A stretch of 64,000 nt of DNA, from contig JASCOH010000006.1 of the NCBI GenBank assembly GCA_029959295.1, positions 62,001 to 126,000 of the forward strand, given 5' to 3'. How positions within the stretch are numbered: position 1 is the stretch's first letter; every line of letters begins with the position of its first letter. Shown here in pieces: positions 1 to 64,000 of the stretch. The stretch is from Flavobacteriaceae bacterium PS02334. GTDB taxonomy: Bacteria > Bacteroidota > Bacteroidia > Flavobacteriales > Flavobacteriaceae. A program made the translations under genes and the position numbers. The notes beneath the pieces are model-generated. The model was not told the origin of the DNA and searched no databases. It worked only from the letters and a program-made list of their open reading frames with translations.

Positions 1-798
1 CAAAATTGGATTCAAAGTGTCATTTGCTGTTTCAAAACCTAAGATAGATTTCGGCACTTGCTTTACAAAAGAACTATCCAAAACAAAATCTTTAATATCA
101 GTTCCCATCAAAGCGACTAATTTATTGTTCAAATCTTTGACCTGGTCTTTGCTTTGGTTTAATTGAATTTTAGCACGAGAAACTTCCGCGGCAGCGAGCG
201 TAGAATCGACTCCGGCAAGCAAGCCATTTTTGACTCTGGCTGCGGCAATTCTATGAAAAACTATAGCACGACTGAGATTTTTTTCTTGGGAAATTAATAA
301 TCGCTGGCTGGCCAAAAGATTCAAGTAAGCTGCAGAAATTTTAATCTTTTGCTGGAACTTTTCTTGGTCTAAATCTTTTTCAAATCTTTGCGCATCGGCT
401 TTGGCCAAATTGATTCTTTGCCTAGTTCTTCCAAAAGTGAAAAAATCCCAGTTGACATTTACTAAATACAAAGCACCAAACGCGGCGTTCCAGTTTTGTT
501 CTGCCAAAGGCAATCCTGAAGAAGCAACTCCAAGACCTCCAAAACCATAAAGCGGTCCGTTTTGTCCGTTTACAGTTCCATAATCTTGTTGTGCGGCAAG
601 GTTTAAATTGGGCAGATAATCGCGCCGAACCTGCTTGACTGTTTCTTTTGAAGCGTCGGCATAGTAGCTTTTAGCCTTGATAGTCCCATAATTGGCGATT
701 CCGGTTTCTACGGCTTCCTTGAGAGAAAGCGTTTGTGAAAAGCCTTGGATGAAGAATACCAAAAAAAGAAAAAGGGGGAGCTTTTTTTTCGTCATCAT
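1..798 (-). CDS. TolC-family outer membrane efflux protein (partial, 3' end outside window)
   Basis: The first 266 residues are visible and the frame is still open at the window edge. An N-terminal signal peptide (MMTKKK, a hydrophobic stretch, then a QGFSQ cleavage region) is followed by TolC-type helical repeats: SLKEAVETGIANYG, a YLPNLNLAAQQ strand, and a long coiled region with LAKADAQRFEKDL and SRAKIQLNQSKDQV. Family members form the outer-membrane channel of tripartite (RND or ABC) efflux or type I export systems. Usual length is 420-480 residues, so roughly 40% is missing. Two adjacent ATG codons (796-798 and 793-795) could start the protein; the first is used here. The partner pump genes are presumably to the left. 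The substrate cannot be told from this fragment. Confidence 0.85.
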   Translation of the reverse strand, partial: MMTKKKLPLFLFLVFFIQGFSQTLSLKEAVETGIANYGTIKAKSYYADASKETVKQVRRDYLPNLNLAAQQDYGTVNGQNGPLYGFGGLGVASSGLPLAEQNWNAAFGALYLVNVNWDFFTFGRTRQRINLAKADAQRFEKDLDQEKFQQKIKISAAYLNLLASQRLLISQEKNLSRAIVFHRIAAARVKNGLLAGVDSTLAAAEVSRAKIQLNQSKDQVKDLNNKLVALMGTDIKDFVLDSSFVKQVPKSILGFETANDTLNPIL

Positions 799-820
799 TT
801 AATTCTAAGTTTTAAGAGTG

Positions 821-828
821 CAAATTTA
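821..828 (-). promoter_or_regulatory. -7 element TAAATTTG of the efflux gene
   Basis: On the minus strand TAAATTTG lies 22 bases upstream of the efflux start and matches the Bacteroidota -7 consensus TAnnTTTG. No convincing -33 TTG was found at the usual distance. Confidence 0.5.
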
Positions 829-930
829 GGGTGCAAGAAACTTATTATGCAGATTAAAGTGACAAATCCTTTTTGTAAAATGACGAATTGAATTGGTCAT
901 TAAATCGGCAATAAATTTAATTTTAAGTAG

Positions 931-938
931 TTACTTTG
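931..938 (+). promoter_or_regulatory. Probable -7 element upstream of the sensor kinase
   Basis: TTACTTTG differs from TAnnTTTG at one base and ends 21 bases before the kinase start at 960. It is a weak call because the -33 box is not clear. Confidence 0.3.
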
Positions 939-959
939 TAATCTTGAATTGGAAAAAAA

Positions 960-1997
960 ATGAAATGGAAACCCGAGAATGTCCTTGAAAATAAATGGTG
1001 GCAGGAAGTCGCAGTTTTGCTATTTTCTTTTTCGTTGTTTTCGATAAAAAATGACTGGATTTTACTAGAATCTGTGAGTACAATTTTTTCTGGAATTGCT
1101 TATTATTTTATACTTTATTCTCATGCGCAGGCGAACCGTTTTTTTCTGCTTCCAATATTATTGAAAAGAAATAAAGGCGCGCTTTACTTGATTCTTACGA
1201 CTCTTTTGGCATTGCTTTTTTCTGGAATTCTCTATGAATTGTCGCGAGCTTGGATTGAGAATGTTTCTACGCTTTATAAATTTTCGCACCAAAGAAGTTA
1301 CACTTATCAGCTTGCTTCTGTTGTTGGAACTTTGGTTTGTATTCTCGGTCCGATCATGTTTTTGAAATATTACAGCCACCAGAAAAAGCAGAACGAAGAA
1401 GAACTTTTAGTAAATCAAATACAGTTAAATTCTTTGCGAAGCCAATTAAATCCGCATTTTTTGTTCAATACTTTTAATACGCTTTATGGTATCAGTTTAG
1501 AATTTCCGCAACGAACGCCAGATCTGATCATGAAAGTTTCGCAGTTAATGCGCTATCAATTGGAAAGTAATGCCAAGCAATGTGTGACCTTAGAGGAAGA
1601 ATTGTCTTTCATAAATAGTTATATTCAGCTTGAAAAAGAGCGCGTCGGTTATCGCTGTGAAATTACGTATGAATGTAATATTGATAATGAAAATACGTAT
1701 AAAATTTCGCCGATGTTGCTGATTGCTTTTGTAGAAAATGCCTTTAAACACGGAACTTGTGCCATTGAAAACTGTTTTGTGCATATCAAAATCAATATTG
1801 AAAACGGCAAGCTGCAGATGAATATTGTAAATTCGATTCCAGATAAAAAGACGAATGTGGTTTCTACAAAAATCGGAATAAAAAATACTACTGAACGTCT
1901 CAAGTTGATTTATGGGAAAGATTACAACCTAGAGATTACAACGGTTTCCAAGACTTTTATCGTAGATTTGACATTGCTTTTGAAGAAAATTGTCTAA
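960..1997 (+). CDS. LytS-type sensor histidine kinase (His_kinase/PF06580 family)
   Basis: This is an inner-membrane sensor kinase that would phosphorylate the response regulator encoded next. The first ~140 residues hold about four hydrophobic segments, for example around residues 15-50, 70-90 and 115-135. The cytoplasmic part starts with KKQNEEELLVNQIQLNSLRSQLNPHFLFNTFN, where His166 is the expected phosphoacceptor of the LNPHFLFN motif. An N-box-like PMLLIAFVENAFKHG lies near residues 245-260 and a KIGIKNTTERL segment stands for the G box. The length (345) is normal for the family. There is no extracellular sensor domain, so the stimulus is unknown. The gene is a two-gene operon with the LytTR regulator, one base separating stop and start. 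Confidence 0.9.
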   Translation: MKWKPENVLENKWWQEVAVLLFSFSLFSIKNDWILLESVSTIFSGIAYYFILYSHAQANRFFLLPILLKRNKGALYLILTTLLALLFSGILYELSRAWIENVSTLYKFSHQRSYTYQLASVVGTLVCILGPIMFLKYYSHQKKQNEEELLVNQIQLNSLRSQLNPHFLFNTFNTLYGISLEFPQRTPDLIMKVSQLMRYQLESNAKQCVTLEEELSFINSYIQLEKERVGYRCEITYECNIDNENTYKISPMLLIAFVENAFKHGTCAIENCFVHIKINIENGKLQMNIVNSIPDKKTNVVSTKIGIKNTTERLKLIYGKDYNLEITTVSKTFIVDLTLLLKKIV

Positions 1998-1998
1998 G

Positions 1999-2694
1999 AT
2001 GGAACAGAAGAAATGTATAATCGTTGATGATGAGCCGGCTGCACATTATGTGCTGGTCAATTATATTCGCCAGAATCCTAGTTTAGAGCTTGTTTTTCAA
2101 TGTTATAACGGAATCGAAGCAATGAATTATCTTCGGGAAAATCAAGTCGATTTGATGTTTTTAGATATTGACATGCCCGAAATTACAGGACTGGAATTAT
2201 TGAAAATTATTCCGTTGCCGCCAAAGACGATTTTGACGACTGCTTACTCAGAATTTGCTTTGGAAAGTTATGATTATGGCGTCATCGATTATCTTTTAAA
2301 ACCTATTTATTTTCCGAGATTCTTGAAATCTATTGAACGGTTTCTGGCTTTATATGAAGAGAAAAAAACTATAGCTACAAGTCTTTTTGTTTCCATAAAA
2401 ACCGATGGAATTATTTTAGATTTGGATGTAAGAAAGATACTTTTTGCCCAAAGCTATGGCAATTATGTCAAGATATTCACAACTACGAAAACCTATTTGG
2501 CTTCAATGACAACCAATGAATTGGAGCAAAATCTTCCTCATGAATCTTTTCTGCGAGTGCATAAATCCTATATTATTGCGCTTGAGAAAATTGAAGATTG
2601 CGATCGCGACACGGTTACAATCAGCAAAGAAAAAATTCCAGTCGGAATTACGTATCGAAGAGAACTTGCAGAACGTTTGAAGCATAAATTGTAG
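1999..2694 (+). CDS. LytTR-family response regulator
   Basis: This is a DNA-binding response regulator, partner of the preceding kinase. The receiver domain spans about residues 3-115: acidic pocket VDDEP, phosphorylated Asp56 in LMFLDIDMPE, a TTAYSEFA switch region and LLKPI with the conserved Lys. The LytTR DNA-binding domain spans about 130-231, with ILFAQSYGNYVKIFT and FLRVHKSYIIAL. The ATG at 1999 is preferred over an in-frame TTG at 1990 because the ATG follows the kinase stop after one base and gives the usual MxxxKCIIVDDEP start. This leaves 231 residues. Target genes are unknown; autoregulation is common in this family but is not shown by the sequence. Confidence 0.92.
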   Translation: MEQKKCIIVDDEPAAHYVLVNYIRQNPSLELVFQCYNGIEAMNYLRENQVDLMFLDIDMPEITGLELLKIIPLPPKTILTTAYSEFALESYDYGVIDYLLKPIYFPRFLKSIERFLALYEEKKTIATSLFVSIKTDGIILDLDVRKILFAQSYGNYVKIFTTTKTYLASMTTNELEQNLPHESFLRVHKSYIIALEKIEDCDRDTVTISKEKIPVGITYRRELAERLKHKL

Positions 2695-2744
2695 TTTAGT
2701 TTGCTTCATTTTCCTTAAATTTACGTTCCAAATCACAATAAATA

Positions 2745-4889
2745 ATGAGAAAAAAATCCTTTTTCCTCTTGCTGGCCATTGGAAATATGCTGGCAGTGGA
2801 AGCTCAAGAAAATAAACAGACTATGAATCCATTTTTTCAAGCATACAATACACCGTTCGAAGTACCGCCTTTTGACAAGATTAAAAACGAACATTTCAAG
2901 CCGGCGATTTTAGAAGGAATTAAAAAGAAAGAAGCTGAGGTTGATGCAATTGTAAATAATCCAGAAGCGCCAAATTTTGAAAATACCGTTCTGGCAATGG
3001 AAAACGCAGGCGAATTATTGTCAAATGTAAATGTGGTTTTTTCCAATTTAAACGGGGCAAATACCAATGACAAACTGCAGAAAATCGCAAAAGAAGTTTC
3101 TCCGAATTTAGCTGCTCATAACGATAATATTTACTTAAACGAAAAATTATTTGCTAGAATTAAAGCTGTTTGGGACAAAAGAGAATCTTTGAAATTGAAT
3201 TTGGAACAAGCGAAGATCTTAGAAAATCTTCATAAAGCTTTTGTCAGAAGTGGCGCCAATTTATCAAACGAAGACAAAGACAAACTGCGTAAAATCAATG
3301 CCGAACTTTCGATAACTGCTTTAAAATATGGACAGAATATTTTAGCCGAAACCAATAAATACGAACTGGTAATTTCAGATAAAAAAGAATTGTCAGGCTT
3401 GCCACAAGAATTAATCAACGCCGCCGCGGAAGATGCAAAAGCGAAAGGCAAAGACGGGAAATGGGTTTTCACGCTTTCAAATTCTAGTGTAATGCCGTTT
3501 CTGCAATACAGTTCCAATAGAAAACTACGTCAAGAAATTTGGAATGCGTATCAAACAAAAGCCAATCATGATGATGGATTGGACAACAAAGAAAATGCTA
3601 TAAAACTAGCAAATCTTCGTGGTGAAAAAGCGAGATTGTTAGGCTACAAATCACATTCTGATTATGTTTTGGAAGAATCAATGGCGAAAAATCCAGAGAA
3701 TGTAGCCAAACTTTTGAATGATTTGTGGAAGCCAGCTTTGGAAAAGGCCAAAACCGAAGTTTCCGACATTCAAAAAATGATGGACAAAGACGGAATCAAA
3801 GATAAAGTGCAACCTTATGATTGGAGATATTACACCGAAAAAATCAGGAAGCAACGCTTTGATTTAGACGAGCAAGAATTGAAGCCTTATTTCAGTTTGG
3901 GAAATGTAAGAGGTGGTGTTTTTCAAGTAACTGAAAAATTATACGGATTAAAATTCAAGCAGTTGAATGATGTTCCAAAATACCACGAAGAAGTGACCGT
4001 TTGGGAAGTTACCGAAGCAGACGGAACCCACGTTGGGATTTTATATATGGACTTTTTTCCGAGAGCTTCAAAAAGAGGCGGTGCTTGGATGACATCTTAT
4101 CGAAGCCAAAAAACAGTCAACGGAGAAAGAAAAGCGCCGGTAATTTCAATTGTCTGCAACTTTACAAAGCCAACAGGCGAGACGCCGGCTTTATTAACTT
4201 TCGATGAGGTAACAACATTTTTTCACGAATTTGGTCACGCTTTGCACGGATTATTATCTAATGTAACTTACAAAAGCTTAGCAGGAACAAGCGTTCCGAG
4301 AGATTTCGTAGAATTGCCATCGCAAGTAATGGAAAATTGGGCTGCAGAGCCAGAAGTTTTGAAAATGTATGCTAAACATTATAAAACAGGTGAAGTGATT
4401 CCAGATGCGTTAATCCAAAAACTGCAAAAATCGGGAACTTTTGATCAAGGTTTTGCAACCGTAGAATATTTGGCCGTGTCATTTTTAGATATGGATTACC
4501 ATTCTCAAACGGCTCCAATTACGCTTGACGTCAATACTTTTGAGAAAAATTCTATGAAAAAAATCGGATTGATTGATGCAATTATTCCAAGATACAGAAC
4601 AACTTATTTTCAGCATATTTTTTCAGGAGGTTATTCTTCAGGATATTACAGCTATATCTGGTCAGGAGTTTTAGATACCGACGCATTTGAAGCGTTTAAA
4701 ACCACAACACTTTTCAATCCGGAAAAAGCAAAATTATTCAGAAAAAATGTCCTAGAAAAAGGAGGAACCGAAGATCCGATGGTTTTATACAAAAGATTCC
4801 GTGGCGCTGAACCAAGTGTGGAACCGCTTTTAAGAAAGAGAGGATTGGATAAAAAACCAGAAACTCCTACAAAGAAAATCAAAGGATAA
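2745..4889 (+). CDS. dcp: Secreted M3-family zinc metallopeptidase (Dcp/oligopeptidase A type)
   Basis: This is a peptidyl-dipeptidase or oligopeptidase of the thimet family that degrades short peptides. An N-terminal signal peptide (MRKKSFFLLLAIG to VEAQ) points to the periplasm. The zinc site is complete: His494 and His498 in FFHEFGHALH, catalytic Glu495, and third ligand Glu523 in DFVELPSQ. The C-terminal half shows conserved family blocks such as GTFDQGFATVEYLA and a Y-rich GGYSSGYYSYIWS that binds substrate. At 714 residues it is full length for Dcp. The last residues (KKPETPTKKIKG) form a basic tail. It stands alone, followed by a strong bidirectional terminator. Dcp versus OpdA specificity cannot be decided from sequence reading alone. 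Confidence 0.92.
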   Translation: MRKKSFFLLLAIGNMLAVEAQENKQTMNPFFQAYNTPFEVPPFDKIKNEHFKPAILEGIKKKEAEVDAIVNNPEAPNFENTVLAMENAGELLSNVNVVFSNLNGANTNDKLQKIAKEVSPNLAAHNDNIYLNEKLFARIKAVWDKRESLKLNLEQAKILENLHKAFVRSGANLSNEDKDKLRKINAELSITALKYGQNILAETNKYELVISDKKELSGLPQELINAAAEDAKAKGKDGKWVFTLSNSSVMPFLQYSSNRKLRQEIWNAYQTKANHDDGLDNKENAIKLANLRGEKARLLGYKSHSDYVLEESMAKNPENVAKLLNDLWKPALEKAKTEVSDIQKMMDKDGIKDKVQPYDWRYYTEKIRKQRFDLDEQELKPYFSLGNVRGGVFQVTEKLYGLKFKQLNDVPKYHEEVTVWEVTEADGTHVGILYMDFFPRASKRGGAWMTSYRSQKTVNGERKAPVISIVCNFTKPTGETPALLTFDEVTTFFHEFGHALHGLLSNVTYKSLAGTSVPRDFVELPSQVMENWAAEPEVLKMYAKHYKTGEVIPDALIQKLQKSGTFDQGFATVEYLAVSFLDMDYHSQTAPITLDVNTFEKNSMKKIGLIDAIIPRYRTTYFQHIFSGGYSSGYYSYIWSGVLDTDAFEAFKTTTLFNPEKAKLFRKNVLEKGGTEDPMVLYKRFRGAEPSVEPLLRKRGLDKKPETPTKKIKG

Positions 4890-4900
4890 GTCTTTAAAAA

Positions 4901-4956
4901 TCTGAGACCCGAGAACGTAGTTCGAACAGACGAAGTAAATCTGTGTTCAATTTTAC
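4901..4956 (+). repeat. Dispersed repeat copy 1 (GACGAAGTAAATCTGTGTT family)
   Basis: About 55 bp here align with 9831-9885. They share a 19-base identical block (4929-4947 and 9856-9874) plus an upstream GAC-CGAGA match and a downstream ATTTT. Both copies sit just past the end of a gene cluster. Confidence 0.6.
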
Positions 4957-4961
4957 AAAGC

Positions 4962-4993
4962 AAAAAAGCCCTTGAAATCTCAAGGGTTTTTTT
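4962..4993. terminator. Bidirectional intrinsic terminator between dcp and the NTF2-like gene
   Basis: The stem CCCTTGA (4969-4975) pairs with TCAAGGG (4980-4986) across a 4-base loop. Seven T follow on the plus strand and six A precede, giving a T-run for the minus strand. The two flanking genes converge here. Confidence 0.85.
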
Positions 4994-4995
4994 AT

Positions 4996-5358
4996 TTATC
5001 CGTGATAAACGCGCGAAGCAATAATCTTTCCGTCTTTAACTTCCAGAACTTCGGCAACAAGCATATCTTCCTCGCCATCAACATTTCTCACATATTCCAT
5101 AAAAACTCTGTCGCTGTTTGCTGTCAAAGAAGTCACTTTATAATGCAAAGAAGGCAAACGCTCAAAAGCATCTTTCCACCATTCGCGCATTGCAGATTTT
5201 CCTTCCACAAACCCATTAGTTTCGGGCTTTCTGATTTTTAATTTCGGACTAAAATGTTTCGCTTCCTCATCATAAAGTGACAAAAGTTGCTCTAAATTAT
5301 GACTATTAAAAGCATCAAACCAACGAAAAGCAATAGATTGTAAAGTTTCTGGATTCAT
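4996..5358 (-). CDS. NTF2-like / SnoaL-like small protein
   Basis: A 120-residue protein with the cone-shaped alpha+beta barrel pattern of the NTF2/SnoaL superfamily. It has an N-terminal helix with AFRWFDAFNSHNLEQLLSLYDEEAKHFSPKL, then KSAMREWWKDAFERLPSLHYKVTSL, then beta strands ending in VLEVKDGKIIASRVYHG. Such proteins bind small molecules or act as isomerases or hydrolases; the ligand is unknown. The ATG at 5358 is chosen because the longer reading frame to 5415 runs through a hairpin repeat and adds 19 residues not expected in the family. It lies downstream of rluB on the same strand. Confidence 0.75.
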   Translation of the reverse strand: MNPETLQSIAFRWFDAFNSHNLEQLLSLYDEEAKHFSPKLKIRKPETNGFVEGKSAMREWWKDAFERLPSLHYKVTSLTANSDRVFMEYVRNVDGEEDMLVAEVLEVKDGKIIASRVYHG

Positions 5359-5377
5359 ATATTTTGTAAAGTAAAAA

Positions 5378-5412
5378 CCGCAGATTACAGAAAAAATCTG
5401 CGAATCTGCGGT
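5378..5412. repeat. Imperfect palindrome of the ACCGCAGATT family
   Basis: The left arm ACCGCAGATTACAGA pairs imperfectly with a right arm ending CTGCGGT. The same core word, ACCGCAGATTC(A/G)CAGATT, recurs at 9755-9772 and in reverse near 20860-20880. It lies in the leader of the NTF2-like gene. Confidence 0.55.
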
Positions 5413-5451
5413 CAATTTTATTTTTTGTTAATCGTAAAATCTGTGTTCAGA

Positions 5452-6363
5452 CTAAACGTTTTTCAAATTGATAATTTCCTGTTCCGTCAAAAATCTATAA
5501 TTTCCTCTCGGAAGATTTTTCTTCGTCAAACCAGCAAAAGCCACACGGTCAATTCTCAAAACATCATAGCTCAAATGCTCAAAAATATGGCGAACCACTT
5601 TCACATTTGAAGTACGCAATTTAAGTCCGATTTCACTTTTGGGTTGGTCGTCGATGTAGCTAATTTCTTCAACGCTAACACGGTGACCTTCGATTGTCAT
5701 TCCTTTTTGAATTTTCTCCAAATCCTCAAATTTCAAGTTTTTGTCTAAAGAAACTTGGTATATTTTAGAAGATTTCTGATTCGGAATCGTGAATTTACGC
5801 AACATATCCGTGTCGTTCGTGAACAACAACAAGCCAGTCGTGTTTTTGTCCATTCTTCCCACAGGAGAAAGCAACGTTTTTGTCGCACCACGAACTAATT
5901 CTGAAACATTTCTGTGTTCAAAACCTTCGTCCAAGGCAGTCGTAAAGTTTTTTGGCTTGTTTAAAAGCAAGTATTCCTTTTTCTCCGGAGTCAAAACACT
6001 TCCGTCAAAATTCACTATATCCGTAGCTTTTACAAGGTATCCCATTTCAGTAACCGGAATTCCGTTCACTTTCACATTCCCAGATTGGATGTAAATATCA
6101 GCCTCGCGACGAGAGCAAACTCCCGAATTCGCGATGTATTTGTTCAGACGCATTTCGCCTTCCGCTTTCTGTCTTTTCGGAGCTTGGTTCGCTTTCTTTG
6201 CAGGCTTTTCCGGATTCACATCCGCCGCTTTTGCTACAGTTGGCTTCGCTTTTTTCGGCCCTTGAGCTCTCTTTGGCAACGCTGGTTTAGACTTGCTAAA
6301 ACTGCTTTTTCCACCAGATCTGTTTGAGGCGCTTCCCTTTTTGCCTCCGTCATTCTTGTTCAT
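5452..6363 (-). CDS. rluB: Ribosomal large subunit pseudouridine synthase, RluB/RsuA family
   Basis: Converts a uridine of rRNA to pseudouridine. After a ~70-residue basic low-complexity N-terminus (KPALPKRAQGPKKAKP and similar), an S4 RNA-binding domain (MRLNKYIANSGVCSRREAD) is followed by the catalytic domain. The catalytic Asp lies in GRMDKNTTGLLLFTND, and the characteristic YLLLNKPK is present. The C-terminus has LRTSNVKVVRHIFEHL. The ATG at 6363 is chosen because a clear -7 promoter element (6379-6386) lies between it and the upstream ATG at 6390, so the longer form could not be translated from that transcript. That leaves 303 residues. The K/S/A-rich extension is common in Bacteroidota orthologues. 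RluB versus RluF or RsuA is inferred. Confidence 0.88.
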   Translation of the reverse strand: MNKNDGGKKGSASNRSGGKSSFSKSKPALPKRAQGPKKAKPTVAKAADVNPEKPAKKANQAPKRQKAEGEMRLNKYIANSGVCSRREADIYIQSGNVKVNGIPVTEMGYLVKATDIVNFDGSVLTPEKKEYLLLNKPKNFTTALDEGFEHRNVSELVRGATKTLLSPVGRMDKNTTGLLLFTNDTDMLRKFTIPNQKSSKIYQVSLDKNLKFEDLEKIQKGMTIEGHRVSVEEISYIDDQPKSEIGLKLRTSNVKVVRHIFEHLSYDVLRIDRVAFAGLTKKNLPRGNYRFLTEQEIINLKNV

Positions 6364-6378
6364 TGTTCTAAATTTGTG

Positions 6379-6386
6379 CAAAGATA
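6379..6386 (-). promoter_or_regulatory. -7 element TATCTTTG for rluB
   Basis: On the minus strand TATCTTTGCAC matches TAnnTTTG exactly. It decides the rluB start at 6363, because transcription would begin downstream of the alternative ATG at 6390. Confidence 0.65.
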
Positions 6387-6459
6387 GCATTTTTCGACGG
6401 TAAATCCCTAGTCTATTGGACGATTCGATTTTTTTAGATTTATCTTGAAGAATTTTTGG

Positions 6460-6604
6460 AAGCTATTTCCTGCTTTTCACTCCAAGTCCTCATGAAAAAA
6501 CTAATGTTTCTAATTTTTAAAAACGAGCTTCCGTTGGTCGCTGTTTTTAAAAAAGAAACATAAAGTTTTTTCATTCCGGGCTTTCCGTTGCAATCAGGGC
6601 TAGT
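6460..6604 (-). repeat. Flavobacterial long-palindrome repeat, copy A (CTAGCCC...GGAGTGAAAAGC)
   Basis: Read on the minus strand, the element begins CTAGCCCTGATTG and ends with GGAGTGAAAAGCAGGA. Between them is a long imperfect inverted repeat (about 6493-6571: GAAAAAACT/TGTTTCT arms and their complements). A second, shorter element with the same two ends lies at 13008-13090. The stop codon TAG of the upstream prenyltransferase gene (6600-6602) is part of the CTAGCCC end. Confidence 0.65.
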
Positions 6605-7559
6605 GCCCGTTTAACGCTAACAAAACCTTTTTTCCATGCCACAAAACTGTGGGGTCAATTAAAACAATGCAGAAAACGCCAGCCACAATTATGAATTTCA
6701 AGAGATTGTGAAGCTTTAAAAAATCTGCTGTCTGATGAGATTTCCAAAGCTGTATCAAGAAAAAAATCATCAAAATCATACAGACATAAAAGTAAATGAC
6801 CATATAACCGACTTCATAAATATCAACTAAAAGATAAACAGGAATCACAGTCAAAATTGTTAAAACCGTGATCGCAATTTTAGAAACTCTTTCTCCATAA
6901 ACCACAGGAACCGTCTTGTAATCAGTGACAAAATCACCTTTCATGTTTTCCAAATCCTTGATCATTTCCCGAATAAGAATCAGCAGAAACAAGAAACTCG
7001 CATGGCCAAAAATAATTCCGATTTTCTGCCAGTCATATTCTAAATATTGTCCTTTGAAATAATAAAGCAAAATTCCGAAGAAAGGAAAAACCGCCAAAAC
7101 TGAAGCCGTCAAATTCCCAATTATCGGATATTTTTTCAACTTATGAGAGTAAAACCAAATTAGAAAAATATAAGCGGAATAAAATAAGCTGACACGCCAA
7201 GAAACGAAATAGGCTAAAAATACGGATAGAAAATTCAGTCCGAAATAAACGTAAAGCTTCGTTTTTTGGCTCACTAAACGATCCAACATCGACTTATTTG
7301 GTCGATTAATTAAATCTTTCTGTGCATCATAAAAGTTATTGATGATATATCCCGAAGCAATGCAGAAGCTTGAAACCAATACTAAAATAAACAGGTTGAT
7401 ATCCAAAATTACATCCAAAGCCCGTACATCTTCAGGCGACAAAATAAAAATTGCCGAAAGATATTGCGCTAAAACAATAACAGGAATATTGTACCCGCGA
7501 ACCACAGAAAACAAACTGATAATTTTCATTACAAGAAGTTTGTTCTTTCTGCTTAGCAT
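6600..7559 (-). CDS. UbiA-family polyprenyltransferase (membrane)
   Basis: An integral-membrane prenyltransferase that transfers a polyprenyl chain to an acceptor. Both Asp-rich motifs are present: NNFYDAQKD at residues 74-82 and DLENMKGDFVTD from residue 202, with the following KTVPVVYG typical of the family. At least eight hydrophobic segments are seen across 319 residues, a normal length. It is the last gene of an operon with two mevalonate-pathway genes, which supports a role in isoprenoid use. Candidates are a geranylgeranylglyceryl-phosphate synthase-like or a quinone-type prenyltransferase; the acceptor cannot be decided here. The stop codon falls at the very edge of a dispersed repeat. 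Confidence 0.85.
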   Translation of the reverse strand: MLSRKNKLLVMKIISLFSVVRGYNIPVIVLAQYLSAIFILSPEDVRALDVILDINLFILVLVSSFCIASGYIINNFYDAQKDLINRPNKSMLDRLVSQKTKLYVYFGLNFLSVFLAYFVSWRVSLFYSAYIFLIWFYSHKLKKYPIIGNLTASVLAVFPFFGILLYYFKGQYLEYDWQKIGIIFGHASFLFLLILIREMIKDLENMKGDFVTDYKTVPVVYGERVSKIAITVLTILTVIPVYLLVDIYEVGYMVIYFYVCMILMIFFLIQLWKSHQTADFLKLHNLLKFIIVAGVFCIVLIDPTVLWHGKKVLLALNGH

Positions 7560-7655
7560 TTTTTTGTGGTAAAGGGTTTTGGGTAATGGTCTAAGTTTTG
7601 ACCAAAACTAAAATTTATCTCGAAAAACTTTTGGCTTTTGCCTAATTTCTATTGC

Positions 7656-8594
7656 CTAGAATTGGTAAACAACTTCCAATTTATAATCTTTCAAAGCTTC
7701 TTTGGCTTTTTCATAATCTTGCGTAAATCCAAGAATATAACCGCCACCGCCAGAACCGCAAAGTTTCAAATAATAGTCATTTGAATCTAAACCTTTCTGC
7801 CAAATTCCGTGAAATTGCTCTGGAATCATCGGTTTGAAATTATTTAAAACCACTTTTGAAAGTTTTTTGGTGTTAGCCAACAAGCCTTTGATGTCTCCAT
7901 GAAGGAAATCGTCAATACTTGCGTCAGTATATTTTACGAATTGGTTTTTTACCATCGCTCTAAAGCCTTTGTCTTTCAAGCTTTCCATAAAAAGAGAAAC
8001 CATTGGAGCTGTTTCTTTTACTTTACCAGAATCCAACAAAAACACAGCGCCTTTACCAGTCAAACTCTGCGTTGGAATTCCAGTCGCTTCAATATTATCG
8101 TGCGAATTAATCAAAATCGGAATGCTCAAGTAGCTATTCAAAGGATCTAAACCTGAACTTGTTCCGTGGAAAAAAGATTCCATTTTTGAGAAAATCTGTT
8201 TCAATTTCAATAGTTTTTCACGAGTCAGGTTTTCCAAAACCGTGATTTTGTTTTCGGCATATTGGTCATAGATTGCAGCGACTAAAGCGCCACTGCTACC
8301 AATTCCATAGCCTTGCGGAATGCTGGAATCAAAATACATTCCGGCTTCAACATTCAGTTTTAGCAACTCAATATTGAATTTTACAAGCTCCGGATTTTCT
8401 TGTTGCATTGTTTCCAAATAAGCAACAAAACGCTTCAAGCTTGCATTTGATTTTTTAGCTTCATCAGAAAGATTGTCGTCAACCTTCAATCCGCCGTTGA
8501 AAAAATTATAGGGAATGGACAAACCTCGAGAACCTTTGTTGATTGCGTGCTCACCGAAGAGTAATATTTTTGAGTAAAATAATGGTCCTTTCAT
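7656..8594 (-). CDS. GHMP-family kinase, mevalonate kinase-like
   Basis: Probably phosphorylates mevalonate (or phosphomevalonate) with ATP. The N-terminal substrate segment is SKILLFGEHAINKGSRGLSIP. The ATP-binding GHMP motif PQGYGIGSSGALVAA is at residues 93-107 and the C-terminal glycine loop LCGSGGGGYILGF is near 282-294. At 312 residues it is typical of mevalonate kinase. The gene starts 27 bases after the mvaD stop and is followed by the prenyltransferase gene, one transcription unit. Mevalonate versus phosphomevalonate kinase is not separable by eye; GEHA is the classic mevalonate kinase motif, which favours the first. Confidence 0.85.
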   Translation of the reverse strand: MKGPLFYSKILLFGEHAINKGSRGLSIPYNFFNGGLKVDDNLSDEAKKSNASLKRFVAYLETMQQENPELVKFNIELLKLNVEAGMYFDSSIPQGYGIGSSGALVAAIYDQYAENKITVLENLTREKLLKLKQIFSKMESFFHGTSSGLDPLNSYLSIPILINSHDNIEATGIPTQSLTGKGAVFLLDSGKVKETAPMVSLFMESLKDKGFRAMVKNQFVKYTDASIDDFLHGDIKGLLANTKKLSKVVLNNFKPMIPEQFHGIWQKGLDSNDYYLKLCGSGGGGYILGFTQDYEKAKEALKDYKLEVVYQF

Positions 8595-8621
8595 ATCTTG
8601 TTTACTGGAGTTTAAATAAAA

Positions 8622-9713
8622 TTACAACTTTTTTGCACCAAATCCAATTTCATCGCAAATATATTGCGAGTTTTGACAATAGCCAACTAATTCATCCTTA
8701 ATAAATTCTAAAACTTTAACGCTAACGTTTTCGGGATATAAAACGTGCACATTTGCACCAGCGTCAAGCGTAAAACAAACTGAAATTTTTGTCTCGTTTC
8801 TGAATTTCCAGATTCTATTGATGATTTCCAAAGTATTCGGTTTCATCAAAATAAAATAGGGCATCGAAGTCATCATCATTGCGTGCAAAGTCAAGGCTTC
8901 GCTTTCCACAATTTTGATAAATTCATCTAAATTTCCAGATTCTAAAACCGTTTTTATTTTCGAAAGATTTTCGTGTGCTTGCTCAAAACGCCTTTCAGCA
9001 TATGGATGATCGTGCATCAAATCGTGGCCAACAGTGCTTGAAACTTGTTTTTCTCCTTTGTCAACCAGCAAAATCGTATCTTGATAATTCTTAAAATTTT
9101 CGTGAATCTGATTTGGAAATTCTACTCCAAATAAGTCTGAACTTCCAATAATTTCAGAATTTCCCCAAACCACAACGCTTCCTTTTACGCTTCTGCAAGC
9201 ACTTCCAGAACCTAATCTAGCTAAAAACGAAGCTTTTTTAAAGAAATAGTCGTCTGTCATTTCAGTCCCGAAGTTTTGGGATAATTCTTTTTCCAAACTC
9301 ATTAAATTCATCGCCAAAGCTGACATTCCCGAAGCGGAAGAAGCGATTCCTGAACTATGCGGAAACGTGTTTTCTGTATCAATCGTGAAATGATACTCTT
9401 TTAAAAAAGGCAAATATTTTTCAACTCTTTCGAAAAATTTCTGGATTTTTGGCTTGAAATCTTCCTTTGGTTTTCCTTCAAATAATAAATCAAAAGAGAA
9501 ATTTTCTGCATTTTCCTTTTTGGAGAAATTTAGTGAAGTGATTGTCTTGCAATTGTTTAAGGTAAAACTAATCGACGGGTTTGCAGGAATTTGGTTTTCC
9601 TTTTTTCCCCAATATTTCACTAAAGCAATATTACTCGGAGCGCTCCATTTAAAAGAACCTTTTTCAACTGAATTTGTATATTTTGCCGGAATAAAATCCT
9701 TTTCAAGAATCAT
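8622..9713 (-). CDS. mvaD: Diphosphomevalonate decarboxylase
   Basis: ATP-dependent decarboxylation of mevalonate diphosphate to isopentenyl diphosphate in the cytoplasm. The diagnostic N-terminal block NIALVKYWGKKENQIPANPS carries the substrate-binding Tyr-Trp-Gly-Lys. The GHMP nucleotide loop follows as PHSSGIASSASGMSALAM near 117-134, and SFLARLGSGSACRSVKG is the family block with the catalytic-site Ser/Arg. The DAGANVHVLYP segment near the C-terminus contains the conserved Asp. At 363 residues it is slightly longer than the usual 320-340. First gene of the operon mvaD - GHMP kinase - ubiA-like, with its own -7 promoter just upstream. Confidence 0.93.
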   Translation of the reverse strand: MILEKDFIPAKYTNSVEKGSFKWSAPSNIALVKYWGKKENQIPANPSISFTLNNCKTITSLNFSKKENAENFSFDLLFEGKPKEDFKPKIQKFFERVEKYLPFLKEYHFTIDTENTFPHSSGIASSASGMSALAMNLMSLEKELSQNFGTEMTDDYFFKKASFLARLGSGSACRSVKGSVVVWGNSEIIGSSDLFGVEFPNQIHENFKNYQDTILLVDKGEKQVSSTVGHDLMHDHPYAERRFEQAHENLSKIKTVLESGNLDEFIKIVESEALTLHAMMMTSMPYFILMKPNTLEIINRIWKFRNETKISVCFTLDAGANVHVLYPENVSVKVLEFIKDELVGYCQNSQYICDEIGFGAKKL

Positions 9714-9727
9714 AGAAATAATTTTTG

Positions 9728-9735
9728 CAAAGATA
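9728..9735 (-). promoter_or_regulatory. -7 element TATCTTTG for the mvaD operon
   Basis: On the minus strand TATCTTTGC ends 14 bases before the mvaD ATG and matches TAnnTTTG exactly. No clear -33 TTG is seen. Confidence 0.6.
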
Positions 9736-9754
9736 CTTTTTTTAGCTGAAAATT

Positions 9755-9885
9755 ACCGCAGATTCACAGATTGAAAAGTTTTTAAAAACACAGATTTCAC
9801 AGATTCACACAGATTAATTTGTGTAAATTTGTGACACGAGACCATAGGTACAACTGACGAAGTAAATCTGTGTTGGATTTTTTTC
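9755..9885 (+). repeat. Intergenic repeat cluster: four CACAGATT words plus the GACGAAGTAAATCTGTGTT element (copy 2)
   Basis: CACAGATT occurs at 9765, 9789, 9798 and 9808, preceded by ACCGCAGATT. The second part (9831-9885) matches the element at 4901-4956, including a 19-base identical block. No reading frame here is credible. Confidence 0.6.
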
Positions 9886-9916
9886 GAACTTAGAGTGAAA
9901 TTTAGATAAAAAGAAG

Positions 9917-10396
9917 ATGAATAAATACACAAGAATATTGGTTTTAGTGGTGACTTGCCTTGCGGTTGCTTATTTTTCAAGTTTGGTGACGCGTCCGAGT
10001 GTTGAAACTTGGTACACGACAATTGAAAAGCCAAGTTTCAATCCGCCAAATTGGCTTTTTGCGCCAGTTTGGACGACTTTGTATGTGATGATGGGAATTG
10101 CAGGCGGTTTGGTTTGGCATGAAATCAATTCTACAAGACGAGAAGAAGTCAAAAAAGCGATGCTGTTTTTCGCAATTCAACTAGGACTAAATGCTTTGTG
10201 GTCGTATTTGTTCTTCGGATTGAAAAATCCATTATTAGCTTTAGTAGAGATTGTTTTGCTCTGGCTGATGATTTATGAAACGTATATTAAATTCGCTAAA
10301 ATCAATAAATTTTCAGGCTATTTATTTGTTCCATATTTACTTTGGGTAAGTTTTGCTACAGTTTTGAATGCAAGTATTTGGTGGCTGAACAATTAA
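9917..10396 (+). CDS. tspO: TspO/MBR-family tryptophan-rich membrane protein
   Basis: A five-helix membrane protein related to the mitochondrial peripheral benzodiazepine receptor, known to bind tetrapyrroles and cholesterol-like ligands. Family hallmarks are present: WYTTIEKPSFNPPNWLFAPVW, then LYVMMGIAGGLVW, and QLGLNALWSYLFFGLKNPLLAL. The last helix contains YLLWVSFATVLNASIWWLN. At 159 residues it is the usual length. It is monocistronic. The stop overlaps by four bases with the end of the convergent lipoprotein gene, so no separate terminator fits between them. Confidence 0.92.
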   Translation: MNKYTRILVLVVTCLAVAYFSSLVTRPSVETWYTTIEKPSFNPPNWLFAPVWTTLYVMMGIAGGLVWHEINSTRREEVKKAMLFFAIQLGLNALWSYLFFGLKNPLLALVEIVLLWLMIYETYIKFAKINKFSGYLFVPYLLWVSFATVLNASIWWLNN

Positions 10397-10962
10397 TTTT
10401 TTAGAATTACATACCAATCCCATTCTTCAGGATCTCCTCCGCCAACGCTTGGCGTATATAAAAATAAATTGATCTGAGAATTTGGATTGCTGTTTCTATA
10501 TTCGTCAACAACTTCAAGATTGTCAATGGCATTCCATATTGCTACATAATTTATTGTTTCAGGATAATGTTGAAATTCAGAATAATCAACTGTCTGGAAA
10601 AAATTGAGATTTGGCATTTCTAAAGGAGTCGAATTTAAATTAAATGATTCTGGAGAATTTATATTTTCTGGATGACTTCTTTCTCCGATTCCCATCCAGA
10701 CGATCGTTCCTTCAAAAATATTTTGATCTAGTTCCTGATATTTTAAGTTTATTTTTCCAAAATCTCCTGGCGATTGATAAACAGAAGAAATGGTAAAGCT
10801 TGGAAATTCATCAAAAGTAAGTTCTTTACCGCCCTCAAAAATATTCGTTGTAAAATCAACCTTTAGCAGTATGACTTTATTCTGTGTTGCTTTAGTGTTT
10901 TGCTCGTCAGAAGTACAACCTAAAATTAATATTGCAATTGTTAAAAGTAGAATATTTTTCAT
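10393..10962 (-). CDS. Small lipoprotein of unknown function
   Basis: A 189-residue predicted lipoprotein. The signal sequence MKNILLLTIAILILGCTSDEQ ends in a lipobox with Cys16, followed by Thr-Ser-Asp. The mature part is mainly beta-like and acidic, with repeated Asn-Ser-Pro segments and a C-terminal GGGDPEEWDWYVILKN. I do not recognise a family. The acidic residues directly after the Cys could act as a Bacteroidota lipoprotein export signal toward the surface, an inference only. It stands alone and converges with tspO. Confidence 0.7.
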   Translation of the reverse strand: MKNILLLTIAILILGCTSDEQNTKATQNKVILLKVDFTTNIFEGGKELTFDEFPSFTISSVYQSPGDFGKINLKYQELDQNIFEGTIVWMGIGERSHPENINSPESFNLNSTPLEMPNLNFFQTVDYSEFQHYPETINYVAIWNAIDNLEVVDEYRNSNPNSQINLFLYTPSVGGGDPEEWDWYVILKN

Positions 10963-11009
10963 AATTATAAGGTTTATGATTTAGATGTAAAAATACTCAA
11001 AAGGTTGCT

Positions 11010-12245
11010 TTATAGCACTATAGAATTGATGGAATTCGCGACAATAAAGCCACTTGTCCAAGCATTCTGAAAATTAAAGCCTCCAGTAATGGCATCAATA
11101 TTTACAATTTCTCCAGCAAAAAATAAATTCTGGTGTAATTTACTTTCCATTGTTTTGAAATTGATTTCCTTCAAATCGATGCCGCCAGCGGTTACAAATT
11201 CTTCTTTGAAGGTACTTTTTCCATTTACTTGAAATTGTCCGTTTGTCAATTGATTGGATAAATTTTGCAGTTGATTTTTAGACAAATCGGCCCATTTTGT
11301 TTCTTCAGAAATTCCAGAAGCCAAAACCAGACTTTCCCACAAACGATTTGGAAACTCAAAAGGTGATTTTTTGGAAACTGTTTTTTTAGAATGTTCTTGT
11401 TTCAATTCTTTCAAAATTGCTTCCGCATCTTCCGAATCCACATCGTTCAGCCAATTTACGAAAATCGTAAACTGATAGTTTTTCTCAAATAAAATTCGCG
11501 CACCCCAAGCCGATAACTTCAAAATTGCCGGTCCGCTCATTCCCCAATGGGTTACCAATAAAGGTCCGGTTGAAGTTAACTTTGTGTCTTTTACTTTGAC
11601 AGAAACTTGTGCTGAAACACCTGGTAATTCTTTTATCCTCGAATCTTTTATGTTGAATGTAAATAAAGAGGGAACCGGACTCACAATCGAATGTCCGAAA
11701 TCTTGAAGCGTTTCCCACATTTTCGGATTGCTTCCTGTGGCCAAAACCAATTTTTCGCAAAGGTATTGTTCGTTTTGGGTTTCAATTTTCCAGAAATTTC
11801 CGTCTGATGTTTCGGATTTATAAATTGATTGAACGCTTTGTCCTGTCAAGACTTGAATTCCAAGTTTTTTTGTCGCTGTCGTAAAACAGTCGATTATCGT
11901 TTGGGATGAATTTGAAACAGGAAACATTCTTCCGTCTTCCTCGATTTTCAATTCCACGCCGTGTTTTTCAAACCATTCAATTGTGTCGCCAGAACAGAAT
12001 TGATGAAACGGACCACGGAGTTCTTTTTCGCCACGTGGATAAAATTTGACCAATTCATTCGGCTCAAAGCAAGCGTGCGTGACATTGCATCTTCCGCCTC
12101 CAGAAATTCTGACTTTCGTCAAGACTTCCTTCCCGCGTTCTAAAATTGCCACTTTCAATTTCGGATTTTTTTCTGCGATATTGATTGCTGTAAAAAAACC
12201 TCCGGCTCCACCGCCAACGATGATGATGTCAAAATTCTGGCTCAT
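11010..12245 (-). CDS. NAD(P)/FAD-dependent oxidoreductase, HI0933/BaiN family
   Basis: A cytoplasmic flavoprotein with a Rossmann FAD-binding N-terminus (DIIIVGGGAGGFFTAINIAE, residues 6-25). The family signature RISGGGRCNVTHAC lies near residues 46-59, and the C-terminal FAD-contact block is LFFAGEIVNIDAITGGFNFQNAWTSG. At 411 residues it is full length. Members are annotated as aminoacetone-oxidase-like or BaiN-type reductases; the physiological substrate is generally unknown. The ATG overlaps the stop of the upstream phosphodiesterase gene (ATGA), so the two are translationally coupled. Confidence 0.88.
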   Translation of the reverse strand: MSQNFDIIIVGGGAGGFFTAINIAEKNPKLKVAILERGKEVLTKVRISGGGRCNVTHACFEPNELVKFYPRGEKELRGPFHQFCSGDTIEWFEKHGVELKIEEDGRMFPVSNSSQTIIDCFTTATKKLGIQVLTGQSVQSIYKSETSDGNFWKIETQNEQYLCEKLVLATGSNPKMWETLQDFGHSIVSPVPSLFTFNIKDSRIKELPGVSAQVSVKVKDTKLTSTGPLLVTHWGMSGPAILKLSAWGARILFEKNYQFTIFVNWLNDVDSEDAEAILKELKQEHSKKTVSKKSPFEFPNRLWESLVLASGISEETKWADLSKNQLQNLSNQLTNGQFQVNGKSTFKEEFVTAGGIDLKEINFKTMESKLHQNLFFAGEIVNIDAITGGFNFQNAWTSGFIVANSINSIVL

Positions 12246-12928
12246 ATTCTTTCTGGGAAATCGGTGATGATTCCGTTTACGTTATAGGATTTAATTCGTT
12301 CTATGTCTTCAGTTTCATTAATCGTCCAAGTATAAACTTTGAAACCCTGTTCTTGTGCTTTTTGAACATTGTGTTCGGTCAAAAGGCTGAAATGCGGATG
12401 AATGGCTTTTGCCGAAAAAGCATTTGCCCATTCCAAAGCCTGGGTGACGCTGGCTTGCGATAAAACGCCCAAATGTATTTTTGGATTTATGGAAAACAGC
12501 ATTTCCAGTTCTTCCCTTTGGAAACTCGAAACGATGAAATCGTCATAAGAATATTCTTTTTCAAGGATGTATTTTTCGATAAGATGGGAAACGGGTTTTG
12601 CCGTATGCCTTCCTTTCAATTCGATGTTGATGAAGCATTTTTTACCTACCAAATCTAATACTTCTTCTAAAGTCGGGACTTCAATTTCACCATTTATTCG
12701 CAAGGATTTTATGTCAGAAAGTGATAATTCTGAAATGGCACCCGAACCATTTGTAGTTCTATCAACCGTGGAATCGTGGATGACAATCAATTCTCCGGTT
12801 TTGCAAACGTGAACATCCAGCTCGATTCCGTCGGCGTTTAAGTCCAATGCTTTTTGAAAGGAGGGAAGCGTGTTTTCAGGTTCGTGGCCTTTGGCGCCGC
12901 GATGTCCGATGTTTAGAATTTTTTTCAA
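12242..12928 (-). CDS. Glycerophosphodiester phosphodiesterase
   Basis: Hydrolyses glycerophosphodiesters to glycerol-3-phosphate and an alcohol. The GDPD TIM-barrel motifs are in order: NIGHRGAKGHEPENTLPSF (catalytic His9, Arg10, Glu-Asn-Thr), DGIELDVHVCKTGELIVIHD (metal-binding Glu/Asp and second catalytic His), and FINIELKGR. It ends with the usual VYTWTINE and GIITDFP. At 228 residues it is the short cytoplasmic type with no signal peptide. The start is a TTG at 12926-12928: an in-frame stop lies just upstream and no ATG fits, and MKKILNIGHRG is the expected beginning. First gene of a coupled pair with the flavoprotein gene. Confidence 0.92.
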   Translation of the reverse strand: MKKILNIGHRGAKGHEPENTLPSFQKALDLNADGIELDVHVCKTGELIVIHDSTVDRTTNGSGAISELSLSDIKSLRINGEIEVPTLEEVLDLVGKKCFINIELKGRHTAKPVSHLIEKYILEKEYSYDDFIVSSFQREELEMLFSINPKIHLGVLSQASVTQALEWANAFSAKAIHPHFSLLTEHNVQKAQEQGFKVYTWTINETEDIERIKSYNVNGIITDFPERI

Positions 12929-13007
12929 TGGAAGGATTTATTTTGTAAAAGTACGTCTTTCGACAAAGATTGGCAAAAAGTTTAAAAAATGCCTGGAAGT
13001 TTGATTT

Positions 13008-13100
13008 CTAGCCCCGATTGAAGGGAAAAGCTTTTTGTTCCGCTTCTTTAGCGGACAAAAACTTGGAATGAAAGCGGGACAAGGGTTTCTGAAAATGCCT
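13008..13100 (+). repeat. Flavobacterial palindromic repeat, copy B
   Basis: The element starts CTAGCCCCGATTG and carries the TTGGAATGAAAGCGGGA end, like copy A at 6460-6604. Its middle is a hairpin: TTTTTGTTCCGCT and TAGCGGACAAAAA around 13033-13061. It lies between the GDPD gene start and the T9SS gene end, in the opposite orientation to copy A. Confidence 0.6.
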
Positions 13101-13121
13101 AGAGTTTCGCTTCAAAAAAAT

Positions 13122-13169
13122 AAGCTTTTAGTTTTTCGACCAGATTAGAGGTTTTGAAACTAAAAGCTT
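13122..13169 (-). terminator. Intrinsic terminator of the T9SS-sorted protein gene
   Basis: Thirteen-base perfect arms (13122-13134 and 13157-13169, AAGCTTTTAGTTT and its complement) surround a 22-base loop. On the minus strand the stem is followed by a run of seven T. Confidence 0.65.
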
Positions 13170-13192
13170 TTGGAATTAAAAAATCTAACAGT

Positions 13193-13897
13193 TTAGTTGA
13201 GAAACTTTACTGATTTTGTAGTGTTTTCATTTTTTAGGACAGCTATAAAAATCCCGCTTCCGGCAAGGTTTAATTTTTGCTCAAAGGAGTTTTTGTTGTT
13301 GTCAAAGGCAATGGTTTGGACTTTTTGCCCAGTGATAGAATAGATTTCTACCGTGCTTTTTCCAGAGATATTTGTGGACAGCGTTCCTTTATTTACGAAG
13401 AAGTAATTCTTGCTATTTTCAAATTGTTCGTTGGATAAAGTGGCAACGGTCATTCCATAAGTAGTGCCTTCCAAAGTTGCCGACTGTGAATTTCCGGCGG
13501 TATTTCTGATGATAAAAAACCAGTTGTTGACAGTCGTTCCTGATGGAATCTGCATGGAAGTTCCCGATGCTTCTTGGAGATAACTGCGGTTTGTGATGTC
13601 AAAAGTTGCCGTATAGGCGTTTGCTATCGGATTCCAAGTCAGCGGTGTCAAAGTGGACAGATTTGTCCAGTCGTCGTGATAGTCCCAAGTCGAGGCGACA
13701 CCGTCAGTTTCAAGTCCGGAATAAAGGTAAAGATTTGGGTCAAATTGCGGGTCAAAAATGGCGTAATCTCCCGAAGCGCCATAGGTAATCGTGACGATAC
13801 CAGAGTTGACGTTGAACGGGTTAGGACTAACTGAAAGTTGTGCTTTTGCAAAAGCAACATTCAGCAACAGGGCGGAAAAAAATAGTGTTTTTGTCAT
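13193..13897 (-). CDS. T9SS-sorted secreted protein with an amylase-type N-terminal module
   Basis: A 234-residue exported protein. A signal peptide (MTKTLFFSALLLNVAFAKAQ) is followed by a ~130-residue beta-rich module: SVSPNPFNVNSGIVTITYGA, then LYLYSGLETDGVASTW and a closing FIIRNTAGNS. The last ~65 residues form a T9SS type A sorting domain (STVEIYSITGQKV, then IFIAVLKNENTTKSVKFLN). The module resembles the N-terminal domain of the T9SS amylase at 30252-33152 (VTYSVSPATFEENQSVTLTF, LYLWSWSLDAN, then IARIGFLIKAKN). That suggests a stand-alone carbohydrate-associated surface protein, but the similarity was judged by eye only. It is monocistronic and has its own terminator. Confidence 0.75.
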   Translation of the reverse strand: MTKTLFFSALLLNVAFAKAQLSVSPNPFNVNSGIVTITYGASGDYAIFDPQFDPNLYLYSGLETDGVASTWDYHDDWTNLSTLTPLTWNPIANAYTATFDITNRSYLQEASGTSMQIPSGTTVNNWFFIIRNTAGNSQSATLEGTTYGMTVATLSNEQFENSKNYFFVNKGTLSTNISGKSTVEIYSITGQKVQTIAFDNNKNSFEQKLNLAGSGIFIAVLKNENTTKSVKFLN

Positions 13898-14068
13898 AAT
13901 AGAAAAATTTAAACCTGACGGTCATTCGGCAGGAGGTTATCGTTTGGTGTTGAGTTATTTTGGTTTTATGGCATTTTTAGCAATGTTTTATTCCTAAGTT
14001 TATTTATAGCCCTGCTTTATGTAAGCCTTAAATTTTCGCTTCAAAAAACAACAGCAGGCTGAAACGTT

Positions 14069-14935
14069 TTATTTTTTTAGCAGCGCATTTGTTCTTCTGA
14101 TGGCTTCTTGATCTTTGTAATCGAGCCAAGCTTGGCCTTTTCTTTTTCGCATCCAATTGTCGTAATAGCGTATGATTGCTACGTTTGCGAACCCTTTTAG
14201 TAAATTTTTTGGTCTTCCAGCTAATGATCTCAAACTTAGTGAGAATCCGGGCGTCAGGTATTTCATGTAGTGCCACCAACCTTCGGGCATGTAGAGCATT
14301 TCGCCATGCTGGAGGTTTGTAATGTAAGGTTTTATTAGTTTTAGCGCCGGAAATTTCTCAAAATCTGGGTTGTCAAAGTCGATATCTTCGTTGCAAATCC
14401 AAGAGTAGGGAAGGCGATACATGTATTTTGTTTCTTTTGGATCGACTAAGACACATTGTTTTTTTCCTTCGAAATGGATGTGGAAAATATTAGGAAAATC
14501 GATGTCATAATGCATGAAAACTTTGGCATTTTGGCCTCCGAAAAATACTAGCGGAAGGCTTTTTATCAAGCGCAATCCAAGTTTTGGCCATCTCATATCA
14601 GCTTTCATCGAAGGAACATCTTTCATCAAATTGTATAAAAAGATACGCAGATCGGTTGGGCCTTTTTCAAGAATATTGATATACTCTGCCATGGTCATCG
14701 TAAAGTCAGGTTCATTCACTTTCTTTGTGTAATCAGTCTTTCGGCTGTCATATAAAGGAACGGTTTTGTTGCCTGCAACTTCTTTTAGAAATTCAAAATT
14801 CCATTTTGTAAATGCAGGCCAGTCTTCAATTTGATTGGTAATTACTACAGGTTTTTGAGGTTTGTAATAATTTTCTATGAATTCTTTTTTTGTGAGTTTT
14901 TCGACTCTTTCGATTTCTATATATTTAAAAGTCAT
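14069..14935 (-). CDS. Cupin-8/JmjC-like Fe(II)/2-oxoglutarate dioxygenase-type protein
   Basis: Belongs to the cupin-like JmjC family of hydroxylases. The N-terminal KPVVITNQIEDWPAFTKWNFEFLKE is characteristic. The metal triad is visible: His142 and Asp144 in MHYDIDFPN, and His222 in MPEGWWHYM. FHIHFEGKKQCVLVDP carries residues that usually contact 2-oxoglutarate. At 288 residues it is full length. Related proteins hydroxylate amino acid side chains, but many are uncharacterised, so the substrate here is open. No operon partner: the neighbours on both sides are separated by about 100-170 bases. Confidence 0.85.
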   Translation of the reverse strand: MTFKYIEIERVEKLTKKEFIENYYKPQKPVVITNQIEDWPAFTKWNFEFLKEVAGNKTVPLYDSRKTDYTKKVNEPDFTMTMAEYINILEKGPTDLRIFLYNLMKDVPSMKADMRWPKLGLRLIKSLPLVFFGGQNAKVFMHYDIDFPNIFHIHFEGKKQCVLVDPKETKYMYRLPYSWICNEDIDFDNPDFEKFPALKLIKPYITNLQHGEMLYMPEGWWHYMKYLTPGFSLSLRSLAGRPKNLLKGFANVAIIRYYDNWMRKRKGQAWLDYKDQEAIRRTNALLKK

Positions 14936-15032
14936 GATTAAAATACTAAGTTAGAAAACGTTATTAAAACATTACTAAATTAGTATTTTAATGTGACTTT
15001 TTAGCAAGCTGCAATAATATTATTCTATAGTT

Positions 15033-16469
15033 TTATTTTACGAGCACATAATATTGCCAAGGCTTGAAATTGTGTTTTTGGTCTTTGGCCAAAGTTACTT
15101 TTTCGCCTGTCATATAATTGGTAAAAGTTCCTTCGATAGGAGCTGTGAATTCTTGGTCTTTTTTAGATAAATTTCCAACGAAGAAAACTTTTTCACCACC
15201 TTTTTCTCTTTCAAAAGCTAAGATATTCGTGTTTGCAGAAGTTGCCAAACGCTTATAAGAAGCTGGATTTTTTCCTCCGTTTAAGGCTTCGTTTGTGTTT
15301 TTTAAGGCTCCTAATTTTTCATAGATCGGGAACATTTTTGCTTTTGTTTTAGGAATAGAATCTTTCTCGAAGAATTTTAATTTTCGTTTCAAATCATACT
15401 CTTGGCCTGTATATATTAACGGCATTCCAGGCATCAAGTAGGTCAAAGCCGTGAATGCTTCCACGCCGTCGCCCATTCTGTCATATTCGGTTCCGTTCCA
15501 AGAATTTTCATCGTGGTTGGAAGTGAAATTCATGAAGATGTCGTCTTTCTCGTATTCTTTGCTGATTTTAGTAAAAACTGAATCTAAATCTTTAACCGTT
15601 TTTGTTCCTTTATTGATGTCGTTCATGACGTGGTGCGCTTCCCAGCCGTAAGCCATATCAAAAATTCCGTCTTTTAAAAGATAATTTTTGTTGGATTCCA
15701 TGAGCATAAAAACGGGTTTTACCTTTTTCAATTCTGGAATCGTTTTTTGCCAGAAAGTTGCAGGAACATTATCGGCAACATCGCAACGGAAGCCGTCAAT
15801 ATTTTCTTCTTTTACCCAATACAGCATTTCATTTTTCATGGCTTCATTTAGCTCTTTATTAGCATAATCTAAATGTGCCACATCTGTCCAGCCCCAAGAT
15901 TTTCCAGTTTCAGGATTTAACGGATCGGTTACTTCGCCTTTAGCATTTTTGTGGTAATATTCTGGGTGTTCTGTAATCCATTTGTGATCCCAGCCGGTGT
16001 GATTTGCAACCCAGTCAAGGATGACATAGATTCCGTTTTCATGAGCAGTTTTTACTAGATTCCTGAAATCTTCTTTAGTTCCCAAGTCTGGATTTATTGC
16101 CGTGTAATCTGAGATTGCGTAATAGCTTCCCAAGTATTTGGCTTTTTCTTTCGGGTCTTTAATTTCAGAAACCAATCGTCCATCGGTGGTTTTTCTATTT
16201 TTCATAGAAATTGGGTAAATTGGCATCAGCCAGATTACTTTCACGCCCAATTTTTTCAATTCCGGAATGTCTTTTGTGAAGGCGTTGAAGGTTCCTTCAG
16301 GAGAATATTGACGGATATTTGCTTCGTAGATTACGGCATTTTCAGCGGTTTCATCTGAAACTGGCGCGATTGTTTCTGTTGTTGAAGCAGTCGTTTCTTC
16401 CGTTTTTTTATCGTCTTTGCAAGAGATGAAAGCTGTGATTGCAATTGCTAATAAGATTGTTTTTTTCAT
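15033..16469 (-). CDS. GH13 alpha-amylase lipoprotein
   Basis: Hydrolyses alpha-1,4-glucans, anchored by a lipid. The signal MKKTILLAIAITAFISC ends in a lipobox Cys17, followed by KDDKKTEETTA and a Thr/Ser-rich linker. The GH13 (beta/alpha)8 motifs are VILDWVANHTGWDH, then GFRCDVADN with the nucleophile Asp, MLMESNKN with the acid/base Glu, and FTSNHDENSW with the transition-state Asp. The beta C-domain ends with NYMTGEKVTLAKDQKHN. The start at 16469 replaces a further upstream ATG (16499), which would hide the lipoprotein signal. It is the last gene of the minus arm of the starch locus; a long palindrome separates it from the SusA-like gene. Likely periplasmic or surface-facing. Confidence 0.9.
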   Translation of the reverse strand: MKKTILLAIAITAFISCKDDKKTEETTASTTETIAPVSDETAENAVIYEANIRQYSPEGTFNAFTKDIPELKKLGVKVIWLMPIYPISMKNRKTTDGRLVSEIKDPKEKAKYLGSYYAISDYTAINPDLGTKEDFRNLVKTAHENGIYVILDWVANHTGWDHKWITEHPEYYHKNAKGEVTDPLNPETGKSWGWTDVAHLDYANKELNEAMKNEMLYWVKEENIDGFRCDVADNVPATFWQKTIPELKKVKPVFMLMESNKNYLLKDGIFDMAYGWEAHHVMNDINKGTKTVKDLDSVFTKISKEYEKDDIFMNFTSNHDENSWNGTEYDRMGDGVEAFTALTYLMPGMPLIYTGQEYDLKRKLKFFEKDSIPKTKAKMFPIYEKLGALKNTNEALNGGKNPASYKRLATSANTNILAFEREKGGEKVFFVGNLSKKDQEFTAPIEGTFTNYMTGEKVTLAKDQKHNFKPWQYYVLVK

Positions 16470-16525
16470 AATTTCAACATTTATATTTTTTTGAACCATT
16501 AAGGATTAAGGCTCAATACGTTTTT

Positions 16526-16597
16526 TGTCATTCCGAGGAACGAGGAATCTCCGCTAAGTAATCCCGTTGCTAAGATTCCTCGTTCCTCGGAATGACA
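16526..16597. repeat. Long perfect palindrome between two amylase genes
   Basis: Twenty-five-base arms at 16526-16550 and 16573-16597 are exact inverted copies around a 22-base loop (arms begin TGTCATTCCGAGG). This word is a common dispersed intergenic palindrome in Bacteroidota. Transcribed, it would form a stable hairpin between the neopullulanase and amylase cistrons. Confidence 0.85.
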
Positions 16598-16612
16598 AGT
16601 TTGGGTAATTTT

Positions 16613-18445
16613 TTACTTCAATTCTAAAACCAAAACCGATTTCCCATCCAAAGAAATTTCACTTGAAACATCAACTGATTTCCCTGAAAGAACATCTTTT
16701 CCAGATTTGGAATTTTTAATATTTTCTTGGAAACGGTTTGTCTTGACAGTTTTCGCTTCCGCGGAATTATTGATTACGACCATCACAGTTTCCTTGTCGT
16801 CATATCTAAAATAAACATAAACGTTTTCCTGCGGAATGTAATGCGTAGTTTTTCCGAAATGAACTACGTTTTTATTTTTTCTCCATTGGAATAATTTTGA
16901 AGTCACATCAAAGAATTTATTTTGCTCTTCAGTTCTTCCTGATTTTGTAAAAGCGTTGTTTTTATCGCCTGCCCAGCCTCCTGGAAAGTCCTGACGGATA
17001 TCTGCATCGCCTTTTCCTTTGTCGCCTGCCATTCCAATTTCTGAACCATAATACAACTGCGGAATTCCACGAACTGTCGCCAGCATAGCCATTGCCATCG
17101 TGTATTTTTTGATGTCGTTTTTATGGTTTTGGTTGAATCTTCCGGTGTCGTGATTTTCTACGAAAGTCAGAATATTGTTGATATTTGGATAAAGAAAATC
17201 ATTCGTGAAATTGTCGTAGAATTTAATCATTCCGTCGTTCCAGCTGTCTTTGTCTTCGTTGAAAGCATTGCCAAAAGCACTGTGCAATGTAAAATCCATT
17301 ACGCTTGGCAAATGTGAATTATAACTTTGGATTGCAGCAATTTTACTGTCTTTTTGCCAATAAGCCATTTGGGCTTGATCATTCATCCAAACTTCTCCAA
17401 CGATGTTAAAGTATGGATATTCGTCGGTAATCGCTTTCGTCCATTTTGCAATTCCAACTTTGTCATTATACGAATAAGTATCCACTCTGTAGCCGTCCAA
17501 ATCAGCGTATTCAATCCACCAAATTGCGTTTTGAGTCAGGTAATTCAACACCAAAGGATTCGACTGATTCAAATCTGGCATTGACGGAACAAACCAGCCA
17601 TCCACACAATTCTTCGTGTCGATTGCGGAAGCATTTGGGTCAAATTGTGTCGCCATTCTGTAATTCGATTGTGAAAAACCTGGAAATTGATGAACCCAGT
17701 CATATGTTGGCAAATCTTTGTACATCCAATGTTGTGCGCCCCAATGATTCGTCACGTAATCTTTGACTAGTTTCATTCCTCTTTTTTTCAATTCAGATGA
17801 AAGTTTCAAATACTCTTCATTCGTTCCATAGCGAGGGTCAATTTTATAGACATCAGATTGTCCATAACCGTGATATGAATACCCTTTATCGTTGTCTTCG
17901 CAAAGTGGCGTGCTCCAAAGGGCGGTAACACCTAATTCTTCTAAATAATCCAAGTTTTTAATAATTCCTTCAATATCACCACCGTGACGACCATCTGGTA
18001 GGCTTCTATTTGCTTTTTCCGTTGTAGCTGAATTGCTGTCGTTGTTTGGATTCCCATTTGCAAAACGGTCTGGCATAATCAGATACATCATATCGGATGC
18101 ATCGAAACTTTTGCGTTCTGCAGAATTGGCACGTCTTTGTTTTAGGGAATAATTTTTTGTAAAGGCTACTTTGTTTTTATTTTTAAAAGAGAAAACAAAA
18201 TCAGAAGCAGGAAGATTTTTAGTATCGATGGTGATGAAAATGTAGTTAGGATTTTCGGTTTTGACTACGTTTTTTATTACCACATTATTTGAAACCGAAG
18301 CTTCATATTGTGCGATATTCTTTCCGTAGAACATAATTTGAAGTTCTGGATTGTGCATTCCGGCATACCAGAAAGGCGGTTCTACTTTGTCGATTTGAGC
18401 GAAAGCAGAAATGGATAAAAGTAAGAGTAGGATTGTTTTTTTCAT
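16613..18445 (-). CDS. susA: SusA-like neopullulanase/cyclomaltodextrinase (GH13)
   Basis: A periplasmic GH13 enzyme that hydrolyses maltodextrins and pullulan-type oligosaccharides. A signal peptide (MKKTILLLLLSISAFAQ) is followed by an N-terminal beta-sandwich (~20-115, VEPPFWYAGMHNPELQIMFYG), the cyclomaltodextrinase N-domain. The catalytic barrel has MMYLIMPDRFANGNPNND, YVTNHWG, DGYRVDTYSYN (nucleophile Asp), IVGEVWMND (Glu) and VENHDTGRF (Asp). A small C-terminal beta domain ends KSVLVLELK. At 610 residues it matches SusA. Part of the minus operon behind the GH65 gene. Confidence 0.92.
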   Translation of the reverse strand: MKKTILLLLLSISAFAQIDKVEPPFWYAGMHNPELQIMFYGKNIAQYEASVSNNVVIKNVVKTENPNYIFITIDTKNLPASDFVFSFKNKNKVAFTKNYSLKQRRANSAERKSFDASDMMYLIMPDRFANGNPNNDSNSATTEKANRSLPDGRHGGDIEGIIKNLDYLEELGVTALWSTPLCEDNDKGYSYHGYGQSDVYKIDPRYGTNEEYLKLSSELKKRGMKLVKDYVTNHWGAQHWMYKDLPTYDWVHQFPGFSQSNYRMATQFDPNASAIDTKNCVDGWFVPSMPDLNQSNPLVLNYLTQNAIWWIEYADLDGYRVDTYSYNDKVGIAKWTKAITDEYPYFNIVGEVWMNDQAQMAYWQKDSKIAAIQSYNSHLPSVMDFTLHSAFGNAFNEDKDSWNDGMIKFYDNFTNDFLYPNINNILTFVENHDTGRFNQNHKNDIKKYTMAMAMLATVRGIPQLYYGSEIGMAGDKGKGDADIRQDFPGGWAGDKNNAFTKSGRTEEQNKFFDVTSKLFQWRKNKNVVHFGKTTHYIPQENVYVYFRYDDKETVMVVINNSAEAKTVKTNRFQENIKNSKSGKDVLSGKSVDVSSEISLDGKSVLVLELK

Positions 18446-18461
18446 TTATTTGTATTTTAAA

Positions 18462-18494
18462 AACCCTGTCAGAGTTCCGAACTCTGACAGGGTT
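18462..18494. repeat. 15-bp perfect hairpin repeat between GH65 and susA
   Basis: AACCCTGTCAGAGTT (18462-18476) is exactly inverted at 18480-18494 with a 3-base loop. This is a recurrent intergenic palindrome in Bacteroidota. No T-run follows, so it acts at most as an mRNA processing or stability hairpin. Confidence 0.8.
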
Positions 18495-18507
18495 GATTTG
18501 AAGAATA

Positions 18508-20811
18508 TTATACCGTAACCAAAGTATTCGGCTCCACCAAAATAGCTTTTCCATTTACAAAAACAGTCAGCTCTTTAGTGCCTTCCAAGTTAAATTTGGT
18601 TTCGTTTGCCTCTACAGAAACTTGTAGGATTTGATTTCTGAAATTAATTTTAAACGAATATCCTTTCCATTGTTCAGGAATTCTTGGCTCAAAATGCAAC
18701 GCATCATTTTTCACACGCATTCCGCCAAAACCTTCGACTATACTCATCCAAGTTCCTGCCATTGATGTGATATGACAACCTTCTTCAACTTCTTTATTGT
18801 AGTCATCTAAATCTAAACGAGAAGTTCTCAAATAGAAAGTGTAAGCCTGTTCCATTCTGCCCAAACCTGCCGCTTGAATCGAGTGGACACAAGGCGAAAG
18901 CGACGATTCGTGAACTGTAAACGGCTCATAAAAATCAAAATGTTTTTCCAATTGTTCTTTCGAGAAATGGTCTTCAAAGAAATAAAACCCTTGCAAAACG
19001 TCGGCTTGTTTAATATATGGTGAACGAAGGATTCTGTCCCAAGACCATTTTTGGTTGATTGGCCTTTGACTTTTGTCCAAGTCATTTACTTTTACCAATT
19101 CCTTGTCTAAGAAACCGTCTTGTTGCAAATAAACGTCATGTTCTTCTGAAAAAGGAAAGTACATTTTGTCGGCCACTTTTTTCCATTGTGCCAATTCTCC
19201 TTTATCTAAATTGACTTTAGACATAATTCTTGAATGATCCGAAGCATATTCTTTTTCTACTTTTTCAATTTGTTCCAAAGTGTAATCGATACACCATTTG
19301 GCCAAATAATTTGTGTAGAAATTGTTGTTTACGTTGTTTTCATATTCGTTCGGACCCGTAACTCCAAGGATTACGAATTGATCTTTTTTCGTAGAAAATG
19401 TAGCTCTTTGGTGCCAAAAACGTGCAATTCCAATTAAGACTTCCAATCCTTTTTCTGGAATGTAGCTGTAATCTCCGGTAAATCTGAAATAGTTGAAAAT
19501 CGCAAAAGCAATCGCACCATTTCTATGAATTTCCTCGAACGTAATTTCCCATTCGTTGTGACATTCTTCACCATTCATCGTCACCATGGGATACAAAGCT
19601 GCGCCATTTGTGAAACCTAGTTTTCCAGCGTTTTCAATGGCTTTGTCCAATTGATTGTAGCGATACGTCAGCAGATTTCTCGCCACTCGCTGGTCTTTTG
19701 TCGCCATATAAAACGGAATGCAATACGCTTCAGTGTCCCAATAAGTCGAACCGCCATATTTTTCTCCTGTGAAACCTTTCGGGCCAATATTTAATCGAGA
19801 ATCTTTACCCAAATACGTCTGGTTCAATTGAAAAATATTAAAACGGATTCCTTGTTGTGCTTTCACATCGCCATCTATTGTAATGTCTGACATTTCCCAG
19901 ATTTTTGACCAAGCCTGTTTTTGGTTTTCCAATAGATTTTCGTAACCTATTTTCAAACCTTCAGCAATTACGTTTTGAGCAGCAGTTTGAGTATTTTCGT
20001 GGTTTAAAGAAACTGTGTAACCTCCTAATTTTTGCAAGGAAACCGTTTCTTTATTTCCAACTTTTACTTCGTAAGAGAATTGAATTTTATCAGAAGTTTT
20101 TTGAATATCAAAAGGATTTAGTTTTACTGAATTTCCATTCAACAAAATCGCATTCTGCATAAACGTCGTTGCTGTAAAATGTGTTTTGAACGTTCTCGCC
20201 GTTACAAAAGCTTCGTTTTCAGAATGCTTCACGTCAAGTGGTTCCCAGAATTTTTCTTCCCAGTTGGCGTCTTCGTTGTGAACTCCGGCGTCAACATAAG
20301 GTTTGAAAACGATTTTTGCATCTCCGTTTAAAGGAGTGATTTCATAATTGATAACGCCTAATTCGTCATTATCTAAAGAGAGAAAACGGGTAATTTTAGC
20401 GGAAATTTCTACACCATTTTGCAAAATGGCTTCAAAAGAACGATAATAAATACCTTCTTTCATATTCAATTCACGCTTAAAATTGGAAACTGATTTGCAT
20501 TTGGCCAAATCGAAATTTTCTCCGTTGATTTCAATTTCAATTCCGATCCAATTTGGAGCATTCAGTACTTTTGCAAAATATTCAGGATAACCGTTTTTCC
20601 ACCAGCCTACTTTGGTCTTGTCAGGATAATAAATTCCGGCAATGTAACTCCCTTGGAAGGTTTCGCCTGAATAATTTTCTTCAAAATTGGCACGCTGACC
20701 CATCGCACCGTTTCCGATGCTGAATAAACTCTCGGATGATTTTACGCTGTCGGCATCAAATCCTTCTTCTATGATTGACCAATTATTTGGTATGATATAA
20801 TCTTGGTTCAT
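18508..20811 (-). CDS. GH65 glycoside phosphorylase, maltose phosphorylase type
   Basis: Probably phosphorolyses maltose to beta-glucose-1-phosphate and glucose in the cytoplasm (no signal peptide). The N-terminal beta-sandwich has NGAMGQRANFEENYSGETFQGSY and YPEYFAKVLNAPNW. The (alpha/alpha)6 barrel carries YWDTEAYCIPFY and the catalytic general acid in NGEECHNEWEITFEE (about residues 410-425). The C-terminal region has SIQAAGLGRMEQAYTFY and HITSMAGTW. At 767 residues it is full length for a GH65 phosphorylase. The adjacent beta-phosphoglucomutase gene supports phosphorolysis rather than hydrolysis. Trehalose or kojibiose specificity is possible, but the starch context favours maltose. Confidence 0.9.
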   Translation of the reverse strand: MNQDYIIPNNWSIIEEGFDADSVKSSESLFSIGNGAMGQRANFEENYSGETFQGSYIAGIYYPDKTKVGWWKNGYPEYFAKVLNAPNWIGIEIEINGENFDLAKCKSVSNFKRELNMKEGIYYRSFEAILQNGVEISAKITRFLSLDNDELGVINYEITPLNGDAKIVFKPYVDAGVHNEDANWEEKFWEPLDVKHSENEAFVTARTFKTHFTATTFMQNAILLNGNSVKLNPFDIQKTSDKIQFSYEVKVGNKETVSLQKLGGYTVSLNHENTQTAAQNVIAEGLKIGYENLLENQKQAWSKIWEMSDITIDGDVKAQQGIRFNIFQLNQTYLGKDSRLNIGPKGFTGEKYGGSTYWDTEAYCIPFYMATKDQRVARNLLTYRYNQLDKAIENAGKLGFTNGAALYPMVTMNGEECHNEWEITFEEIHRNGAIAFAIFNYFRFTGDYSYIPEKGLEVLIGIARFWHQRATFSTKKDQFVILGVTGPNEYENNVNNNFYTNYLAKWCIDYTLEQIEKVEKEYASDHSRIMSKVNLDKGELAQWKKVADKMYFPFSEEHDVYLQQDGFLDKELVKVNDLDKSQRPINQKWSWDRILRSPYIKQADVLQGFYFFEDHFSKEQLEKHFDFYEPFTVHESSLSPCVHSIQAAGLGRMEQAYTFYLRTSRLDLDDYNKEVEEGCHITSMAGTWMSIVEGFGGMRVKNDALHFEPRIPEQWKGYSFKINFRNQILQVSVEANETKFNLEGTKELTVFVNGKAILVEPNTLVTV

Positions 20812-20821
20812 TTCTTTGTAA

Positions 20822-20912
20822 TTAGATAATTAGGCAATTAGATAATCAGTCAATTAGCGAATCTGCGAATTTTTACCACAAATTGACTCATTCGCTAATT
20901 CGCTAATTGATT
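20822..20912. repeat. AATTAG-rich degenerate repeat and inverted repeat upstream of GH65
   Basis: AATTAG recurs with 4-5 base spacers through about 20820-20870. CAATTAGCGAAT is later inverted as ATTCGCTAATTG near 20900-20912, so the region can fold. It also contains a reverse copy of the GCAGATTCGC word seen at 5378 and 9755. Confidence 0.5.
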
Positions 20913-21556
20913 AACGATTCAATAAATTGTTCATCGATATGCGTGAAATCTGGGAAAATAAATTTCGCTTCGTGCAAGATTTTTGCTTCGCCGATTCCAA
21001 CACTTGTCATATTTGCAATATTTGCCGCTTGAACTCCGGCTACAGAATCTTCAAAAACAATTGCATTTTCTGGAGCAACATTTAAAAGTTGAGCTGCTCT
21101 TAAAAAAACTTCAGGATCTGGTTTTGCATTGGTGACATCGTTTCCGTCAACGATGGCATTGAAATAGCTTATGATTCCTGTTTTTTCTAAAATTGGGCGT
21201 GCATTTTTACTTGCAGAACCTAAGGCAATCAGCTGATTTTTTTCTTTCAAAAATTTTAAAACAGGAACAACGCCGCTTAAAATTTCACTTTCGTCCATAT
21301 CTACCAAATACGATAGGTAATCTTCATTTTTCTGGACAAGCCAAATGTTTTTATTCTCTTGGCTTGCTTCGATTTTTCCTAATTCAAGGATAAGATCCAG
21401 CGAGCGAACTCGGCTGACACCTTTTAATTCTTCGTTGTGTTCTGGGGTAAATTCGATTCCAAGCTGATTGGCAATTTTCTGCCAAGCTAAGTAGTGGTAC
21501 TTTGCGGTGTCAACGATGACTCCGTCAAGATCGAATATGAATGCTTTTTTATTCAT
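20903..21556 (-). CDS. pgmB: Beta-phosphoglucomutase (HAD family)
   Basis: Interconverts beta-glucose-1-phosphate and glucose-6-phosphate, the step after GH65 phosphorolysis. HAD motif I FDLDGVIVDT has the nucleophile Asp at residue 9 and the acid/base Asp at 11. The cap domain contains LKGVSRVRSLDLIL, typical of PgmB. Motif II is ALGSASKNA and motif III/IV runs KPDPEVFL then IVFEDSVAGVQAA. At 217 residues it is the usual size. It overlaps the end of the transporter gene by eight bases, so the two are coupled. The GH65 gene follows after a 91-bp gap with repeats. Confidence 0.93.
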   Translation of the reverse strand: MNKKAFIFDLDGVIVDTAKYHYLAWQKIANQLGIEFTPEHNEELKGVSRVRSLDLILELGKIEASQENKNIWLVQKNEDYLSYLVDMDESEILSGVVPVLKFLKEKNQLIALGSASKNARPILEKTGIISYFNAIVDGNDVTNAKPDPEVFLRAAQLLNVAPENAIVFEDSVAGVQAANIANMTSVGIGEAKILHEAKFIFPDFTHIDEQFIESLIN

Positions 21557-23066
21557 TAATTGTAATTTTTGTTCTTTCGTTTACACGTAAAGTAAGTAAG
21601 CCGGCAATTATCATTGAAAATCCACCGATAATTAAGGCATAAATTGGTTCGTCGTTAAAAAATTGTTTTACGATAAAACCAAGAATTGTTGCAGCGACAA
21701 TCTGAGGAATTACTACGAAGAAATTAAAAACTCCCATGTAATAACCCATTTTTGCTGCAGGAAGCGAACCCGAAAGCATGGCATAAGGCATTGATAAAAT
21801 ACTTGCCCACGCAATTCCGACACCAATCATTGGAAGTAATAAAACACTTTTATCTCCAATATAATAAATGGAAATCAAACCGATTCCACCTGAAACTAGA
21901 GCTAATAAATGCGTCATTCTGATTCCGACTTTTTTAGCAATTACCGGAAGCAAAAAGGCAACAGCTGCGGCAACTCCATTATAAACTGTAAATAATACCG
22001 AAACCCAGTCGGCTGCGTCATTATACAATTTTGATGTTGTGTCTGTTGTTCCAAAGACGTGTCCGGTTACGGCTTGCGTCGTGTAAATCCACATTGAGAA
22101 TAATGCAAACCAAGAGAAAAATTGCACTAAGGCTAATTTTTTCATCGTTGTTGGCATATTCAATAAATCGGTCATGATGATTGTGAAACCATTTTTGACT
22201 TTTTTAGTTCTTAAGCCAGAAGTTATCATAAACAATGTGCCAATGACAATCAATCCGATAAAGAGAATGTAAAGTTCTTTGGTCAGGCTTTCTTCGTAAA
22301 TATAAAAGGAAACTAGGGCTCCCAGAATTGTCATGAAAATACCCAAACCAAATTGTTTGTTGATGTTTTGCTTTGTCTCAAAATCTTCAATTTCTACTTT
22401 TCCTAAAGCTTCTTTTTCTTGCGCTTCAAAAGCGTGAAGTTCTTCTGGAGTATATTCTTTCGATTTAAAAACGGTCCATAAAACAGCGGCTAGAAAAACG
22501 ACTCCACCGATATAAAATGACCATTTTACAGAATCGGGAATAATGCCAGGAGCGGCAGTATTGCTTACGCCAAAAAGATTTGAAAATAAATAAGGAAGAA
22601 GCGAACCAACGACAGCACCAGTTCCGATAAAGAAACTTTGCATAGCAAAACCAAGCGTTCGCTGTTTTGTCGGCAGATTATCTCCCACGAAAGCCCTGAA
22701 AGGTTCCATTGAAACATTTATGGAAGCATCCATTATCCATAAAGTTCCAGCAGCAATCCAAAGCGTTGGCGAATTTGGCATTATGAACAATGCTATGGAA
22801 GAAAGAATGGCACCTACTAAAAAATAAGGTCTTCTTCGTCCTAATTTTGTCCACGTTCGGTCACTGAAATAACCAATAATTGGCTGGATAATTAGACCTG
22901 TTACAGGAGCAGCAATCCACAAAATGGGAATTTCGTCAACCTTGGCGCCTAATGTTTCAAATATTCGGGAAGTATTTGCATTCTGCAGAGCAAAACCAAA
23001 CTGTATTCCTAAGAAACCGAAACTCATGTTCCAAATTTCCCAGAAACTTAATTTACGCTTTTCCAT
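21549..23066 (-). CDS. MFS sugar transporter (SLC45/GPH-like, maltose uptake)
   Basis: An inner-membrane permease, probably proton-coupled, moving maltose or maltodextrins from periplasm to cytoplasm. It has about 12 hydrophobic segments over 505 residues. The loop 2-3 signature is present in PIIGYFSDRTWTKLGRRRPYFLVG, typical of the glycoside-pentoside-hexuronide and SLC45 sucrose/maltose carriers. A charged central loop (KSKEYTPEELHAFEAQEKEALGK) separates the halves. It is the first gene of the minus sugar operon, coupled to pgmB, with a GATAAGC/GCTTATC hairpin in its leader at 23088-23107. The substrate is inferred from the locus. Confidence 0.88.
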   Translation of the reverse strand: MEKRKLSFWEIWNMSFGFLGIQFGFALQNANTSRIFETLGAKVDEIPILWIAAPVTGLIIQPIIGYFSDRTWTKLGRRRPYFLVGAILSSIALFIMPNSPTLWIAAGTLWIMDASINVSMEPFRAFVGDNLPTKQRTLGFAMQSFFIGTGAVVGSLLPYLFSNLFGVSNTAAPGIIPDSVKWSFYIGGVVFLAAVLWTVFKSKEYTPEELHAFEAQEKEALGKVEIEDFETKQNINKQFGLGIFMTILGALVSFYIYEESLTKELYILFIGLIVIGTLFMITSGLRTKKVKNGFTIIMTDLLNMPTTMKKLALVQFFSWFALFSMWIYTTQAVTGHVFGTTDTTSKLYNDAADWVSVLFTVYNGVAAAVAFLLPVIAKKVGIRMTHLLALVSGGIGLISIYYIGDKSVLLLPMIGVGIAWASILSMPYAMLSGSLPAAKMGYYMGVFNFFVVIPQIVAATILGFIVKQFFNDEPIYALIIGGFSMIIAGLLTLRVNERTKITINE

Positions 23067-23087
23067 TATCGTAATGAATTGATTTAC

Positions 23088-23107
23088 GATAAGCGTTATT
23101 GCTTATC
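23088..23107 (-). promoter_or_regulatory. Leader hairpin of the MFS-pgmB-GH65 operon
   Basis: GATAAGC (23088-23094) and GCTTATC (23101-23107) form a perfect 7-base inverted repeat with a 6-base loop, 22 bases upstream of the transporter start. It could be an operator or leader stem. It does not resemble the AAACGTTT sites near susC. Confidence 0.35.
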
Positions 23108-23266
23108 AAGACTTAATTTTTGTTTCGAAGTAAAAATATAAGTACTGATAATTAAATGCAAATATATAAAGATTTTAGATTTTAGATTTCAGATTTCAGA
23201 ATTTAACAGTATTGAAAAAGCTAAAATAAATAATTAAGTTGTTGATTTTTAATTAATTATTGTTAA

Positions 23267-24292
23267 CTACAACGTTGGCGTAGATTCTCTGACAACCAAA
23301 TGTGTTTCGATAACTTCTGTTTTATAATGTTCTTCTTCTTCCTCTTCAGACTCTAATCTTTCGATGAGCATTTTTGCTGCTTTTCCGCCCATTTTTATTC
23401 CGTTTTGGGAAACAGTTGTAATGCTTGGAGAAGAATATTTTGAAATAATTCCATCCGTGAAGCCAATTACGGAAATATCTTCAGGGATTTTCTTTCCGAA
23501 TTTTTTTGCTGCTTTAATTGCTGTAACTGCAAAAAGTTCATTGACTGCAAAAACAGCATCGATGTTATTATTTGCAATCAATTCTTCAATCTGGAATTCA
23601 CAAATATCGATGTCCTCGATTTTTAAAATTAATTTCGGATCTACAATAATATCGTTGGTTTTTAAAGCTTTGATATAACCATCAGTCCTTAGTTTTCCTA
23701 CGCTTACATAATCTACAGTTGTGATCAGTGCAATCTTTTTAAAATTTTTATTGATTAAAGTTTGAACCGCTTCGTAAGCCGCTAAATTGTCATCAATAAT
23801 TACTTTGTCGCACAAAACATCGTTGGTCACCCGGTCAAACATTACGACAGGCATTCCTTGATTAATGACCTCAGTAATATGATGGAAATCTTTTTTTAGC
23901 TGTGTTTCTTTTGAAAGCGACATAATAAAGCCGTCGATTGTTCCGTTCGCCAGCATTTCCATATTGATTACTTCTTTGTCGAAAGATTCGTCAGATAACG
24001 TTACGATAACATTGTAGCCGTGTTCGTTTGCCACATGTTCGATGCCGCTGATAACGGTAGCGAAAAAATGATGTACTATTTCAGGAATAATTATGCCAAT
24101 TGTCTTGGTCTTTTTATTCTTTAAACTGAGGGCAATTAGGTTTGGTTTGTAGTTATATAACTTCGCAAAAGCTTGCACTTTTTGGCGTGTGTCTTCACTA
24201 ATTTCTGGACTGTCTCGCAAAGATTTGGAAACTGTTGATATTGAGACATCTAGCTCTTTTGCGATTTGTTTTAAAGTGACTTTTCTTCTCAT
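23267..24292 (-). CDS. LacI-family transcriptional regulator of the starch/maltose locus
   Basis: A DNA-binding regulator with an N-terminal HTH (VTLKQIAKELDVSISTVSKSLRDSPEIS, residues ~5-32) and the hinge helix. The periplasmic-binding-protein-like effector domain includes IGIIIPEIVHHFFATVISGIE and ends with SVIGFTDG and TTVSQNG. At 341 residues it is standard. It is transcribed away from susC, with a 226-bp intergenic region that holds two AAACGTTT palindromes; such CG-centred sites are classic LacI-family operators. The effector is probably maltose or an oligosaccharide, an inference from the neighbours. A Glu-rich patch (ESEEEEEEH) lies near the C-terminus. Confidence 0.93.
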   Translation of the reverse strand: MRRKVTLKQIAKELDVSISTVSKSLRDSPEISEDTRQKVQAFAKLYNYKPNLIALSLKNKKTKTIGIIIPEIVHHFFATVISGIEHVANEHGYNVIVTLSDESFDKEVINMEMLANGTIDGFIMSLSKETQLKKDFHHITEVINQGMPVVMFDRVTNDVLCDKVIIDDNLAAYEAVQTLINKNFKKIALITTVDYVSVGKLRTDGYIKALKTNDIIVDPKLILKIEDIDICEFQIEELIANNNIDAVFAVNELFAVTAIKAAKKFGKKIPEDISVIGFTDGIISKYSSPSITTVSQNGIKMGGKAAKMLIERLESEEEEEEHYKTEVIETHLVVRESTPTL

Positions 24293-24398
24293 CTTAAAAA
24301 ACGGAGATTATTAATTTGCCACTAAAGGTAAATTTAAATTTTATTAAATGCGATTTTTACTAGAAAAATCTGTTTTTTCTGTAAAGTTTTCAACACGC

Positions 24399-24433
24399 AA
24401 ACGTTTTCGGTAAGGTGTTTTACGAAAACGTTT
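24399..24433. promoter_or_regulatory. Pair of LacI-type operators (AAACGTTT) upstream of susC
   Basis: AAACGTTTTCG at 24399-24409 is inverted as CGAAAACGTTT at 24423-24433. Each contains the CG-centred palindrome AAACGTTT. Outer ACAC/GTGT words extend the symmetry. The second site directly abuts the susC -33 TTG, so bound regulator would control that promoter. The adjacent lacI-type gene is the obvious source of the ligand protein. Confidence 0.75.
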
Positions 24434-24462
24434 TTGTAGTGTGAAAATTTTACATAAGTTTA
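24434..24462 (+). promoter_or_regulatory. susC operon promoter (TTG-N18-TAAGTTTA)
   Basis: TTG at 24434-24436 and TAAGTTTA at 24455-24462 are 18 bases apart, close to the Bacteroidota consensus TTG-N17-23-TAnnTTTG (last base A instead of G). The predicted leader is about 50 bases. Confidence 0.6.
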
Positions 24463-24518
24463 ACATTCGAAGTGAAAATATAAGGAATTTTAACTCAATT
24501 CTAATCTAAACAAAATGT

Positions 24519-27467
24519 ATGAAAACAATTTATAAAAAGTTGTTGCTTTTATTACTGCTGCTTCCTTTTAGTGTTCTGGCTCAGAATACTTTAAGTGGAA
24601 ATGTTGCCGACGGGGCTTCGGGACTTCCATTGCCGGGAGTCAGCGTTTCTGTTAAAGGAACCACTAATGGTGCTTCAACAGATTTTGATGGAAATTTCCA
24701 ACTTTCTGGCGTAAAAAATGGAGACGTAATTTCCTTCTCTTTTTTAGGATTTCTAACTCAAACAGTAACTTATTCTGGACAGAAAAACCTTGCAATTAAA
24801 TTACAAGAAGATGCTTCTCAGCTTGAAGAAGTTGTTGTAGTTGGTTATGGGTCTGTAAGAAAGAAAGATGCAACAGGTGCTGTTGAAGTAATTTCTTCTG
24901 AAAAATTCAACCGTGGTATGAATTCAACTGCTGAAAACCTGTTAAATGGTAGAGTTGCTGGTTTGACTATTGCAACGAGTGGGGCGCCTGGAGGAGGTTC
25001 TGAAATCAGGATTCGTGGAGGTGCTTCTTTGGGGGCTTCAAACACTCCATTGTTTGTAATTGATGGTCTTCCTATTGATAATGGCACGAGTGGCGGATCT
25101 ACTAGTGCGCTAGCCGCGATTAATCCAAATGACATTGAATCTTTTTCTATCTTGAAAGATGCTTCAGCTACAGCTATTTATGGTTCAAGGGCTTCAAATG
25201 GAGTTATTATTATTACTACTAAAAAAGGGAGCCAAGGTGGACTTCAAGTTTCATTCAATTCCTTGACCACGGTAAATACGTTGGCTAAAAAAACCGATGT
25301 GCTTTCTGCTGACCAGTTCAGAGATGTAGTCATGGCAAAAGGAACCGCTGCGCAAATTGCACTTTTAGGGAATTCAAATACGGACTGGCAAGACGAAATT
25401 TTCCACAACAGCATTTCTGTTGACAATAACTTGTCAATTAGAGGCAACTTGTTTAATGTAGTTCCCAGCAGATTATCAGTCGGATACACTCAGGTTCCAG
25501 GAATGCTGAAAACAGGCGAATTCCAGAGAACAACGACATCAGTTGCCTTGAATCCGTCATTGTTTGATAACCACTTGAAAATTAATTTGAACGCCAACAT
25601 TTCTTGGCAAAATAATCGTTTTGCTGAAGAAGGAGCCATTGGCAATGCCATTGGTTTTGACCCAACACAGTCAGTTTATGATTCGTCTTCTCGTTATGGA
25701 GGGTATTTTCAGTGGCTTGAAGCAGACGGTGACAGGGTTTCCACTGGCGCAAAACTCAATCCGGTAGCGATGCTAAACGACAGAAGAAATGTAACAGACA
25801 ACCGCAGGATTTATGGAAACGTTCAGGTAGACTATAAGCTTCATTTCTTTGAAGACTTGAGGGCGGTAGTGAATTTGGGCTATGATAAGCAGAACGGTAA
25901 TGGAACCAATACTTTGGTCAACACCAGCGTACAGGGATATCAATCAGGAAGCTACAGCGGGGGAACTTATCAAAATTTAGGTGCTTATACTTATTTTAAT
26001 GAGGAAAAAGAAAATAAGCTTTTAGATGCTTATCTTGTTTACAATAAAGAAATAGGAAGATTTAATCTTGACTTAACTGGAGGCTACTCTTATCAAAATT
26101 TTAAACAGGTAGGCTACTCTTCTGGAAATAGCGTTGATCCGACAGCAAATCCAGATGTAGATACAAAAGGAGTTATAAATCTACAGTCTTACTTTGGAAG
26201 AATGAACTTGGGATATGACGGCAAATATTTGCTGACACTGAATTACAGAAGAGACAATACTTCTAGATTTTCTCCAGAAATGAGAAAGGGCGATTTTTAT
26301 GGGGGGGCTTTTGCGTGGAAAATTAAAGAAGAAAGCTTCCTGAAAAATGTAGATTTTATTTCTGACCTGAAATTGAGAGTAGGTTATGGAACCACCGGAC
26401 AGCAGGAAATTGAGGCTGCTTTTGAATACATTCCACGATATACATTAGGAAATACACAGGCTCAATACCAGTTTGGTAATGTTTTTGTACCAGTTGGAAG
26501 GCCACAGGCCTACAATACAGGCATCAAATGGGAAGAAACTGAAACCACCAACATCGGTCTGGATTATGGCTTCTTTAATAACAGGCTGACAGGATCACTA
26601 GATGTTTATCAAAAAAAATCTTCTGACTTGCTTTCAAGAGTTCCTGCGGCAGACGGGGCAAACCTTGGAAATGAGACTTTCAGAAACTATGGTAACTTTA
26701 CTTCAAAAGGAATCGAGTTTAGCGTGAACTATGATGTTTTCAAAGGGGATGGGTTCAATTGGACTTCTTCTTTCAATGCTACTTATAATACTCGTGAAAT
26801 TACTGCCCTTCCATCTCCTAAGGCTGTAGGTGACATTGACGGAGGTGGAGGAAATACAATCCAGAGATGGGTTGTTGGTTTCAATCCAGGCGCATTTTAT
26901 GTCTATGAGCAGGTTTATGACAAAAACCACAAGCCTGTCGAAGGCGTATATGTGGACAGAAACCAAGACGGTATTATTTCGACAGCCGACCAGTACCTAT
27001 ATAAAAAATCAACTCCAGATTATACTTTTGGCATGATGAACAATATGAGCTACAAGCAGTTTGACTTGTCATTTGCCTGGAGAGCGAGTTTAGGAAACTA
27101 TATGTACAATAACATTGCCTCAAACAATGGCGTATTGCAATCAGGAGTTAGATATAGTGACGTAATCAACAATATCCATGCTGATTATTTGAGTTCAGGT
27201 TTTCAAATGGAAGGAAATAATAGATTGTTTTCTGATTATTATATCCAAAATGCTTCTTGGTTCAAGTTAGACAATATCACATTGGGCTATACGCTTCAAA
27301 ACCCAATGGGCAATGAAAAATCAAGATTGAGAATCTATGGGGCTGTTCAAAATGTATTTACCGTTACTGACTACGACGGAATTGATCCAGAAATTTTCAG
27401 CGGTATTGATAAAACAATTTATCCAAGAGCAAGAATGTTCATGCTAGGGTTTAATTTAGATTTTTAA
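24519..27467 (+). CDS. susC: SusC-type TonB-dependent outer membrane receptor
   Basis: Outer-membrane barrel that imports maltodextrins captured by SusD, powered by TonB. A signal peptide (MKTIYKKLLLLLLLLPFSVLAQ) is followed by a carboxypeptidase-regulatory-like domain (SGNVADGASGLPLPGVSVSVKGT, ~25-100). The SusC box (LEEVVVVGYGSVRKKDATGAV) and the plug follow, with IRGGASLGASNTPLFVIDG and ASATAIYGSRASNGVIIITTKKG. The barrel occupies ~260-982 and ends with an aromatic-rich MFMLGFNLDF. At 982 residues it is complete. First gene of susC-susD-susE-amylase; susD starts four bases after its stop. The LacI operators sit at its promoter. Confidence 0.95.
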   Translation: MKTIYKKLLLLLLLLPFSVLAQNTLSGNVADGASGLPLPGVSVSVKGTTNGASTDFDGNFQLSGVKNGDVISFSFLGFLTQTVTYSGQKNLAIKLQEDASQLEEVVVVGYGSVRKKDATGAVEVISSEKFNRGMNSTAENLLNGRVAGLTIATSGAPGGGSEIRIRGGASLGASNTPLFVIDGLPIDNGTSGGSTSALAAINPNDIESFSILKDASATAIYGSRASNGVIIITTKKGSQGGLQVSFNSLTTVNTLAKKTDVLSADQFRDVVMAKGTAAQIALLGNSNTDWQDEIFHNSISVDNNLSIRGNLFNVVPSRLSVGYTQVPGMLKTGEFQRTTTSVALNPSLFDNHLKINLNANISWQNNRFAEEGAIGNAIGFDPTQSVYDSSSRYGGYFQWLEADGDRVSTGAKLNPVAMLNDRRNVTDNRRIYGNVQVDYKLHFFEDLRAVVNLGYDKQNGNGTNTLVNTSVQGYQSGSYSGGTYQNLGAYTYFNEEKENKLLDAYLVYNKEIGRFNLDLTGGYSYQNFKQVGYSSGNSVDPTANPDVDTKGVINLQSYFGRMNLGYDGKYLLTLNYRRDNTSRFSPEMRKGDFYGGAFAWKIKEESFLKNVDFISDLKLRVGYGTTGQQEIEAAFEYIPRYTLGNTQAQYQFGNVFVPVGRPQAYNTGIKWEETETTNIGLDYGFFNNRLTGSLDVYQKKSSDLLSRVPAADGANLGNETFRNYGNFTSKGIEFSVNYDVFKGDGFNWTSSFNATYNTREITALPSPKAVGDIDGGGGNTIQRWVVGFNPGAFYVYEQVYDKNHKPVEGVYVDRNQDGIISTADQYLYKKSTPDYTFGMMNNMSYKQFDLSFAWRASLGNYMYNNIASNNGVLQSGVRYSDVINNIHADYLSSGFQMEGNNRLFSDYYIQNASWFKLDNITLGYTLQNPMGNEKSRLRIYGAVQNVFTVTDYDGIDPEIFSGIDKTIYPRARMFMLGFNLDF

Positions 27468-27471
27468 AAAA

Positions 27472-29079
27472 ATGAAAATGAAAAAAATGTTAGATTTATT
27501 AGGGAAGAAAACAATATTATTGCTTGTTATTTTAGCAATAGGTGTTTCTTGTACAGATGATTTAGATGTAACTCCTCAAGATGATGATGATTTTACAGCT
27601 GAAAAATTCTATGAAAATCCGCAAGCTTACAGAATGTTTTTAGCAAAGCTTTATTTAGGGCTTGCAAAGGCAGGAAATGGTGAAGGTGACGGCGGAGAAG
27701 ATTTGGCAGGGATTAGAAATGACTTTAGTCCTTATTTGAGAGCTTTTTACACTTTACAGCAATTGCCTACAGATGAATCTGTAATTGCATGGCAAGATGG
27801 TAATTTGCCTTCAATGAATACACAAACTTGGACCAGTAATAACGAGTTCATTTATGTAATGTATTCAAGAACTTTTTACCAGATGAGCTTGGCAAATGAG
27901 TTTTTAAGACAATCAACTCCAGATAAATTAGGAAGCAGACCTGTCGCTCCAGAAATTTTGAGCGATATGACTTCTTATAGAGCAGAAGCGAGATTCTTAA
28001 GAGCACTTTCTTTATACCATGCCATGGATTTATTCGGAAAAGTGCCGATCGTTACTGAAGCTGATCCAATCGGGTTTTTCTATCCGCAGCAAAAAAGCAC
28101 GCAAGAAGTTTTTAATTTCATAGAGTCTGAATTGATTGCAATTGATGCCGATTTAAAACCTTCTCAAACAAATGAATATGGAAGAGTGGATAAAGTTGCT
28201 GCAAAAATGCTTTTGGCAAAATTATATTTGAATGCACAAACATATATCGGTCAAACGAAATATGCTGAAGCTTCTGCAGCACTTCAAGGAGTATTAAATT
28301 CTTCTTATCAAATTGCACAGATTCCTTATAGCCATTTGTTTATGGCTGACAATGATGTGAATGGAGCACAGAATGAATTTATATTTCCTGTTCGTTTTGA
28401 TGGGCAATATACTACAAGTGGAGGAACAAATTATTTAGTTCATGCCTCTATTTTAACCACTATGAATGCAAGTGATTTTGGAGTAGATGGTGGATGGAAA
28501 GGACTAAGAGCTAGAAAAGAGCTAGTAAATAAGTTCCCTGACCCATCAGGCGCTGCTGATAATAGAGCAATGTTCCACTCTACAGGCCAAACATTAGATG
28601 TCATAAGCGTAGCCGCTGAAGGCAATGGTTATGGTGTTACAAAATGGACTAACAAAAAATCAACTGGTGGAAACGGTTCAAATCCTTCTGGAGCCTATGT
28701 AGATACTGATTTTCCAATGTTCCGTTTAGCAGATGCTTATTTAATGTATGCAGAATTAGCTGTAAGAGGCCAAGGTTCTTTGCCACAAGCGGTAACTTAT
28801 GTGAACAAATTAAGAGACAGAGCTAACGCGGCTGCAGTTTCTCAAGCAGATTTGACATTGGATTTTGTGCTTGCAGAAAGATCAAGAGAATTATATTGGG
28901 AATGCCACAGACGTCAAGATTTAATCCGTTTCGGTAAATTTACTGGAGGATCTTACATCTGGCAATGGAAAGGAAACTCCATGAACGGCAGTGCAACGGC
29001 TGACCATTTAAAATTGTTCCCAATTCCAGATAGAGCTAAAGCAGCAAACCCAACATTAGAACAAAACACAGGTTATTAA
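27472..29079 (+). CDS. susD: SusD/RagB-family glycan-binding lipoprotein
   Basis: Surface lipoprotein that forms a lid on SusC and binds starch. The signal reaches a lipobox Cys near residue 27 (AIGVSCTDDLDVTPQ), with the acidic DD typical of surface-exported Bacteroidota lipoproteins. SusD features are the N-terminal helical repeats (YRAEARFLRALSLYHAMDLFGKVPIVTEADP) and the C-terminal block with MFRLADAYLMYAELAVRGQG, ERSRELYWECHRRQDLIRFGKF and LFPIPDRAKAANPTLEQNTGY. At 535 residues it is complete. Tetrapyrrole-type or other glycan specificities exist in the family; starch is inferred from the locus. Confidence 0.95.
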   Translation: MKMKKMLDLLGKKTILLLVILAIGVSCTDDLDVTPQDDDDFTAEKFYENPQAYRMFLAKLYLGLAKAGNGEGDGGEDLAGIRNDFSPYLRAFYTLQQLPTDESVIAWQDGNLPSMNTQTWTSNNEFIYVMYSRTFYQMSLANEFLRQSTPDKLGSRPVAPEILSDMTSYRAEARFLRALSLYHAMDLFGKVPIVTEADPIGFFYPQQKSTQEVFNFIESELIAIDADLKPSQTNEYGRVDKVAAKMLLAKLYLNAQTYIGQTKYAEASAALQGVLNSSYQIAQIPYSHLFMADNDVNGAQNEFIFPVRFDGQYTTSGGTNYLVHASILTTMNASDFGVDGGWKGLRARKELVNKFPDPSGAADNRAMFHSTGQTLDVISVAAEGNGYGVTKWTNKKSTGGNGSNPSGAYVDTDFPMFRLADAYLMYAELAVRGQGSLPQAVTYVNKLRDRANAAAVSQADLTLDFVLAERSRELYWECHRRQDLIRFGKFTGGSYIWQWKGNSMNGSATADHLKLFPIPDRAKAANPTLEQNTGY

Positions 29080-29095
29080 TCAAAAAAATATAAAT

Positions 29096-30193
29096 ATGAA
29101 AAATATAACAAAATCAATAGTAGCATTATTCGCAGTTATGGCATTTTCATGCAGCTCGGATGATGTAGAAGACAGACCGGTAATCGTTGCTGGTGACGCT
29201 CCGGAATTATCAGCACCCGAAACAGGAAATAATTATGTGCTTTCCATTGACAATGCAGCAATGCAAGCCGAAAGATTTGTTTGGACATCTGCTTCTTTTG
29301 GACAAGATGTAGCTATCAACTATGAAGTGCAAATTGGTCTTGCAGGCGATAACTTTGAAACAAGCCGTTCCTTAGGTTCAGTTATTGGAGCCAACCAGTT
29401 ATCAGTATCAGTTGAAACTTTAAATGGAGCTGCCATAGCTGTAGGCGGTACTCCTTTTGAGGTGGGTAATTTTGAAGTAAGAGTAAAAGCAAGCGTAAAT
29501 GATACATTTGAACCTTTATATAGCAATGTTTCTACTATTTCTGTTACGCCTTATGTAGCTGTAATCCCAAAATTATATTTTGTCGGCGCACCACAAGGTT
29601 ATTATGGAACAAGTGCTTGGACGCCAGAAAACGGCATCGAGATGAGACACATTGGTACGGTTACTACTAAAATCTATGAAGCTTATGTAAAAGTAGCGCC
29701 TGGAGACGGATTCAAGTTCATCGGTGGCTTGAACTGGGATAATGGAAATTATGGTACAATTGGAGGTGCTCAAGATGGAAACCTTAAAAATGCTGGAGAC
29801 AGTGGTGATATTAAAGTAGCAGAAAATGACGGTCCAGGACTATATTATGTTTGGGTTGACATTGACAACTTGAAATACAAATTTGTTAAAATGAACTGGG
29901 GCATAATCGGTTCAGCTACTGTTGGGCAGTGGAGTGATGAAACACCAATGGTTTATGATTTTGTAGCAAACAAATTTAATCTTACGGCAACATTGGCTTC
30001 AGGAGAAATGAAATTCAGAGCAAAAAATGCAAGCCAGTTCATCTTCAGCGATGACTGGAAATTTAACGTAGGCGTAAGCGATCCAACAGTTGTTTATAGC
30101 GCAAGCGCAACGAATTTCCCAATCACAGGAGGATCTTTCAATTTAGGCCTAACGGTCAATTTTGATGGGACTGCTGTTGTGACTGGTCTTTAA
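29096..30193 (+). CDS. susE: SusE-like outer membrane starch-binding lipoprotein
   Basis: Surface lipoprotein accessory to SusCD. The lipobox Cys19 lies in MAFSCSSDDVED. The N-terminal Ig-like SusE domain (~30-150) has APELSAPETGNNYVLS and EVQIGLAGDNFETSRS. Two starch-binding SusE/F modules follow: about 155-265, with KLYFVGAPQGYYGTSAW, FKFIGGLNWDNGNYG and LYYVWVDIDNLKYKF; and about 268-365, starting MNWGIIGSATVGQWS. SusE usually has two such modules, and 365 residues fits. Seventeen bases separate it from susD. Terminator 30210-30240 follows, partly separating it from the amylase gene. Confidence 0.85.
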   Translation: MKNITKSIVALFAVMAFSCSSDDVEDRPVIVAGDAPELSAPETGNNYVLSIDNAAMQAERFVWTSASFGQDVAINYEVQIGLAGDNFETSRSLGSVIGANQLSVSVETLNGAAIAVGGTPFEVGNFEVRVKASVNDTFEPLYSNVSTISVTPYVAVIPKLYFVGAPQGYYGTSAWTPENGIEMRHIGTVTTKIYEAYVKVAPGDGFKFIGGLNWDNGNYGTIGGAQDGNLKNAGDSGDIKVAENDGPGLYYVWVDIDNLKYKFVKMNWGIIGSATVGQWSDETPMVYDFVANKFNLTATLASGEMKFRAKNASQFIFSDDWKFNVGVSDPTVVYSASATNFPITGGSFNLGLTVNFDGTAVVTGL

Positions 30194-30209
30194 AAAATAA
30201 TAATCAAAA

Positions 30210-30240
30210 AGCTGTCTGAAATTTCAGACAGCTTTTTTTA
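30210..30240 (+). terminator. Intrinsic terminator after the SusE-like gene
   Basis: AGCTGTCTGAAA (30210-30221) is immediately inverted at 30222-30233, followed by T-rich sequence. It lies between susE and the secreted amylase, so it may lower amylase transcription or end the susCDE mRNA. Confidence 0.8.
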
Positions 30241-30251
30241 AAATCATTGCC

Positions 30252-33152
30252 ATGAAAAAAATTACTTTATTTTTATTATTTATTTCTTCTTTTGCCTGGG
30301 CACAGCAACAGACAGTTACTTATTCTGTTTCTCCAGCAACTTTTGAAGAAAATCAATCTGTTACGCTAACATTTAATGGAAGTAGCATAAATGAAGCTAC
30401 TTGGGGTGTAACAGGCAATGCTCTTTACTTGTGGTCGTGGTCCTTAGACGCAAACAATGTTTCACAAGATTGTCCAACTAACGGTACTTGGATAGCCTCA
30501 AATGAAACCAATAGGCTGGTATATTCAGCAGTGAATGATACTTATTCAATAACTTTTGTTCCTTCTACTTTTTATGCTAGAACGGGAATTGCTAGAATTG
30601 GATTTCTTATAAAAGCTAAAAATGCAACTGGAGACAAAAAATCACAAGACATTTTTGCTAACGTAGGTACTTTTCAGGTAAATCTGACAGCGCCACTACA
30701 AAATAGCACGACACTTATAGCTTCGGGCTCAAATTTTAGCATTTCCGCTACAAATACTGGAGGGAATGCATCATATGTTCTTAAAAGTAATGGCACCTTG
30801 CTCAATCAAAATACAAGTACAGCAAGTTATTCTTATACGCATACGAGTATTACTGCCAATCAGAATTATACATTAGACGTAACGCAAGGAGCAACAACAA
30901 TTTCAAAGTATTTCTCTGTAGTCGTAAATCCAGGAACTATAAGCGCTGCAATTCCAGCAGGATTAAATGATGGTGTGAATTACAATGTTTCTGATCCAAC
31001 AAGAGCTACTTTGGTGTTAAATGCTCCATTGAAAGACTTTGTATATGTTGCAGGAAGTTTTAACAACTGGTCTCCATCGGCGACTTATGCCATGAAAAAA
31101 GATCCCACTTCAGGGAAATTTTGGTTAGAGTTGACAGGCTTGACTTCAGGAACTTCTTATTCTTATCAATATTGGGTGGGCGATCAAACAAGCCGTCCGT
31201 CAAATTCACCTGCTTTGGTGAAAACGGCAGATCCTTTTTCAACATTGGTTCTGAGTCCTTTTGATGATCCAGAAATCCAAACTTTAGGTGTTTATCCAAA
31301 TTTGCCAGCTTTTCCTGTTGGCCAAGAAAGAGAAGTTTCGGTTTTGCAAACGGGGCCAAATGCTTATTATAATTACAATTGGAGCAATGCTACAACAAAT
31401 TTTGTAAAGCCAAACAAAAAAGATTTAGTGATCTATGAAGTTTTGGTAAGGGATTTTGATACAAATAAAACCTACCAGAATTTAATTGATAAAATTGATT
31501 ATTTTAAAAATCTTAAAATTAATGCAATTCAATTAATGCCTGTAATGGAGTTTGAAGGCAATGAAAGCTGGGGTTATAATACGGTGTATCACATGGCTTT
31601 AGACAAGAGATATGGTTCTGCAGCTAAGCTTAAAGAATTTATCGATTTGTGCCATCAAAATGGTATTGCAGTTATTCTTGACGTAGCGCTGAACCACGTT
31701 TTTGGGCGTTCACCATTAGAAAGAATGTGGATGCTTGATACTGATAACGATGGATGGGGAAATGGCGTTTCTTATGAAAATCCATATTGCAATGCAAGCG
31801 CAACGCACTCTTACAGCGTTGGAACCGACCTTAATCACTTCAACGAGCCTAACAATTTGACAGCATATTATGTTGAAAGAACAATCAAGCACTGGATGAA
31901 TGAATTCAAGATCGACGGTTTCCGTTGGGACTTGACCAAAGGTTTTACGCAAAACTGTCCTTACACGGGCAATGCTTCTACTCAAGATGCCTGTACAAAC
32001 AATTATCAAGCTGACCGTGTTGCAAAACTTAAATATTATGCAGATTTGCAATGGGCACAAGATCCAAATTTCTACGTAATTTTTGAACATCTTGGTACAG
32101 GTGGGTCAAACACTGAAGAAATTGAATGGGCAAATTACAGAAAAACAGGTGATGCCGACGGAATTTCAAAAGGCATCATGCAATGGAGAAAAATGACCGA
32201 TCCTTATGCTAATTTCTTAAAAGGAAATTTTGCTGACCTTAGTGGCGTAGCACATTCTTCAGACCGATTCATCGGTTATGCAGAAAGCCATGACGAAGAA
32301 AGAGTCATATATAAAGCATTGACTGAAACAGGGCAAACCAATGGAAATCTTCCAAAAGCAATGGCAAGAATGTCTGCCATGGGAGCGTTGCATTTATTGG
32401 TGCCTGGTCCAAAGATGATTTATCATTTTGGAGATTTAGGCTATGAAAGTTCTATTTTTACTTGCAATAATGGCACTGTGAATACACCTTCTGATGCAAC
32501 TGCTGGAGACTGCAAACTTGATACCAAGCCACAGCTTCAATGGACTAACAACTGGTTAGCAAATACGGCTCGTAGAAAAATATACGACGACTGGACAAAA
32601 ATGATCGACTTGAAAAAGAACGAAAATGTTTTTGAAAACGGAACGTATGCATGGAATTTCACGACAACAGGAAAACCAAGATTAGATGTTTGGACAAGTA
32701 CAACACAAAGTCCAAATTTGAGCTATGTTTTTGTCTTGAGTAATGCCACAAATGCAGTTTCAAACAGCGCCGGAGGCTTTCCTTACACAGGAACTTGGTA
32801 CAATTTAATGGATGGAACTTCAATCAATGTGACTGATGTAAATATGCCAGTTTCTATAGAAATAGATGGTTTCAGAGTTTTTGGTAACAAGCAAGCTTTA
32901 TTAAGCACAGGAAATTTCGAGTTTCCGTCAATTGCCTTGTATCCAAATCCTTCCAAAGGAAATTTCAATATCAGCACCAATACAAAACAAGTTTCAGTTT
33001 ATTCAGTCACAGGTCAATTAGTGAAAGAATTCAAAGGAACTTTCGATAGCAATTATCAATATGCAATCGACAATTTAAATCAAGGATTATACATCGTGAA
33101 AGTCGTAGACGAGCAAGATCGTGAAGCTACGCTGAAATTGATGAAACAATAA
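30252..33152 (+). CDS. T9SS-secreted multidomain alpha-amylase (GH13)
   Basis: Extracellular endo-acting starch hydrolase delivered by the type IX system. Signal peptide MKKITLFLLFISSFAWAQ; N-terminal beta module (~20-140) shared in outline with the small T9SS protein at 13193-13897; a second Ig-like region (~145-225); a CBM48/E-set-like module (~245-310, KDFVYVAGSFNNWSPSATY). The GH13 barrel runs ~390-830 with ALNHVFG, DGFRWDLTKG (nucleophile near 558), IFEHLG (Glu near 611) and AESHDEERV (Asp near 680). The C-terminal ~75 residues are a T9SS type A domain (YPNPSKGNFNI, then LYIVKVVDEQDREATLKLMKQ). A Cys-containing insert (CNNGTVNTPSDATAGDC) near 740 may form a disulfide. Confidence 0.93.
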   Translation: MKKITLFLLFISSFAWAQQQTVTYSVSPATFEENQSVTLTFNGSSINEATWGVTGNALYLWSWSLDANNVSQDCPTNGTWIASNETNRLVYSAVNDTYSITFVPSTFYARTGIARIGFLIKAKNATGDKKSQDIFANVGTFQVNLTAPLQNSTTLIASGSNFSISATNTGGNASYVLKSNGTLLNQNTSTASYSYTHTSITANQNYTLDVTQGATTISKYFSVVVNPGTISAAIPAGLNDGVNYNVSDPTRATLVLNAPLKDFVYVAGSFNNWSPSATYAMKKDPTSGKFWLELTGLTSGTSYSYQYWVGDQTSRPSNSPALVKTADPFSTLVLSPFDDPEIQTLGVYPNLPAFPVGQEREVSVLQTGPNAYYNYNWSNATTNFVKPNKKDLVIYEVLVRDFDTNKTYQNLIDKIDYFKNLKINAIQLMPVMEFEGNESWGYNTVYHMALDKRYGSAAKLKEFIDLCHQNGIAVILDVALNHVFGRSPLERMWMLDTDNDGWGNGVSYENPYCNASATHSYSVGTDLNHFNEPNNLTAYYVERTIKHWMNEFKIDGFRWDLTKGFTQNCPYTGNASTQDACTNNYQADRVAKLKYYADLQWAQDPNFYVIFEHLGTGGSNTEEIEWANYRKTGDADGISKGIMQWRKMTDPYANFLKGNFADLSGVAHSSDRFIGYAESHDEERVIYKALTETGQTNGNLPKAMARMSAMGALHLLVPGPKMIYHFGDLGYESSIFTCNNGTVNTPSDATAGDCKLDTKPQLQWTNNWLANTARRKIYDDWTKMIDLKKNENVFENGTYAWNFTTTGKPRLDVWTSTTQSPNLSYVFVLSNATNAVSNSAGGFPYTGTWYNLMDGTSINVTDVNMPVSIEIDGFRVFGNKQALLSTGNFEFPSIALYPNPSKGNFNISTNTKQVSVYSVTGQLVKEFKGTFDSNYQYAIDNLNQGLYIVKVVDEQDREATLKLMKQ

Positions 33153-33180
33153 AGTTTGAGTTAGTTAAGTTGATTTTTAA

Positions 33181-33214
33181 AATGCCTTTCCAGTTCTCGG
33201 AAAGGCATTTTTGC
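33181..33214 (+). terminator. Terminator of the starch-locus plus arm
   Basis: AATGCCTTTCC (33181-33191) pairs with GGAAAGGCATT (33199-33209) across a 7-base loop, followed by TTTTGC. Confidence 0.8.
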
Positions 33215-33273
33215 TTTCTTAAAATTTAAAAAATGCTGTAGGAAATTTTAGTTGCTCGAACTACATTTGCAGT

Positions 33274-36021
33274 ATGAAAGTTGACTATAAAAAAATAGGT
33301 TTCAAATTCCTGAAAATAACAGGAATAACCATTGCAAGTATTCTTTTGCTGATGTTCCTTTTGCCCTTGCTTTTCCCTGGAACAATTGCAGAACAAGTCA
33401 AAAATTTTGCAAATAAAAAATTAGACGGCGAATTGAGTTTCAAAGAATCAAATCTTTCGTTCTTCCACCATTTTCCGTCGCTTACAGTTTCTCTTGATGA
33501 TTTTGCGTTGAAAGGTTCTTCGCCTTACAAAAATGATACGTTAGTTGCAGCGAAAGAAATTGCTTTCGGAATCAATTTGAAAAGCCTGATTTTTGACGGA
33601 GCTGTAAACATCGACGAGATTTTTGTGTCTGACGGATTGATTAATATTAAGGTCAATGAAAAAGGCCAGGCGAATTATAACGTCTATATTTCTGATGAAA
33701 AAAAAACTTCTGCAGATACAACTTCAACTTCCGTAAGGCTTGAAAAAATTGATATTCATGACGTAAAGTTGAACTATACTGATATTTCTGCCAAGATAAA
33801 TATCGCTGCAAAAGGCTTTAATTACGTAGGAAAGGGAAATCTTGACCAGTCGATTTTTGACTTGTATACCGAAGCTAAAATTGATTCGCTAGATTTTACT
33901 TTTGACGGAGAAACTTACCTTAAAAACAAAAAAGTCGATGCCGATTTGATTACCAGAATCAATACAAATTCCCTTGCTTTTGTATTTGAACAGAATGATT
34001 TGAAGATCAATAAGCTTCCAATTAGTTTTATCGGAAAGATGAATTTCTTGAAAGACGGTTATGATATTAATCTCAAAATTGAATCAAATGACAGCCGTTT
34101 GAAAGACGTTTTTACTGCTTTGCCACCAGAATATGTAACTTGGCTGGAGAAAACAAAAGTGAAAGGAAGAACCGATTTGTTGCTTACTTTTAAAGGAAAT
34201 TACAATGCTTCCTTAAATAAAAAACCAGATTTAGCATTCGGAATGAACATTCGAGAAGGTTCGATTTCTTACAGCGATTCTCCGTTTGAGACTTCAAATA
34301 TTTCTCTGAAATTTTACACGAAATTGCCTTCGCTCGACACAGAACAATTGGAAGTAAAATTAGATACGCTTCATTTTAATATCGGAAATGATTATTTGAG
34401 TGCCAAAATAAATTCAAAAGGCTTGAAAAATATTTCGCTTTCGGCGGATTTAAAATCAAAACTGGATTTGGCAAAATTGTCAAAATCAATCGGCATAAAA
34501 GGAATTGATTTCAAAGGAAATTTGACAGCTTCCATAAAATCTAAAGGAGAATACAATGCTGAAAAGAAGCTTTTTCCAGTTACAGCGGGAGTTATAAATC
34601 TACAAAACGGGGAAGTGAAAACAGAATATTATCCAAATCCGATTACAGATATCAAGTTTTTGGCTTCCGTAAAAAATGAAACAGGAAATTTCAAGGATGT
34701 AAACATTCAATTAACGCCGGCCTCTTTTGTCTTCGAAGGAAAGCCAGTTTATGTGAAAGCGTTGCTGTCAAATTTTGAAGATATAAATTATGATATCGTT
34801 GCAAAAGGCGAATTGGATATTGCAAGAATTTACAAAGTTTTCAAGCAAAAAGGATTGGATGTGACTGGTTATGCCAAAGCAGATTTGTCTTTTAAAGGAA
34901 AGCAAAGTTACGCTGTGACTGGACAAATCAGTAAATTGCAAAACAAAGGAATCTTGATTTTAAGAGATATAAAAACAACTTCCGAATTGTTTCCAAAACC
35001 ATTTTTTATTAAGGAAGGTTTGTTTACTTTTAATCAAGACAAGATGAATTTCGACAAATTTTCGGCAAATTATGGCAAGTCAGATTTTGCGATGAAAGGT
35101 CATTTGCAAAACGTAATTAATTTTGTTCTAGAGAAAAATGCGACCTTAAAAGGAAACTTTAGTGTGAATTCAAACACTGTTTTTGCGGATGAATTTATGG
35201 CAGAAACTTCAAAAGCAACTGGAAAAGTAAATGATAAATCAGCTGTTGCAAAAGAAGAAAAGTCAGATTCTGGAGTAATTCTTTTGCCAGAAAATTTCAA
35301 TATTTCACTGTTGGCAAATGCAAAAAAAGTAGAATATGACGGTTTGATTTTGAACAACCTTTTAGGAAATGTCACTGTCAGAAATGGCAAGTTGCTTTTC
35401 GAAAAAATCGGTTTTGATATTATTGATTGCAATGTTGGAATCAATGGTTTTTACGATGATTTGAATCCGAAAAAAGCGGCTTTTGATATTCGTTTTGTAG
35501 CGAAAAATTTCAATGTAAAAAGAGCTTACAAAGAAATAAAAATGTTCCGTGAATTGGCTTCAGCAGCAGAAAAAGCAGAAGGAATTATTTCGCTAGATTA
35601 TACCGTAAAGGGAATTCTAAACGAAGAAATGCAGCCTGTTTATCCTTCGCTGGAAGGAAAAGGAGTCGTTTCGATCAGCAAAGTAAAAGTCAACGGACTG
35701 AAACTTTTCGGACAACTAAGTGATAAAACGGATTTTGAAAGCATCAATAATCCGGATTTGAGCAAAGTCGATATCAAATCTTCTATCAAAAATAATATTA
35801 TTACCGTGGAAGAAACGAAGATGAGAATTGCGCTTTTCAGGCTTCGAATTAAAGGCGAAACGAGCTTCGACGGGCAATTAAATTTGAAAATCAGAGTTGG
35901 TTTGCCACCAGTTGGTTTAATCGGAATTCCGGTCGTGATAACTGGAACTTCAGATAATCCTAAAGTTAAAATTTTCAGTAAAACCGGACAAGAAATCGAA
36001 GAAACGAAATATAAAAAATAA
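33274..36021 (+). CDS. AsmA-family protein (large, membrane-anchored)
   Basis: A 915-residue AsmA-like protein, anchored by one N-terminal transmembrane helix (ITGITIASILLLMFLLPLLFPG, ~15-37) with the rest in the periplasm. The AsmA pattern of repeated beta-strand blocks is visible from the N-terminal EQVKNFANKKLDGELSFKESNLSFFHHFPSLTVSLDDF to the C-terminal ETSFDGQLNLKIRVGLPPVGLIGIPVVITGTSDNPKVKIF. AsmA/TamB-like proteins bridge the periplasm and are linked to lipid transport and outer-membrane assembly; that function is assumed from the family. It converges on the next gene with no space between the stop codons. Confidence 0.85.
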   Translation: MKVDYKKIGFKFLKITGITIASILLLMFLLPLLFPGTIAEQVKNFANKKLDGELSFKESNLSFFHHFPSLTVSLDDFALKGSSPYKNDTLVAAKEIAFGINLKSLIFDGAVNIDEIFVSDGLINIKVNEKGQANYNVYISDEKKTSADTTSTSVRLEKIDIHDVKLNYTDISAKINIAAKGFNYVGKGNLDQSIFDLYTEAKIDSLDFTFDGETYLKNKKVDADLITRINTNSLAFVFEQNDLKINKLPISFIGKMNFLKDGYDINLKIESNDSRLKDVFTALPPEYVTWLEKTKVKGRTDLLLTFKGNYNASLNKKPDLAFGMNIREGSISYSDSPFETSNISLKFYTKLPSLDTEQLEVKLDTLHFNIGNDYLSAKINSKGLKNISLSADLKSKLDLAKLSKSIGIKGIDFKGNLTASIKSKGEYNAEKKLFPVTAGVINLQNGEVKTEYYPNPITDIKFLASVKNETGNFKDVNIQLTPASFVFEGKPVYVKALLSNFEDINYDIVAKGELDIARIYKVFKQKGLDVTGYAKADLSFKGKQSYAVTGQISKLQNKGILILRDIKTTSELFPKPFFIKEGLFTFNQDKMNFDKFSANYGKSDFAMKGHLQNVINFVLEKNATLKGNFSVNSNTVFADEFMAETSKATGKVNDKSAVAKEEKSDSGVILLPENFNISLLANAKKVEYDGLILNNLLGNVTVRNGKLLFEKIGFDIIDCNVGINGFYDDLNPKKAAFDIRFVAKNFNVKRAYKEIKMFRELASAAEKAEGIISLDYTVKGILNEEMQPVYPSLEGKGVVSISKVKVNGLKLFGQLSDKTDFESINNPDLSKVDIKSSIKNNIITVEETKMRIALFRLRIKGETSFDGQLNLKIRVGLPPVGLIGIPVVITGTSDNPKVKIFSKTGQEIEETKYKK

Positions 36022-37584
36022 CTAGAGCAAGGTTTTTTTCAGGCCTTCGCCGATATTTCTCCAGAAGAAATTATAAAAAGATTTCTCAGGAATTCGCTCG
36101 ACTTCCACTTCGGCTTCCTTGATTTTTTCCTTGGAATCATTTTTTACAAATAAATTACCAACCGCAGAAAGAAATTTATTTTTCTTCTTGCGGTTGTTTT
36201 TTTGGTAAATCGTGACTTTTATGTCGTCATATTTGATTGCAAAATCGCCTTTTGAACGCAAATCATTTCCTGTAAAATTGAAATAAACTTCATTCAAAGT
36301 TCCGTCCACATCAACGTTCATGTAGGGTTTTGTAAAAGGTTTCAGCCTTTTTGCAGGAAACTGAAGAATGCTTCCTTTAATATTAAATCCGTCACTTTTA
36401 TCTAAAACATTGAAGCGCCAATTGACTTTCATCGGCGAAACATTCATGAATCTGCAGTTAATTGTAATCTTCACATCTGGAAGTTTTTTCTGCCCGAAAC
36501 CGCTATTTATGTCAGTCGCAAATAGGTTGAATTTATTGAAAGAAAGCAATCCGGCGCCTTTTTCAAAAGTTTTTTCTTCTTCATATTCTAACGTAGATTC
36601 GCGCACCGCCAAAGTGTCTACATGAAGCGGAAACTTGATTTCACGAAGCAATTTATTGTAAAGCGGTTTCTTCGAAAGATCATCCGCAGGAATTTTTGAA
36701 CGGTAAATATTTGCAAAAAGTTTATCCAAAAAAATATTGGTAGAATTGAAATAAAACTTATCATCTTTAAAACCCCAATCCATATTATTGATTGAAATTT
36801 CAGTTATATTCAACGTAAAAATATCTTTCTCTTTCGGAACTCTTCGCACAAATTCAGGTCGATTATATTCTGGAATCATGTTGAAATCGGCAATTTTTAA
36901 ATCACTTTTATTAGTCTGTATTTTCTTTGCCGTTATATGATAAAATTCATCTGAGCGATAATAAATACTGTCGCAATTAAGCTTGAAATCCTTATAACTG
37001 AACGGGATTTTTTCTTCTAAAGTGCTGTCATCTAAAACTAAATCGTCTAATTCCATTGAAAGATTGTGTACCAATAACGAGGCTTTGTTATTTATGGTAG
37101 AAATAATTTCCAAACTCGCATTGTTTAGGTAAATATCTGAAACCGAAATGGTATTTTTAAACGGAGCCACGACTTTGTCACGAATGCTTTTTGGATTGTT
37201 TAAAGCCTTGTCGTTGTCTTTAAAAAGGATGATTTCTGGTTTTGTAATCGTAATTCTTTGCGCTTTAATTCTTTTGCTGAACAAAATCGACCAGGCGCTG
37301 ATTCCTGTGATTTCTATGGTTTTGATTTTGGCGTAAATCCCACCTTTTACGTCTTTTTTCTTAAGTGAAGATTTCGGGACTAGGTTTATATCTTGAATGA
37401 TCGCATTTCCGTCTAAAAGAGCGACGTTTAGCGTTTTATAAGTGATTTGGTAAGGCGAGTCGTTATTTTCATTAACAATTGCTGGAAGTTTTTTTCTGAT
37501 CCAATAATTAAGTCCAACGTTTGCAACGAGCACCAATGCAAGCAGGCCAACGATTCCGATCAGTATTTTTTTCCACCAAGCCAT
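36022..37584 (-). CDS. AsmA/DUF748-like periplasmic membrane-anchored protein
   Basis: A 520-residue protein with one N-terminal membrane helix (ILIGIVGLLALVLVANVGLNYW, ~7-28) followed by beta-rich periplasmic sequence. SPYQITYKTLNVALLDGNAIIQDINLVP and LFSKRIKAQRITITKPEIILF resemble the opening strands of AsmA and DUF748 proteins, and the C-terminal part has MNVDVDGTLNEVYFNFTGNDLRSKGDFAIKYDD. It ends with a short amphipathic segment (SFYNFFWRNIGEGLKKTLL). The stop abuts the stop of the convergent AsmA gene. Shared fold and position suggest related envelope roles, but that is inference. Confidence 0.7.
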   Translation of the reverse strand: MAWWKKILIGIVGLLALVLVANVGLNYWIRKKLPAIVNENNDSPYQITYKTLNVALLDGNAIIQDINLVPKSSLKKKDVKGGIYAKIKTIEITGISAWSILFSKRIKAQRITITKPEIILFKDNDKALNNPKSIRDKVVAPFKNTISVSDIYLNNASLEIISTINNKASLLVHNLSMELDDLVLDDSTLEEKIPFSYKDFKLNCDSIYYRSDEFYHITAKKIQTNKSDLKIADFNMIPEYNRPEFVRRVPKEKDIFTLNITEISINNMDWGFKDDKFYFNSTNIFLDKLFANIYRSKIPADDLSKKPLYNKLLREIKFPLHVDTLAVRESTLEYEEEKTFEKGAGLLSFNKFNLFATDINSGFGQKKLPDVKITINCRFMNVSPMKVNWRFNVLDKSDGFNIKGSILQFPAKRLKPFTKPYMNVDVDGTLNEVYFNFTGNDLRSKGDFAIKYDDIKVTIYQKNNRKKKNKFLSAVGNLFVKNDSKEKIKEAEVEVERIPEKSFYNFFWRNIGEGLKKTLL

Positions 37585-37740
37585 TCCCTTTTTCTTTTTA
37601 GATTTACTATTAAATTTAAAAATAAAAAGTGAGGAGTTTGGATTAAGGGAAGTTTATTATAAGAAAATTATGATTTGTGATACATCTTTGGATTTTGTAA
37701 TTGAAAAAGGTTTTGTGACGGTATAGTGAATAAAAACAAA

Positions 37741-37766
37741 AAACCCGAATATTTCTATTCGGGTTT
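37741..37766 (-). terminator. Intrinsic terminator beside the prophage left attachment site
   Basis: AAACCCGAATA (37741-37751) pairs with TATTCGGGTTT (37756-37766). The T-run lies on the left, so it terminates minus-strand transcription coming from 37780 and beyond. It is what would follow a tRNA gene on the minus strand. Confidence 0.8.
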
Positions 37767-37768
37767 CG

Positions 37769-37780
37769 TGGTACCTCCAG
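37769..37780 (-). other. Probable left attachment site: tRNA 3'-end fragment
   Basis: Read on the minus strand, CTGGAGGTACCA is followed by CG and then a terminator hairpin. I read it as the T-arm/acceptor end of a tRNA (from memory, the end of Flavobacterium tRNA-Phe). The sequence to its right is not tRNA-like, so the 5' part of the tRNA has been displaced. Chromosomal genes end to the left and phage genes begin to the right. The intact tRNA would then lie at the right end of the prophage, outside this window. Confidence 0.5.
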
Positions 37781-37832
37781 TGAATTTTTACTCAAGCTAA
37801 CATATTGTTATACAGTGTTATTAGTTTTTTTG

Positions 37833-37854
37833 TGTGTCAAAATTGTGTCAAAAT
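37833..37854. repeat. Tandem 11-bp direct repeat, candidate integrase arm sites
   Basis: TGTGTCAAAAT occurs twice without a gap (37833-37843 and 37844-37854), about 55 bases inside the putative att core. Short direct repeats next to an att core are typical arm-type integrase sites. Confidence 0.4.
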
Positions 37855-37856
37855 AT

Positions 37857-38246
37857 TCATTTAGAGAATGAATTTTGAATGTCAGAATGCATCAGTTCTA
37901 ACTTTTTCATTAGCATTTCATTGGTGATTTTAAGTTCTGAATCTACTTCAGAAGCAAAATTTAATTCCGGATCTTCTGCTTCGGGATAAGGAGTTATATT
38001 ATTCACTATATATTTTTCTCCATAATCTTTTAAGAGCCAATTCAGATTTATATATGGGAAAATTTCTATCAATTTTTCTATAGGTTTTAGTCCAAGGTTC
38101 TGTTCTCCTCGAATATAATTTGACCATTGAGCATAATTAAGATCAAATTCTTCTGTGAATTGTCTTAAAAATGACTTCTCAGCTATATTATTTGCTTTCC
38201 CATAATCCTCTATGAGCTCCCGTATTTTCTCGCCTTTTACGATCAT
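37857..38246 (-). CDS. CI-like phage repressor (HTH)
   Basis: A 129-residue protein with a Cro/CI-type helix-turn-helix in residues ~5-70: KIRELIEDYGKANNIAEKSFLRQFTEEFDLNYAQWSNYIRGEQNLGLKPIEKLIEIFPYINLNWLLKDYGEKY. The WSNYIRGEQNLGLKPIEKL segment is the recognition part. A short acidic linker and a helical tail follow, with no peptidase domain, so it is not a LexA-type self-cleaving repressor. It is transcribed leftward, divergent from the early gene at 38343; the shared 96-bp gap holds a 16-bp palindrome. The position next to the attachment site fits a lysogeny regulator. Confidence 0.75.
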   Translation of the reverse strand: MIVKGEKIRELIEDYGKANNIAEKSFLRQFTEEFDLNYAQWSNYIRGEQNLGLKPIEKLIEIFPYINLNWLLKDYGEKYIVNNITPYPEAEDPELNFASEVDSELKITNEMLMKKLELMHSDIQNSFSK

Positions 38247-38290
38247 CGGCTAAAAATGTTTAAAAAAAGTTATGTCAAAAAGTATAAGTT

Positions 38291-38306
38291 TATATTAATT
38301 AATATA
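38291..38306. promoter_or_regulatory. 16-bp palindromic operator TATATTAATTAATATA
   Basis: A perfect palindrome in the gap between the repressor and the divergent early gene. It overlaps the first two bases of the -7 element TATATTTG (38305-38312), so a protein bound here would block that promoter. Confidence 0.5.
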
Positions 38307-38312
38307 TATTTG
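38305..38312 (+). promoter_or_regulatory. Early promoter -7 element TATATTTG
   Basis: An exact TAnnTTTG match 30 bases before the early gene at 38343. The same octamer heads the structural operon at 49262. No -33 TTG at standard spacing. Confidence 0.5.
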
Positions 38313-38342
38313 TTCTACTAAAATGAAATAAATATTAAACTA

Positions 38343-38645
38343 ATGGTAAACAAAAGTACAACAAAAGAGGAAATAAAAAACAGTGTTTTTACCCCAAAAG
38401 ATGTTGAAGAGGCATTCGCTAGTTTGCCGCATAACTACATTGTGAAAACTCAGGAACTGCTTCAAGAGAAAGTTGACAAAGAACTTATTCCTAAAAACTT
38501 CAGCAAACAGTACATAATTAAGGCTAGAAATAGAGAAATTTTTCAAGAAGACATTCTTAATGCTTTGGTTCAAGTTGGACTCGACAATAAGAAAAGTATG
38601 GAAAGTTTTGGTTTTGAAAAGAAAAAAACCACTTCAACTAATTAA
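38343..38645 (+). CDS. Phage early protein of unknown function
   Basis: A 100-residue, highly charged, mostly helical protein (TPKDVEEAFASLPHNYIVKTQELLQEKVDKELIPKNFSKQYI) with a Lys-rich tail. It has no membrane segment and no recognised domain. It is the first gene divergent from the repressor, the usual place of Cro, excisionase or antirepressor genes. A role as a small DNA-binding switch protein is possible but not shown. Its ATG is preceded by A/T-rich sequence and the -7 element at 38305. Confidence 0.65.
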   Translation: MVNKSTTKEEIKNSVFTPKDVEEAFASLPHNYIVKTQELLQEKVDKELIPKNFSKQYIIKARNREIFQEDILNALVQVGLDNKKSMESFGFEKKKTTSTN

Positions 38646-38673
38646 AGCCTCGGTGGTTTGTAAATAAATAGAG

Positions 38674-39252
38674 ATGACAAATATACAAATTCCCCCAGGC
38701 TTACTAGATGAAAATATTGAATTGTTTTCTGAATCGGTTAACCATCTTCCGATGGCATTGCACAACGGTTCTGTAAAGCCTCTTTTTTGCTTACCTGCAG
38801 TTTTTATCCAATTGATTGAAAACGATCTTTCTAATAATTCTGCAGCTGAATTAGCTCTGGAACTTGCCGGATTTAAAAATAGAGAGCAAAAGATTTTAAA
38901 ATATACGACTTGCCGTTTTGGTGCTTTTGACAATACTCCTGATATAAAAGACGGAAAGCTTCTTGCTTCAGAATATTTTGAATGTGGCCATCGTGGAAAA
39001 TGCACAATGGAAGGCATTGTCTGCAGTTCAATAAAAATTAAAGGTCGCGTGATTTCCCCTTTTGAAATTTCCATGATTAAGCTATTGGCGACTGAAGATA
39101 CTCTTCCGGTTATCGCTGAAAAACTGTGTATTTCAATGAATAATTTCGAGACAAAAAAGAAGATTTTGTTTGAAAAATTAGAAGTTTTTTCTCGAGCTCG
39201 ACTTGTTGCTGTTGCTTTTGATTCACAAATTCTTCAGCCATGCTCAAGTTAA
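38674..39252 (+). CDS. Phage LuxR-type helix-turn-helix protein with Cys cluster
   Basis: A 192-residue protein with a C-terminal GerE/LuxR-like HTH (~130-185: ISPFEISMIKLLATEDTLPVIAEKLCISMNNFETKKKILFEKLEVFSRARLVAVA). The recognition helix would be MNNFETKKKILFEKL. In the middle, FECGHRGKCTMEGIVCSS has three cysteines and a histidine, suggesting a metal site; the N-terminal ~100 residues are unrecognised. It lies between the immunity region and the replication gene. It probably controls phage genes; the target is unknown. A 49-codon gene overlaps its end by 13 bases. Confidence 0.65.
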   Translation: MTNIQIPPGLLDENIELFSESVNHLPMALHNGSVKPLFCLPAVFIQLIENDLSNNSAAELALELAGFKNREQKILKYTTCRFGAFDNTPDIKDGKLLASEYFECGHRGKCTMEGIVCSSIKIKGRVISPFEISMIKLLATEDTLPVIAEKLCISMNNFETKKKILFEKLEVFSRARLVAVAFDSQILQPCSS

Positions 39253-39389
39253 GTTTTGCTCAGCAAATTAGGGTTCTTGAGATAAAAGTTATTGAAATAA
39301 AGCGGGATCCAGATTATTCCGAAAAGGATCGAAAGCAATTGCAACGGTACTATAAAAGGAAAATAACTTCTCTGAAAATCAAGAAGTAA
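39240..39389 (+). CDS. 49-residue basic phage protein
   Basis: The reading frame ATG CTC AAG TTA... runs 49 codons and overlaps the end of the LuxR-type gene by 13 bases. The product is helical and basic: VLEIKVIEIKRDPDYSEKD, then KQLQRYYKRKITSLKIKK. The pattern of charged residues in an amphipathic frame and the tight overlap suggest a real gene. No domain is recognised. Confidence 0.55.
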   Translation: MLKLSFAQQIRVLEIKVIEIKRDPDYSEKDRKQLQRYYKRKITSLKIKK

Positions 39390-39445
39390 AAAGGATTTTC
39401 AACACGTTCTTACAAATCTGTCGAGCTATGCGCTTGAGAATTAAC

Positions 39446-39463
39446 GCCCATCGAAAGGTGGGC
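39446..39463 (+). promoter_or_regulatory. GNRA-capped hairpin upstream of the primase-helicase gene
   Basis: GCCCATC (39446-39452) pairs with GGTGGGC (39457-39463), one G-T pair included, around a GAAA tetraloop. It is followed by TTATTTT. It may be a weak terminator or a leader structure. Confidence 0.45.
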
Positions 39464-39477
39464 TTATTTTAAAAATT

Positions 39478-39510
39478 ATGGAAGATAATAATAAAATCCC
39501 CCAAGAATAA
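39478..39510 (+). CDS. Possible 10-residue leader peptide
   Basis: ATG to TAA encodes MEDNNKIPQE, three bases before the primase-helicase ATG. Ribosomes ending here could re-initiate on the large gene. Very short, so it may be chance. Confidence 0.2.
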   Translation: MEDNNKIPQE

Positions 39511-39513
39511 TAT

Positions 39514-42500
39514 ATGAAATTCATTAAACAAGAATCTATCGATGAAGTTCTGAGTGATGCTCAGGTACTTGATGCTGTCATATCCACAGAAGGTTCTGCG
39601 GCTGTTAAGCCAAAAGGCGTGTATTATTTTTGCTGTTCTCCTTTTACTAAAGAAACAACACCATCATTTTGCATAAAAAAAGTAGAGAACATTTTCTTTG
39701 ATTATTCCTCTGGATTTGGAGGAAATGCAGTTTCATTTTTAATGAAAAGGCTTAATATATCTTTTTTTGAAGCTGTCACGAAAGCGGCTGAAGCTTCAAA
39801 TATTGTTTTGAAATACGAAGATCAATCTGAAGATCAAAAACGCATTTATGATGAAATTTTAGCAATGAAAGGATTGGTTGAAACTGCGGCCGATCGTTAT
39901 CAGGCTAAGTTGCAATCTTTAGAGCCTGGTCATTGGGCTAAGCAAATGATTTCAGAAAGACAATTTACTGAAGATATTTTACATCTTTTTAAAGTCGGAT
40001 TCGCACCGAATGAGAGAAGTTTTATTTCAACTCCTGCAATTAATAATGGAAATTTTGAGATTGCTACTTCTTTAGGATTGACAACTACAAAGGATGGCTC
40101 CAGTTGGGATTTTTTTCGTGATAGGCTTATGTTTCCTATTCAAGATAGATCAGGCGTTATTGTCGGTTTTGGAGGTCGGAGAAACAATGATGAAGAAAAT
40201 GAGAAATATGCTAAATATCTGAATTCAAAGGAAAGTAAGGTTTATCTCAAGGAACGTCTTCTTTATGGATTATTCCAGGCTAAAAAGAATATCGCCGAAA
40301 AAAAATCTGCAGTTTTATTAGAAGGATATACAGATGTTATAGCTCTTCATCAGGGAGGGTTGACAAATTCTGTTGCAACTTCTGGAACTGCATTATCAAG
40401 CTATCACGTCAAAGAAATAGTGAAATTATGTCCGCATGTTATTTTATTTCGTGACGGCGATAAGGCGGGAATGAGGGCGGTTATGCGTGATATCGATATT
40501 TGTCTTGAGTATAATTTAAAAGTTTCACTTGTAATTTGTCCGGACGGAGAAGATCCAGACAGTTTATCCAGACAGTGTAATATTTCGGACTTTGTTTATA
40601 ATAATCTGGAAGATGCAATAAAATGGAAGGCAAAGACATTAGCTGAGGATGCTCGCAATTCTGAAATTGAAGAGTTGGGAAAAACTCTAAAATCTGAATA
40701 TGATCTTGAAGTTAAAAAATTAACTGAAGAGATGCTTCCTCCGGAGGCAATGGATAAACTTAATCCAATGGATAAAAAGTTTGCCAAAAAAGAAAATGAT
40801 CGTCTTTTTAAGCAAATTGGAGAATTAGAAAAAGAAATGAAATCTGCTTTAGCGGATTTGCCAAAATATGAGCCTGAAAAGATTTCTCAAGCCGTCGAGT
40901 CGATGGCAGAAACTCTTTTTAAAATTGGAAGTACTGTCAAACGTCAGGAATATTTAAAGATTGTTTCGAAGCAATTGGATGTCAAAATGCCAATTATTCA
41001 GCAAATTATTAGCCAAAAAGAAGTGAAAGCTGAAGCAGATAAAAAGAAGAGAAGTCTTGAGTCTGATAAAAAAGAAGTCCAGATTTTAGGATTGCCTGAA
41101 GGCGCTGACAAAGATCAATACCTTGAAGATAGATTTTGCGTAATCGGAAATGCTTACTATTTCCACAATGGTACTGGTTTTTTCAAAGGAACAAATCATA
41201 GAATTGAACCTCTTTTTCATATCGAAGGGAAAAGCGACAATAAAAGACTTTGTGAAATTATTAATGAGAAAGGCCACAAGCGATTGATTGATTTTGATTC
41301 GACTGATTTTATCAATTTCACAAAAATCAAGGAACGCTTAATCCAAGAGGGTTTTTTCTTCTGGGAACCAGGTTCTACTCCATCGCATTTTCAATTAGTG
41401 GCCAAGCGATTGCTGAACCATTTTATTACGGCCACAGAACTTAAGATTTTAGGCTTGCAACGTGAGGGTTTCTTTGCCTTTGCAAACGGTGTAGAACATG
41501 ATCGCCAATTCCATAAGGTTAATAAATATGGAATTGTAAATATTGAAGGATTAGAAAAAAAGGAAAGCGAATACCGCTCAGATATCACTCATTTTTATTC
41601 TCCGTCACATTCAGAAATTTATAACTCTGTTCGTGAAGATGATGATCCCTACGAAAATGATAGACACTTTGTCTATATGCCGGCTCCAGTTTCACTTGAT
41701 CAATGGATGAATCAAATGGTAAAAGTTTTCGGAGATAAGGGCAAAATGGGCATTGCTTTCACTTTGGCAATGAATTTTAGAGACTTGTTTCTTTCAAATT
41801 TTGATTATTTCCCATTGATGGGTGGTTTTGGGCAAAAAGATAGTGGAAAGTCAGGATTTGGAAATTGTCTGCAGGGATTTTTCTACTATGATTTGAAAGC
41901 TCTTGAATTAAACACGAGTACGCTTGTGGGATTGGCGCGCCGTCTGACTCGATGCAGAAATACGACTGTTTTTTGTGATGAATATCGTGACGATATCGAG
42001 GAATCATTGCACCAGACTCTCAAAGGTACATGGAATGGAATCGGCCGTGAAAAAGGTAAAGGATTTGAAACTAATAGAACTACAGTAGACAAAATTAATT
42101 CTGGAGTTTATTTTGCCGGCCAATACTTGCCAACTCGAGATGATGGCGCTTTGACTTCGAGAACTATTCCGCTGATTTTTGGAAACAAAGATCACACTGC
42201 AGATGAAAAAGAAGAATACGGAAAGCTTATTCAATGGAATAAATCCGGATTAAGTTCATTCGTATTGGATGTGATTAGGCACCGCAAAGATGTACAGAAA
42301 AATCTCGTGACAACTTATTCTGAGGTGGCAAGGGAATTGAAAGCTGCGCTTAAAGATTCTGAATTTCAAAATAGGGTATACGAAAATTATTTAGTGCTCC
42401 TGGTGACTGTGAAGCTTCTGGAGGAAAAATTCTCTTTTCCATTTACCTACAAAGATTTTTTTAATCAAATAAAAGAAGGAATTGTTGAAACTTCTGACAT

Positions 42501-42984
42501 GATAGCTGACTCTGACGGATTGGCGGCATTCTGGCAAATTATTTCATATCTGGCTGGTCCTGATCCAAAATCAAGAGCTATCTACCAAGGTGCTGATTAT
42601 ATGATTGAAACGCCTAGAACCTTTGTTTATGTGCCTAAAAAAGGCGAAAAGGAAACTTATAATAATAGCAAAGGCGACAAAATACTGTTCCTGAATTTTC
42701 AAAAAGTGCACCAAGACTACCATAAGGAAGTTTCTAAACGCCAGGGCGAAGAAGTTATCGGTGCCACAACAATCAGAAATTATTTAAAGACAAGAAAATA
42801 TTTCATTGGTCTTTTTGCTGCTAAAAGAATGGGAGATCGAACGCCAAGCGGTTACGCTTTTAATTATACGATGATGAAAAATATGGGCATTTTAGATCTT
42901 GACGATTTATCAGCAAGTCAAACATCAATGGATCTTCCAGGCCCTGAAACAAATGTTGAATTGCCAGACGGCTATAATAATTAA
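39514..42984 (+). CDS. Phage primase-helicase with DnaG-type Toprim and C-terminal P-loop helicase
   Basis: A 1156-residue replication protein. The N-terminus looks like a DnaG CHC2 zinc finger but lacks its ligands: VYYFCCSPFTKETTPSFCIKK then FFDYSSGFGGNAVSF, where the usual Cys, His, Cys, Cys are Ser, Thr, Asp and Ser. The Toprim domain (~262-350) is intact: LLEGYTDVIALHQGG, VATSGTAL, and FRDGDKAGMRA with the Asp-x-Asp. A coiled-coil linker follows (~370-500). The C-terminal ATPase has Walker A GQKDSGKSG near residue 772 and Walker B-like TVFCDEYRDD near 820. Such fusions prime and unwind at phage origins; a candidate origin lies at 48.8-49.2 kb. It is the largest gene in the prophage. Confidence 0.88.
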   Translation: MKFIKQESIDEVLSDAQVLDAVISTEGSAAVKPKGVYYFCCSPFTKETTPSFCIKKVENIFFDYSSGFGGNAVSFLMKRLNISFFEAVTKAAEASNIVLKYEDQSEDQKRIYDEILAMKGLVETAADRYQAKLQSLEPGHWAKQMISERQFTEDILHLFKVGFAPNERSFISTPAINNGNFEIATSLGLTTTKDGSSWDFFRDRLMFPIQDRSGVIVGFGGRRNNDEENEKYAKYLNSKESKVYLKERLLYGLFQAKKNIAEKKSAVLLEGYTDVIALHQGGLTNSVATSGTALSSYHVKEIVKLCPHVILFRDGDKAGMRAVMRDIDICLEYNLKVSLVICPDGEDPDSLSRQCNISDFVYNNLEDAIKWKAKTLAEDARNSEIEELGKTLKSEYDLEVKKLTEEMLPPEAMDKLNPMDKKFAKKENDRLFKQIGELEKEMKSALADLPKYEPEKISQAVESMAETLFKIGSTVKRQEYLKIVSKQLDVKMPIIQQIISQKEVKAEADKKKRSLESDKKEVQILGLPEGADKDQYLEDRFCVIGNAYYFHNGTGFFKGTNHRIEPLFHIEGKSDNKRLCEIINEKGHKRLIDFDSTDFINFTKIKERLIQEGFFFWEPGSTPSHFQLVAKRLLNHFITATELKILGLQREGFFAFANGVEHDRQFHKVNKYGIVNIEGLEKKESEYRSDITHFYSPSHSEIYNSVREDDDPYENDRHFVYMPAPVSLDQWMNQMVKVFGDKGKMGIAFTLAMNFRDLFLSNFDYFPLMGGFGQKDSGKSGFGNCLQGFFYYDLKALELNTSTLVGLARRLTRCRNTTVFCDEYRDDIEESLHQTLKGTWNGIGREKGKGFETNRTTVDKINSGVYFAGQYLPTRDDGALTSRTIPLIFGNKDHTADEKEEYGKLIQWNKSGLSSFVLDVIRHRKDVQKNLVTTYSEVARELKAALKDSEFQNRVYENYLVLLVTVKLLEEKFSFPFTYKDFFNQIKEGIVETSDMIADSDGLAAFWQIISYLAGPDPKSRAIYQGADYMIETPRTFVYVPKKGEKETYNNSKGDKILFLNFQKVHQDYHKEVSKRQGEEVIGATTIRNYLKTRKYFIGLFAAKRMGDRTPSGYAFNYTMMKNMGILDLDDLSASQTSMDLPGPETNVELPDGYNN

Positions 42985-42989
42985 ACCTT

Positions 42990-43274
42990 ATGGATGCTAA
43001 AGAATTTTACCTGTACTCCAGCGCTTGCATTAGAAGAAATGTAGTGATCTATCCAAAAGTGATCAACAACTCTGGTTGTTATAAAATTGTGATAAATGTC
43101 AATGGAAAAGAGAAAGTCAAGGACGAAATCTATAAAACTGAGGCATACAAAAGAAAAACGATTATTAAAACACCAACAGGCGTAAAGGAATTGATTGAAG
43201 TCATTCCATCTTATCATGATAAAGTCGCTGAGTATTACAAAGAAATCGCAATAAAAAACAAATACCTACAATAA
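42990..43274 (+). CDS. Phage protein of unknown function
   Basis: A 94-residue basic protein (MDAKEFYLYSSACIRRNVVIYPKVINNSGCYKIVINVNGKEK, then IYKTEAYKRKTIIKTPTGVKELIEVIPSYHDKVAEYYKEIA). Beta-strand-like N-terminal half, helical C-terminus. No family recognised. It begins five bases after the primase-helicase stop and is followed directly by a tiny membrane-protein gene, so it belongs to the early operon. Confidence 0.65.
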   Translation: MDAKEFYLYSSACIRRNVVIYPKVINNSGCYKIVINVNGKEKVKDEIYKTEAYKRKTIIKTPTGVKELIEVIPSYHDKVAEYYKEIAIKNKYLQ

Positions 43275-43382
43275 ATGAAAACAGAAAAACTACACGCCCG
43301 GCTGATCACAATCGGATTAATCTTAGCGATAATTCTCCTGGTGATTCAAGTCTTGGACGCTATAAAATTGTATTCAAATTAA
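43275..43382 (+). CDS. 35-residue single-span membrane protein
   Basis: MKTEKLHARL leads into the hydrophobic segment ITIGLILAIILLVIQVL and a short tail DAIKLYSN. The ATG directly follows the preceding stop codon, a strong sign of translational coupling. It resembles in layout the 35-residue protein at 48295-48402. Tiny one-helix phage proteins can be holin-like, superinfection-exclusion or toxin components; nothing here decides. Confidence 0.6.
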   Translation: MKTEKLHARLITIGLILAIILLVIQVLDAIKLYSN

Positions 43383-43402
43383 TAATTAAATAAATAGAGA
43401 GC

Positions 43403-43663
43403 ATGAACATTTTAAAAAAAGTAACAGGGACTGAAGTCTACAAAGGACTCAATTCAACGCAAAAAACTTTTGCAATCACCAAAACAAATTTGGAGAAAAT
43501 CAAACACGGTTTAACCGTTGCTAAAAACATCGGTTTAATAAAATGGAAAGCCATGTGTGGCTTCACACAGCGCAATATTTCGATTGTCGAAGAAATTCAC
43601 ACAAGCGAACTTATCCTTGAGGAAATCAAAGAAAATCAACCAAAAAAAGAAAGCCATGTCTAG
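43403..43663 (+). CDS. Phage protein of unknown function
   Basis: An 86-residue basic protein: MNILKKVTGTEVYKGLNSTQKTFAITKTNLEKIKHGLTVAKN, then GLIKWKAMCGFTQRNISIVEEI and a Glu/Lys-rich tail. It may be helical, but no domain is recognised. Its end overlaps the start of the next gene by eight bases. Upstream, TAATTAAATAAATAGAG precedes the ATG, a spacer seen before other genes of this block (for example before 44912). Confidence 0.6.
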   Translation: MNILKKVTGTEVYKGLNSTQKTFAITKTNLEKIKHGLTVAKNIGLIKWKAMCGFTQRNISIVEEIHTSELILEEIKENQPKKESHV

Positions 43664-44075
43664 AGTTTGGAAAATGGAATTGCAACTTCAGCCGGTTCAA
43701 GAACTGGAGTTGCCAGAAGGTTCAAGAATAATGTGTCTGCAGAACCAAAAAGGATCGCCTTTTATTTGGTTTTGGGTACCAGAACCTCGAGCGCAAAAAA
43801 AGAAAATCATCTTGAGAACCGTCGGAACTGGAGAGCAATGCGCCGTCGATAATTATGTAGGAACGTATAAAGTTAACGACGGAAACTTAGTATTTCATGT
43901 CTTTATCAAAAAAAGAACTTGTTCCGGTTGCGGTTGTACTGATGACAATTGTAGTCAATGTGTGGAAAAGACAGGAGAACCGTGTTACTGGGTTAGTGAA
44001 GATTTGTGTAGCGCTTGTTTTGAATCAAATCAACCTGAAGAAAAAACAGATTATAAAAGCAATTCTAATAATTAA
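43656..44075 (+). CDS. DUF7352-like protein with C-terminal Cys-rich zinc-ribbon-like segment
   Basis: The start at 43656 (MSRVWKMELQLQPV) is chosen over 43557 because the longer form would run through the previous gene in another frame. It leaves 139 residues. The N-terminal ~85 residues fit a DUF7352-like beta domain (QELELPEGSRIMCLQNQKGSPFIWFWVPE, then VGTYKVNDGNLVFHVFIKK). A Cys-rich part follows: CSGCGCTDDNCSQC, then GEPCYWVSEDLCSAC. This CxxCGCT...CYWVxxDLCSAC pattern occurs in many phage proteins and should bind zinc. The two modules are fused here. Function unknown. Confidence 0.7.
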   Translation: MSRVWKMELQLQPVQELELPEGSRIMCLQNQKGSPFIWFWVPEPRAQKKKIILRTVGTGEQCAVDNYVGTYKVNDGNLVFHVFIKKRTCSGCGCTDDNCSQCVEKTGEPCYWVSEDLCSACFESNQPEEKTDYKSNSNN

Positions 44076-44079
44076 CATA

Positions 44080-44466
44080 ATGGCAAATATTAAAAAATAC
44101 GTAGTCGAGCATGAACCGACTTGTGGAGAAATAAGAATAGAAATTGATTTTGATTTTGTTAATCATTACGGAGATAAAGCCTTTACGATGGATGAGTGGC
44201 TTAAGGAATTAGTTGAATTCTGGTCGGGTGCAGATTTTAGACTTAAGGAAAATAATGATAATTATTTACACACTTTTTTGAAATACTTATGTCCTGAAGT
44301 ATTGTCTGTACAAATTGAATTTAATCGAGGCGTTTCAGCTGTTATAAAGCAATTTGAGAATAGAGAAGGTTGGTGCGCACTTGATGGTTCTGCAGGAATC
44401 AAATTAACATCGGTTGATGGAATGGAATTTTCAGACCAGGAAGCTTTTAGAATAACTGAATTATAA
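44080..44466 (+). CDS. DUF2528-like phage protein
   Basis: The ATG at 44080 (MANIKKYVVEHEPTCGEIRIEIDFDF) is chosen over an upstream one that overlaps the Cys-rich gene. The 128-residue product matches what I recall of DUF2528: KKYxVEHE near the start, a FTMDEWLKELVEFWSGADFRLKE segment, then HTFLKYLCPEVL and FENREGWCALDGSAGIKL at the C-terminus. Members occur in phages and mobile elements and have no established role. It follows the Cys-rich gene by four bases. Confidence 0.65.
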   Translation: MANIKKYVVEHEPTCGEIRIEIDFDFVNHYGDKAFTMDEWLKELVEFWSGADFRLKENNDNYLHTFLKYLCPEVLSVQIEFNRGVSAVIKQFENREGWCALDGSAGIKLTSVDGMEFSDQEAFRITEL

Positions 44467-44484
44467 TCTAAACAAAAGAAAAAA

Positions 44485-44886
44485 ATGTCAAAAGAAATAA
44501 TACACGTTGATTGGACTGAAGTTGAAGAGTTAGTGGCTGATGTTTTTAAAATGGATGAAGATTTTAAAACTGAAGATATTGAAAACAAGCTTGCTGAAGA
44601 ATATGGAATATCAGTTGATCACTTCGAAACGATTGTTCAAGAGCTTTTCAATCGCATTGATTTTGCGATATCGCCATTAACAAATACTCCAGTAATTGGT
44701 TTTGGAAATGGCAGAATGTGGTTTTGCAAAAAAAAGATTGATCAACAGTTTATTGCCGGAATAATTTCTTGGTTAACTGAAGGTGAAAATTTAAAACCTG
44801 GCGCTGGCTTTATCAAAGAAATAATAACAGGGGAGAATCCTGAATATCGAATTACAATCGAAAAATTTCCTTTCAAAACAAAATAA
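44485..44886 (+). CDS. Phage protein of unknown function (acidic, helical)
   Basis: A 133-residue acidic protein. The N-terminal 60 residues are rich in Glu/Asp and helix-like (HVDWTEVEELVADVFKMDEDFKTEDIENKLAEEYGISVDHFE). The C-terminal part is mixed (FGNGRMWFCKKKIDQQFIAGIISWLTEGENLKPG). Its size and acidity resemble small phage inhibitors of host proteins, but no family is recognised. Eighteen bases separate it from the DUF2528-like gene. Confidence 0.6.
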   Translation: MSKEIIHVDWTEVEELVADVFKMDEDFKTEDIENKLAEEYGISVDHFETIVQELFNRIDFAISPLTNTPVIGFGNGRMWFCKKKIDQQFIAGIISWLTEGENLKPGAGFIKEIITGENPEYRITIEKFPFKTK

Positions 44887-44911
44887 TTAACCGTTAAATA
44901 AATAGAGAAAA

Positions 44912-45709
44912 ATGAAAAAAATTAAAACAGGAATTCAGCTTATTTCAGAAGAAAGAAAAAGACAAATTTTAGGTGAAGGTTTCAACTTAAGAAGAGATCA
45001 GCAATATGAAGATGGTGAGCTTGCGCGTGCGGCTGCAACTTATGCGCTTCCGGATAATTATCGCTCTTATCATAAAAATGCGGGACCAGGATTTCTGCAT
45101 GATCCAATGGCTCCAAAAACTTGGCCGTGGATGGATGAATTTTGGAAGCCAGATCACTTAGACAGAATTAAAGATTTGACGAAAGCTGGAGCTTTAATTG
45201 CTGCGGAAATTGACAGGCTTCAGTTTTCTCAATACGATCATAATGCTTTTTGGTTGCCGGCCGTGTCATTTGATTCTTTTGAAGCCACTCGTACTATACT
45301 GGACTATATCGCGACTCCAGATCTTTCTCAAGTAAAACCAAAACCGTGTTCTGAAGTAAAACATTCTAGTCTTTTCTCAGAGGAATTTAAGACAAATCCT
45401 CACTTTATGCTTAATCTGATTAATGATATAGTCTTGAGAAGAAAAGGAATTTCAAAACAGAAAAACTTTATTGAAAATGGAAACTTCAGCATTTTTGAAG
45501 TTTTTATTGACTCAGAGCTTGAAGCATTAAAATCTATGGTTCCTAGCTTAGAAGAGTACATGATCGTAAATCGTGATATTTTCAATTGTGATTCTGATGA
45601 AAATGTTTTTGCATTTGATTTGGCCGTAAAAGTTCACTTTGAAATTTTTGGTTTATGGCTTAAGTATGATTTTGAAAATGAATTTTATCATCTATCTAAA
45701 ATCGAATAA
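44912..45709 (+). CDS. Conserved phage protein with an ERKRQ...WPW signature
   Basis: A 265-residue protein. The first ~110 residues carry a block common to many phage proteins: LISEERKRQILGEGF, then YEDGELARAAATYALPD, a WPWMDEFWKPDHLDRIKDLTKAGALIAAEIDRL segment. The last ~150 residues are unrecognised and helical (PHFMLNLINDIVLRRKGISKQKN, FEVFIDSELEALKSM). The signature has no proven function; it is often met in phage early regions. It stands in the early operon and the next gene starts two bases after its stop. Confidence 0.7.
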   Translation: MKKIKTGIQLISEERKRQILGEGFNLRRDQQYEDGELARAAATYALPDNYRSYHKNAGPGFLHDPMAPKTWPWMDEFWKPDHLDRIKDLTKAGALIAAEIDRLQFSQYDHNAFWLPAVSFDSFEATRTILDYIATPDLSQVKPKPCSEVKHSSLFSEEFKTNPHFMLNLINDIVLRRKGISKQKNFIENGNFSIFEVFIDSELEALKSMVPSLEEYMIVNRDIFNCDSDENVFAFDLAVKVHFEIFGLWLKYDFENEFYHLSKIE

Positions 45710-45711
45710 TC

Positions 45712-45969
45712 ATGAATCAGAAAATAATAAAACACGGTAGCTCTAGAATTCCTGATGTTCTTGTTTATAGGGATTGGGATGAAAATACAAGTCCAATCGT
45801 AATAGTTAGAGCATTTGGAACAATTGACGATGTAGCAAATTTATCAGTATCGGAAACTTATCCAATGTCGAATGTTGACATGGCCACTGATTTTATTGAA
45901 ACTTTCAATGAAGAAATGGCTGCCAAATTTTGCCAGAGAAATGATGTGTTTAACGTAATGCCTAAATGA
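45712..45969 (+). CDS. Phage protein of unknown function
   Basis: An 85-residue protein: MNQKIIKHGSSRIPDVLVYRDWDENTSPIVIVRAFGTIDDVANLSVSETYP, then a helical MATDFIETFNEEMAAKFCQRN. It looks like a small alpha/beta fold. No family is recognised. It is placed two bases after the preceding stop and one base before the HNH gene. Confidence 0.6.
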   Translation: MNQKIIKHGSSRIPDVLVYRDWDENTSPIVIVRAFGTIDDVANLSVSETYPMSNVDMATDFIETFNEEMAAKFCQRNDVFNVMPK

Positions 45970-45970
45970 T

Positions 45971-46654
45971 ATGGCTTATAAATCAACAAAATTTAGAGAT
46001 ACACCGGAGGGCAAAACAACTTTGACACCCGAAATGGATGATTTTATTAAAGCTAATTATTTAACCGTTCCTATGAAAAGAATGGCGGTTATTTTTGGTA
46101 AAACAACATGTCTTCCGGTCCGAACTAGGATGAGGCAATTGGGCTTAGTTGTTCCTGCAGATATTCTTGCAGAAAGAAAAAAATCTAATTGTTTTAAGCC
46201 TGGAACAATTCCTCCAAATAAAGGAAAAAAGTGGAGCGAATATTTACCTATAGAAACTCAAGAAAGATGTCGAAAAACAACTTTCAAAAAAGGAAGTGTT
46301 CCACCAAATAAGCAAAAAGTAGGATCTATTTCAATAAGAACTTATGGAGTCCATGAAGGTCAAAGAGAATACAAAATAAAAATGATTAAAACAGGAGAAG
46401 GCGGTCACGATTGGCTTCCACTCCATGTTTACAACTGGATAAATGCCGGCAATGAAATAAGAAAGGGATATGTGATTTCTTTCAAAGATGGCGATAGTTT
46501 AAATCCAGTTATTGAAAATCTCGAGCTCATTTCAATGAAAGAAAATATGCTAAGAAATTCAATTCAAAATTATCCTGAAGATCTTAAGGAAATTATGCTG
46601 ATTAAAGGGAGAATAAAAAGACAGATTACTAAATTTTCAAAACAAAAACCATGA
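45971..46654 (+). CDS. HNH endonuclease (phage, homing-like)
   Basis: A 227-residue protein with an HNH nuclease region (~145-192): HDWLPLHVYNWINAGNEIRKGYVISFKDGDSLNPVIENLELIS. The His, the FKDGD loop and the final Asn of IENLELIS are the expected metal and catalytic positions. An N-terminal helix-turn-helix-like part (MKRMAVIFGKTTCLPVRTRMRQLGL) and two FKxGxxPPNKG modules (FKPGTIPPNKGKKW and FKKGSVPPNKQ) probably bind DNA. This layout is typical of homing-type or phage-encoded HNH proteins. A role in packaging or in DNA mobility are both possible. It overlaps the next gene by four bases. Confidence 0.8.
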   Translation: MAYKSTKFRDTPEGKTTLTPEMDDFIKANYLTVPMKRMAVIFGKTTCLPVRTRMRQLGLVVPADILAERKKSNCFKPGTIPPNKGKKWSEYLPIETQERCRKTTFKKGSVPPNKQKVGSISIRTYGVHEGQREYKIKMIKTGEGGHDWLPLHVYNWINAGNEIRKGYVISFKDGDSLNPVIENLELISMKENMLRNSIQNYPEDLKEIMLIKGRIKRQITKFSKQKP

Positions 46655-47088
46655 AAGATTCAATAAATATAGCTCTAAACAAAATTGTAGGGCTTTCAAA
46701 AAATTATAATGGTGAAGATTATTACTTTGAAAGATTCAAGGAAATTTCTTCCGGAAGGATTTGCATTTTCACCCACAAAACTCCACTACATTTTTCTGAA
46801 TTAGAAATTCCTGAATTTCTAGAATCACTTACTGATCCGATTTCTAAAGATTTTAAGGATAAGGCGCTCATGCATCAAAATACTAAAGCGTTGAACGGTT
46901 ATACTCCGTCTGCAGAAAATGTAGAGCTTAAATCTACTTTGATGGAAATGCTTGCTAAAGTAAAAGGAACTCCGGCGGCGATTCCTCAAGCGAAAGCGGT
47001 TTGTGAAATAGCTAATACGATGATCAATATCCAAAAGACTGAATTGGAGATGGTGAGAATGATCAGTAGATCAAAAGAAAAATATTAG
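46651..47088 (+). CDS. Phage protein of unknown function (helical)
   Basis: A 145-residue, mostly helical protein. The second half (NVELKSTLMEMLAKVKGTPAAIPQAKAVCEIANTMINIQKTELEMVRMIS) is a long amphipathic helix pair. TPAAIPQAKAVCEIANTMI is a segment I associate with small prophage proteins of DNA-processing loci, but I cannot name a family. Start overlaps the HNH stop by four bases (ATGA). Confidence 0.6.
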   Translation: MKDSINIALNKIVGLSKNYNGEDYYFERFKEISSGRICIFTHKTPLHFSELEIPEFLESLTDPISKDFKDKALMHQNTKALNGYTPSAENVELKSTLMEMLAKVKGTPAAIPQAKAVCEIANTMINIQKTELEMVRMISRSKEKY

Positions 47089-47090
47089 CC

Positions 47091-47294
47091 ATGCCTGATA
47101 TCCAAAAAGTATACACACTTTCAATAACCGTCGAGCAATTCATCAATGCTTGCTCCAGAACCGAACTGATAGAACTAGGATTTATCTTAGATAGTCCCAG
47201 AATTCAGGAGAAAATTAAACAACAACCGGACACTGATTTTTATGACGAATATCAAGTGTTTCCGATAAAACTTAAATCAGATGATCAACATTAA
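47091..47294 (+). CDS. Small phage protein of unknown function
   Basis: A 67-residue protein (MPDIQKVYTLSITVEQFINACSRTELIELGFILDSPRIQEKIKQQ, then an acidic tail). The amphipathic helix in the middle may mediate binding. It begins two bases after the previous stop and overlaps the next gene by 14 bases. No domain recognised. Confidence 0.55.
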   Translation: MPDIQKVYTLSITVEQFINACSRTELIELGFILDSPRIQEKIKQQPDTDFYDEYQVFPIKLKSDDQH

Positions 47295-47493
47295 TTTTTT
47301 AATAGGGTACGCCATTTTATCCATTTTCTTTGGATTCATTTTTTCGCTTGATTTCATCAATTCTCAGCAAGTTTTGTATAAATCTTCCGGAGGAAAAAAA
47401 TCACTTTGGTGGTTTGGCGTTTTTTTAATCCTGGTCGTGATATGGCCGTGGTGTGTTTGGAAAATAGTTATAGCAACTTTAAAGAGGTTTTAA
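47281..47493 (+). CDS. Small two-span membrane protein
   Basis: A 70-residue product with two hydrophobic stretches: INFLIGYAILSIFFGFIFSL (residues 4-23) and LWWFGVFLILVVIWPWCVW (42-60), joined by a polar KSSGGKKS loop. The layout resembles small holin-like or phage membrane proteins, but it lies outside the lysis position. No family assigned. Confidence 0.6.
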   Translation: MININFLIGYAILSIFFGFIFSLDFINSQQVLYKSSGGKKSLWWFGVFLILVVIWPWCVWKIVIATLKRF

Positions 47494-47495
47494 TT

Positions 47496-47849
47496 ATGAA
47501 AAAAAAGAAGGGAATGGCATTGTCATGTGATTCATGTCCGGCTACGCCAATAGATTTGAACTGTGAATCTAGTGGATTTTATATTGTTGGTGCTAGCTAT
47601 GACGAAATTTTGCATAGGGCGCTTTCCCAAGCAATTCATATTTCTTTATCGCCTTTAGAAATAAAAAAACTAAAAGATCATTTAGATTTAGAGCGTTTAA
47701 GCTCTCTTACACATCGTATCGAAGTTCTAGCAAAAATTGAGGAATTAGCGATATGTGTTACAAATTCTTTCAATCAGGAATTTGAAAAACCGTTAAGCCC
47801 GAAGAATTTTGGACTTAAAAAACTTAAATCAAGAGGATTTAAAAAATAA
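47496..47849 (+). CDS. Phage protein of unknown function with N-terminal Cys motif
   Basis: The ATG at 47496 (MKKKKGMALSCDSCPATPIDLNC) is used because the longer frame from 47406 lies inside the previous membrane-protein gene. The 117-residue product starts with CDSCP...C, a possible metal site. Helices follow (YDEILHRALSQAIHISLSPLEIKKLKDHLDLERL) and a Lys-rich tail. No family recognised. It follows the membrane-protein gene by two bases. Confidence 0.55.
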   Translation: MKKKKGMALSCDSCPATPIDLNCESSGFYIVGASYDEILHRALSQAIHISLSPLEIKKLKDHLDLERLSSLTHRIEVLAKIEELAICVTNSFNQEFEKPLSPKNFGLKKLKSRGFKK

Positions 47850-47866
47850 TTATTAAAATAAATATC

Positions 47867-48199
47867 ATGCAACAAAAAATATTAGAAGTTCAAAACTACT
47901 TCATCGGTAAAATAGTCAATTTAGAGTTCAAAATTAAAGAAACAAATGATTTTCAATGCGAAATCATAATCGATGAACGCTATAAATTTATGATATGGAT
48001 TGGAAACGGCTTCACTTCTTTAGGAATGGGTTCTCTTTCTTCTAGCCATTTTATGGATTTAGAAAAAACATTTTCTCAAGAAGAAAAAAGAAAGATCTGG
48101 GGTTTTATTCGTCCAACTATTAAAACCGCAAAAGAACGCGCGCTATTGGCAAAGAGAGAGCAATATGAAAAATTAAAAAAGGAATTAGGAGAAGCATAA
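47867..48199 (+). CDS. Phage protein of unknown function, last gene of the early block
   Basis: A 110-residue protein: a beta-like N-terminus (VQNYFIGKIVNLEFKIKETNDFQCEIIIDERYKFMIWIGNG) and a charged helical C-terminus (KTAKERALLAKREQYEKLKKELGEA). It contains no recognised motif. It ends directly at a perfect terminator hairpin, so it closes the early operon. Confidence 0.6.
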   Translation: MQQKILEVQNYFIGKIVNLEFKIKETNDFQCEIIIDERYKFMIWIGNGFTSLGMGSLSSSHFMDLEKTFSQEEKRKIWGFIRPTIKTAKERALLAKREQYEKLKKELGEA

Positions 48200-48204
48200 A
48201 AAAA

Positions 48205-48234
48205 GCCGGCTAAATATTTAGCCGGCTTTTTTTT
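48205..48234 (+). terminator. Intrinsic terminator of the early operon
   Basis: GCCGGCTAAAT (48205-48215) and its exact inverse (48216-48226) are followed by eight T. The A-run upstream makes it bidirectional. Confidence 0.9.
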
Positions 48235-48276
48235 GTTTAATGCGGATTCCCGTAAAATTTAATTTCTGGCCAACTC

Positions 48277-48284
48277 TATCTTTG
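48277..48284 (+). promoter_or_regulatory. -7 element TATCTTTG for the 35-residue membrane protein
   Basis: An exact TAnnTTTG match only 10 bases before the ATG at 48295, so the transcript would have a very short leader. Confidence 0.5.
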
Positions 48285-48294
48285 AAAAAAAATC

Positions 48295-48402
48295 ATGACT
48301 GAAAGACAAAAAGACCGGCTTTTATTGGCAATTATTTTTATAATGTTAATTTCAATACTTTCATTTTGCATCTATGAAATATTTTTTAAGCAGTATGACT
48401 AG
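48295..48402 (+). CDS. 35-residue single-span membrane protein, separately transcribed
   Basis: MTERQKDRLL leads into LAIIFIMLISILSFCIY and a short tail EIFFKQYD. The layout equals that of the protein at 43275-43382 (Thr-Glu near the start, Arg-Leu before the helix). Its own -7 promoter at 48277 supports a real gene. It ends at a tag directly abutting the end of the minus-strand gene below. Confidence 0.6.
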   Translation: MTERQKDRLLLAIIFIMLISILSFCIYEIFFKQYD

Positions 48403-48714
48403 TTAGAATTTAGCCGTCACACCGCTCGACTTCCAGACAATTCTCACGATATCTTCTCGAATAACAAATATTTCAGGTTCGAACGGCAATCGATTTTTCA
48501 TTTTATCTAAAATCTTTTTCTTTCCTGGCGTAAAATTCGAGAAGTTCTGGAAAAAGTAACTGCATTCTCCATTGCGATCTTTGTCGCCAAATGTTCTGCA
48601 GGTGAAGTAATTTTGGCTTTCATCGAATATTTGTACGCTCGCGAGTGTCGTTGGCTCTAGTCGCCTGAAAATGCGGTGAATTTCGTTCGCTTCTTTTTCT
48701 GTAAATCGTTTCAT
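48403..48714 (-). CDS. Minus-strand phage protein of unknown function
   Basis: A 103-residue protein (MKRFTEKEANEIHRIFRRLEPTTLASVQIFDESQNYFTCRTFGDKDR, then CSYFFQNFSNFTPGKKKILDKMKNR and VIREDIVRIVWKSSG). The start at 48714 is chosen because a -7 element (48734-48741) lies between it and an upstream ATG. It is the only non-repressor minus gene in the prophage and its promoter faces the iteron region. A role in replication control or lysogeny is possible but unproven; no domain recognised. Confidence 0.65.
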   Translation of the reverse strand: MKRFTEKEANEIHRIFRRLEPTTLASVQIFDESQNYFTCRTFGDKDRNGECSYFFQNFSNFTPGKKKILDKMKNRLPFEPEIFVIREDIVRIVWKSSGVTAKF

Positions 48715-48733
48715 CTTCTCTTTCGTATTTCTG

Positions 48734-48741
48734 CAAAGATA
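48734..48741 (-). promoter_or_regulatory. -7 element TATCTTTG for the minus-strand gene
   Basis: Exact match to TAnnTTTG on the minus strand, 19 bases upstream of the chosen ATG at 48714. It settles that start. Confidence 0.6.
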
Positions 48742-48820
48742 TTCCACAATCCAATAATCAGCGCTAGCTGATTAATAAATAAAAAATAGCTCCTGTAAGG
48801 AGCGTTCATTATATTTTCAA

Positions 48821-48995
48821 CTTTTCCCCCGCGCCCCCAATTTAAAAGGAATATCGACAAAATGTTGAGCCGTTGAGCCGTTGAGCCTGATTCGCGTTAG
48901 CGAATCACTGCAAACTCTCCGGAGGAGAAACATATTAGTTCAAAATATCCAGGTTGTTTTTTTTCTTTTTCCCCCGCACCCCCAGTATAAAAAAG
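48821..48995 (+). repeat. Duplicated C-rich box
   Basis: CTTTTCCCCCGCGCCCCCA at 48821 recurs as CTTTTTCCCCCGCACCCCCA at 48965, each followed by an A/T-rich stretch and then a triplet of iterons (48864 and 49030). The pair looks like a duplicated unit of C-box plus iterons. Confidence 0.5.
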
Positions 48996-49261
48996 TATTT
49001 ACAAAAGCGAGTTGCGGAACTCTCAAAAAGGTTCAACAGGTTCAACGGTTCAACATTATTTTATAACTAATTAATATTTAAAATAATATACTTAATTATC
49101 TCAATTAAAATTTTGTTGAACTTGTTGAACCAAAATGTTAAGGTTCTAGCAAATCGGGCTGGGTTCAAACAGTTCAACGACACTTTTTTTTCTAAAATGC
49201 TGAAAATACGCTTGTTGACCTGTTGAACTTTTAATGTCTGAAAAAGTTATGTTAATTAGCA

Positions 49262-49269
49262 TATATTTG
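49262..49269 (+). promoter_or_regulatory. -7 element TATATTTG of the capsid operon
   Basis: Exact TAnnTTTG, 28 bases before the ATG at 49298. It is preceded by AAAAAGTTATGT, a 12-base word also found at 38265 in the immunity region. A late/structural promoter is likely. Confidence 0.55.
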
Positions 49270-49297
49270 CTGAATACTTCAACCCCCACAAAAAAAT

Positions 49298-49759
49298 ATG
49301 AGTCAAATAGCAATTGTTATTAAATTTCCGGTGCAAACTCACGTTTATAAATATCTGCAGCAAAAAGTAGGACCGTCAATGATGGTTTCCAGATCTAATT
49401 TTTTTGGAAATCTAGTACTTGATATTCTGTCAAAAAGAGAAAAAGCGGAAAAGGCGCCTTTAGGTACTATGGTATTTCCCGTGGAAATCCATGAAGATTA
49501 CATGAATAGGTTCGGATTCAACATAAGTCCGAATGTCATAAGAAAATTCAATCTTCAGGTAGATCGAATGTTCAAAGAAGAAATGTGTACTTATGTTAGT
49601 TTGACCTGCAGTCACAACCCGGTAAAAAAAACAGAGGCGCTTTCGCAATTCTTAAATTCTTTTGATATTTCTGAAGACGATATCAAGACAGAAACTTTAA
49701 TAAAATATATTTTTAGAAACGAGAAGGACAAAAAAACCTTTGGGCAAAATGTCCTGTAA
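49298..49759 (+). CDS. Phage protein of unknown function, first gene of the capsid operon
   Basis: A 153-residue basic protein: MSQIAIVIKFPVQTHVYKYLQQKVGPSMMVSRSNFFGNLVLDILSKREKAEK, then FNISPNVIRKFNLQVDRMFKEEMCTYV and a helical tail with EALSQFLNSFDISEDDIKTETLIKYIFRNEKDKK. The small basic helical fold and the position right after the iterons would suit a DNA-binding protein, even an iteron binder. No domain is recognised, so this is inference. A promoter lies just upstream. Confidence 0.6.
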   Translation: MSQIAIVIKFPVQTHVYKYLQQKVGPSMMVSRSNFFGNLVLDILSKREKAEKAPLGTMVFPVEIHEDYMNRFGFNISPNVIRKFNLQVDRMFKEEMCTYVSLTCSHNPVKKTEALSQFLNSFDISEDDIKTETLIKYIFRNEKDKKTFGQNVL

Positions 49760-49769
49760 AAAATAGCTT

Positions 49770-50219
49770 ATGATCAACGCTTTAACCTCCGAAAATTACC
49801 GATTTATCAAGCGAGTTTTAATCTTAAATTCTAAGCAAGTTTTTTATCCATTAAAATATGGACTTGAAGGAAGAGATATAACTTTTGATGAAGATGATGC
49901 CTTAATTGTCAAGCCGATCATTGAAGATGTAAAATATCCTGCTACTGTAAAGATTGGTGATGCTGGTCAGTTGTGGGAATATAAATTAGAATTTTCAATT
50001 AATAGCCAAGATGCGGTAACGTCAAATCAGCTTTATAAACTGATAAATAAAAAAGTAATTGTTGTTCTGGAACATCCTGAAGGACGTTTTATTATTGGAA
50101 CAAATGAGTTTCCGCTTTCTTATATTTTTGCAGATGACAATTCTACAAATCCTGCAACTAGTAACGGTTTCTCAGTTGAATGCCGTGGAAACTCTTATAT
50201 TTCAAAGGTATCGGTGTAA
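49770..50219 (+). CDS. Phage protein of unknown function, beta-rich
   Basis: A 149-residue, beta-rich acidic protein (RVLILNSKQVFYPLKYGLEGRDITFDEDDALIVKPIIEDVKYPATVKIGDAGQLWEYKLEFSINSQDAV, then VVLEHPEGRFIIGTNEFPLSYIFADDN). It could be a minor structural or tail-interface protein. It begins ten bases after the previous gene and is followed by a strong terminator. No family assigned. Confidence 0.6.
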   Translation: MINALTSENYRFIKRVLILNSKQVFYPLKYGLEGRDITFDEDDALIVKPIIEDVKYPATVKIGDAGQLWEYKLEFSINSQDAVTSNQLYKLINKKVIVVLEHPEGRFIIGTNEFPLSYIFADDNSTNPATSNGFSVECRGNSYISKVSV

Positions 50220-50253
50220 ATCGCTGTCCTTTTTATGCCTGACAAACTGAAGT

Positions 50254-50293
50254 AAAATTGTACCGTGATAATTATTAACGGTACAATTTTTTT
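50254..50293 (+). terminator. Intrinsic terminator just before the protease start
   Basis: AAAATTGTACCGT (50254-50266) pairs perfectly with ACGGTACAATTTT (50278-50290) and is followed by T-run. The protease TTG start is only six bases after the stem, so read-through or a hidden promoter must supply the capsid genes. Confidence 0.85.
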
Positions 50294-50296
50294 ATT

Positions 50297-51643
50297 TTGA
50301 ATTCAAATATATCAGCACTCCTTTCTGGCAATTTCTACATTCATGAGGCTTATGGCCTTTCGCTTGTTCCAACTTTAATCAAGGGAATGGCAGCAGTTTC
50401 TTATGTTGAGAAATCTGCTGAAGAATTGATGAAAGGTGTGATTTCAAATTCTAAAAATGTTTCTTCTTCAGAAACGGGGACGGTATCGAGCGACGCCAGA
50501 ACTGTGGCAATTATCACTTTCAATCAACCTGTGATAAAATACACTGATTACTGGGCGGGATGGCTAGGTACTCAAACCTATATGCAAATATTGGAACGTT
50601 TTAAAAATGACGATTCAATTGCCGGTGTTGTTTTAAAAGTGGACAGCGGTGGCGGTCAAGTTTATGGAACTGCAGAATTTTATGAATATATAAAAAATTT
50701 CACTGATGTAAAACCGCTTGTAATTTATACAAACGGTTATTTGTGTTCAGGTGCTTATTATTTTTCTGCAGGTGCTTCTTGGATTGTCGCTCACACTCGA
50801 GCTGATGCAATCGGATCAATCGGCGCGTATACGATCATCGTTGATTGGAATGGCTTATATGAAAAATATGGAGCCAAAATTTACACGCTTTACGCTGATG
50901 ATTCTGAAGAAAAAAATAAGGCTTATCGCGATCTTTTATCTGGGAAAGATAAAGATGGTAAGCAATATGTGAAATCTGAGCTAAATCCAATAGTAGATAC
51001 TTTTCATGTTGATATGAAATCAGTTAGACCTCAAATTAAAGAGGAGGCGTATAAAGGCGGAACCTGGACTGGAGCCGATGCTGTTGGAATGGGATTGGTC
51101 GATGAAAACGGGACCGAAGAAACTGCAATCGCAAAAGTTTATGAGCTTTCTGAGGCTCAAAAATCAAATTCAAATAATTCTAAAACCACAAAAAAAAGTA
51201 TGGCTACGAAAAAATCTTTTCCGAGCATCACTAAAATCATTGGAGTTGAAGGTGATAGCTTATCGGTTATCACTAAAACAATTTCTGGTAAAAAAGGTGT
51301 GTTCATCGAAGAATCGCAACTTGACGCAATTGAAGCGCATTTTGCTACGTCAAAAACTGCAGTAGAAACTGCAAACGGTAAAGTTGCAACTGCTGAAGGC
51401 AATGTGACAAAAATTGAAACTGCTATCGAAGCTGCTGTGAAAGTTGCAGGCTTGGAAAAAGAGGTAGAAGCAAATTCTACAACTGAAGCAAAAATCACTT
51501 TGTTAGGAGCAAAGGTTGACGAGTACGGAAAATTATCTGGCAAAAGAACTGCGAGATCTAAATCCGAAGGTGATGAGTTTGAAAACGATAGTTCTATCGT
51601 GAATAAAGCTGATGCTCATAACGATTTTTACGAAAAAGCTTAA
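50297..51643 (+). CDS. S49-type prohead protease fused to a scaffold-like C-terminal half
   Basis: A capsid maturation protease of the SppA/S49 family. The start is a TTG: the product MNSNISALLSGNFYIHEAYGLSLVPTL matches the usual N-terminus of phage S49 proteases and no closer ATG fits. The nucleophile Ser151 lies in NGYLCSGAYYFSAGASWI, preceded by the VLKVDSGGGQVYG loop and followed by ADAIGSIGAYT. The last ~150 residues are helical, Ala/Glu/Lys-rich (AIEAHFATSKTAVETANGKVATAEGNVTKIETAIEAAVKV), like a scaffold. An internal ATG at 51200 could produce the scaffold part alone. The major capsid gene follows after nine bases. Confidence 0.85.
   Translation: MNSNISALLSGNFYIHEAYGLSLVPTLIKGMAAVSYVEKSAEELMKGVISNSKNVSSSETGTVSSDARTVAIITFNQPVIKYTDYWAGWLGTQTYMQILERFKNDDSIAGVVLKVDSGGGQVYGTAEFYEYIKNFTDVKPLVIYTNGYLCSGAYYFSAGASWIVAHTRADAIGSIGAYTIIVDWNGLYEKYGAKIYTLYADDSEEKNKAYRDLLSGKDKDGKQYVKSELNPIVDTFHVDMKSVRPQIKEEAYKGGTWTGADAVGMGLVDENGTEETAIAKVYELSEAQKSNSNNSKTTKKSMATKKSFPSITKIIGVEGDSLSVITKTISGKKGVFIEESQLDAIEAHFATSKTAVETANGKVATAEGNVTKIETAIEAAVKVAGLEKEVEANSTTEAKITLLGAKVDEYGKLSGKRTARSKSEGDEFENDSSIVNKADAHNDFYEKA
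51200..51643 (+). CDS. Possible nested scaffold protein (internal start in the protease gene)
   Basis: An in-frame ATG at 51200, after an A-run (AAAAAAAGT) of the kind used for initiation in this genome, would give a 147-residue helical, coiled-coil-like product (MATKKSFPSITKIIGVEGDSL to the C-terminus). Many phages express the scaffold from an internal start in the protease gene. Sequence alone cannot prove use of this start. Confidence 0.4.
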   Translation: MATKKSFPSITKIIGVEGDSLSVITKTISGKKGVFIEESQLDAIEAHFATSKTAVETANGKVATAEGNVTKIETAIEAAVKVAGLEKEVEANSTTEAKITLLGAKVDEYGKLSGKRTARSKSEGDEFENDSSIVNKADAHNDFYEKA

Positions 51644-51652
51644 TTTTTTATT

Positions 51653-52651
51653 ATGTCAGTTAATATAGATCAGATTTTACAAGAAGTTAAAAGATTTGCG
51701 GATCAGAATCCAAAAATCTTGAATGCGGCAATCATGTCTAACGAAATTCTTTTGAATAAGTATGCAAAGCTTATTCCTAGAATTCGTGGCGAGTTTGCAA
51801 CTGTTAGTTCAGTTATGGGCCATGTTGTTCAGCAATTCACGCCAACTTGGACGGAACAAGCGGACGTTCAATTCAGAGGCAAGCAGATGAAAAACTATCA
51901 TCAAAAAATCAATTTTGCATTTACACCTGCAGAAATTTTGGGTTCTTGGATCCAACAAAAATACGATGAAGGTGTCGAGCTGAAAGATAAAGAAATTTCA
52001 AAACACGTTATGACAATGCTAAAAGCAAAAATCATTAGCGATGTGAATATTCTTTCGGTTAAAGGTGTTTTTAATGCGGCTACTCCAACTGTCTTTGGGG
52101 CTTCGATGGACGGATTAAACAAGATTCACACAAGTATTTTGACAAATACTGATAATCCTTGTTTTAAAATTCCTACTGATGCGATTGCTGGAGATGGGTC
52201 AAACATTCTTGATGTTGTATTGACTTTCGAAAGAGCAATTCCAGAACAATACAAAGATTCTATCAAAGAGTTGAAAATGAGTGTAACAAACGCTGAAAAT
52301 TACCTTTTGGCTTATGAAGATGAGTTTGGTAAAAACACGGATTACACTGGCGGCAAAGGTTTGAGAACTCGTCTTGGTAAAAGATTAATTGTTGGTGTTC
52401 CTGGAATGTCAAATAATCATATTGTTGCTACATTTGACGGTAACTTCATCAGAACTGTAGATGTTGTAGAAAATCCTGCAACAATTACTGACGTTCAGAA
52501 ACTTGATTACAAAATCAAAGTTTTTGGAGAATTCACTCTAGGTTATGACTATGCGGTGAATGAGTTGGTAATTGTCAACTCTCCAACTGCTGTTGAAAGA
52601 GGTCTTGGTTCTGCAACGTTGAACAAACTTTACTATCCAGAAGAGTTTTAA
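51653..52651 (+). CDS. Major capsid protein (putative)
   Basis: A 332-residue protein directly after the protease-scaffold gene, the standard position of the capsid gene. It begins MSVNIDQILQEVKRFADQNPKILNAAIMSNEILLNKYAKLIPRIRGEFATVSSVMGHVVQQFTPTW, then FAFTPAEILGSWIQQKYDEG, and ends KIKVFGEFTLGYDYAVNELVIVNSPTAVERGLGSATLNKLYYPEEF. It has mixed alpha/beta content without a signal or membrane segment. An HK97-type fold is expected from the context but cannot be shown by eye. Confidence comes from order and size. Confidence 0.75.
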   Translation: MSVNIDQILQEVKRFADQNPKILNAAIMSNEILLNKYAKLIPRIRGEFATVSSVMGHVVQQFTPTWTEQADVQFRGKQMKNYHQKINFAFTPAEILGSWIQQKYDEGVELKDKEISKHVMTMLKAKIISDVNILSVKGVFNAATPTVFGASMDGLNKIHTSILTNTDNPCFKIPTDAIAGDGSNILDVVLTFERAIPEQYKDSIKELKMSVTNAENYLLAYEDEFGKNTDYTGGKGLRTRLGKRLIVGVPGMSNNHIVATFDGNFIRTVDVVENPATITDVQKLDYKIKVFGEFTLGYDYAVNELVIVNSPTAVERGLGSATLNKLYYPEEF

Positions 52652-52664
52652 TCCAAAATAAAGT

Positions 52665-53234
52665 ATGTCACAAGAATTATTAGACAAAGCAAAATCCCTC
52701 GGCGTAAACGCTGAGGGATTAACTGAAGCTCAATTGAAGAAAGCAATTGCAGCTGCGGAAAAATTAGCTAGTGAAGCAGCTGAAGCTTCATCTCTCTTGA
52801 GAGAAAAAGCAAAAGGATTTGGTATTTCGACTGAAGATAAGTCAGATGTTGAAATTGCTGAAGAAATTACAGATTTTGAAGCTACTGTTGAAGCGACAAA
52901 AAAAGCATTTCTCTTTAGTGAAAAATTAAACTTGCTTGTGGATTTTCTTCAGATTGAAAATTTTGAAAATTTATCTCCAGAAGAATTAAAAGAATTGCTT
53001 GACAAAAAAGCTACCGAAACGGCTAATTCTTTAGAGGTTACTGAAACCGAAGTTGATGGAAAAACAAGTGAATCTTTCGAATTTGAAGGCAAAGAATTTG
53101 TTTTTGCTGAAGATGCACCGGGATCCTTCAGATATTTTGGCAAACTTCAAACTCAAGAGGAGTGGATCCGAGATAAAACCGCAATGGAATTAATGATCTC
53201 CACGAAAGTATCATACATAACCTCTAAAAATTAA
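52665..53234 (+). CDS. Structural protein of unknown function with N-terminal HeH/LEM-like helix pair
   Basis: A 189-residue acidic protein after the capsid gene. The first 30 residues (MSQELLDKAKSLGVNAEGLTEAQLKKAIAAAEK) resemble the HeH/LEM helix-extension-helix fold that binds DNA or proteins. A long helical middle and a beta-like C-terminal part follow (FEFEGKEFVFAEDAPGSFRYFGKLQTQEEWIRDKTAMELMI). The position suggests a head accessory or head-tail connector protein; not proven. Confidence 0.6.
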   Translation: MSQELLDKAKSLGVNAEGLTEAQLKKAIAAAEKLASEAAEASSLLREKAKGFGISTEDKSDVEIAEEITDFEATVEATKKAFLFSEKLNLLVDFLQIENFENLSPEELKELLDKKATETANSLEVTETEVDGKTSESFEFEGKEFVFAEDAPGSFRYFGKLQTQEEWIRDKTAMELMISTKVSYITSKN

Positions 53235-53237
53235 GAA

Positions 53238-53819
53238 ATGAGTTGTTTTGAAAACTTAGAAAACGAGAGCATTGACTCTTGCTTGAATAAAGAAATTCAA
53301 GCCGGTCTTTCAGAAGTAGGCCTGTACTATTGCATTCATGATCATATCGCAGTGCATCCAATGCCAAAGAATTTTGGTGATGTAGGATATTCTTATGAGA
53401 CTGCAGTCGCGATCTCTACTGACATTACTTTCATCGCAGGTAAAGGTTGGGCAAAAATTGTCATTCAATCAGATATGGGTGAAGTGAAAGTTTCACTTGT
53501 TGGAAATAAAGGAAACAAGAAAACCAAATCTTCATTAGATTTTTATGTACCTGGTAACTCTAAAAAATTGCTTGGATTCTTAAGAACATTGAAAAATGTA
53601 CCTCTTGAATTTTTAGCAACTGAAAGAGACGGGCAAAAAAGACTTATCGGAGATAAGTTTAATCCAGCATACATTTCGGAAGCTGAAGGTACAACAGGAA
53701 AGGGTGGTGAAGATGATAAAGGTGTTCAATTCACAATTGAATCATATTCAGTTCCTGCAGTGTACGAAGGTACAATCCAATTGCCTGCAGTTGTAATCCC
53801 TGGCGGCGGCGGTGCATAA
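53238..53819 (+). CDS. Structural phage protein (head or tail completion candidate)
   Basis: A 193-residue protein, three bases after the previous stop. MSCFENLENESIDSCLNKEIQAGLSEVGLYYCIHDHIAVHPMPKNFGDVGYSYETAVAI begins it, then beta-rich sequence and an EAEGTTGKGGEDDKGVQFTIESYSVPAVYEGTIQL stretch. The C-terminus is glycine-rich (VIPGGGGA). The shape resembles tail tube or head completion proteins, but no family is recognised. The next gene overlaps it by eight bases. Confidence 0.6.
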   Translation: MSCFENLENESIDSCLNKEIQAGLSEVGLYYCIHDHIAVHPMPKNFGDVGYSYETAVAISTDITFIAGKGWAKIVIQSDMGEVKVSLVGNKGNKKTKSSLDFYVPGNSKKLLGFLRTLKNVPLEFLATERDGQKRLIGDKFNPAYISEAEGTTGKGGEDDKGVQFTIESYSVPAVYEGTIQLPAVVIPGGGGA

Positions 53820-54117
53820 ATATTTTGAATTAGTAGATCTACCAGTGCCTTGTTGCTTCATCTTACAAGATGGCTCAAGGCTTGATCTACGCCTCGGAAT
53901 TCCTAAAAATGCCTTGCCGGCTTTTAAGAACGGCTTCAAGAATTTAGGGCTAAAACCCGGAGCTGAGGAATTATTCAAAAAGGAAAAAATATCTGATTTA
54001 ATTTCAATTATTCAGATCACCAAAAGGGTTCAAGACGTTGAAATTTTAGCTTTAGCAAAACCTGATTCTCCAAAGATTCAAGAAGTTGCAAAAGCAAGAA
54101 TCGCCCAAATTAAGTAA
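53812..54117 (+). CDS. Small phage protein of unknown function
   Basis: A 101-residue protein starting at a GTG (53812) that overlaps the end of the preceding gene. It reads MHKYFELVDLPVPCCFILQDGSRLDLRLGIPKNALPAFKNGFKNLGLKPGAEELFKKEKISDLISII. It has a short beta part and a helical tail. No domain is recognised. The overlap and the absence of an alternative ATG support the GTG. Confidence 0.6.
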   Translation: MHKYFELVDLPVPCCFILQDGSRLDLRLGIPKNALPAFKNGFKNLGLKPGAEELFKKEKISDLISIIQITKRVQDVEILALAKPDSPKIQEVAKARIAQIK

Positions 54118-54133
54118 CCAATTAAATCCAAAT

Positions 54134-54511
54134 ATGAAAAAATTATTGCTTTTAGGAATCGGAGCTCTCTTTATGGGACTTACTTCCACCGTCAGTGCCA
54201 TGGAGCACAAATTAAAAATTGCTGAAGAGCAAGTTTATTCATTCAATGATGCTGCGCGTCAAATGCAAATTTCAGATACAGAAGCGACTCCGGTTCTGGC
54301 CATCCAGATAGAAGTTTCCAAAAGCGAAACGATTTCGACTTATGTTGCTTCTGTAAATCTGATTGATCTCTCGCATTTTTATCAGCGTATTATTTATGAA
54401 AAGATTTCCTCTGCAGATAAATTTCAATTGTCTTATCCTGGAATAAAATATGTAAAGGAAAAGCCGATTTGGAATATTGATAAAAAATATAATGTCCCCC
54501 AGTTGCTTTAG
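54134..54511 (+). CDS. Exported protein of unknown function
   Basis: A 125-residue protein with a signal peptide (MKKLLLLGIGALFMGLTSTVSA, cleavage near 22) and a mature part with EEQVYSFNDAARQMQISDTEATPVLAIQIEVSKSETISTYVASVNL. The ATG at 54134 is used since the frame from 54086 adds 16 residues that overlap the previous gene in another frame. Exported prophage proteins can alter the host surface; the function is unknown. A terminator follows. Confidence 0.65.
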   Translation: MKKLLLLGIGALFMGLTSTVSAMEHKLKIAEEQVYSFNDAARQMQISDTEATPVLAIQIEVSKSETISTYVASVNLIDLSHFYQRIIYEKISSADKFQLSYPGIKYVKEKPIWNIDKKYNVPQLL

Positions 54512-54541
54512 TTTTTTGTTTTAAGTTGTTTAGTTATGTAG

Positions 54542-54573
54542 AAAGAGCCGGGCATATCCGGCTCTTTTTTTTA
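54542..54573 (+). terminator. Intrinsic terminator of the capsid operon
   Basis: AAAGAGCCGG (54542-54551) pairs with CCGGCTCTTT (54558-54567) around a 6-base loop and is followed by T-run. Confidence 0.88.
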
Positions 54574-54583
54574 TTTCTGTTTT

Positions 54584-55330
54584 ATGGATATTCAATCATG
54601 GTTTGAAAATAACGGTAATTATTCTGACGGTCTTGAGCTATTTGCTCAATTGCCTAATTGCAATAAAATTCAGTTAAGAAATTTTGCTCGAGAAAACACT
54701 TCCAATTTTATAAAATTGAAATATGAGCTGAAAAAGGCTTTGATGGCAGGAATTGGAGAAAGTATTCAGGAAAAAATTTTAGAGCCTGCAGTGCCTCAAA
54801 AACCATTTGAAAACAAACCGGAGCCATTACTTCAGCTAATCATAAAACAATCTGCTGATCAATCTTTCGAAAAAGAAACGATGGCGATTTATCCTATGGA
54901 ACTGCATGAGACATACCGCAAGCGTGTGTCAAATTTTTATAAAGCTTGCGAATTGAAATTCCAACTCAATTCTTTACCTGAAGGCGACGAAAATACCGCC
55001 TTGAAAATAATTCTCCAACTCGAAGATTTGTGGACCAGAATCGACTGTGCTTGGATGATACTTGATCATTGGAAAGATCATAAGCGGATAATGCCTGTGA
55101 ATGAAAGCGAGGACTTCACAAAGCTTACTCCGATTCAACTGCTGATGAAACGCAATCAGCTTGAGTCGAGAATAAGTAAAAGAAAAGTCACGATTAAATC
55201 AATGACGGCCGAAGTGGAAGCTTCTCCAGAGAATCGCACGATTTCTAATTTGCTAAATCGAAAGCTCGAGCAATTGCATCAGCTAAACATCGATTTAGAA
55301 ACAATTAGAAATTTATTAAAAAATGAGTGA
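54584..55330 (+). CDS. Phage protein of unknown function, coiled-coil rich
   Basis: A 248-residue, charged, helical protein: MDIQSWFENNGNYSDGLELFAQLPNCNKIQLRNFARENTSNFIKLKYELKKALMAG, a MELHETYRKRVSNFYKACELKF segment, and a coiled-coil C-terminus with LLMKRNQLESRISKRKVTIKSMTAEVE and LNIDLETIRNLLKNE. It overlaps the methyltransferase gene by eight bases, so the two are coupled. No family recognised. Confidence 0.6.
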   Translation: MDIQSWFENNGNYSDGLELFAQLPNCNKIQLRNFARENTSNFIKLKYELKKALMAGIGESIQEKILEPAVPQKPFENKPEPLLQLIIKQSADQSFEKETMAIYPMELHETYRKRVSNFYKACELKFQLNSLPEGDENTALKIILQLEDLWTRIDCAWMILDHWKDHKRIMPVNESEDFTKLTPIQLLMKRNQLESRISKRKVTIKSMTAEVEASPENRTISNLLNRKLEQLHQLNIDLETIRNLLKNE

Positions 55331-56651
55331 TTTATTATCTCCGCTAGAATGGTCAACAGAAAAAAGAAGAGTTCGCGATTTAATTCCTTATGAATATAAT
55401 CCCCGGATTTTATCTGAAGACAAAAAGCAAAAACTTCGCGAAAGTCTTGAAAAATTCAATCTTGCAGAAATTCCTGCAGTAAATACAAACAACATAATTA
55501 TTGCCGGTCATCAGCGAATTGTCGTCATGATGGAAATCGGGCGCGGTGATGATTTGATAGATGTTCGCGTTCCTAATCGTGAGCTCACAGAATCTGAATT
55601 TAAAGAATATAATATCCGGTCCAATGTTTCAGTTGGAGAATGGGATTTAGATATTTTAAATGCAATTTTTACAGATATAGATCTTTTATCTCTTGGTTTG
55701 AATACTGATGATATTCCATTACCTGGAGATAATATTCCCGATCATTTAAAATCGGAATCTGAATCCGATTTTAACCCAGAACTGCCTGCAGAACCTATTT
55801 CGGTTTTGGGAGATATCTATGAGTTTAGATCGCTTCAAAAAAAATTAACTCACAGGTTAATTTGTGGTGACAGCACGTCTGCTGAAGTTTACAAATTGCT
55901 TTTGAATGGCGAATTTTTCAATCTGATCGTAACGGATCCGCCTTATAATATCAATTATGAAGGCGGTACAAAAGACAAGCTAAAAATTATGAATGATAAT
56001 ATGTCTTCAGATGATTTTTATATTTTCCTATTTAATTTTTACGCTGAGTGCTTTGCGCATGCGACGCCTGGTGCGGCGATTTATGTTTTTCATGCCGATA
56101 CTGAGGGTGTGAATTTCCGAAAAGCATTGAAGGATGCCGGATTCAAGCTTTCACAATGCTTAATCTGGCTAAAAAATTCGATTGTGATGGGCCGTCAAGA
56201 TTATCAATGGAAACATGAGCCATGCTTAATGGGTAAAGTTCCTGAAGATTCTGAAGAAATTAAACATCATGATCCGGTTCTTTACGGATGGAAAGAAGGA
56301 GCGGCTCATTCCTGGTACTCTGATCGTAAGCAAACCACAATTTTAGAATTTGCCAGACCTTATCGAAGCAAGGAACATCCGACAATGAAACCTTTGGATA
56401 TGCTCGTTTATCTTATAAAAAACAGCTCAAAACAAATGCAGATTGTTGGTGATAGTTTCTCCGGTTCTGGTTCAACTCTGATCGCCTGCGAGCAATCTTG
56501 GCGACAAGCTCGAGTAATTGAATTAGATCCGAGATTCGTAGACGTGAATGTAAGGCGATGGATTTCTTATATGCGAGAAAATAACTTGCAATTCGAGGTT
56601 TATAAGAATGATGTTTTATTGACGGCTGATCAAATCGAAAAATATTTTTGA
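55323..56651 (+). CDS. ParB-like/DNA methyltransferase fusion
   Basis: A 442-residue DNA modification enzyme. The N-terminal ~110 residues are ParB-like: VRDLIPYEYNPRILSEDKKQKLRESLEKFNLAEIPAVN, then NIIIAGHQRIVVMM. The catalytic domain has motif IV DPPYNI at residues 205-210 and the SAM-binding motif I DSFSGSGST at 377-385. This order (IV before I) marks the beta class of N6-adenine or N4-cytosine methyltransferases. HPTMKPLDMLVYLI is another conserved segment. No partner endonuclease is nearby, so it is probably an orphan phage enzyme that marks DNA or blocks restriction. The target is unknown. Confidence 0.9.
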   Translation: MSDLLSPLEWSTEKRRVRDLIPYEYNPRILSEDKKQKLRESLEKFNLAEIPAVNTNNIIIAGHQRIVVMMEIGRGDDLIDVRVPNRELTESEFKEYNIRSNVSVGEWDLDILNAIFTDIDLLSLGLNTDDIPLPGDNIPDHLKSESESDFNPELPAEPISVLGDIYEFRSLQKKLTHRLICGDSTSAEVYKLLLNGEFFNLIVTDPPYNINYEGGTKDKLKIMNDNMSSDDFYIFLFNFYAECFAHATPGAAIYVFHADTEGVNFRKALKDAGFKLSQCLIWLKNSIVMGRQDYQWKHEPCLMGKVPEDSEEIKHHDPVLYGWKEGAAHSWYSDRKQTTILEFARPYRSKEHPTMKPLDMLVYLIKNSSKQMQIVGDSFSGSGSTLIACEQSWRQARVIELDPRFVDVNVRRWISYMRENNLQFEVYKNDVLLTADQIEKYF

Positions 56652-56669
56652 AAAATAATTAAAAAAGTT

Positions 56670-56699
56670 TTGCAAATGGTAGAAGTTTTACTACCTTTG
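56670..56699 (+). promoter_or_regulatory. hicAB promoter (TTG-N19-TACCTTTG) with overlapping GGTAG/CTACC operator
   Basis: TTG at 56670-56672 and TACCTTTG at 56692-56699 are 19 bases apart, an excellent match to the Bacteroidota consensus. GGTAG (56678-56682) and CTACC (56691-56695) form an inverted repeat overlapping the -7 box, a plausible HicB operator. The promoter also rules out the ORF start at 56670. Confidence 0.7.
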
Positions 56700-56729
56700 A
56701 TAAGTCAATTAATAACAACGTTCTTACTT

Positions 56730-56924
56730 ATGATTAAAAAAGTTAAAGAGATGATTAAAATCATCGAAGACGATGGGTGGGAGCTTAAAGCTCACAACGG
56801 TACAAGTCACAGACAGTACAAGCATTCATCAAAAACAGGTAAAGTTACCATAAACGGTAAGCTTAGTGATGACTTAGATCACTTCTTGGTAAACAGTATT
56901 TTAAAACAGGCAGGGCTTAAATAG
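56730..56924 (+). CDS. hicA: HicA-type mRNA interferase toxin
   Basis: The start at 56730 gives MIKKVKEMIKIIEDDGWELKAHNGTSHRQYKHSSKTGKVTINGK, 64 residues, typical HicA. The catalytic His27 lies in GTSHRQYKH and the C-terminal VNSILKQAGLK is the family end. The dsRBD-like beta-alpha-beta3-alpha fold degrades mRNA unless bound by HicB. The ORF start at 56670 is rejected because it is inside the promoter. The pair sits between the methyltransferase and terminase genes. A hairpin covering the stop codon follows. Confidence 0.9.
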   Translation: MIKKVKEMIKIIEDDGWELKAHNGTSHRQYKHSSKTGKVTINGKLSDDLDHFLVNSILKQAGLK

Positions 56925-56930
56925 CCCTGC
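56910..56930 (+). terminator. Hairpin across the hicA stop codon (attenuator-like)
   Basis: GCAGGGCT (56910-56917) and AGCCCTGC (56923-56930) pair with a 5-base loop containing the stop codon. TTTTACC follows. It may lower hicB relative to hicA, or separate the two. Confidence 0.5.
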
Positions 56931-56942
56931 TTTTACCAAAGC

Positions 56943-57001
56943 ATAAGTAGTACAAAAAGGAGCAGTAAAAGTAGTAGTAGTATAAAAAGTAGTAGTATAA
57001 A
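56943..57001 (+). repeat. AGTAGTA/TAAAA purine-rich tandem repeat in the hicA-hicB linker
   Basis: The 59 bases before hicB consist of degenerate copies of (A)nGTAGTA: AAGTAGTACAAAAAGGAGCAG, AAAAGTAGTAGTAGTATAAA and AAGTAGTAGTATAAAA. Slippage-prone and probably a source of length variation. Confidence 0.65.
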
Positions 57002-57409
57002 ATGGAAAATAAAGTAAATATCGAAATCCGGTTTTCGGGTAATAATTTTGGTGCTTATGTTCCGGCATTGCCTGGATGTGTAGCGACTGGAGATACGCCT
57101 AATGAAATCATGCAGAATATTAAAGAAGCTATCGATTTTCATGTGGAAAGTAGCATTGAAGATAACGATCCTATCGATGATGTTTTTAAAGGGCAATATG
57201 ATTTGGTGGTGAAATTTGATACAGTTTCTTTGTTGAATTATTACAAAGGGATCTTTTCTAACGCTGCCTTACATCGCATTACTGGTATCAACGAAAAGCA
57301 ATTACAGCATTATTCTTCAGGATTGAAAAAACCGCGTCCAGCTCAAAGAGAAAAAATTGAGACAGGACTTCATAAGCTAGGCAAGGAACTCCTTGCAGTA
57401 GAACTATAG
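57002..57409 (+). CDS. hicB: HicB-type antitoxin with C-terminal HTH
   Basis: A 135-residue antitoxin. The N-terminal HicB domain (~1-70) reads VNIEIRFSGNNFGAYVPALPGCVATGDTPNEIMQNIKEAIDFHVESSIED, with the LPGCVATGDT segment typical of the family. The C-terminal HTH (~85-130) is LHRITGINEKQLQHYSSGLKKPRPAQREKIETGLHKL. It binds HicA and probably represses the hicAB promoter at the GGTAG/CTACC palindrome. The 77-bp gap to hicA is longer than usual. A terminator follows. Confidence 0.9.
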   Translation: MENKVNIEIRFSGNNFGAYVPALPGCVATGDTPNEIMQNIKEAIDFHVESSIEDNDPIDDVFKGQYDLVVKFDTVSLLNYYKGIFSNAALHRITGINEKQLQHYSSGLKKPRPAQREKIETGLHKLGKELLAVEL

Positions 57410-57441
57410 TTATTGATTGACGTTAAAAACTTGGTTCGGAT

Positions 57442-57471
57442 CCCACTCATTTTGAGTGGGTTTTTTTTTGT
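57442..57471 (+). terminator. hicAB terminator
   Basis: CCCACTCA (57442-57449) pairs with TGAGTGGG (57453-57460) around a 3-base loop, followed by about ten T. Confidence 0.92.
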
Positions 57472-57520
57472 CCTTTTTTTAAGCTGATTCTACTCGCAAT
57501 TTGCATCAAAATTCAATTAT

Positions 57521-58093
57521 ATGAGTGGGAATGCACTTGAAGTTCGTAACAAAATTACGACGCTCGATAAAATCCGAAAATATTATCTAAAAGGCGAAAA
57601 CTCTGTTACTCTGAGCGAGAAACAAGAGTCAATTCGCATAAACATTTATAAAGCTTGGAATCTCTTGATTCATTATCATTCTAATGAACAAGCGGTCAAT
57701 GTTCTAAAAAATGAAGGTATCAGCCATGCTCAGGCTTATCGCTATGTTAATGATGCAAAGTCAATTTTTGGGGATGTAGAAAAAAACCATCAAGAGGCTG
57801 AAAAATACCTAATTAAAGAAGATTTAATGCGATTGCAGCAACGTGCAATTAAGGATAAAGACGGGTTGCTTGAACTCCGGGTGATCAACTCCAGAATCAA
57901 GCTTGCAGGATTTGATAAAAACAAGGATCCTAAGTTTGATCCTGATAAATTGAAAGCTCAAACTTATGTTCTGAAGCTTCATCCATCGGCGGCAAAAATG
58001 ATTGAAGTTTCCAGAGACGGGAATTCCATCGATTTTAATAATGTTGATACTGAAGATATCGACTATCAAGATGTGAACGATGGCGAAGATTAA
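57521..58093 (+). CDS. Putative small terminase subunit
   Basis: A 190-residue helical protein directly upstream of the large terminase, overlapping it by 14 bases. EQAVNVLKNEGISHAQAYRYVNDAKSIFGDVEK contains a helix-turn-helix-like pattern suited to DNA recognition. The C-terminus is acidic (NVDTEDIDYQDVNDGED). Small terminases are poorly conserved in sequence; the call rests on position, size and the HTH. No other function fits better. Confidence 0.7.
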   Translation: MSGNALEVRNKITTLDKIRKYYLKGENSVTLSEKQESIRINIYKAWNLLIHYHSNEQAVNVLKNEGISHAQAYRYVNDAKSIFGDVEKNHQEAEKYLIKEDLMRLQQRAIKDKDGLLELRVINSRIKLAGFDKNKDPKFDPDKLKAQTYVLKLHPSAAKMIEVSRDGNSIDFNNVDTEDIDYQDVNDGED

Positions 58094-59669
58094 TCAAGTG
58101 GAGCTCAATATCGCTCAATATACCGCAATTCATGCATCTAGCCAACAGTATTTAAATCGTAAGACAGGCATAGAGCAATATGTAAAAACAATTGTTCTGG
58201 AATGGGCTCGTGGTACTGGCAAATCAACGGTGCTTGGTTGGTTTGTAAAAGAAGCGGTAAAGCAAATGCCAAAAGCTACCGGTATCATTGTTGGAGAAAC
58301 GTATCAGCAAATTTTATCCAGGACACTTCCATCTACCAAAGAAGGGCTCAAGATGTTCGGTATTTTTGAAGATATTGATTATGTAGTCGGAAAATCAGGC
58401 AAAAGCCTAGGCTATGAAATGCCATTCCAAGCGCCGTCAAAATGGGAAAATGTAATTCACTTTTCTAACGGTTTTATTTGGATTTTGGTTAGCAATGATC
58501 TGCCAAACTCCGGGCGTGGAATTAATTCTTCAATTGTTATTGGCGATGAAGCTGCATTGCTTGATGCTGAACGATTGTTTAATAACGTTCAAACAACAAA
58601 TCGTTCTACTTGTGGCGGTTTATACGAAAATCAGCCACTTTGTAATGCTGAGATATATGCTTCTTCTGTGGCAATGACTAAAAAGGGACAATGGTTTACT
58701 GATCTTGACGATCTGTCTAAGCGTGAGCCGTGGAAGGTGTTATTTATTAAAGCACCGGCGGCCGTCAATAAGCATAATCTTTCTAAAGATTGGTTTGAAA
58801 GGATGCGTGATAACTCACCGTCGGAAATGCATTATGATGCTGAGATTAGAAATATTAGGCCTAAGAAAGTAACAAATGGTTTCTATCCTGCATTAGATCC
58901 TAAGGTTCATTACTACCGTCATGCGTATGATAATGAGTATCTGTTGGGACTTGGAATCAACCCTGATAAGAAGTCATTCAATTGTAAGCAGGATACTGAT
59001 GTTGTTATGAGTAAGCCACTGCAGGTAACTATTGACTGGGGTAATATCATGACTATGACTGTATCTCAAGATCAGGGCGAACGCTATAGAAAGCTTAAGA
59101 CTTTCTTTGTTGAATCACCAAAGATTATTGATGATCTGATTGATGAGGAGTTTGCTCCATACTATGATCATAAGAAGAAATGGAACAATGTTGTTGAGTT
59201 CTATTATGATAGGAACGGTAATAATAAGACGCCTAACTCTAGAGTGACATTCGCTGAACAGGCTATCGCCTGCTTCAAGCGCAATGGATGGAAGGTCATT
59301 GTGAAGGTTCGAAAAGGCAGTGAGAACCCTCCTCACAATGAGAAGTTTATTATCGTTAACTATCTGCTTAAGCATGGCGGTACTCAAGGTTTGCCGTCTA
59401 TCCAAATCAATGAAGACAATTGTCCTAATCTTATCGTATCGCTAGAGAATGCTCCGGCATTGCCTGGCAATAAACCTAACACAATCATCAAGGATAAGCG
59501 CTCTGAGAAGTCTAAGACTACACCTCAAGAGCATGCCACTCACTTCTCTGATACATTCGATATCCCGCTATACTGGAGGTATCACAAGCTAGTCAGTCGC
59601 TTGATCAAGCAACGCGATGACAAGTCATTCATGCCATTGTTCTCTGGTCATAAGATGCCAGAAGCCTAA
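58080..59669 (+). CDS. Large terminase subunit (ATPase-nuclease)
   Basis: The packaging motor. Walker A ARGTGKST is at residues 43-50 and Walker B SIVIGDEA at 151-158 (Asp156, Glu157). Nuclease-domain features include VTIDWGN near residue 317-323, and a C-terminal HFSDTFDIPLYWRYH. At 529 residues it is a normal length. The gene is compositionally split: from about 58.9 kb onward lysine is almost always AAG (roughly 3 AAA against more than 20 AAG), while the first part and the neighbours use mixed or AAA codons. This suggests that the nuclease half came from another source. The protein remains full length without frameshift. Confidence 0.88.
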   Translation: MAKINQVELNIAQYTAIHASSQQYLNRKTGIEQYVKTIVLEWARGTGKSTVLGWFVKEAVKQMPKATGIIVGETYQQILSRTLPSTKEGLKMFGIFEDIDYVVGKSGKSLGYEMPFQAPSKWENVIHFSNGFIWILVSNDLPNSGRGINSSIVIGDEAALLDAERLFNNVQTTNRSTCGGLYENQPLCNAEIYASSVAMTKKGQWFTDLDDLSKREPWKVLFIKAPAAVNKHNLSKDWFERMRDNSPSEMHYDAEIRNIRPKKVTNGFYPALDPKVHYYRHAYDNEYLLGLGINPDKKSFNCKQDTDVVMSKPLQVTIDWGNIMTMTVSQDQGERYRKLKTFFVESPKIIDDLIDEEFAPYYDHKKKWNNVVEFYYDRNGNNKTPNSRVTFAEQAIACFKRNGWKVIVKVRKGSENPPHNEKFIIVNYLLKHGGTQGLPSIQINEDNCPNLIVSLENAPALPGNKPNTIIKDKRSEKSKTTPQEHATHFSDTFDIPLYWRYHKLVSRLIKQRDDKSFMPLFSGHKMPEA

Positions 59670-59925
59670 TAAATACGAGGTTTTTCAGGGTTTTCAGCCC
59701 TGATCAACCCCGCATATTTCGCTTTTTTTTGAAACGGAAAGTGTAGAAACAGAACAGGGGCAAGCCGGCCTACCCCAAGGGACTTTGAGAATTTTTTTCA
59801 GGATTTTGAGAGTAAAAAACTGGTTTTAAATATGTTGAGTTTAAATTTTTGATACTGGATTGGCAAATATGATACTGTTTTTTCATGTCCTTTCTCACAT
59901 TGCCACATAAAACGAATTTTGAAAT
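59670..59925. other. Intergenic region between terminase and portal blocks
   Basis: This 256-bp stretch has the hairpin above, a GC-rich inverted segment (GGGG-CAAGCCGGCC-TACCCC around 59757-59776) and A/T-rich sequence. No convincing reading frame and no clear -7 box was found, although a break in the operon here is likely. Confidence 0.4.
59676..59711 (+). terminator. Hairpin after the terminase gene
   Basis: TCAGGG (59685-59690) pairs with CCCTGA (59698-59703), extended by GGTT/AACC and CG ends. The T-run follows only about 15 bases later, so it is a moderate terminator candidate. Confidence 0.45.
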
Positions 59926-60267
59926 ATGGTTAAGCACATTTTTTTGAGAGAAGTTCTCGAGCAAATAAAAAAAACGGATGATAAAGGGAACGCGGTTCCT
60001 TTCGATATTGAATTTTATACATACAACCGGAACAATAAATCGGGTGGCGCTTTAAAAAAATACCAGGGCGCAAAGCTTCTGATCGGGAAAAAATTAAAAG
60101 GAAAACCATTCATCGAAGCCGATCATTTTTATAGACCAGTGCGAGCTCGTAAAAATCCAAACCATTGGCGAAACAAAACAAGAAATATTGAACTGCAATC
60201 GGGGCATGTACGCAAATTCAACATTTTATATATAACAAGATTCAACGGACTTCAAGTCATTTATTAA
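59926..60267 (+). CDS. Small phage protein of unknown function before the portal gene
   Basis: A 113-residue basic protein: MVKHIFLREVLEQIKKTDDKGNAVPFDIEFYTYNRNNKSGGALKKYQGAKLLIGKK, then a Lys/Arg-rich segment with FYRPVRARKNPNHWRNKTRNIELQSG and a C-terminal FNILYITRFNGLQVIY. It could bind nucleic acid or form part of the head-tail interface. No family is recognised. It lies two bases before the portal gene. Confidence 0.6.
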   Translation: MVKHIFLREVLEQIKKTDDKGNAVPFDIEFYTYNRNNKSGGALKKYQGAKLLIGKKLKGKPFIEADHFYRPVRARKNPNHWRNKTRNIELQSGHVRKFNILYITRFNGLQVIY

Positions 60268-60269
60268 GT

Positions 60270-61595
60270 ATGAAACATTTTAAAAATGTCCACGTAGGAA
60301 AATCAACGGTCGTACTCTCAAGTGTTCAGGGTTCTGAAAGACCAGGTTTGCTCCCGGTAAAAATCGACAATGCAAATCAGGATCTTGCCGATGAAATTGT
60401 ACAATGGGGATCTAATAATTTATATCCACAAGATTTCTACAATAAAAAATTTATAAAAAATGGTGCTGCCGTCGGTGGTTTAAACATTTTGAAGTCTACT
60501 CATTACGGTTCTGGCTTTGGAATTTACAAGAAAGTAAAGTTGGAATCTGGAGAAGTTGTTCTCCAGGAACAATTGCTTTCGGAATTTCCGGACGTAAAAT
60601 TATTTTATCGAAATAACAAACTTGGTCGCTTCTGGTACGAAAGAATTACCGATCAATCACTTTGGCATCTTGCTTTTACTAGCCATGAAATTAGCGCAAA
60701 CGGACAACAGATTGTTCGTGTAAAAAGATTGAAAGCTGCGCATTGTCGCTTTGCTCCAATGGATGATAACGGATTTATTCCTTTCGTTTATGTAAACTCT
60801 GACTGGTCAAATTCTGACAAAACAAAAACGGTAAGATTTGATTTTATGGATCCGGATATGACCGCTGAAGAAATCAAAGAATATTGTAAAGAAAAAAGTA
60901 TCTACAATTTTGTTACCGCCACTTATTATGTTTTGGTTGATGAATCTTATTATCCTAAAACCGATTGGCATGCCGTTGACAGAAGTGGATGGATTGATGT
61001 CGCGAATTCTGTTCCTGAATTAAAGAAAGCAATCTTCGATAATCAGATGCATTTTAAGTATATCGTATACGTAGCAGATTATTATTTTGAAAGCTATTAC
61101 AAAGATGAATGGGATGATTTTGACGCTGATAAACGTCAAAAAATGCGTGAAGAATTAGCTACGACTATTGATGAACACATGTCTGGGAATAAAGCCGGCG
61201 GTCGTTCTCTTACTTCTCCAATATTTGATGATGGAGGGAAATTTGTAAAAGGAATTGAGGTTACGCCAATCGATAATAAATTAAAAGACGGCTCATATCT
61301 TCCGGATGCAAGTGCAGCAAACTCTGAAATTCTTTTTGCCATTGGTGTAAATCCTGCCATAATTGGTGCGGGAACTCCTGGCGGTTCAAATCTTGGCGGT
61401 TCTGGCTCAAACATTCGTGAAGCTTACACAGTTCTTTCTGCGAGTCTTATGCCACGCCGTGTGAGCACACTTGAAGATTGGGAACTTTGGCGAGATTTCA
61501 ACGGATGGGATGAAGATCTTGTCGGTGCATTTCCAAGCGTAAACTTAACCACACTTGACAAAAATAAAGACGGTCAAGAAACAATAGTAAATTAA
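60270..61595 (+). CDS. Portal protein (putative)
   Basis: A 441-residue protein downstream of the terminase. The N-terminal VDNANQDLADEIVQWG-like entry (KIDNANQDLADEIVQWGSNNLYPQDFYNKKFIKNG) and ITDQSLWHLAFTS are typical of portals. The C-terminal ANSEILFAIGVNPAIIGAGTPGGSNLGGSGSNIREAYTVLSASLMPRR carries the portal-type IGxPxxxxG loop and the long helix that follows. Such proteins form the dodecameric DNA entry ring. Position after the terminase agrees; the fold is inferred. Confidence 0.78.
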   Translation: MKHFKNVHVGKSTVVLSSVQGSERPGLLPVKIDNANQDLADEIVQWGSNNLYPQDFYNKKFIKNGAAVGGLNILKSTHYGSGFGIYKKVKLESGEVVLQEQLLSEFPDVKLFYRNNKLGRFWYERITDQSLWHLAFTSHEISANGQQIVRVKRLKAAHCRFAPMDDNGFIPFVYVNSDWSNSDKTKTVRFDFMDPDMTAEEIKEYCKEKSIYNFVTATYYVLVDESYYPKTDWHAVDRSGWIDVANSVPELKKAIFDNQMHFKYIVYVADYYFESYYKDEWDDFDADKRQKMREELATTIDEHMSGNKAGGRSLTSPIFDDGGKFVKGIEVTPIDNKLKDGSYLPDASAANSEILFAIGVNPAIIGAGTPGGSNLGGSGSNIREAYTVLSASLMPRRVSTLEDWELWRDFNGWDEDLVGAFPSVNLTTLDKNKDGQETIVN

Positions 61596-61596
61596 T

Positions 61597-62553
61597 ATGG
61601 CCAGATTGATAAACGACATCGAAGATTTGAAAAGGCACATTGTTGTGAGTGCAACTTTTGATTTTAAAAAAGTTTTGCCTTTTGCAAAGCGTGCTGAAAG
61701 AAAAATAATTCTAGGCCTTATTGGTCGCGACCAGTACGACACAATTGTTATTCATCATTTTATTCCGGATAATGATGCTCCAATAAATCTTGTGAGAGAA
61801 CTTTTTGAGGAGGCTGTTGCTAACTTGTCTTTGATATTGGCTTTGCCTACAATTGATTTGCTGATCACTAATTCAGGAACAAAAAAGGTTGAAGGCTCGG
61901 AAAGCAGTAATGCGGATTGGAGAGATAAGCTTAATTTAAAGCGTTCATTAATGAAAACTTTTACTGAAGCTTTAGACGATGCTTTTGTAATAATGGAAGA
62001 TAATATTGATCAGTTTTCAGAATGGCGGGATTCCAGATATTACACAGTCTTTTCCGATGCGCTAGTTCGCCACACAAAAACTTTCAACGATAATTTTTCA
62101 ATCAAAAATAACCGTGCCACTTTTCTAGCGCTTAAGCCGTACATGGATGAAGTCGAAGATCAATATCTTTTGTCAATGCTTGGCGCTTGTACTCTTGACA
62201 TGTTGAAAAAACATACTCCTGATTCAATTATTACTAGCGCTCAAGTTCTAGCGCAAAAAGCATTGGTTGCACTTACGGTTGCGAAGGTTGCGGATACTGG
62301 AATGTTTGCGTTTACTGAAACTTCTTTCACGATTGTTTATGACGAAGTTCCGTGGGAAAAATCTAAACTGGAGCTCGATGCGGAAAAATTGGAAAGATTA
62401 CGAAAAGCTAGGCAAACTGCAGGTGAAGAATATTTGAAGCGACTTAAAAAAATGATTGTTGCAAATCCAACTATTTTTCATTGTTATGTAGATAAAATTG
62501 AAACTGGATTGACTTCGAAATTAATTCTAAAAAAGTCCGGACTAACGCTTTAA
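61597..62553 (+). CDS. Phage structural protein, DUF6712-like (adaptor candidate)
   Basis: A 318-residue, mostly helical protein, starting one base after the portal stop. MARLINDIEDLKRHIVVSATFDFKKVLPFAKRAERKIILGLIGRDQYD leads into a long helical region with a WRDKLNLKRSLMKTFTEALDDAF segment and a charged KSKLELDAEKLERLRKARQ. I recall this pattern as the DUF6712 group of Bacteroidota phages. A head-tail connector role is inferred from position. Confidence 0.6.
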   Translation: MARLINDIEDLKRHIVVSATFDFKKVLPFAKRAERKIILGLIGRDQYDTIVIHHFIPDNDAPINLVRELFEEAVANLSLILALPTIDLLITNSGTKKVEGSESSNADWRDKLNLKRSLMKTFTEALDDAFVIMEDNIDQFSEWRDSRYYTVFSDALVRHTKTFNDNFSIKNNRATFLALKPYMDEVEDQYLLSMLGACTLDMLKKHTPDSIITSAQVLAQKALVALTVAKVADTGMFAFTETSFTIVYDEVPWEKSKLELDAEKLERLRKARQTAGEEYLKRLKKMIVANPTIFHCYVDKIETGLTSKLILKKSGLTL

Positions 62554-62608
62554 TTGTGTCCTTTAAAAAAAGCAATTACAAAAATACTTTTGATAAAAAT
62601 AATTCAAA

Positions 62609-63166
62609 ATGAAAGTACAAAGAACCGAAAACGCTTCAGGCATTGACGATATAAAATTGATTGCTGAAGATGCATCTGAAAGAACTTTTTTAAGACAGCT
62701 CGCTGAAGCGGGAACGCTTTCTGCTTTGAATGGAAATGCTGTTTCGTCATTGAATTTTAGAGCGATTTCTGTTGCTTCAATGACTTCGAATAGTTACACA
62801 TCTGAAAGTTCTATTCCTAAATATAATTTTGATTTGCGCCAAAATGAATCGAAAGCTTTAGATCTGACTTTTAATACTCATAACTCTGATCCTGCAGAAC
62901 CTTTGAATCTTACTCAGTTTGAAAAAATTAAACTTCAAATTAAACCAACAAAAGGATCGCCAGCATTAATTAGCTTGACTGTAGGTTCAGGTTTGACAAT
63001 CATTGGAGTTGACAGTAATGTTTTATCGATTGTGATTAGGCCAGAACTAACAGCGATTCTAAATCTTCAGGAATATTATTATGATATCATGTTTTCTACT
63101 CCAGGATCCAACAAATATTATTTAGAAGGAAAAATTAAAGTTTCTAAAACCGTAACGAGATCATGA
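62609..63166 (+). CDS. Phage structural protein of unknown function
   Basis: A 185-residue protein with a Ser/Thr/Asn-rich beta-type sequence: ASERTFLRQLAEAGTLSALNGNAVSSLNFRAISVASMTSN, then IKLQIKPTKGSPALISLTVGSGLTII and YYYDIMFSTPGSNKYYLEGKIKVS. It looks like a small beta-sandwich tail or baseplate component. No family recognised. It overlaps the next gene by four bases (ATGA). Confidence 0.6.
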   Translation: MKVQRTENASGIDDIKLIAEDASERTFLRQLAEAGTLSALNGNAVSSLNFRAISVASMTSNSYTSESSIPKYNFDLRQNESKALDLTFNTHNSDPAEPLNLTQFEKIKLQIKPTKGSPALISLTVGSGLTIIGVDSNVLSIVIRPELTAILNLQEYYYDIMFSTPGSNKYYLEGKIKVSKTVTRS

Positions 63167-64000
63167 GTTTTGAAGTTATCATAACCGATCCTGAAGAAAA
63201 TTCGAATCAGATTATTGTTAATCAGGTCACGGAAGAAATTGCTATTGAAATCAAAGACCAGGATTCACCAGATAAGATTGAAATTATAATTGATGAAGAT
63301 GCTTCGCAACGAGCGGTTGACGCCGCTAACGCAGCGCAAGCGATTCTTGATCATATTGAAGATTTAATCGCAGGAAGAAATCACTATCGTGGAGAGTTTG
63401 TTTCTGAAGCGGCTTTAAATTTAGCGATTCCTGTAGGCGTTGCGGGTGATTATGCGACTATATCTCGAGACGGATTCCCGGATCAAAATGCTGTCTGGGA
63501 TGATGGTGATCAGCTTTGGCGTGTTCAAAATTTTGCCGGTGGATCTTCAGAATTAATTTCGATTGGAATTATCACGAGAGTGGGAAATCAATTTACAGTT
63601 CCTGCAGGAGCTCGATGGATGATCAACGGAAATGCGTATACAAATACACTGCCTTTCATCTTTACAGTTGCAAATGAATCAACTGGATTTAAAAGAATTG
63701 ACGCTTTAATTGCAACTACTTTAGGGTTTCAATTGGCAATAGGTGTTCATTATACAGATATTATTACATCTCCAGAAATTCCTGAAAATGCAATCGAGGT
63801 CAAAGAATATAGGATTGACGGAAATGATATTGATGATACTGTTCCGGTTCTGCTTGGCCAGTATGTAAAAAGATCGTGGTCTGGAGATATCATAATTAAT
63901 ACTGCAGGGAATAATGTTTCTCTTCCTAATCAGGAAAAATCAAACTTTATTATAAAAAAAATCGGCAACAATACAATTAAAGGTATGTCGACTTTCTTTC
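63163..64000 (+). CDS. Phage tail or fibre-region protein (partial, 3' end outside window)
   Basis: The frame opens at the ATG at 63163 and is still open at the window edge (279 codons seen). It begins MSFEVIITDPEENSNQIIVNQVTEEIAIEIKDQDSPDKIEIIIDEDASQRAVDAANAAQAIL, followed by an EFVSEAALNLAIPVGVAGDYATISRDGFPDQNAVWDDGDQLWRV module. The AGDYATI...VWDDGDQLW block is one often met at the start of phage tail-fibre and neck proteins. The C-terminal part seen is beta-rich. Position downstream of the structural genes fits a tail fibre or adhesin. Confidence 0.6.
   Translation, partial: MSFEVIITDPEENSNQIIVNQVTEEIAIEIKDQDSPDKIEIIIDEDASQRAVDAANAAQAILDHIEDLIAGRNHYRGEFVSEAALNLAIPVGVAGDYATISRDGFPDQNAVWDDGDQLWRVQNFAGGSSELISIGIITRVGNQFTVPAGARWMINGNAYTNTLPFIFTVANESTGFKRIDALIATTLGFQLAIGVHYTDIITSPEIPENAIEVKEYRIDGNDIDDTVPVLLGQYVKRSWSGDIIINTAGNNVSLPNQEKSNFIIKKIGNNTIKGMSTFF

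Follow-up and report, generated by a model that had tools for sequence, protein, structure and literature searches.

The origin of SaPIbov1 is composed of two iteron sets that face oppositely around an AT-rich stretch. In P4, the alpha protein combines an archaeo-eukaryotic primase and a helicase in one protein, and short iterons lie near AT-rich DNA. Iteron plasmids and lambda-type origins possess longer iterons and are read by Rep or O initiators. As described in PMC7581432, SaPI Rep and the SCCmec proteins Cch and Cch2 are helicases that read several short repeats, Cch is related to SaPIbov1 Rep, and the SaPI origin is positioned right behind the helicase gene.

The window, which is the whole 64,000-nucleotide stretch analyzed here, carries a tailed prophage in its right part, with an S49 head protease, a ParB-domain methyltransferase, a terminase match, and a primase-helicase. 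This prophage encodes its own terminase (PHROG E 2.4e-12) and a head protease and has a weak match to a portal protein, so that it does not have the make-up of a helper-dependent satellite. In the host part of the window, 30252-33152 encodes a protein that combines an alpha-amylase domain with a Por secretion tail. Judging by how large and widespread the related group is, the host is probably a Flavobacterium or a near relative. A cluster of iterons sits between the early genes of the prophage and its first late gene (49298). From sequence comparison, we consider it highly likely that the segment 48826-49269 is the prophage replication origin and is read by the helicase half of the primase-helicase. 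Its mechanism would very probably be that of SaPI Rep/ori, a known class, in a new form carried by a full phage.

The first-pass annotation had likened the locus to P4. The two have in common primase and helicase parts in one protein and iterons near AT-rich DNA, but P4 was rejected as the nearest model. The window primase is composed of a CHC2 zinc finger, DNAG_N, and TOPRIM and is not of the archaeo-eukaryotic type; the likeness to P4 alpha therefore fails at the primase end, where the DnaG zinc finger and TOPRIM are found instead. With a DnaG-type primase and a helicase half that matches PDB 5dgk, which we take to be the SCCmec helicase Cch, the locus is better modeled on SaPI Rep/ori.

Architecture of the probable origin segment

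The features of the prophage to which the text refers are as follows.

39514-42984, + strand: primase-helicase of 1156 aa, the proposed initiator (CHC2/TOPRIM domains, P-loop)
48826-48838, + strand: C-rich box 1, CCCCCGCGCCCCC, one of two CCCCCGCRCCCCC matches in the genome
48864-48887, + strand: iteron group 1, three GTTGAGCC (sites 48864, 48872, 48880)
48971-48983, + strand: C-rich box 2, CCCCCGCACCCCC, its start 59 bp ahead of that of iteron group 2
49030-49054, - strand: iteron group 2, three GTTGAACC (sites 49030, 49039, 49047)
49055-49114, no strand: AT-rich core, the proposed strand-opening site (27 A, 29 T, 4 C, 0 G)
49115-49131, + strand: iteron group 3, GTTGAACT at 49115 and GTTGAACC at 49124
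49162-49178, - strand: iteron group 4, TTTGAACC at 49162 and GTTGAACT at 49171
49214-49229, + strand: iteron group 5, GTTGACCT at 49214 and GTTGAACT at 49222
49262-49269, + strand: Bacteroidota -7 element TATATTTG (consensus TAnnTTTG), the probable late-operon promoter
49298-49759, + strand: 153-aa protein, first late-operon gene, an origin neighbor and not a likely reader (S49 protease and capsid-type genes next)

Twelve 8-bp sites are arranged as three forward, three reverse, the 60-bp AT core, two forward, two reverse, and two forward, and within each group the sites are 8 or 9 bases apart. A listing of the sites bears out the number, group positions, and spacing that had been read from the sequence, and the base counts of the core agree with the four C and no G claimed for it. 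The description of the sites as twelve copies of one 8-bp word is correct as to their number and too strict as to the word, since only four of the twelve are exactly GTTGAACC; seven have one mismatch and one has two. On both strands together, GTTGARC occurs 10 times in 370 bp, and 200 first-order Markov versions of the whole window, used as the chance control, never had more than 3 copies per 370 bp. The tandem pattern GTTGARC-N1-2-GTTGARC has five matches in the 4.59-Mb genome, and all five are in this cluster (the reversed-pattern control had two matches). In the window, L002, and L003, GC skew does not durably switch sign at the cluster, which counts against an origin; blastn of the segment against phages returned no match. 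A perfect 7-bp inverted repeat, GATTCGC-gtta-GCGAATC, is found at 48889-48906, immediately 3' of iteron group 1.

The two C-rich boxes are the only genome matches to CCCCCGCRCCCCC, for which the reversed-pattern control had one match. Each is contained in a copy of a 39-nt direct repeat (77%) at 48809-48847 and 48954-48992, 145 bp apart. Each repeat copy is then followed by an iteron triplet, and the two triplets are in opposite orientation.

Repeat clusters and C-rich boxes in relatives

The first-pass annotation suggested a search for such clusters near homologous primase-helicases, and clusters, though of changing words, are present at most of them. A primase alignment scan matched 220 stretches, and the best 80 of 220 were kept. 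With near-duplicates removed, all 78 representatives were used, three of which are without downstream sequence. The places in which a cluster was to be counted were preset as directly behind the primase gene or directly before the 49298-type gene. In these places, at least six copies of some 7-mer are found in 61 of the 75 non-redundant primase loci, the window included, and in 0/1500 shuffles of the same windows, which reached five copies in 16/1500. Other windows of these loci had at least six copies in 10/750. Among loci obtained via the primase, and not via the word or the box, a cluster of at least six copies is present in 53 of 66. A larger set of 106 loci is redundant and was assembled in part through the box or the word; in 78 of these loci the top cluster is found either downstream of the primase or upstream of the 49298 homologue, and 530 shuffles reached no more than five copies.

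A cluster in the preset places is missing from 14 of the 75 loci. In some of these, such as L172, L190, and L242, the cluster lies elsewhere between the genes, and the contig of L183 carries one in a separate part, L074. No convincing cluster was found in the sequence examined for L208, L236, L249, and L253. Ahead of 49298 homologues, clusters of the same build but with other words are found in L051, L074, L115, L116, and L121.

Further comparisons were made on 64 loci, and counts of 64 refer to loci selected for having a cluster or a usable word. These tables start from the 78 representatives; L183, L249, L253, L230, L208, L236, L123, L216, and L189 were left out by hand, and primases below 900 aa and loci with fewer than five copies, except L193 and L002, were also dropped. 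In 32 of the 64 (type A), the chosen cluster precedes the 49298 homologue; in 25 (type B) it follows the primase stop by at most 800 bp, a few clusters being close to both genes, and in 7 it is elsewhere. Same-facing neighbors within 30 bp of each other are 8-12 bp apart in 207 of 261 cases. Sites flanking the AT peak point opposite ways in 57 of the 64 selected loci, as do the iteron sets around AT-rich DNA in the window and in SaPIbov1, and in 42 of them the AT peak ranks among the highest 5% of spans drawn at random from its own locus.

The layout is conserved in position and form and is linked to the helicase gene, and the word differs from lineage to lineage. Most of the words can be aligned in a shared frame close to TGTNGGAAC, and those of other relatives include GTGGAAC, TGTAGGAA, and GTTGGAAC. 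L179 has the window's layout of 3+, 3-, AT, 2+, 2-, 2+, built from the word GTGGAAC, and L051 has nearly the same layout, built from GTTGAAC. The nearest primase in the window's genus (G629, L393) has 66% identity over the last 740 residues, and seven copies of a different word, GTGGAAC, lie 5.3 kb behind it.

The C-rich box is, as judged from these loci, a second conserved element of the putative origin, and it was absent from the features first annotated. Of the 64 selected loci, the window included, 34 have a strict C5-N2/3-C5 box at most 250 bp from the first iteron; elsewhere in 1.18 Mb it occurs twice. By type, it is found in 26/32 type A loci, 3/25 type B loci, and 5/7 others, and 26 of 38 C-boxes start 60-86 bp ahead of the first iteron. 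Because type B loci are mostly without it, the box is predicted not to be essential to the helicase. A scan with the C-rich 16-mer TTTCCCCCGCACCCCC returned 50 stretches, 49 of them new. Family genes are present in 15 of these 49 (L142 by an S49 match only), and 12 of the 15, L142 included, have a cluster of at least five copies no more than 500 bp from the box. Among GCA-box loci without family genes, 12/34 have a cluster of at least five copies, and their builds are not all alike. The GCA-spacer box is accompanied by a cluster of at least six copies in 18/49. A GTA-spacer C-box was also tried as a predictor of clusters in a fresh scan and was rejected, with at least six copies in 3/49 versus 4/60 for the reversed control; the four cluster loci of that control have one repeat word in common. 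A literature search found no description of the C-rich box, and its 13-mer core had one unrelated match.

In high-GC phage contigs, TTTCCCCCGCACCCCC is also found beside other repeat words. These occurrences lie near a D5_N helicase gene (L127 2858, L170 5785), a TOPRIM protein (L166 8524), an integrase and a serine recombinase (L139 10411, L141 3884), and a serine recombinase (L134 5474).

The probable late promoter and the likely reader of the words

According to PMC6847099, TAnnTTTG is the consensus of the Bacteroidota -7 element. Such an element abuts the last iterons of the window, and this probable late-type promoter is an addition to the features first annotated. Across relatives, TAnnTTTG occurs at most 110 bp after the last iteron in 17/34 type-A rows (16/33 without the duplicate; L051 and L161 were added for this count, and L161 and L179 are one contig), where mononucleotide shuffles give an expectation of 2.8/34. 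The distance is 32-33 bp in eight rows (seven distinct loci), which are the window and its closest relatives, and varies in the others. The origin of the window's type therefore appears to adjoin the late promoter. The late block that follows includes a DNA methyltransferase whose N-terminal part is ParB-like (55323-56651, PHROG matches) and a protein with a HicB-like antitoxin domain (57002-57409).

The 16 of 33 distinct type-A loci, and the structural block opened by the gene after the promoter element, would also fit a cluster that is only a late-operon operator or enhancer, whose words are bound by a phage regulator controlling the promoter at 49262. We consider this very unlikely. The cluster lies behind the primase gene in 25/64 loci, and 0/25 of these type-B rows have such a promoter element after the last iteron. 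Clusters are also present at four stand-alone helicase loci, for which no 49298 homologue was found in the stretches examined. Moreover, four loci of 16-18 kb each (L117-L120) have late genes and a 49298 homologue, no such primase was found in them, and a cluster is present in 0/4. Three of them encode proteins of ~550-600 aa (L117 2043-3737, L119 1608-3269, L118 13241-15052), without a PHROG match in all three or a Pfam match in L117 and L119; these are possibly another kind of initiator.

The stand-alone helicases bear on which protein reads the words. They are 627-643 aa in length, are encoded in the window's genus, and have clusters directly behind their genes, with 10 copies in L395, 8 in L396, 10 in L397, and 5 in L399; L395-L397 are similar elements of one genus and not independent, and the five copies of L399 are sometimes reached by shuffles. 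In three of the four, the cluster begins 27 bp past the last codon. A Pfam scan of the helicases from L395, L396, and L399 found no domain, and therefore no recognizable primase part. By primase profile, a short separate primase frame is seen in L395, L397, and L399, in a SaPI-like order, and CHC2 and TOPRIM domains are present in that of L395. Because four stand-alone helicases (one weakly) have clusters right behind them, the words are probably read by the helicase half.

In the first-pass annotation, a small adjacent protein was the other candidate reader. The product of 48403 or 49298 would then be the initiator, with the primase-helicase loaded afterwards. Both genes are adjacent to the cluster, and in 32/64 loci the cluster stands before a 49298 homologue, but 48403 has a tblastn relative in only 1/400 loci, most type-B loci have the 49298 homologue kilobases off or not found, and the four loci with a 49298 homologue and no such primase found are those without a cluster. 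Similarity in the word also tracks the primase more closely than it tracks the 49298 homologue, the S49 protein, or the capsid protein (partial rho 0.27, 0.28, and 0.38 for the primase vs 0.13, 0.20, and 0.02, respectively), in a correlation that is weak and from which relatedness is only partly removed. It is thus very unlikely that a small neighbor is the initiator, and the comparative evidence, from the 61/75 loci to the stand-alone helicases, favors the claim of a phage origin recognized by the primase-helicase.

Partition sites are typically clusters of short sites. The words might accordingly be a parS-like partition site, or a packaging site, with another reader, such as the methyltransferase of 55323-56651 and its ParB-like part. 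Relatives of this methyltransferase are present in L118 and L119, which yet have no cluster, and were found by tblastn in 23/400 loci (many of them too short to contain it) versus clusters in 61/75. AT-rich DNA between inverted groups is, moreover, a trait of origins. We regard a partition or packaging site as very improbable.

Within the primase-helicase, the CHC2 zinc finger spans aa 5-103, the DnaG core (DNAG_N) 130-257, and TOPRIM 267-350, and the helicase part has a P-loop around aa 773-779. A Pfam scan of the window protein alone gave no helicase match, and single-protein scans found nothing. A family profile of the helicase half matched PDB 5dgk (table name "Active helicase") with E values of 1.1e-9 and 1.4e-9. 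DUF927 is found in 2/15 family members (best E 9.7e-5); the window protein lacks it. The region that follows the AAA+ domain, approximately aa 975-1156, is proposed as the iteron binder. In nearest-neighbor prediction of the word, aa 1101-1150 is the best of the 50-aa windows, at 0.689 versus 0.665 for the whole protein; by partial rho, some N-terminal primase windows reach 0.19 versus 0.22 for the best C-terminal one. A residue scan for word-reading positions gave a best column of 0.83 versus at most 0.60 in 30 label permutations. It was left unused because its top columns are mostly in a poorly aligned stretch (aa ~394-491) or at the extreme end.

Proposed initiation and its relation to described origins

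The primase-helicase would use its helicase half, probably the part behind the AAA+ domain, to bind the 8-9-bp words, and would assemble on the oppositely facing groups at both sides of the AT core. It may then open the core and load itself, one helicase per direction, and its own TOPRIM domain would lay the primers. Since the last iteron pair is directly upstream of the late promoter, initiator occupancy there could also influence late transcription.

Like SaPI Rep, with Cch and Cch2, the proposed initiator would be a helicase reading several short repeats. The initiator class is alike, and the family resembles Cch/DUF927. Unlike in SaPIs, the helicase shares one polypeptide with a DnaG-type primase and belongs to a full tailed phage, and the window origin lies beside a late promoter and has the C-rich box in addition. 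The SaPI position right behind the helicase gene is that of the 25 type B clusters and of the clusters at all four stand-alone helicases, one weakly. In the window, however, the cluster is 6 kb behind the initiator gene, and this distance counts against an origin. Iteron plasmids and lambda-type origins are alike in having direct repeats and AT-rich DNA, but differ in iteron length and initiators, and no iteron-plasmid Rep or lambda-type O initiator was found when the window's genes were scanned against Pfam and PHROG.

Among the phages of the collection, the best matches of the primase-helicase are in Cellulophaga phage Ingeline (34% identity) and the Porphyromonas gingivalis phages (about 27-28%). 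By eye, Ingeline (Duneviridae) and a P. gingivalis phage have the same layout with a C-rich box, at about 22,570-22,840 in L002 and about 9,815-10,215 in L003. Their words differ from that of the window (GTTCCACA/GTTCCAACA; TGTAGGACG), and the exact 7-mer cluster test misses Ingeline. The feature tables of Ingeline and the P. gingivalis phage name no origin among the features listed (49/50 and 44/70). In a term search, the main text of the Ingeline paper (PMC8776804) contained none of the terms "iteron," "origin of replication," and "replication origin." A literature search across titles and the beginnings of abstracts, with few subscription papers, found no description of this origin in Bacteroidota phages, which is weak evidence of absence.

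Taken together, it is possible, and we suggest it only tentatively, that these loci form an undescribed class of origins in Bacteroidota phages and related islands. One helicase family would read a fast-changing word in a fixed, TGTNGGAAC-like frame, as a natural recognition code. The C-box (C5-GCA-C5) would be a dedicated second element, perhaps a template signal for the first primer of the TOPRIM primase, and the last iterons on the late promoter would couple initiator occupancy to the late switch.

With this segment, a large group of Bacteroidota phages, to which the isolated phage Ingeline belongs, gains a concrete candidate origin. With dozens of natural pairs of word and initiator, the choice of origin by self-loading helicases would become testable via cross-binding.
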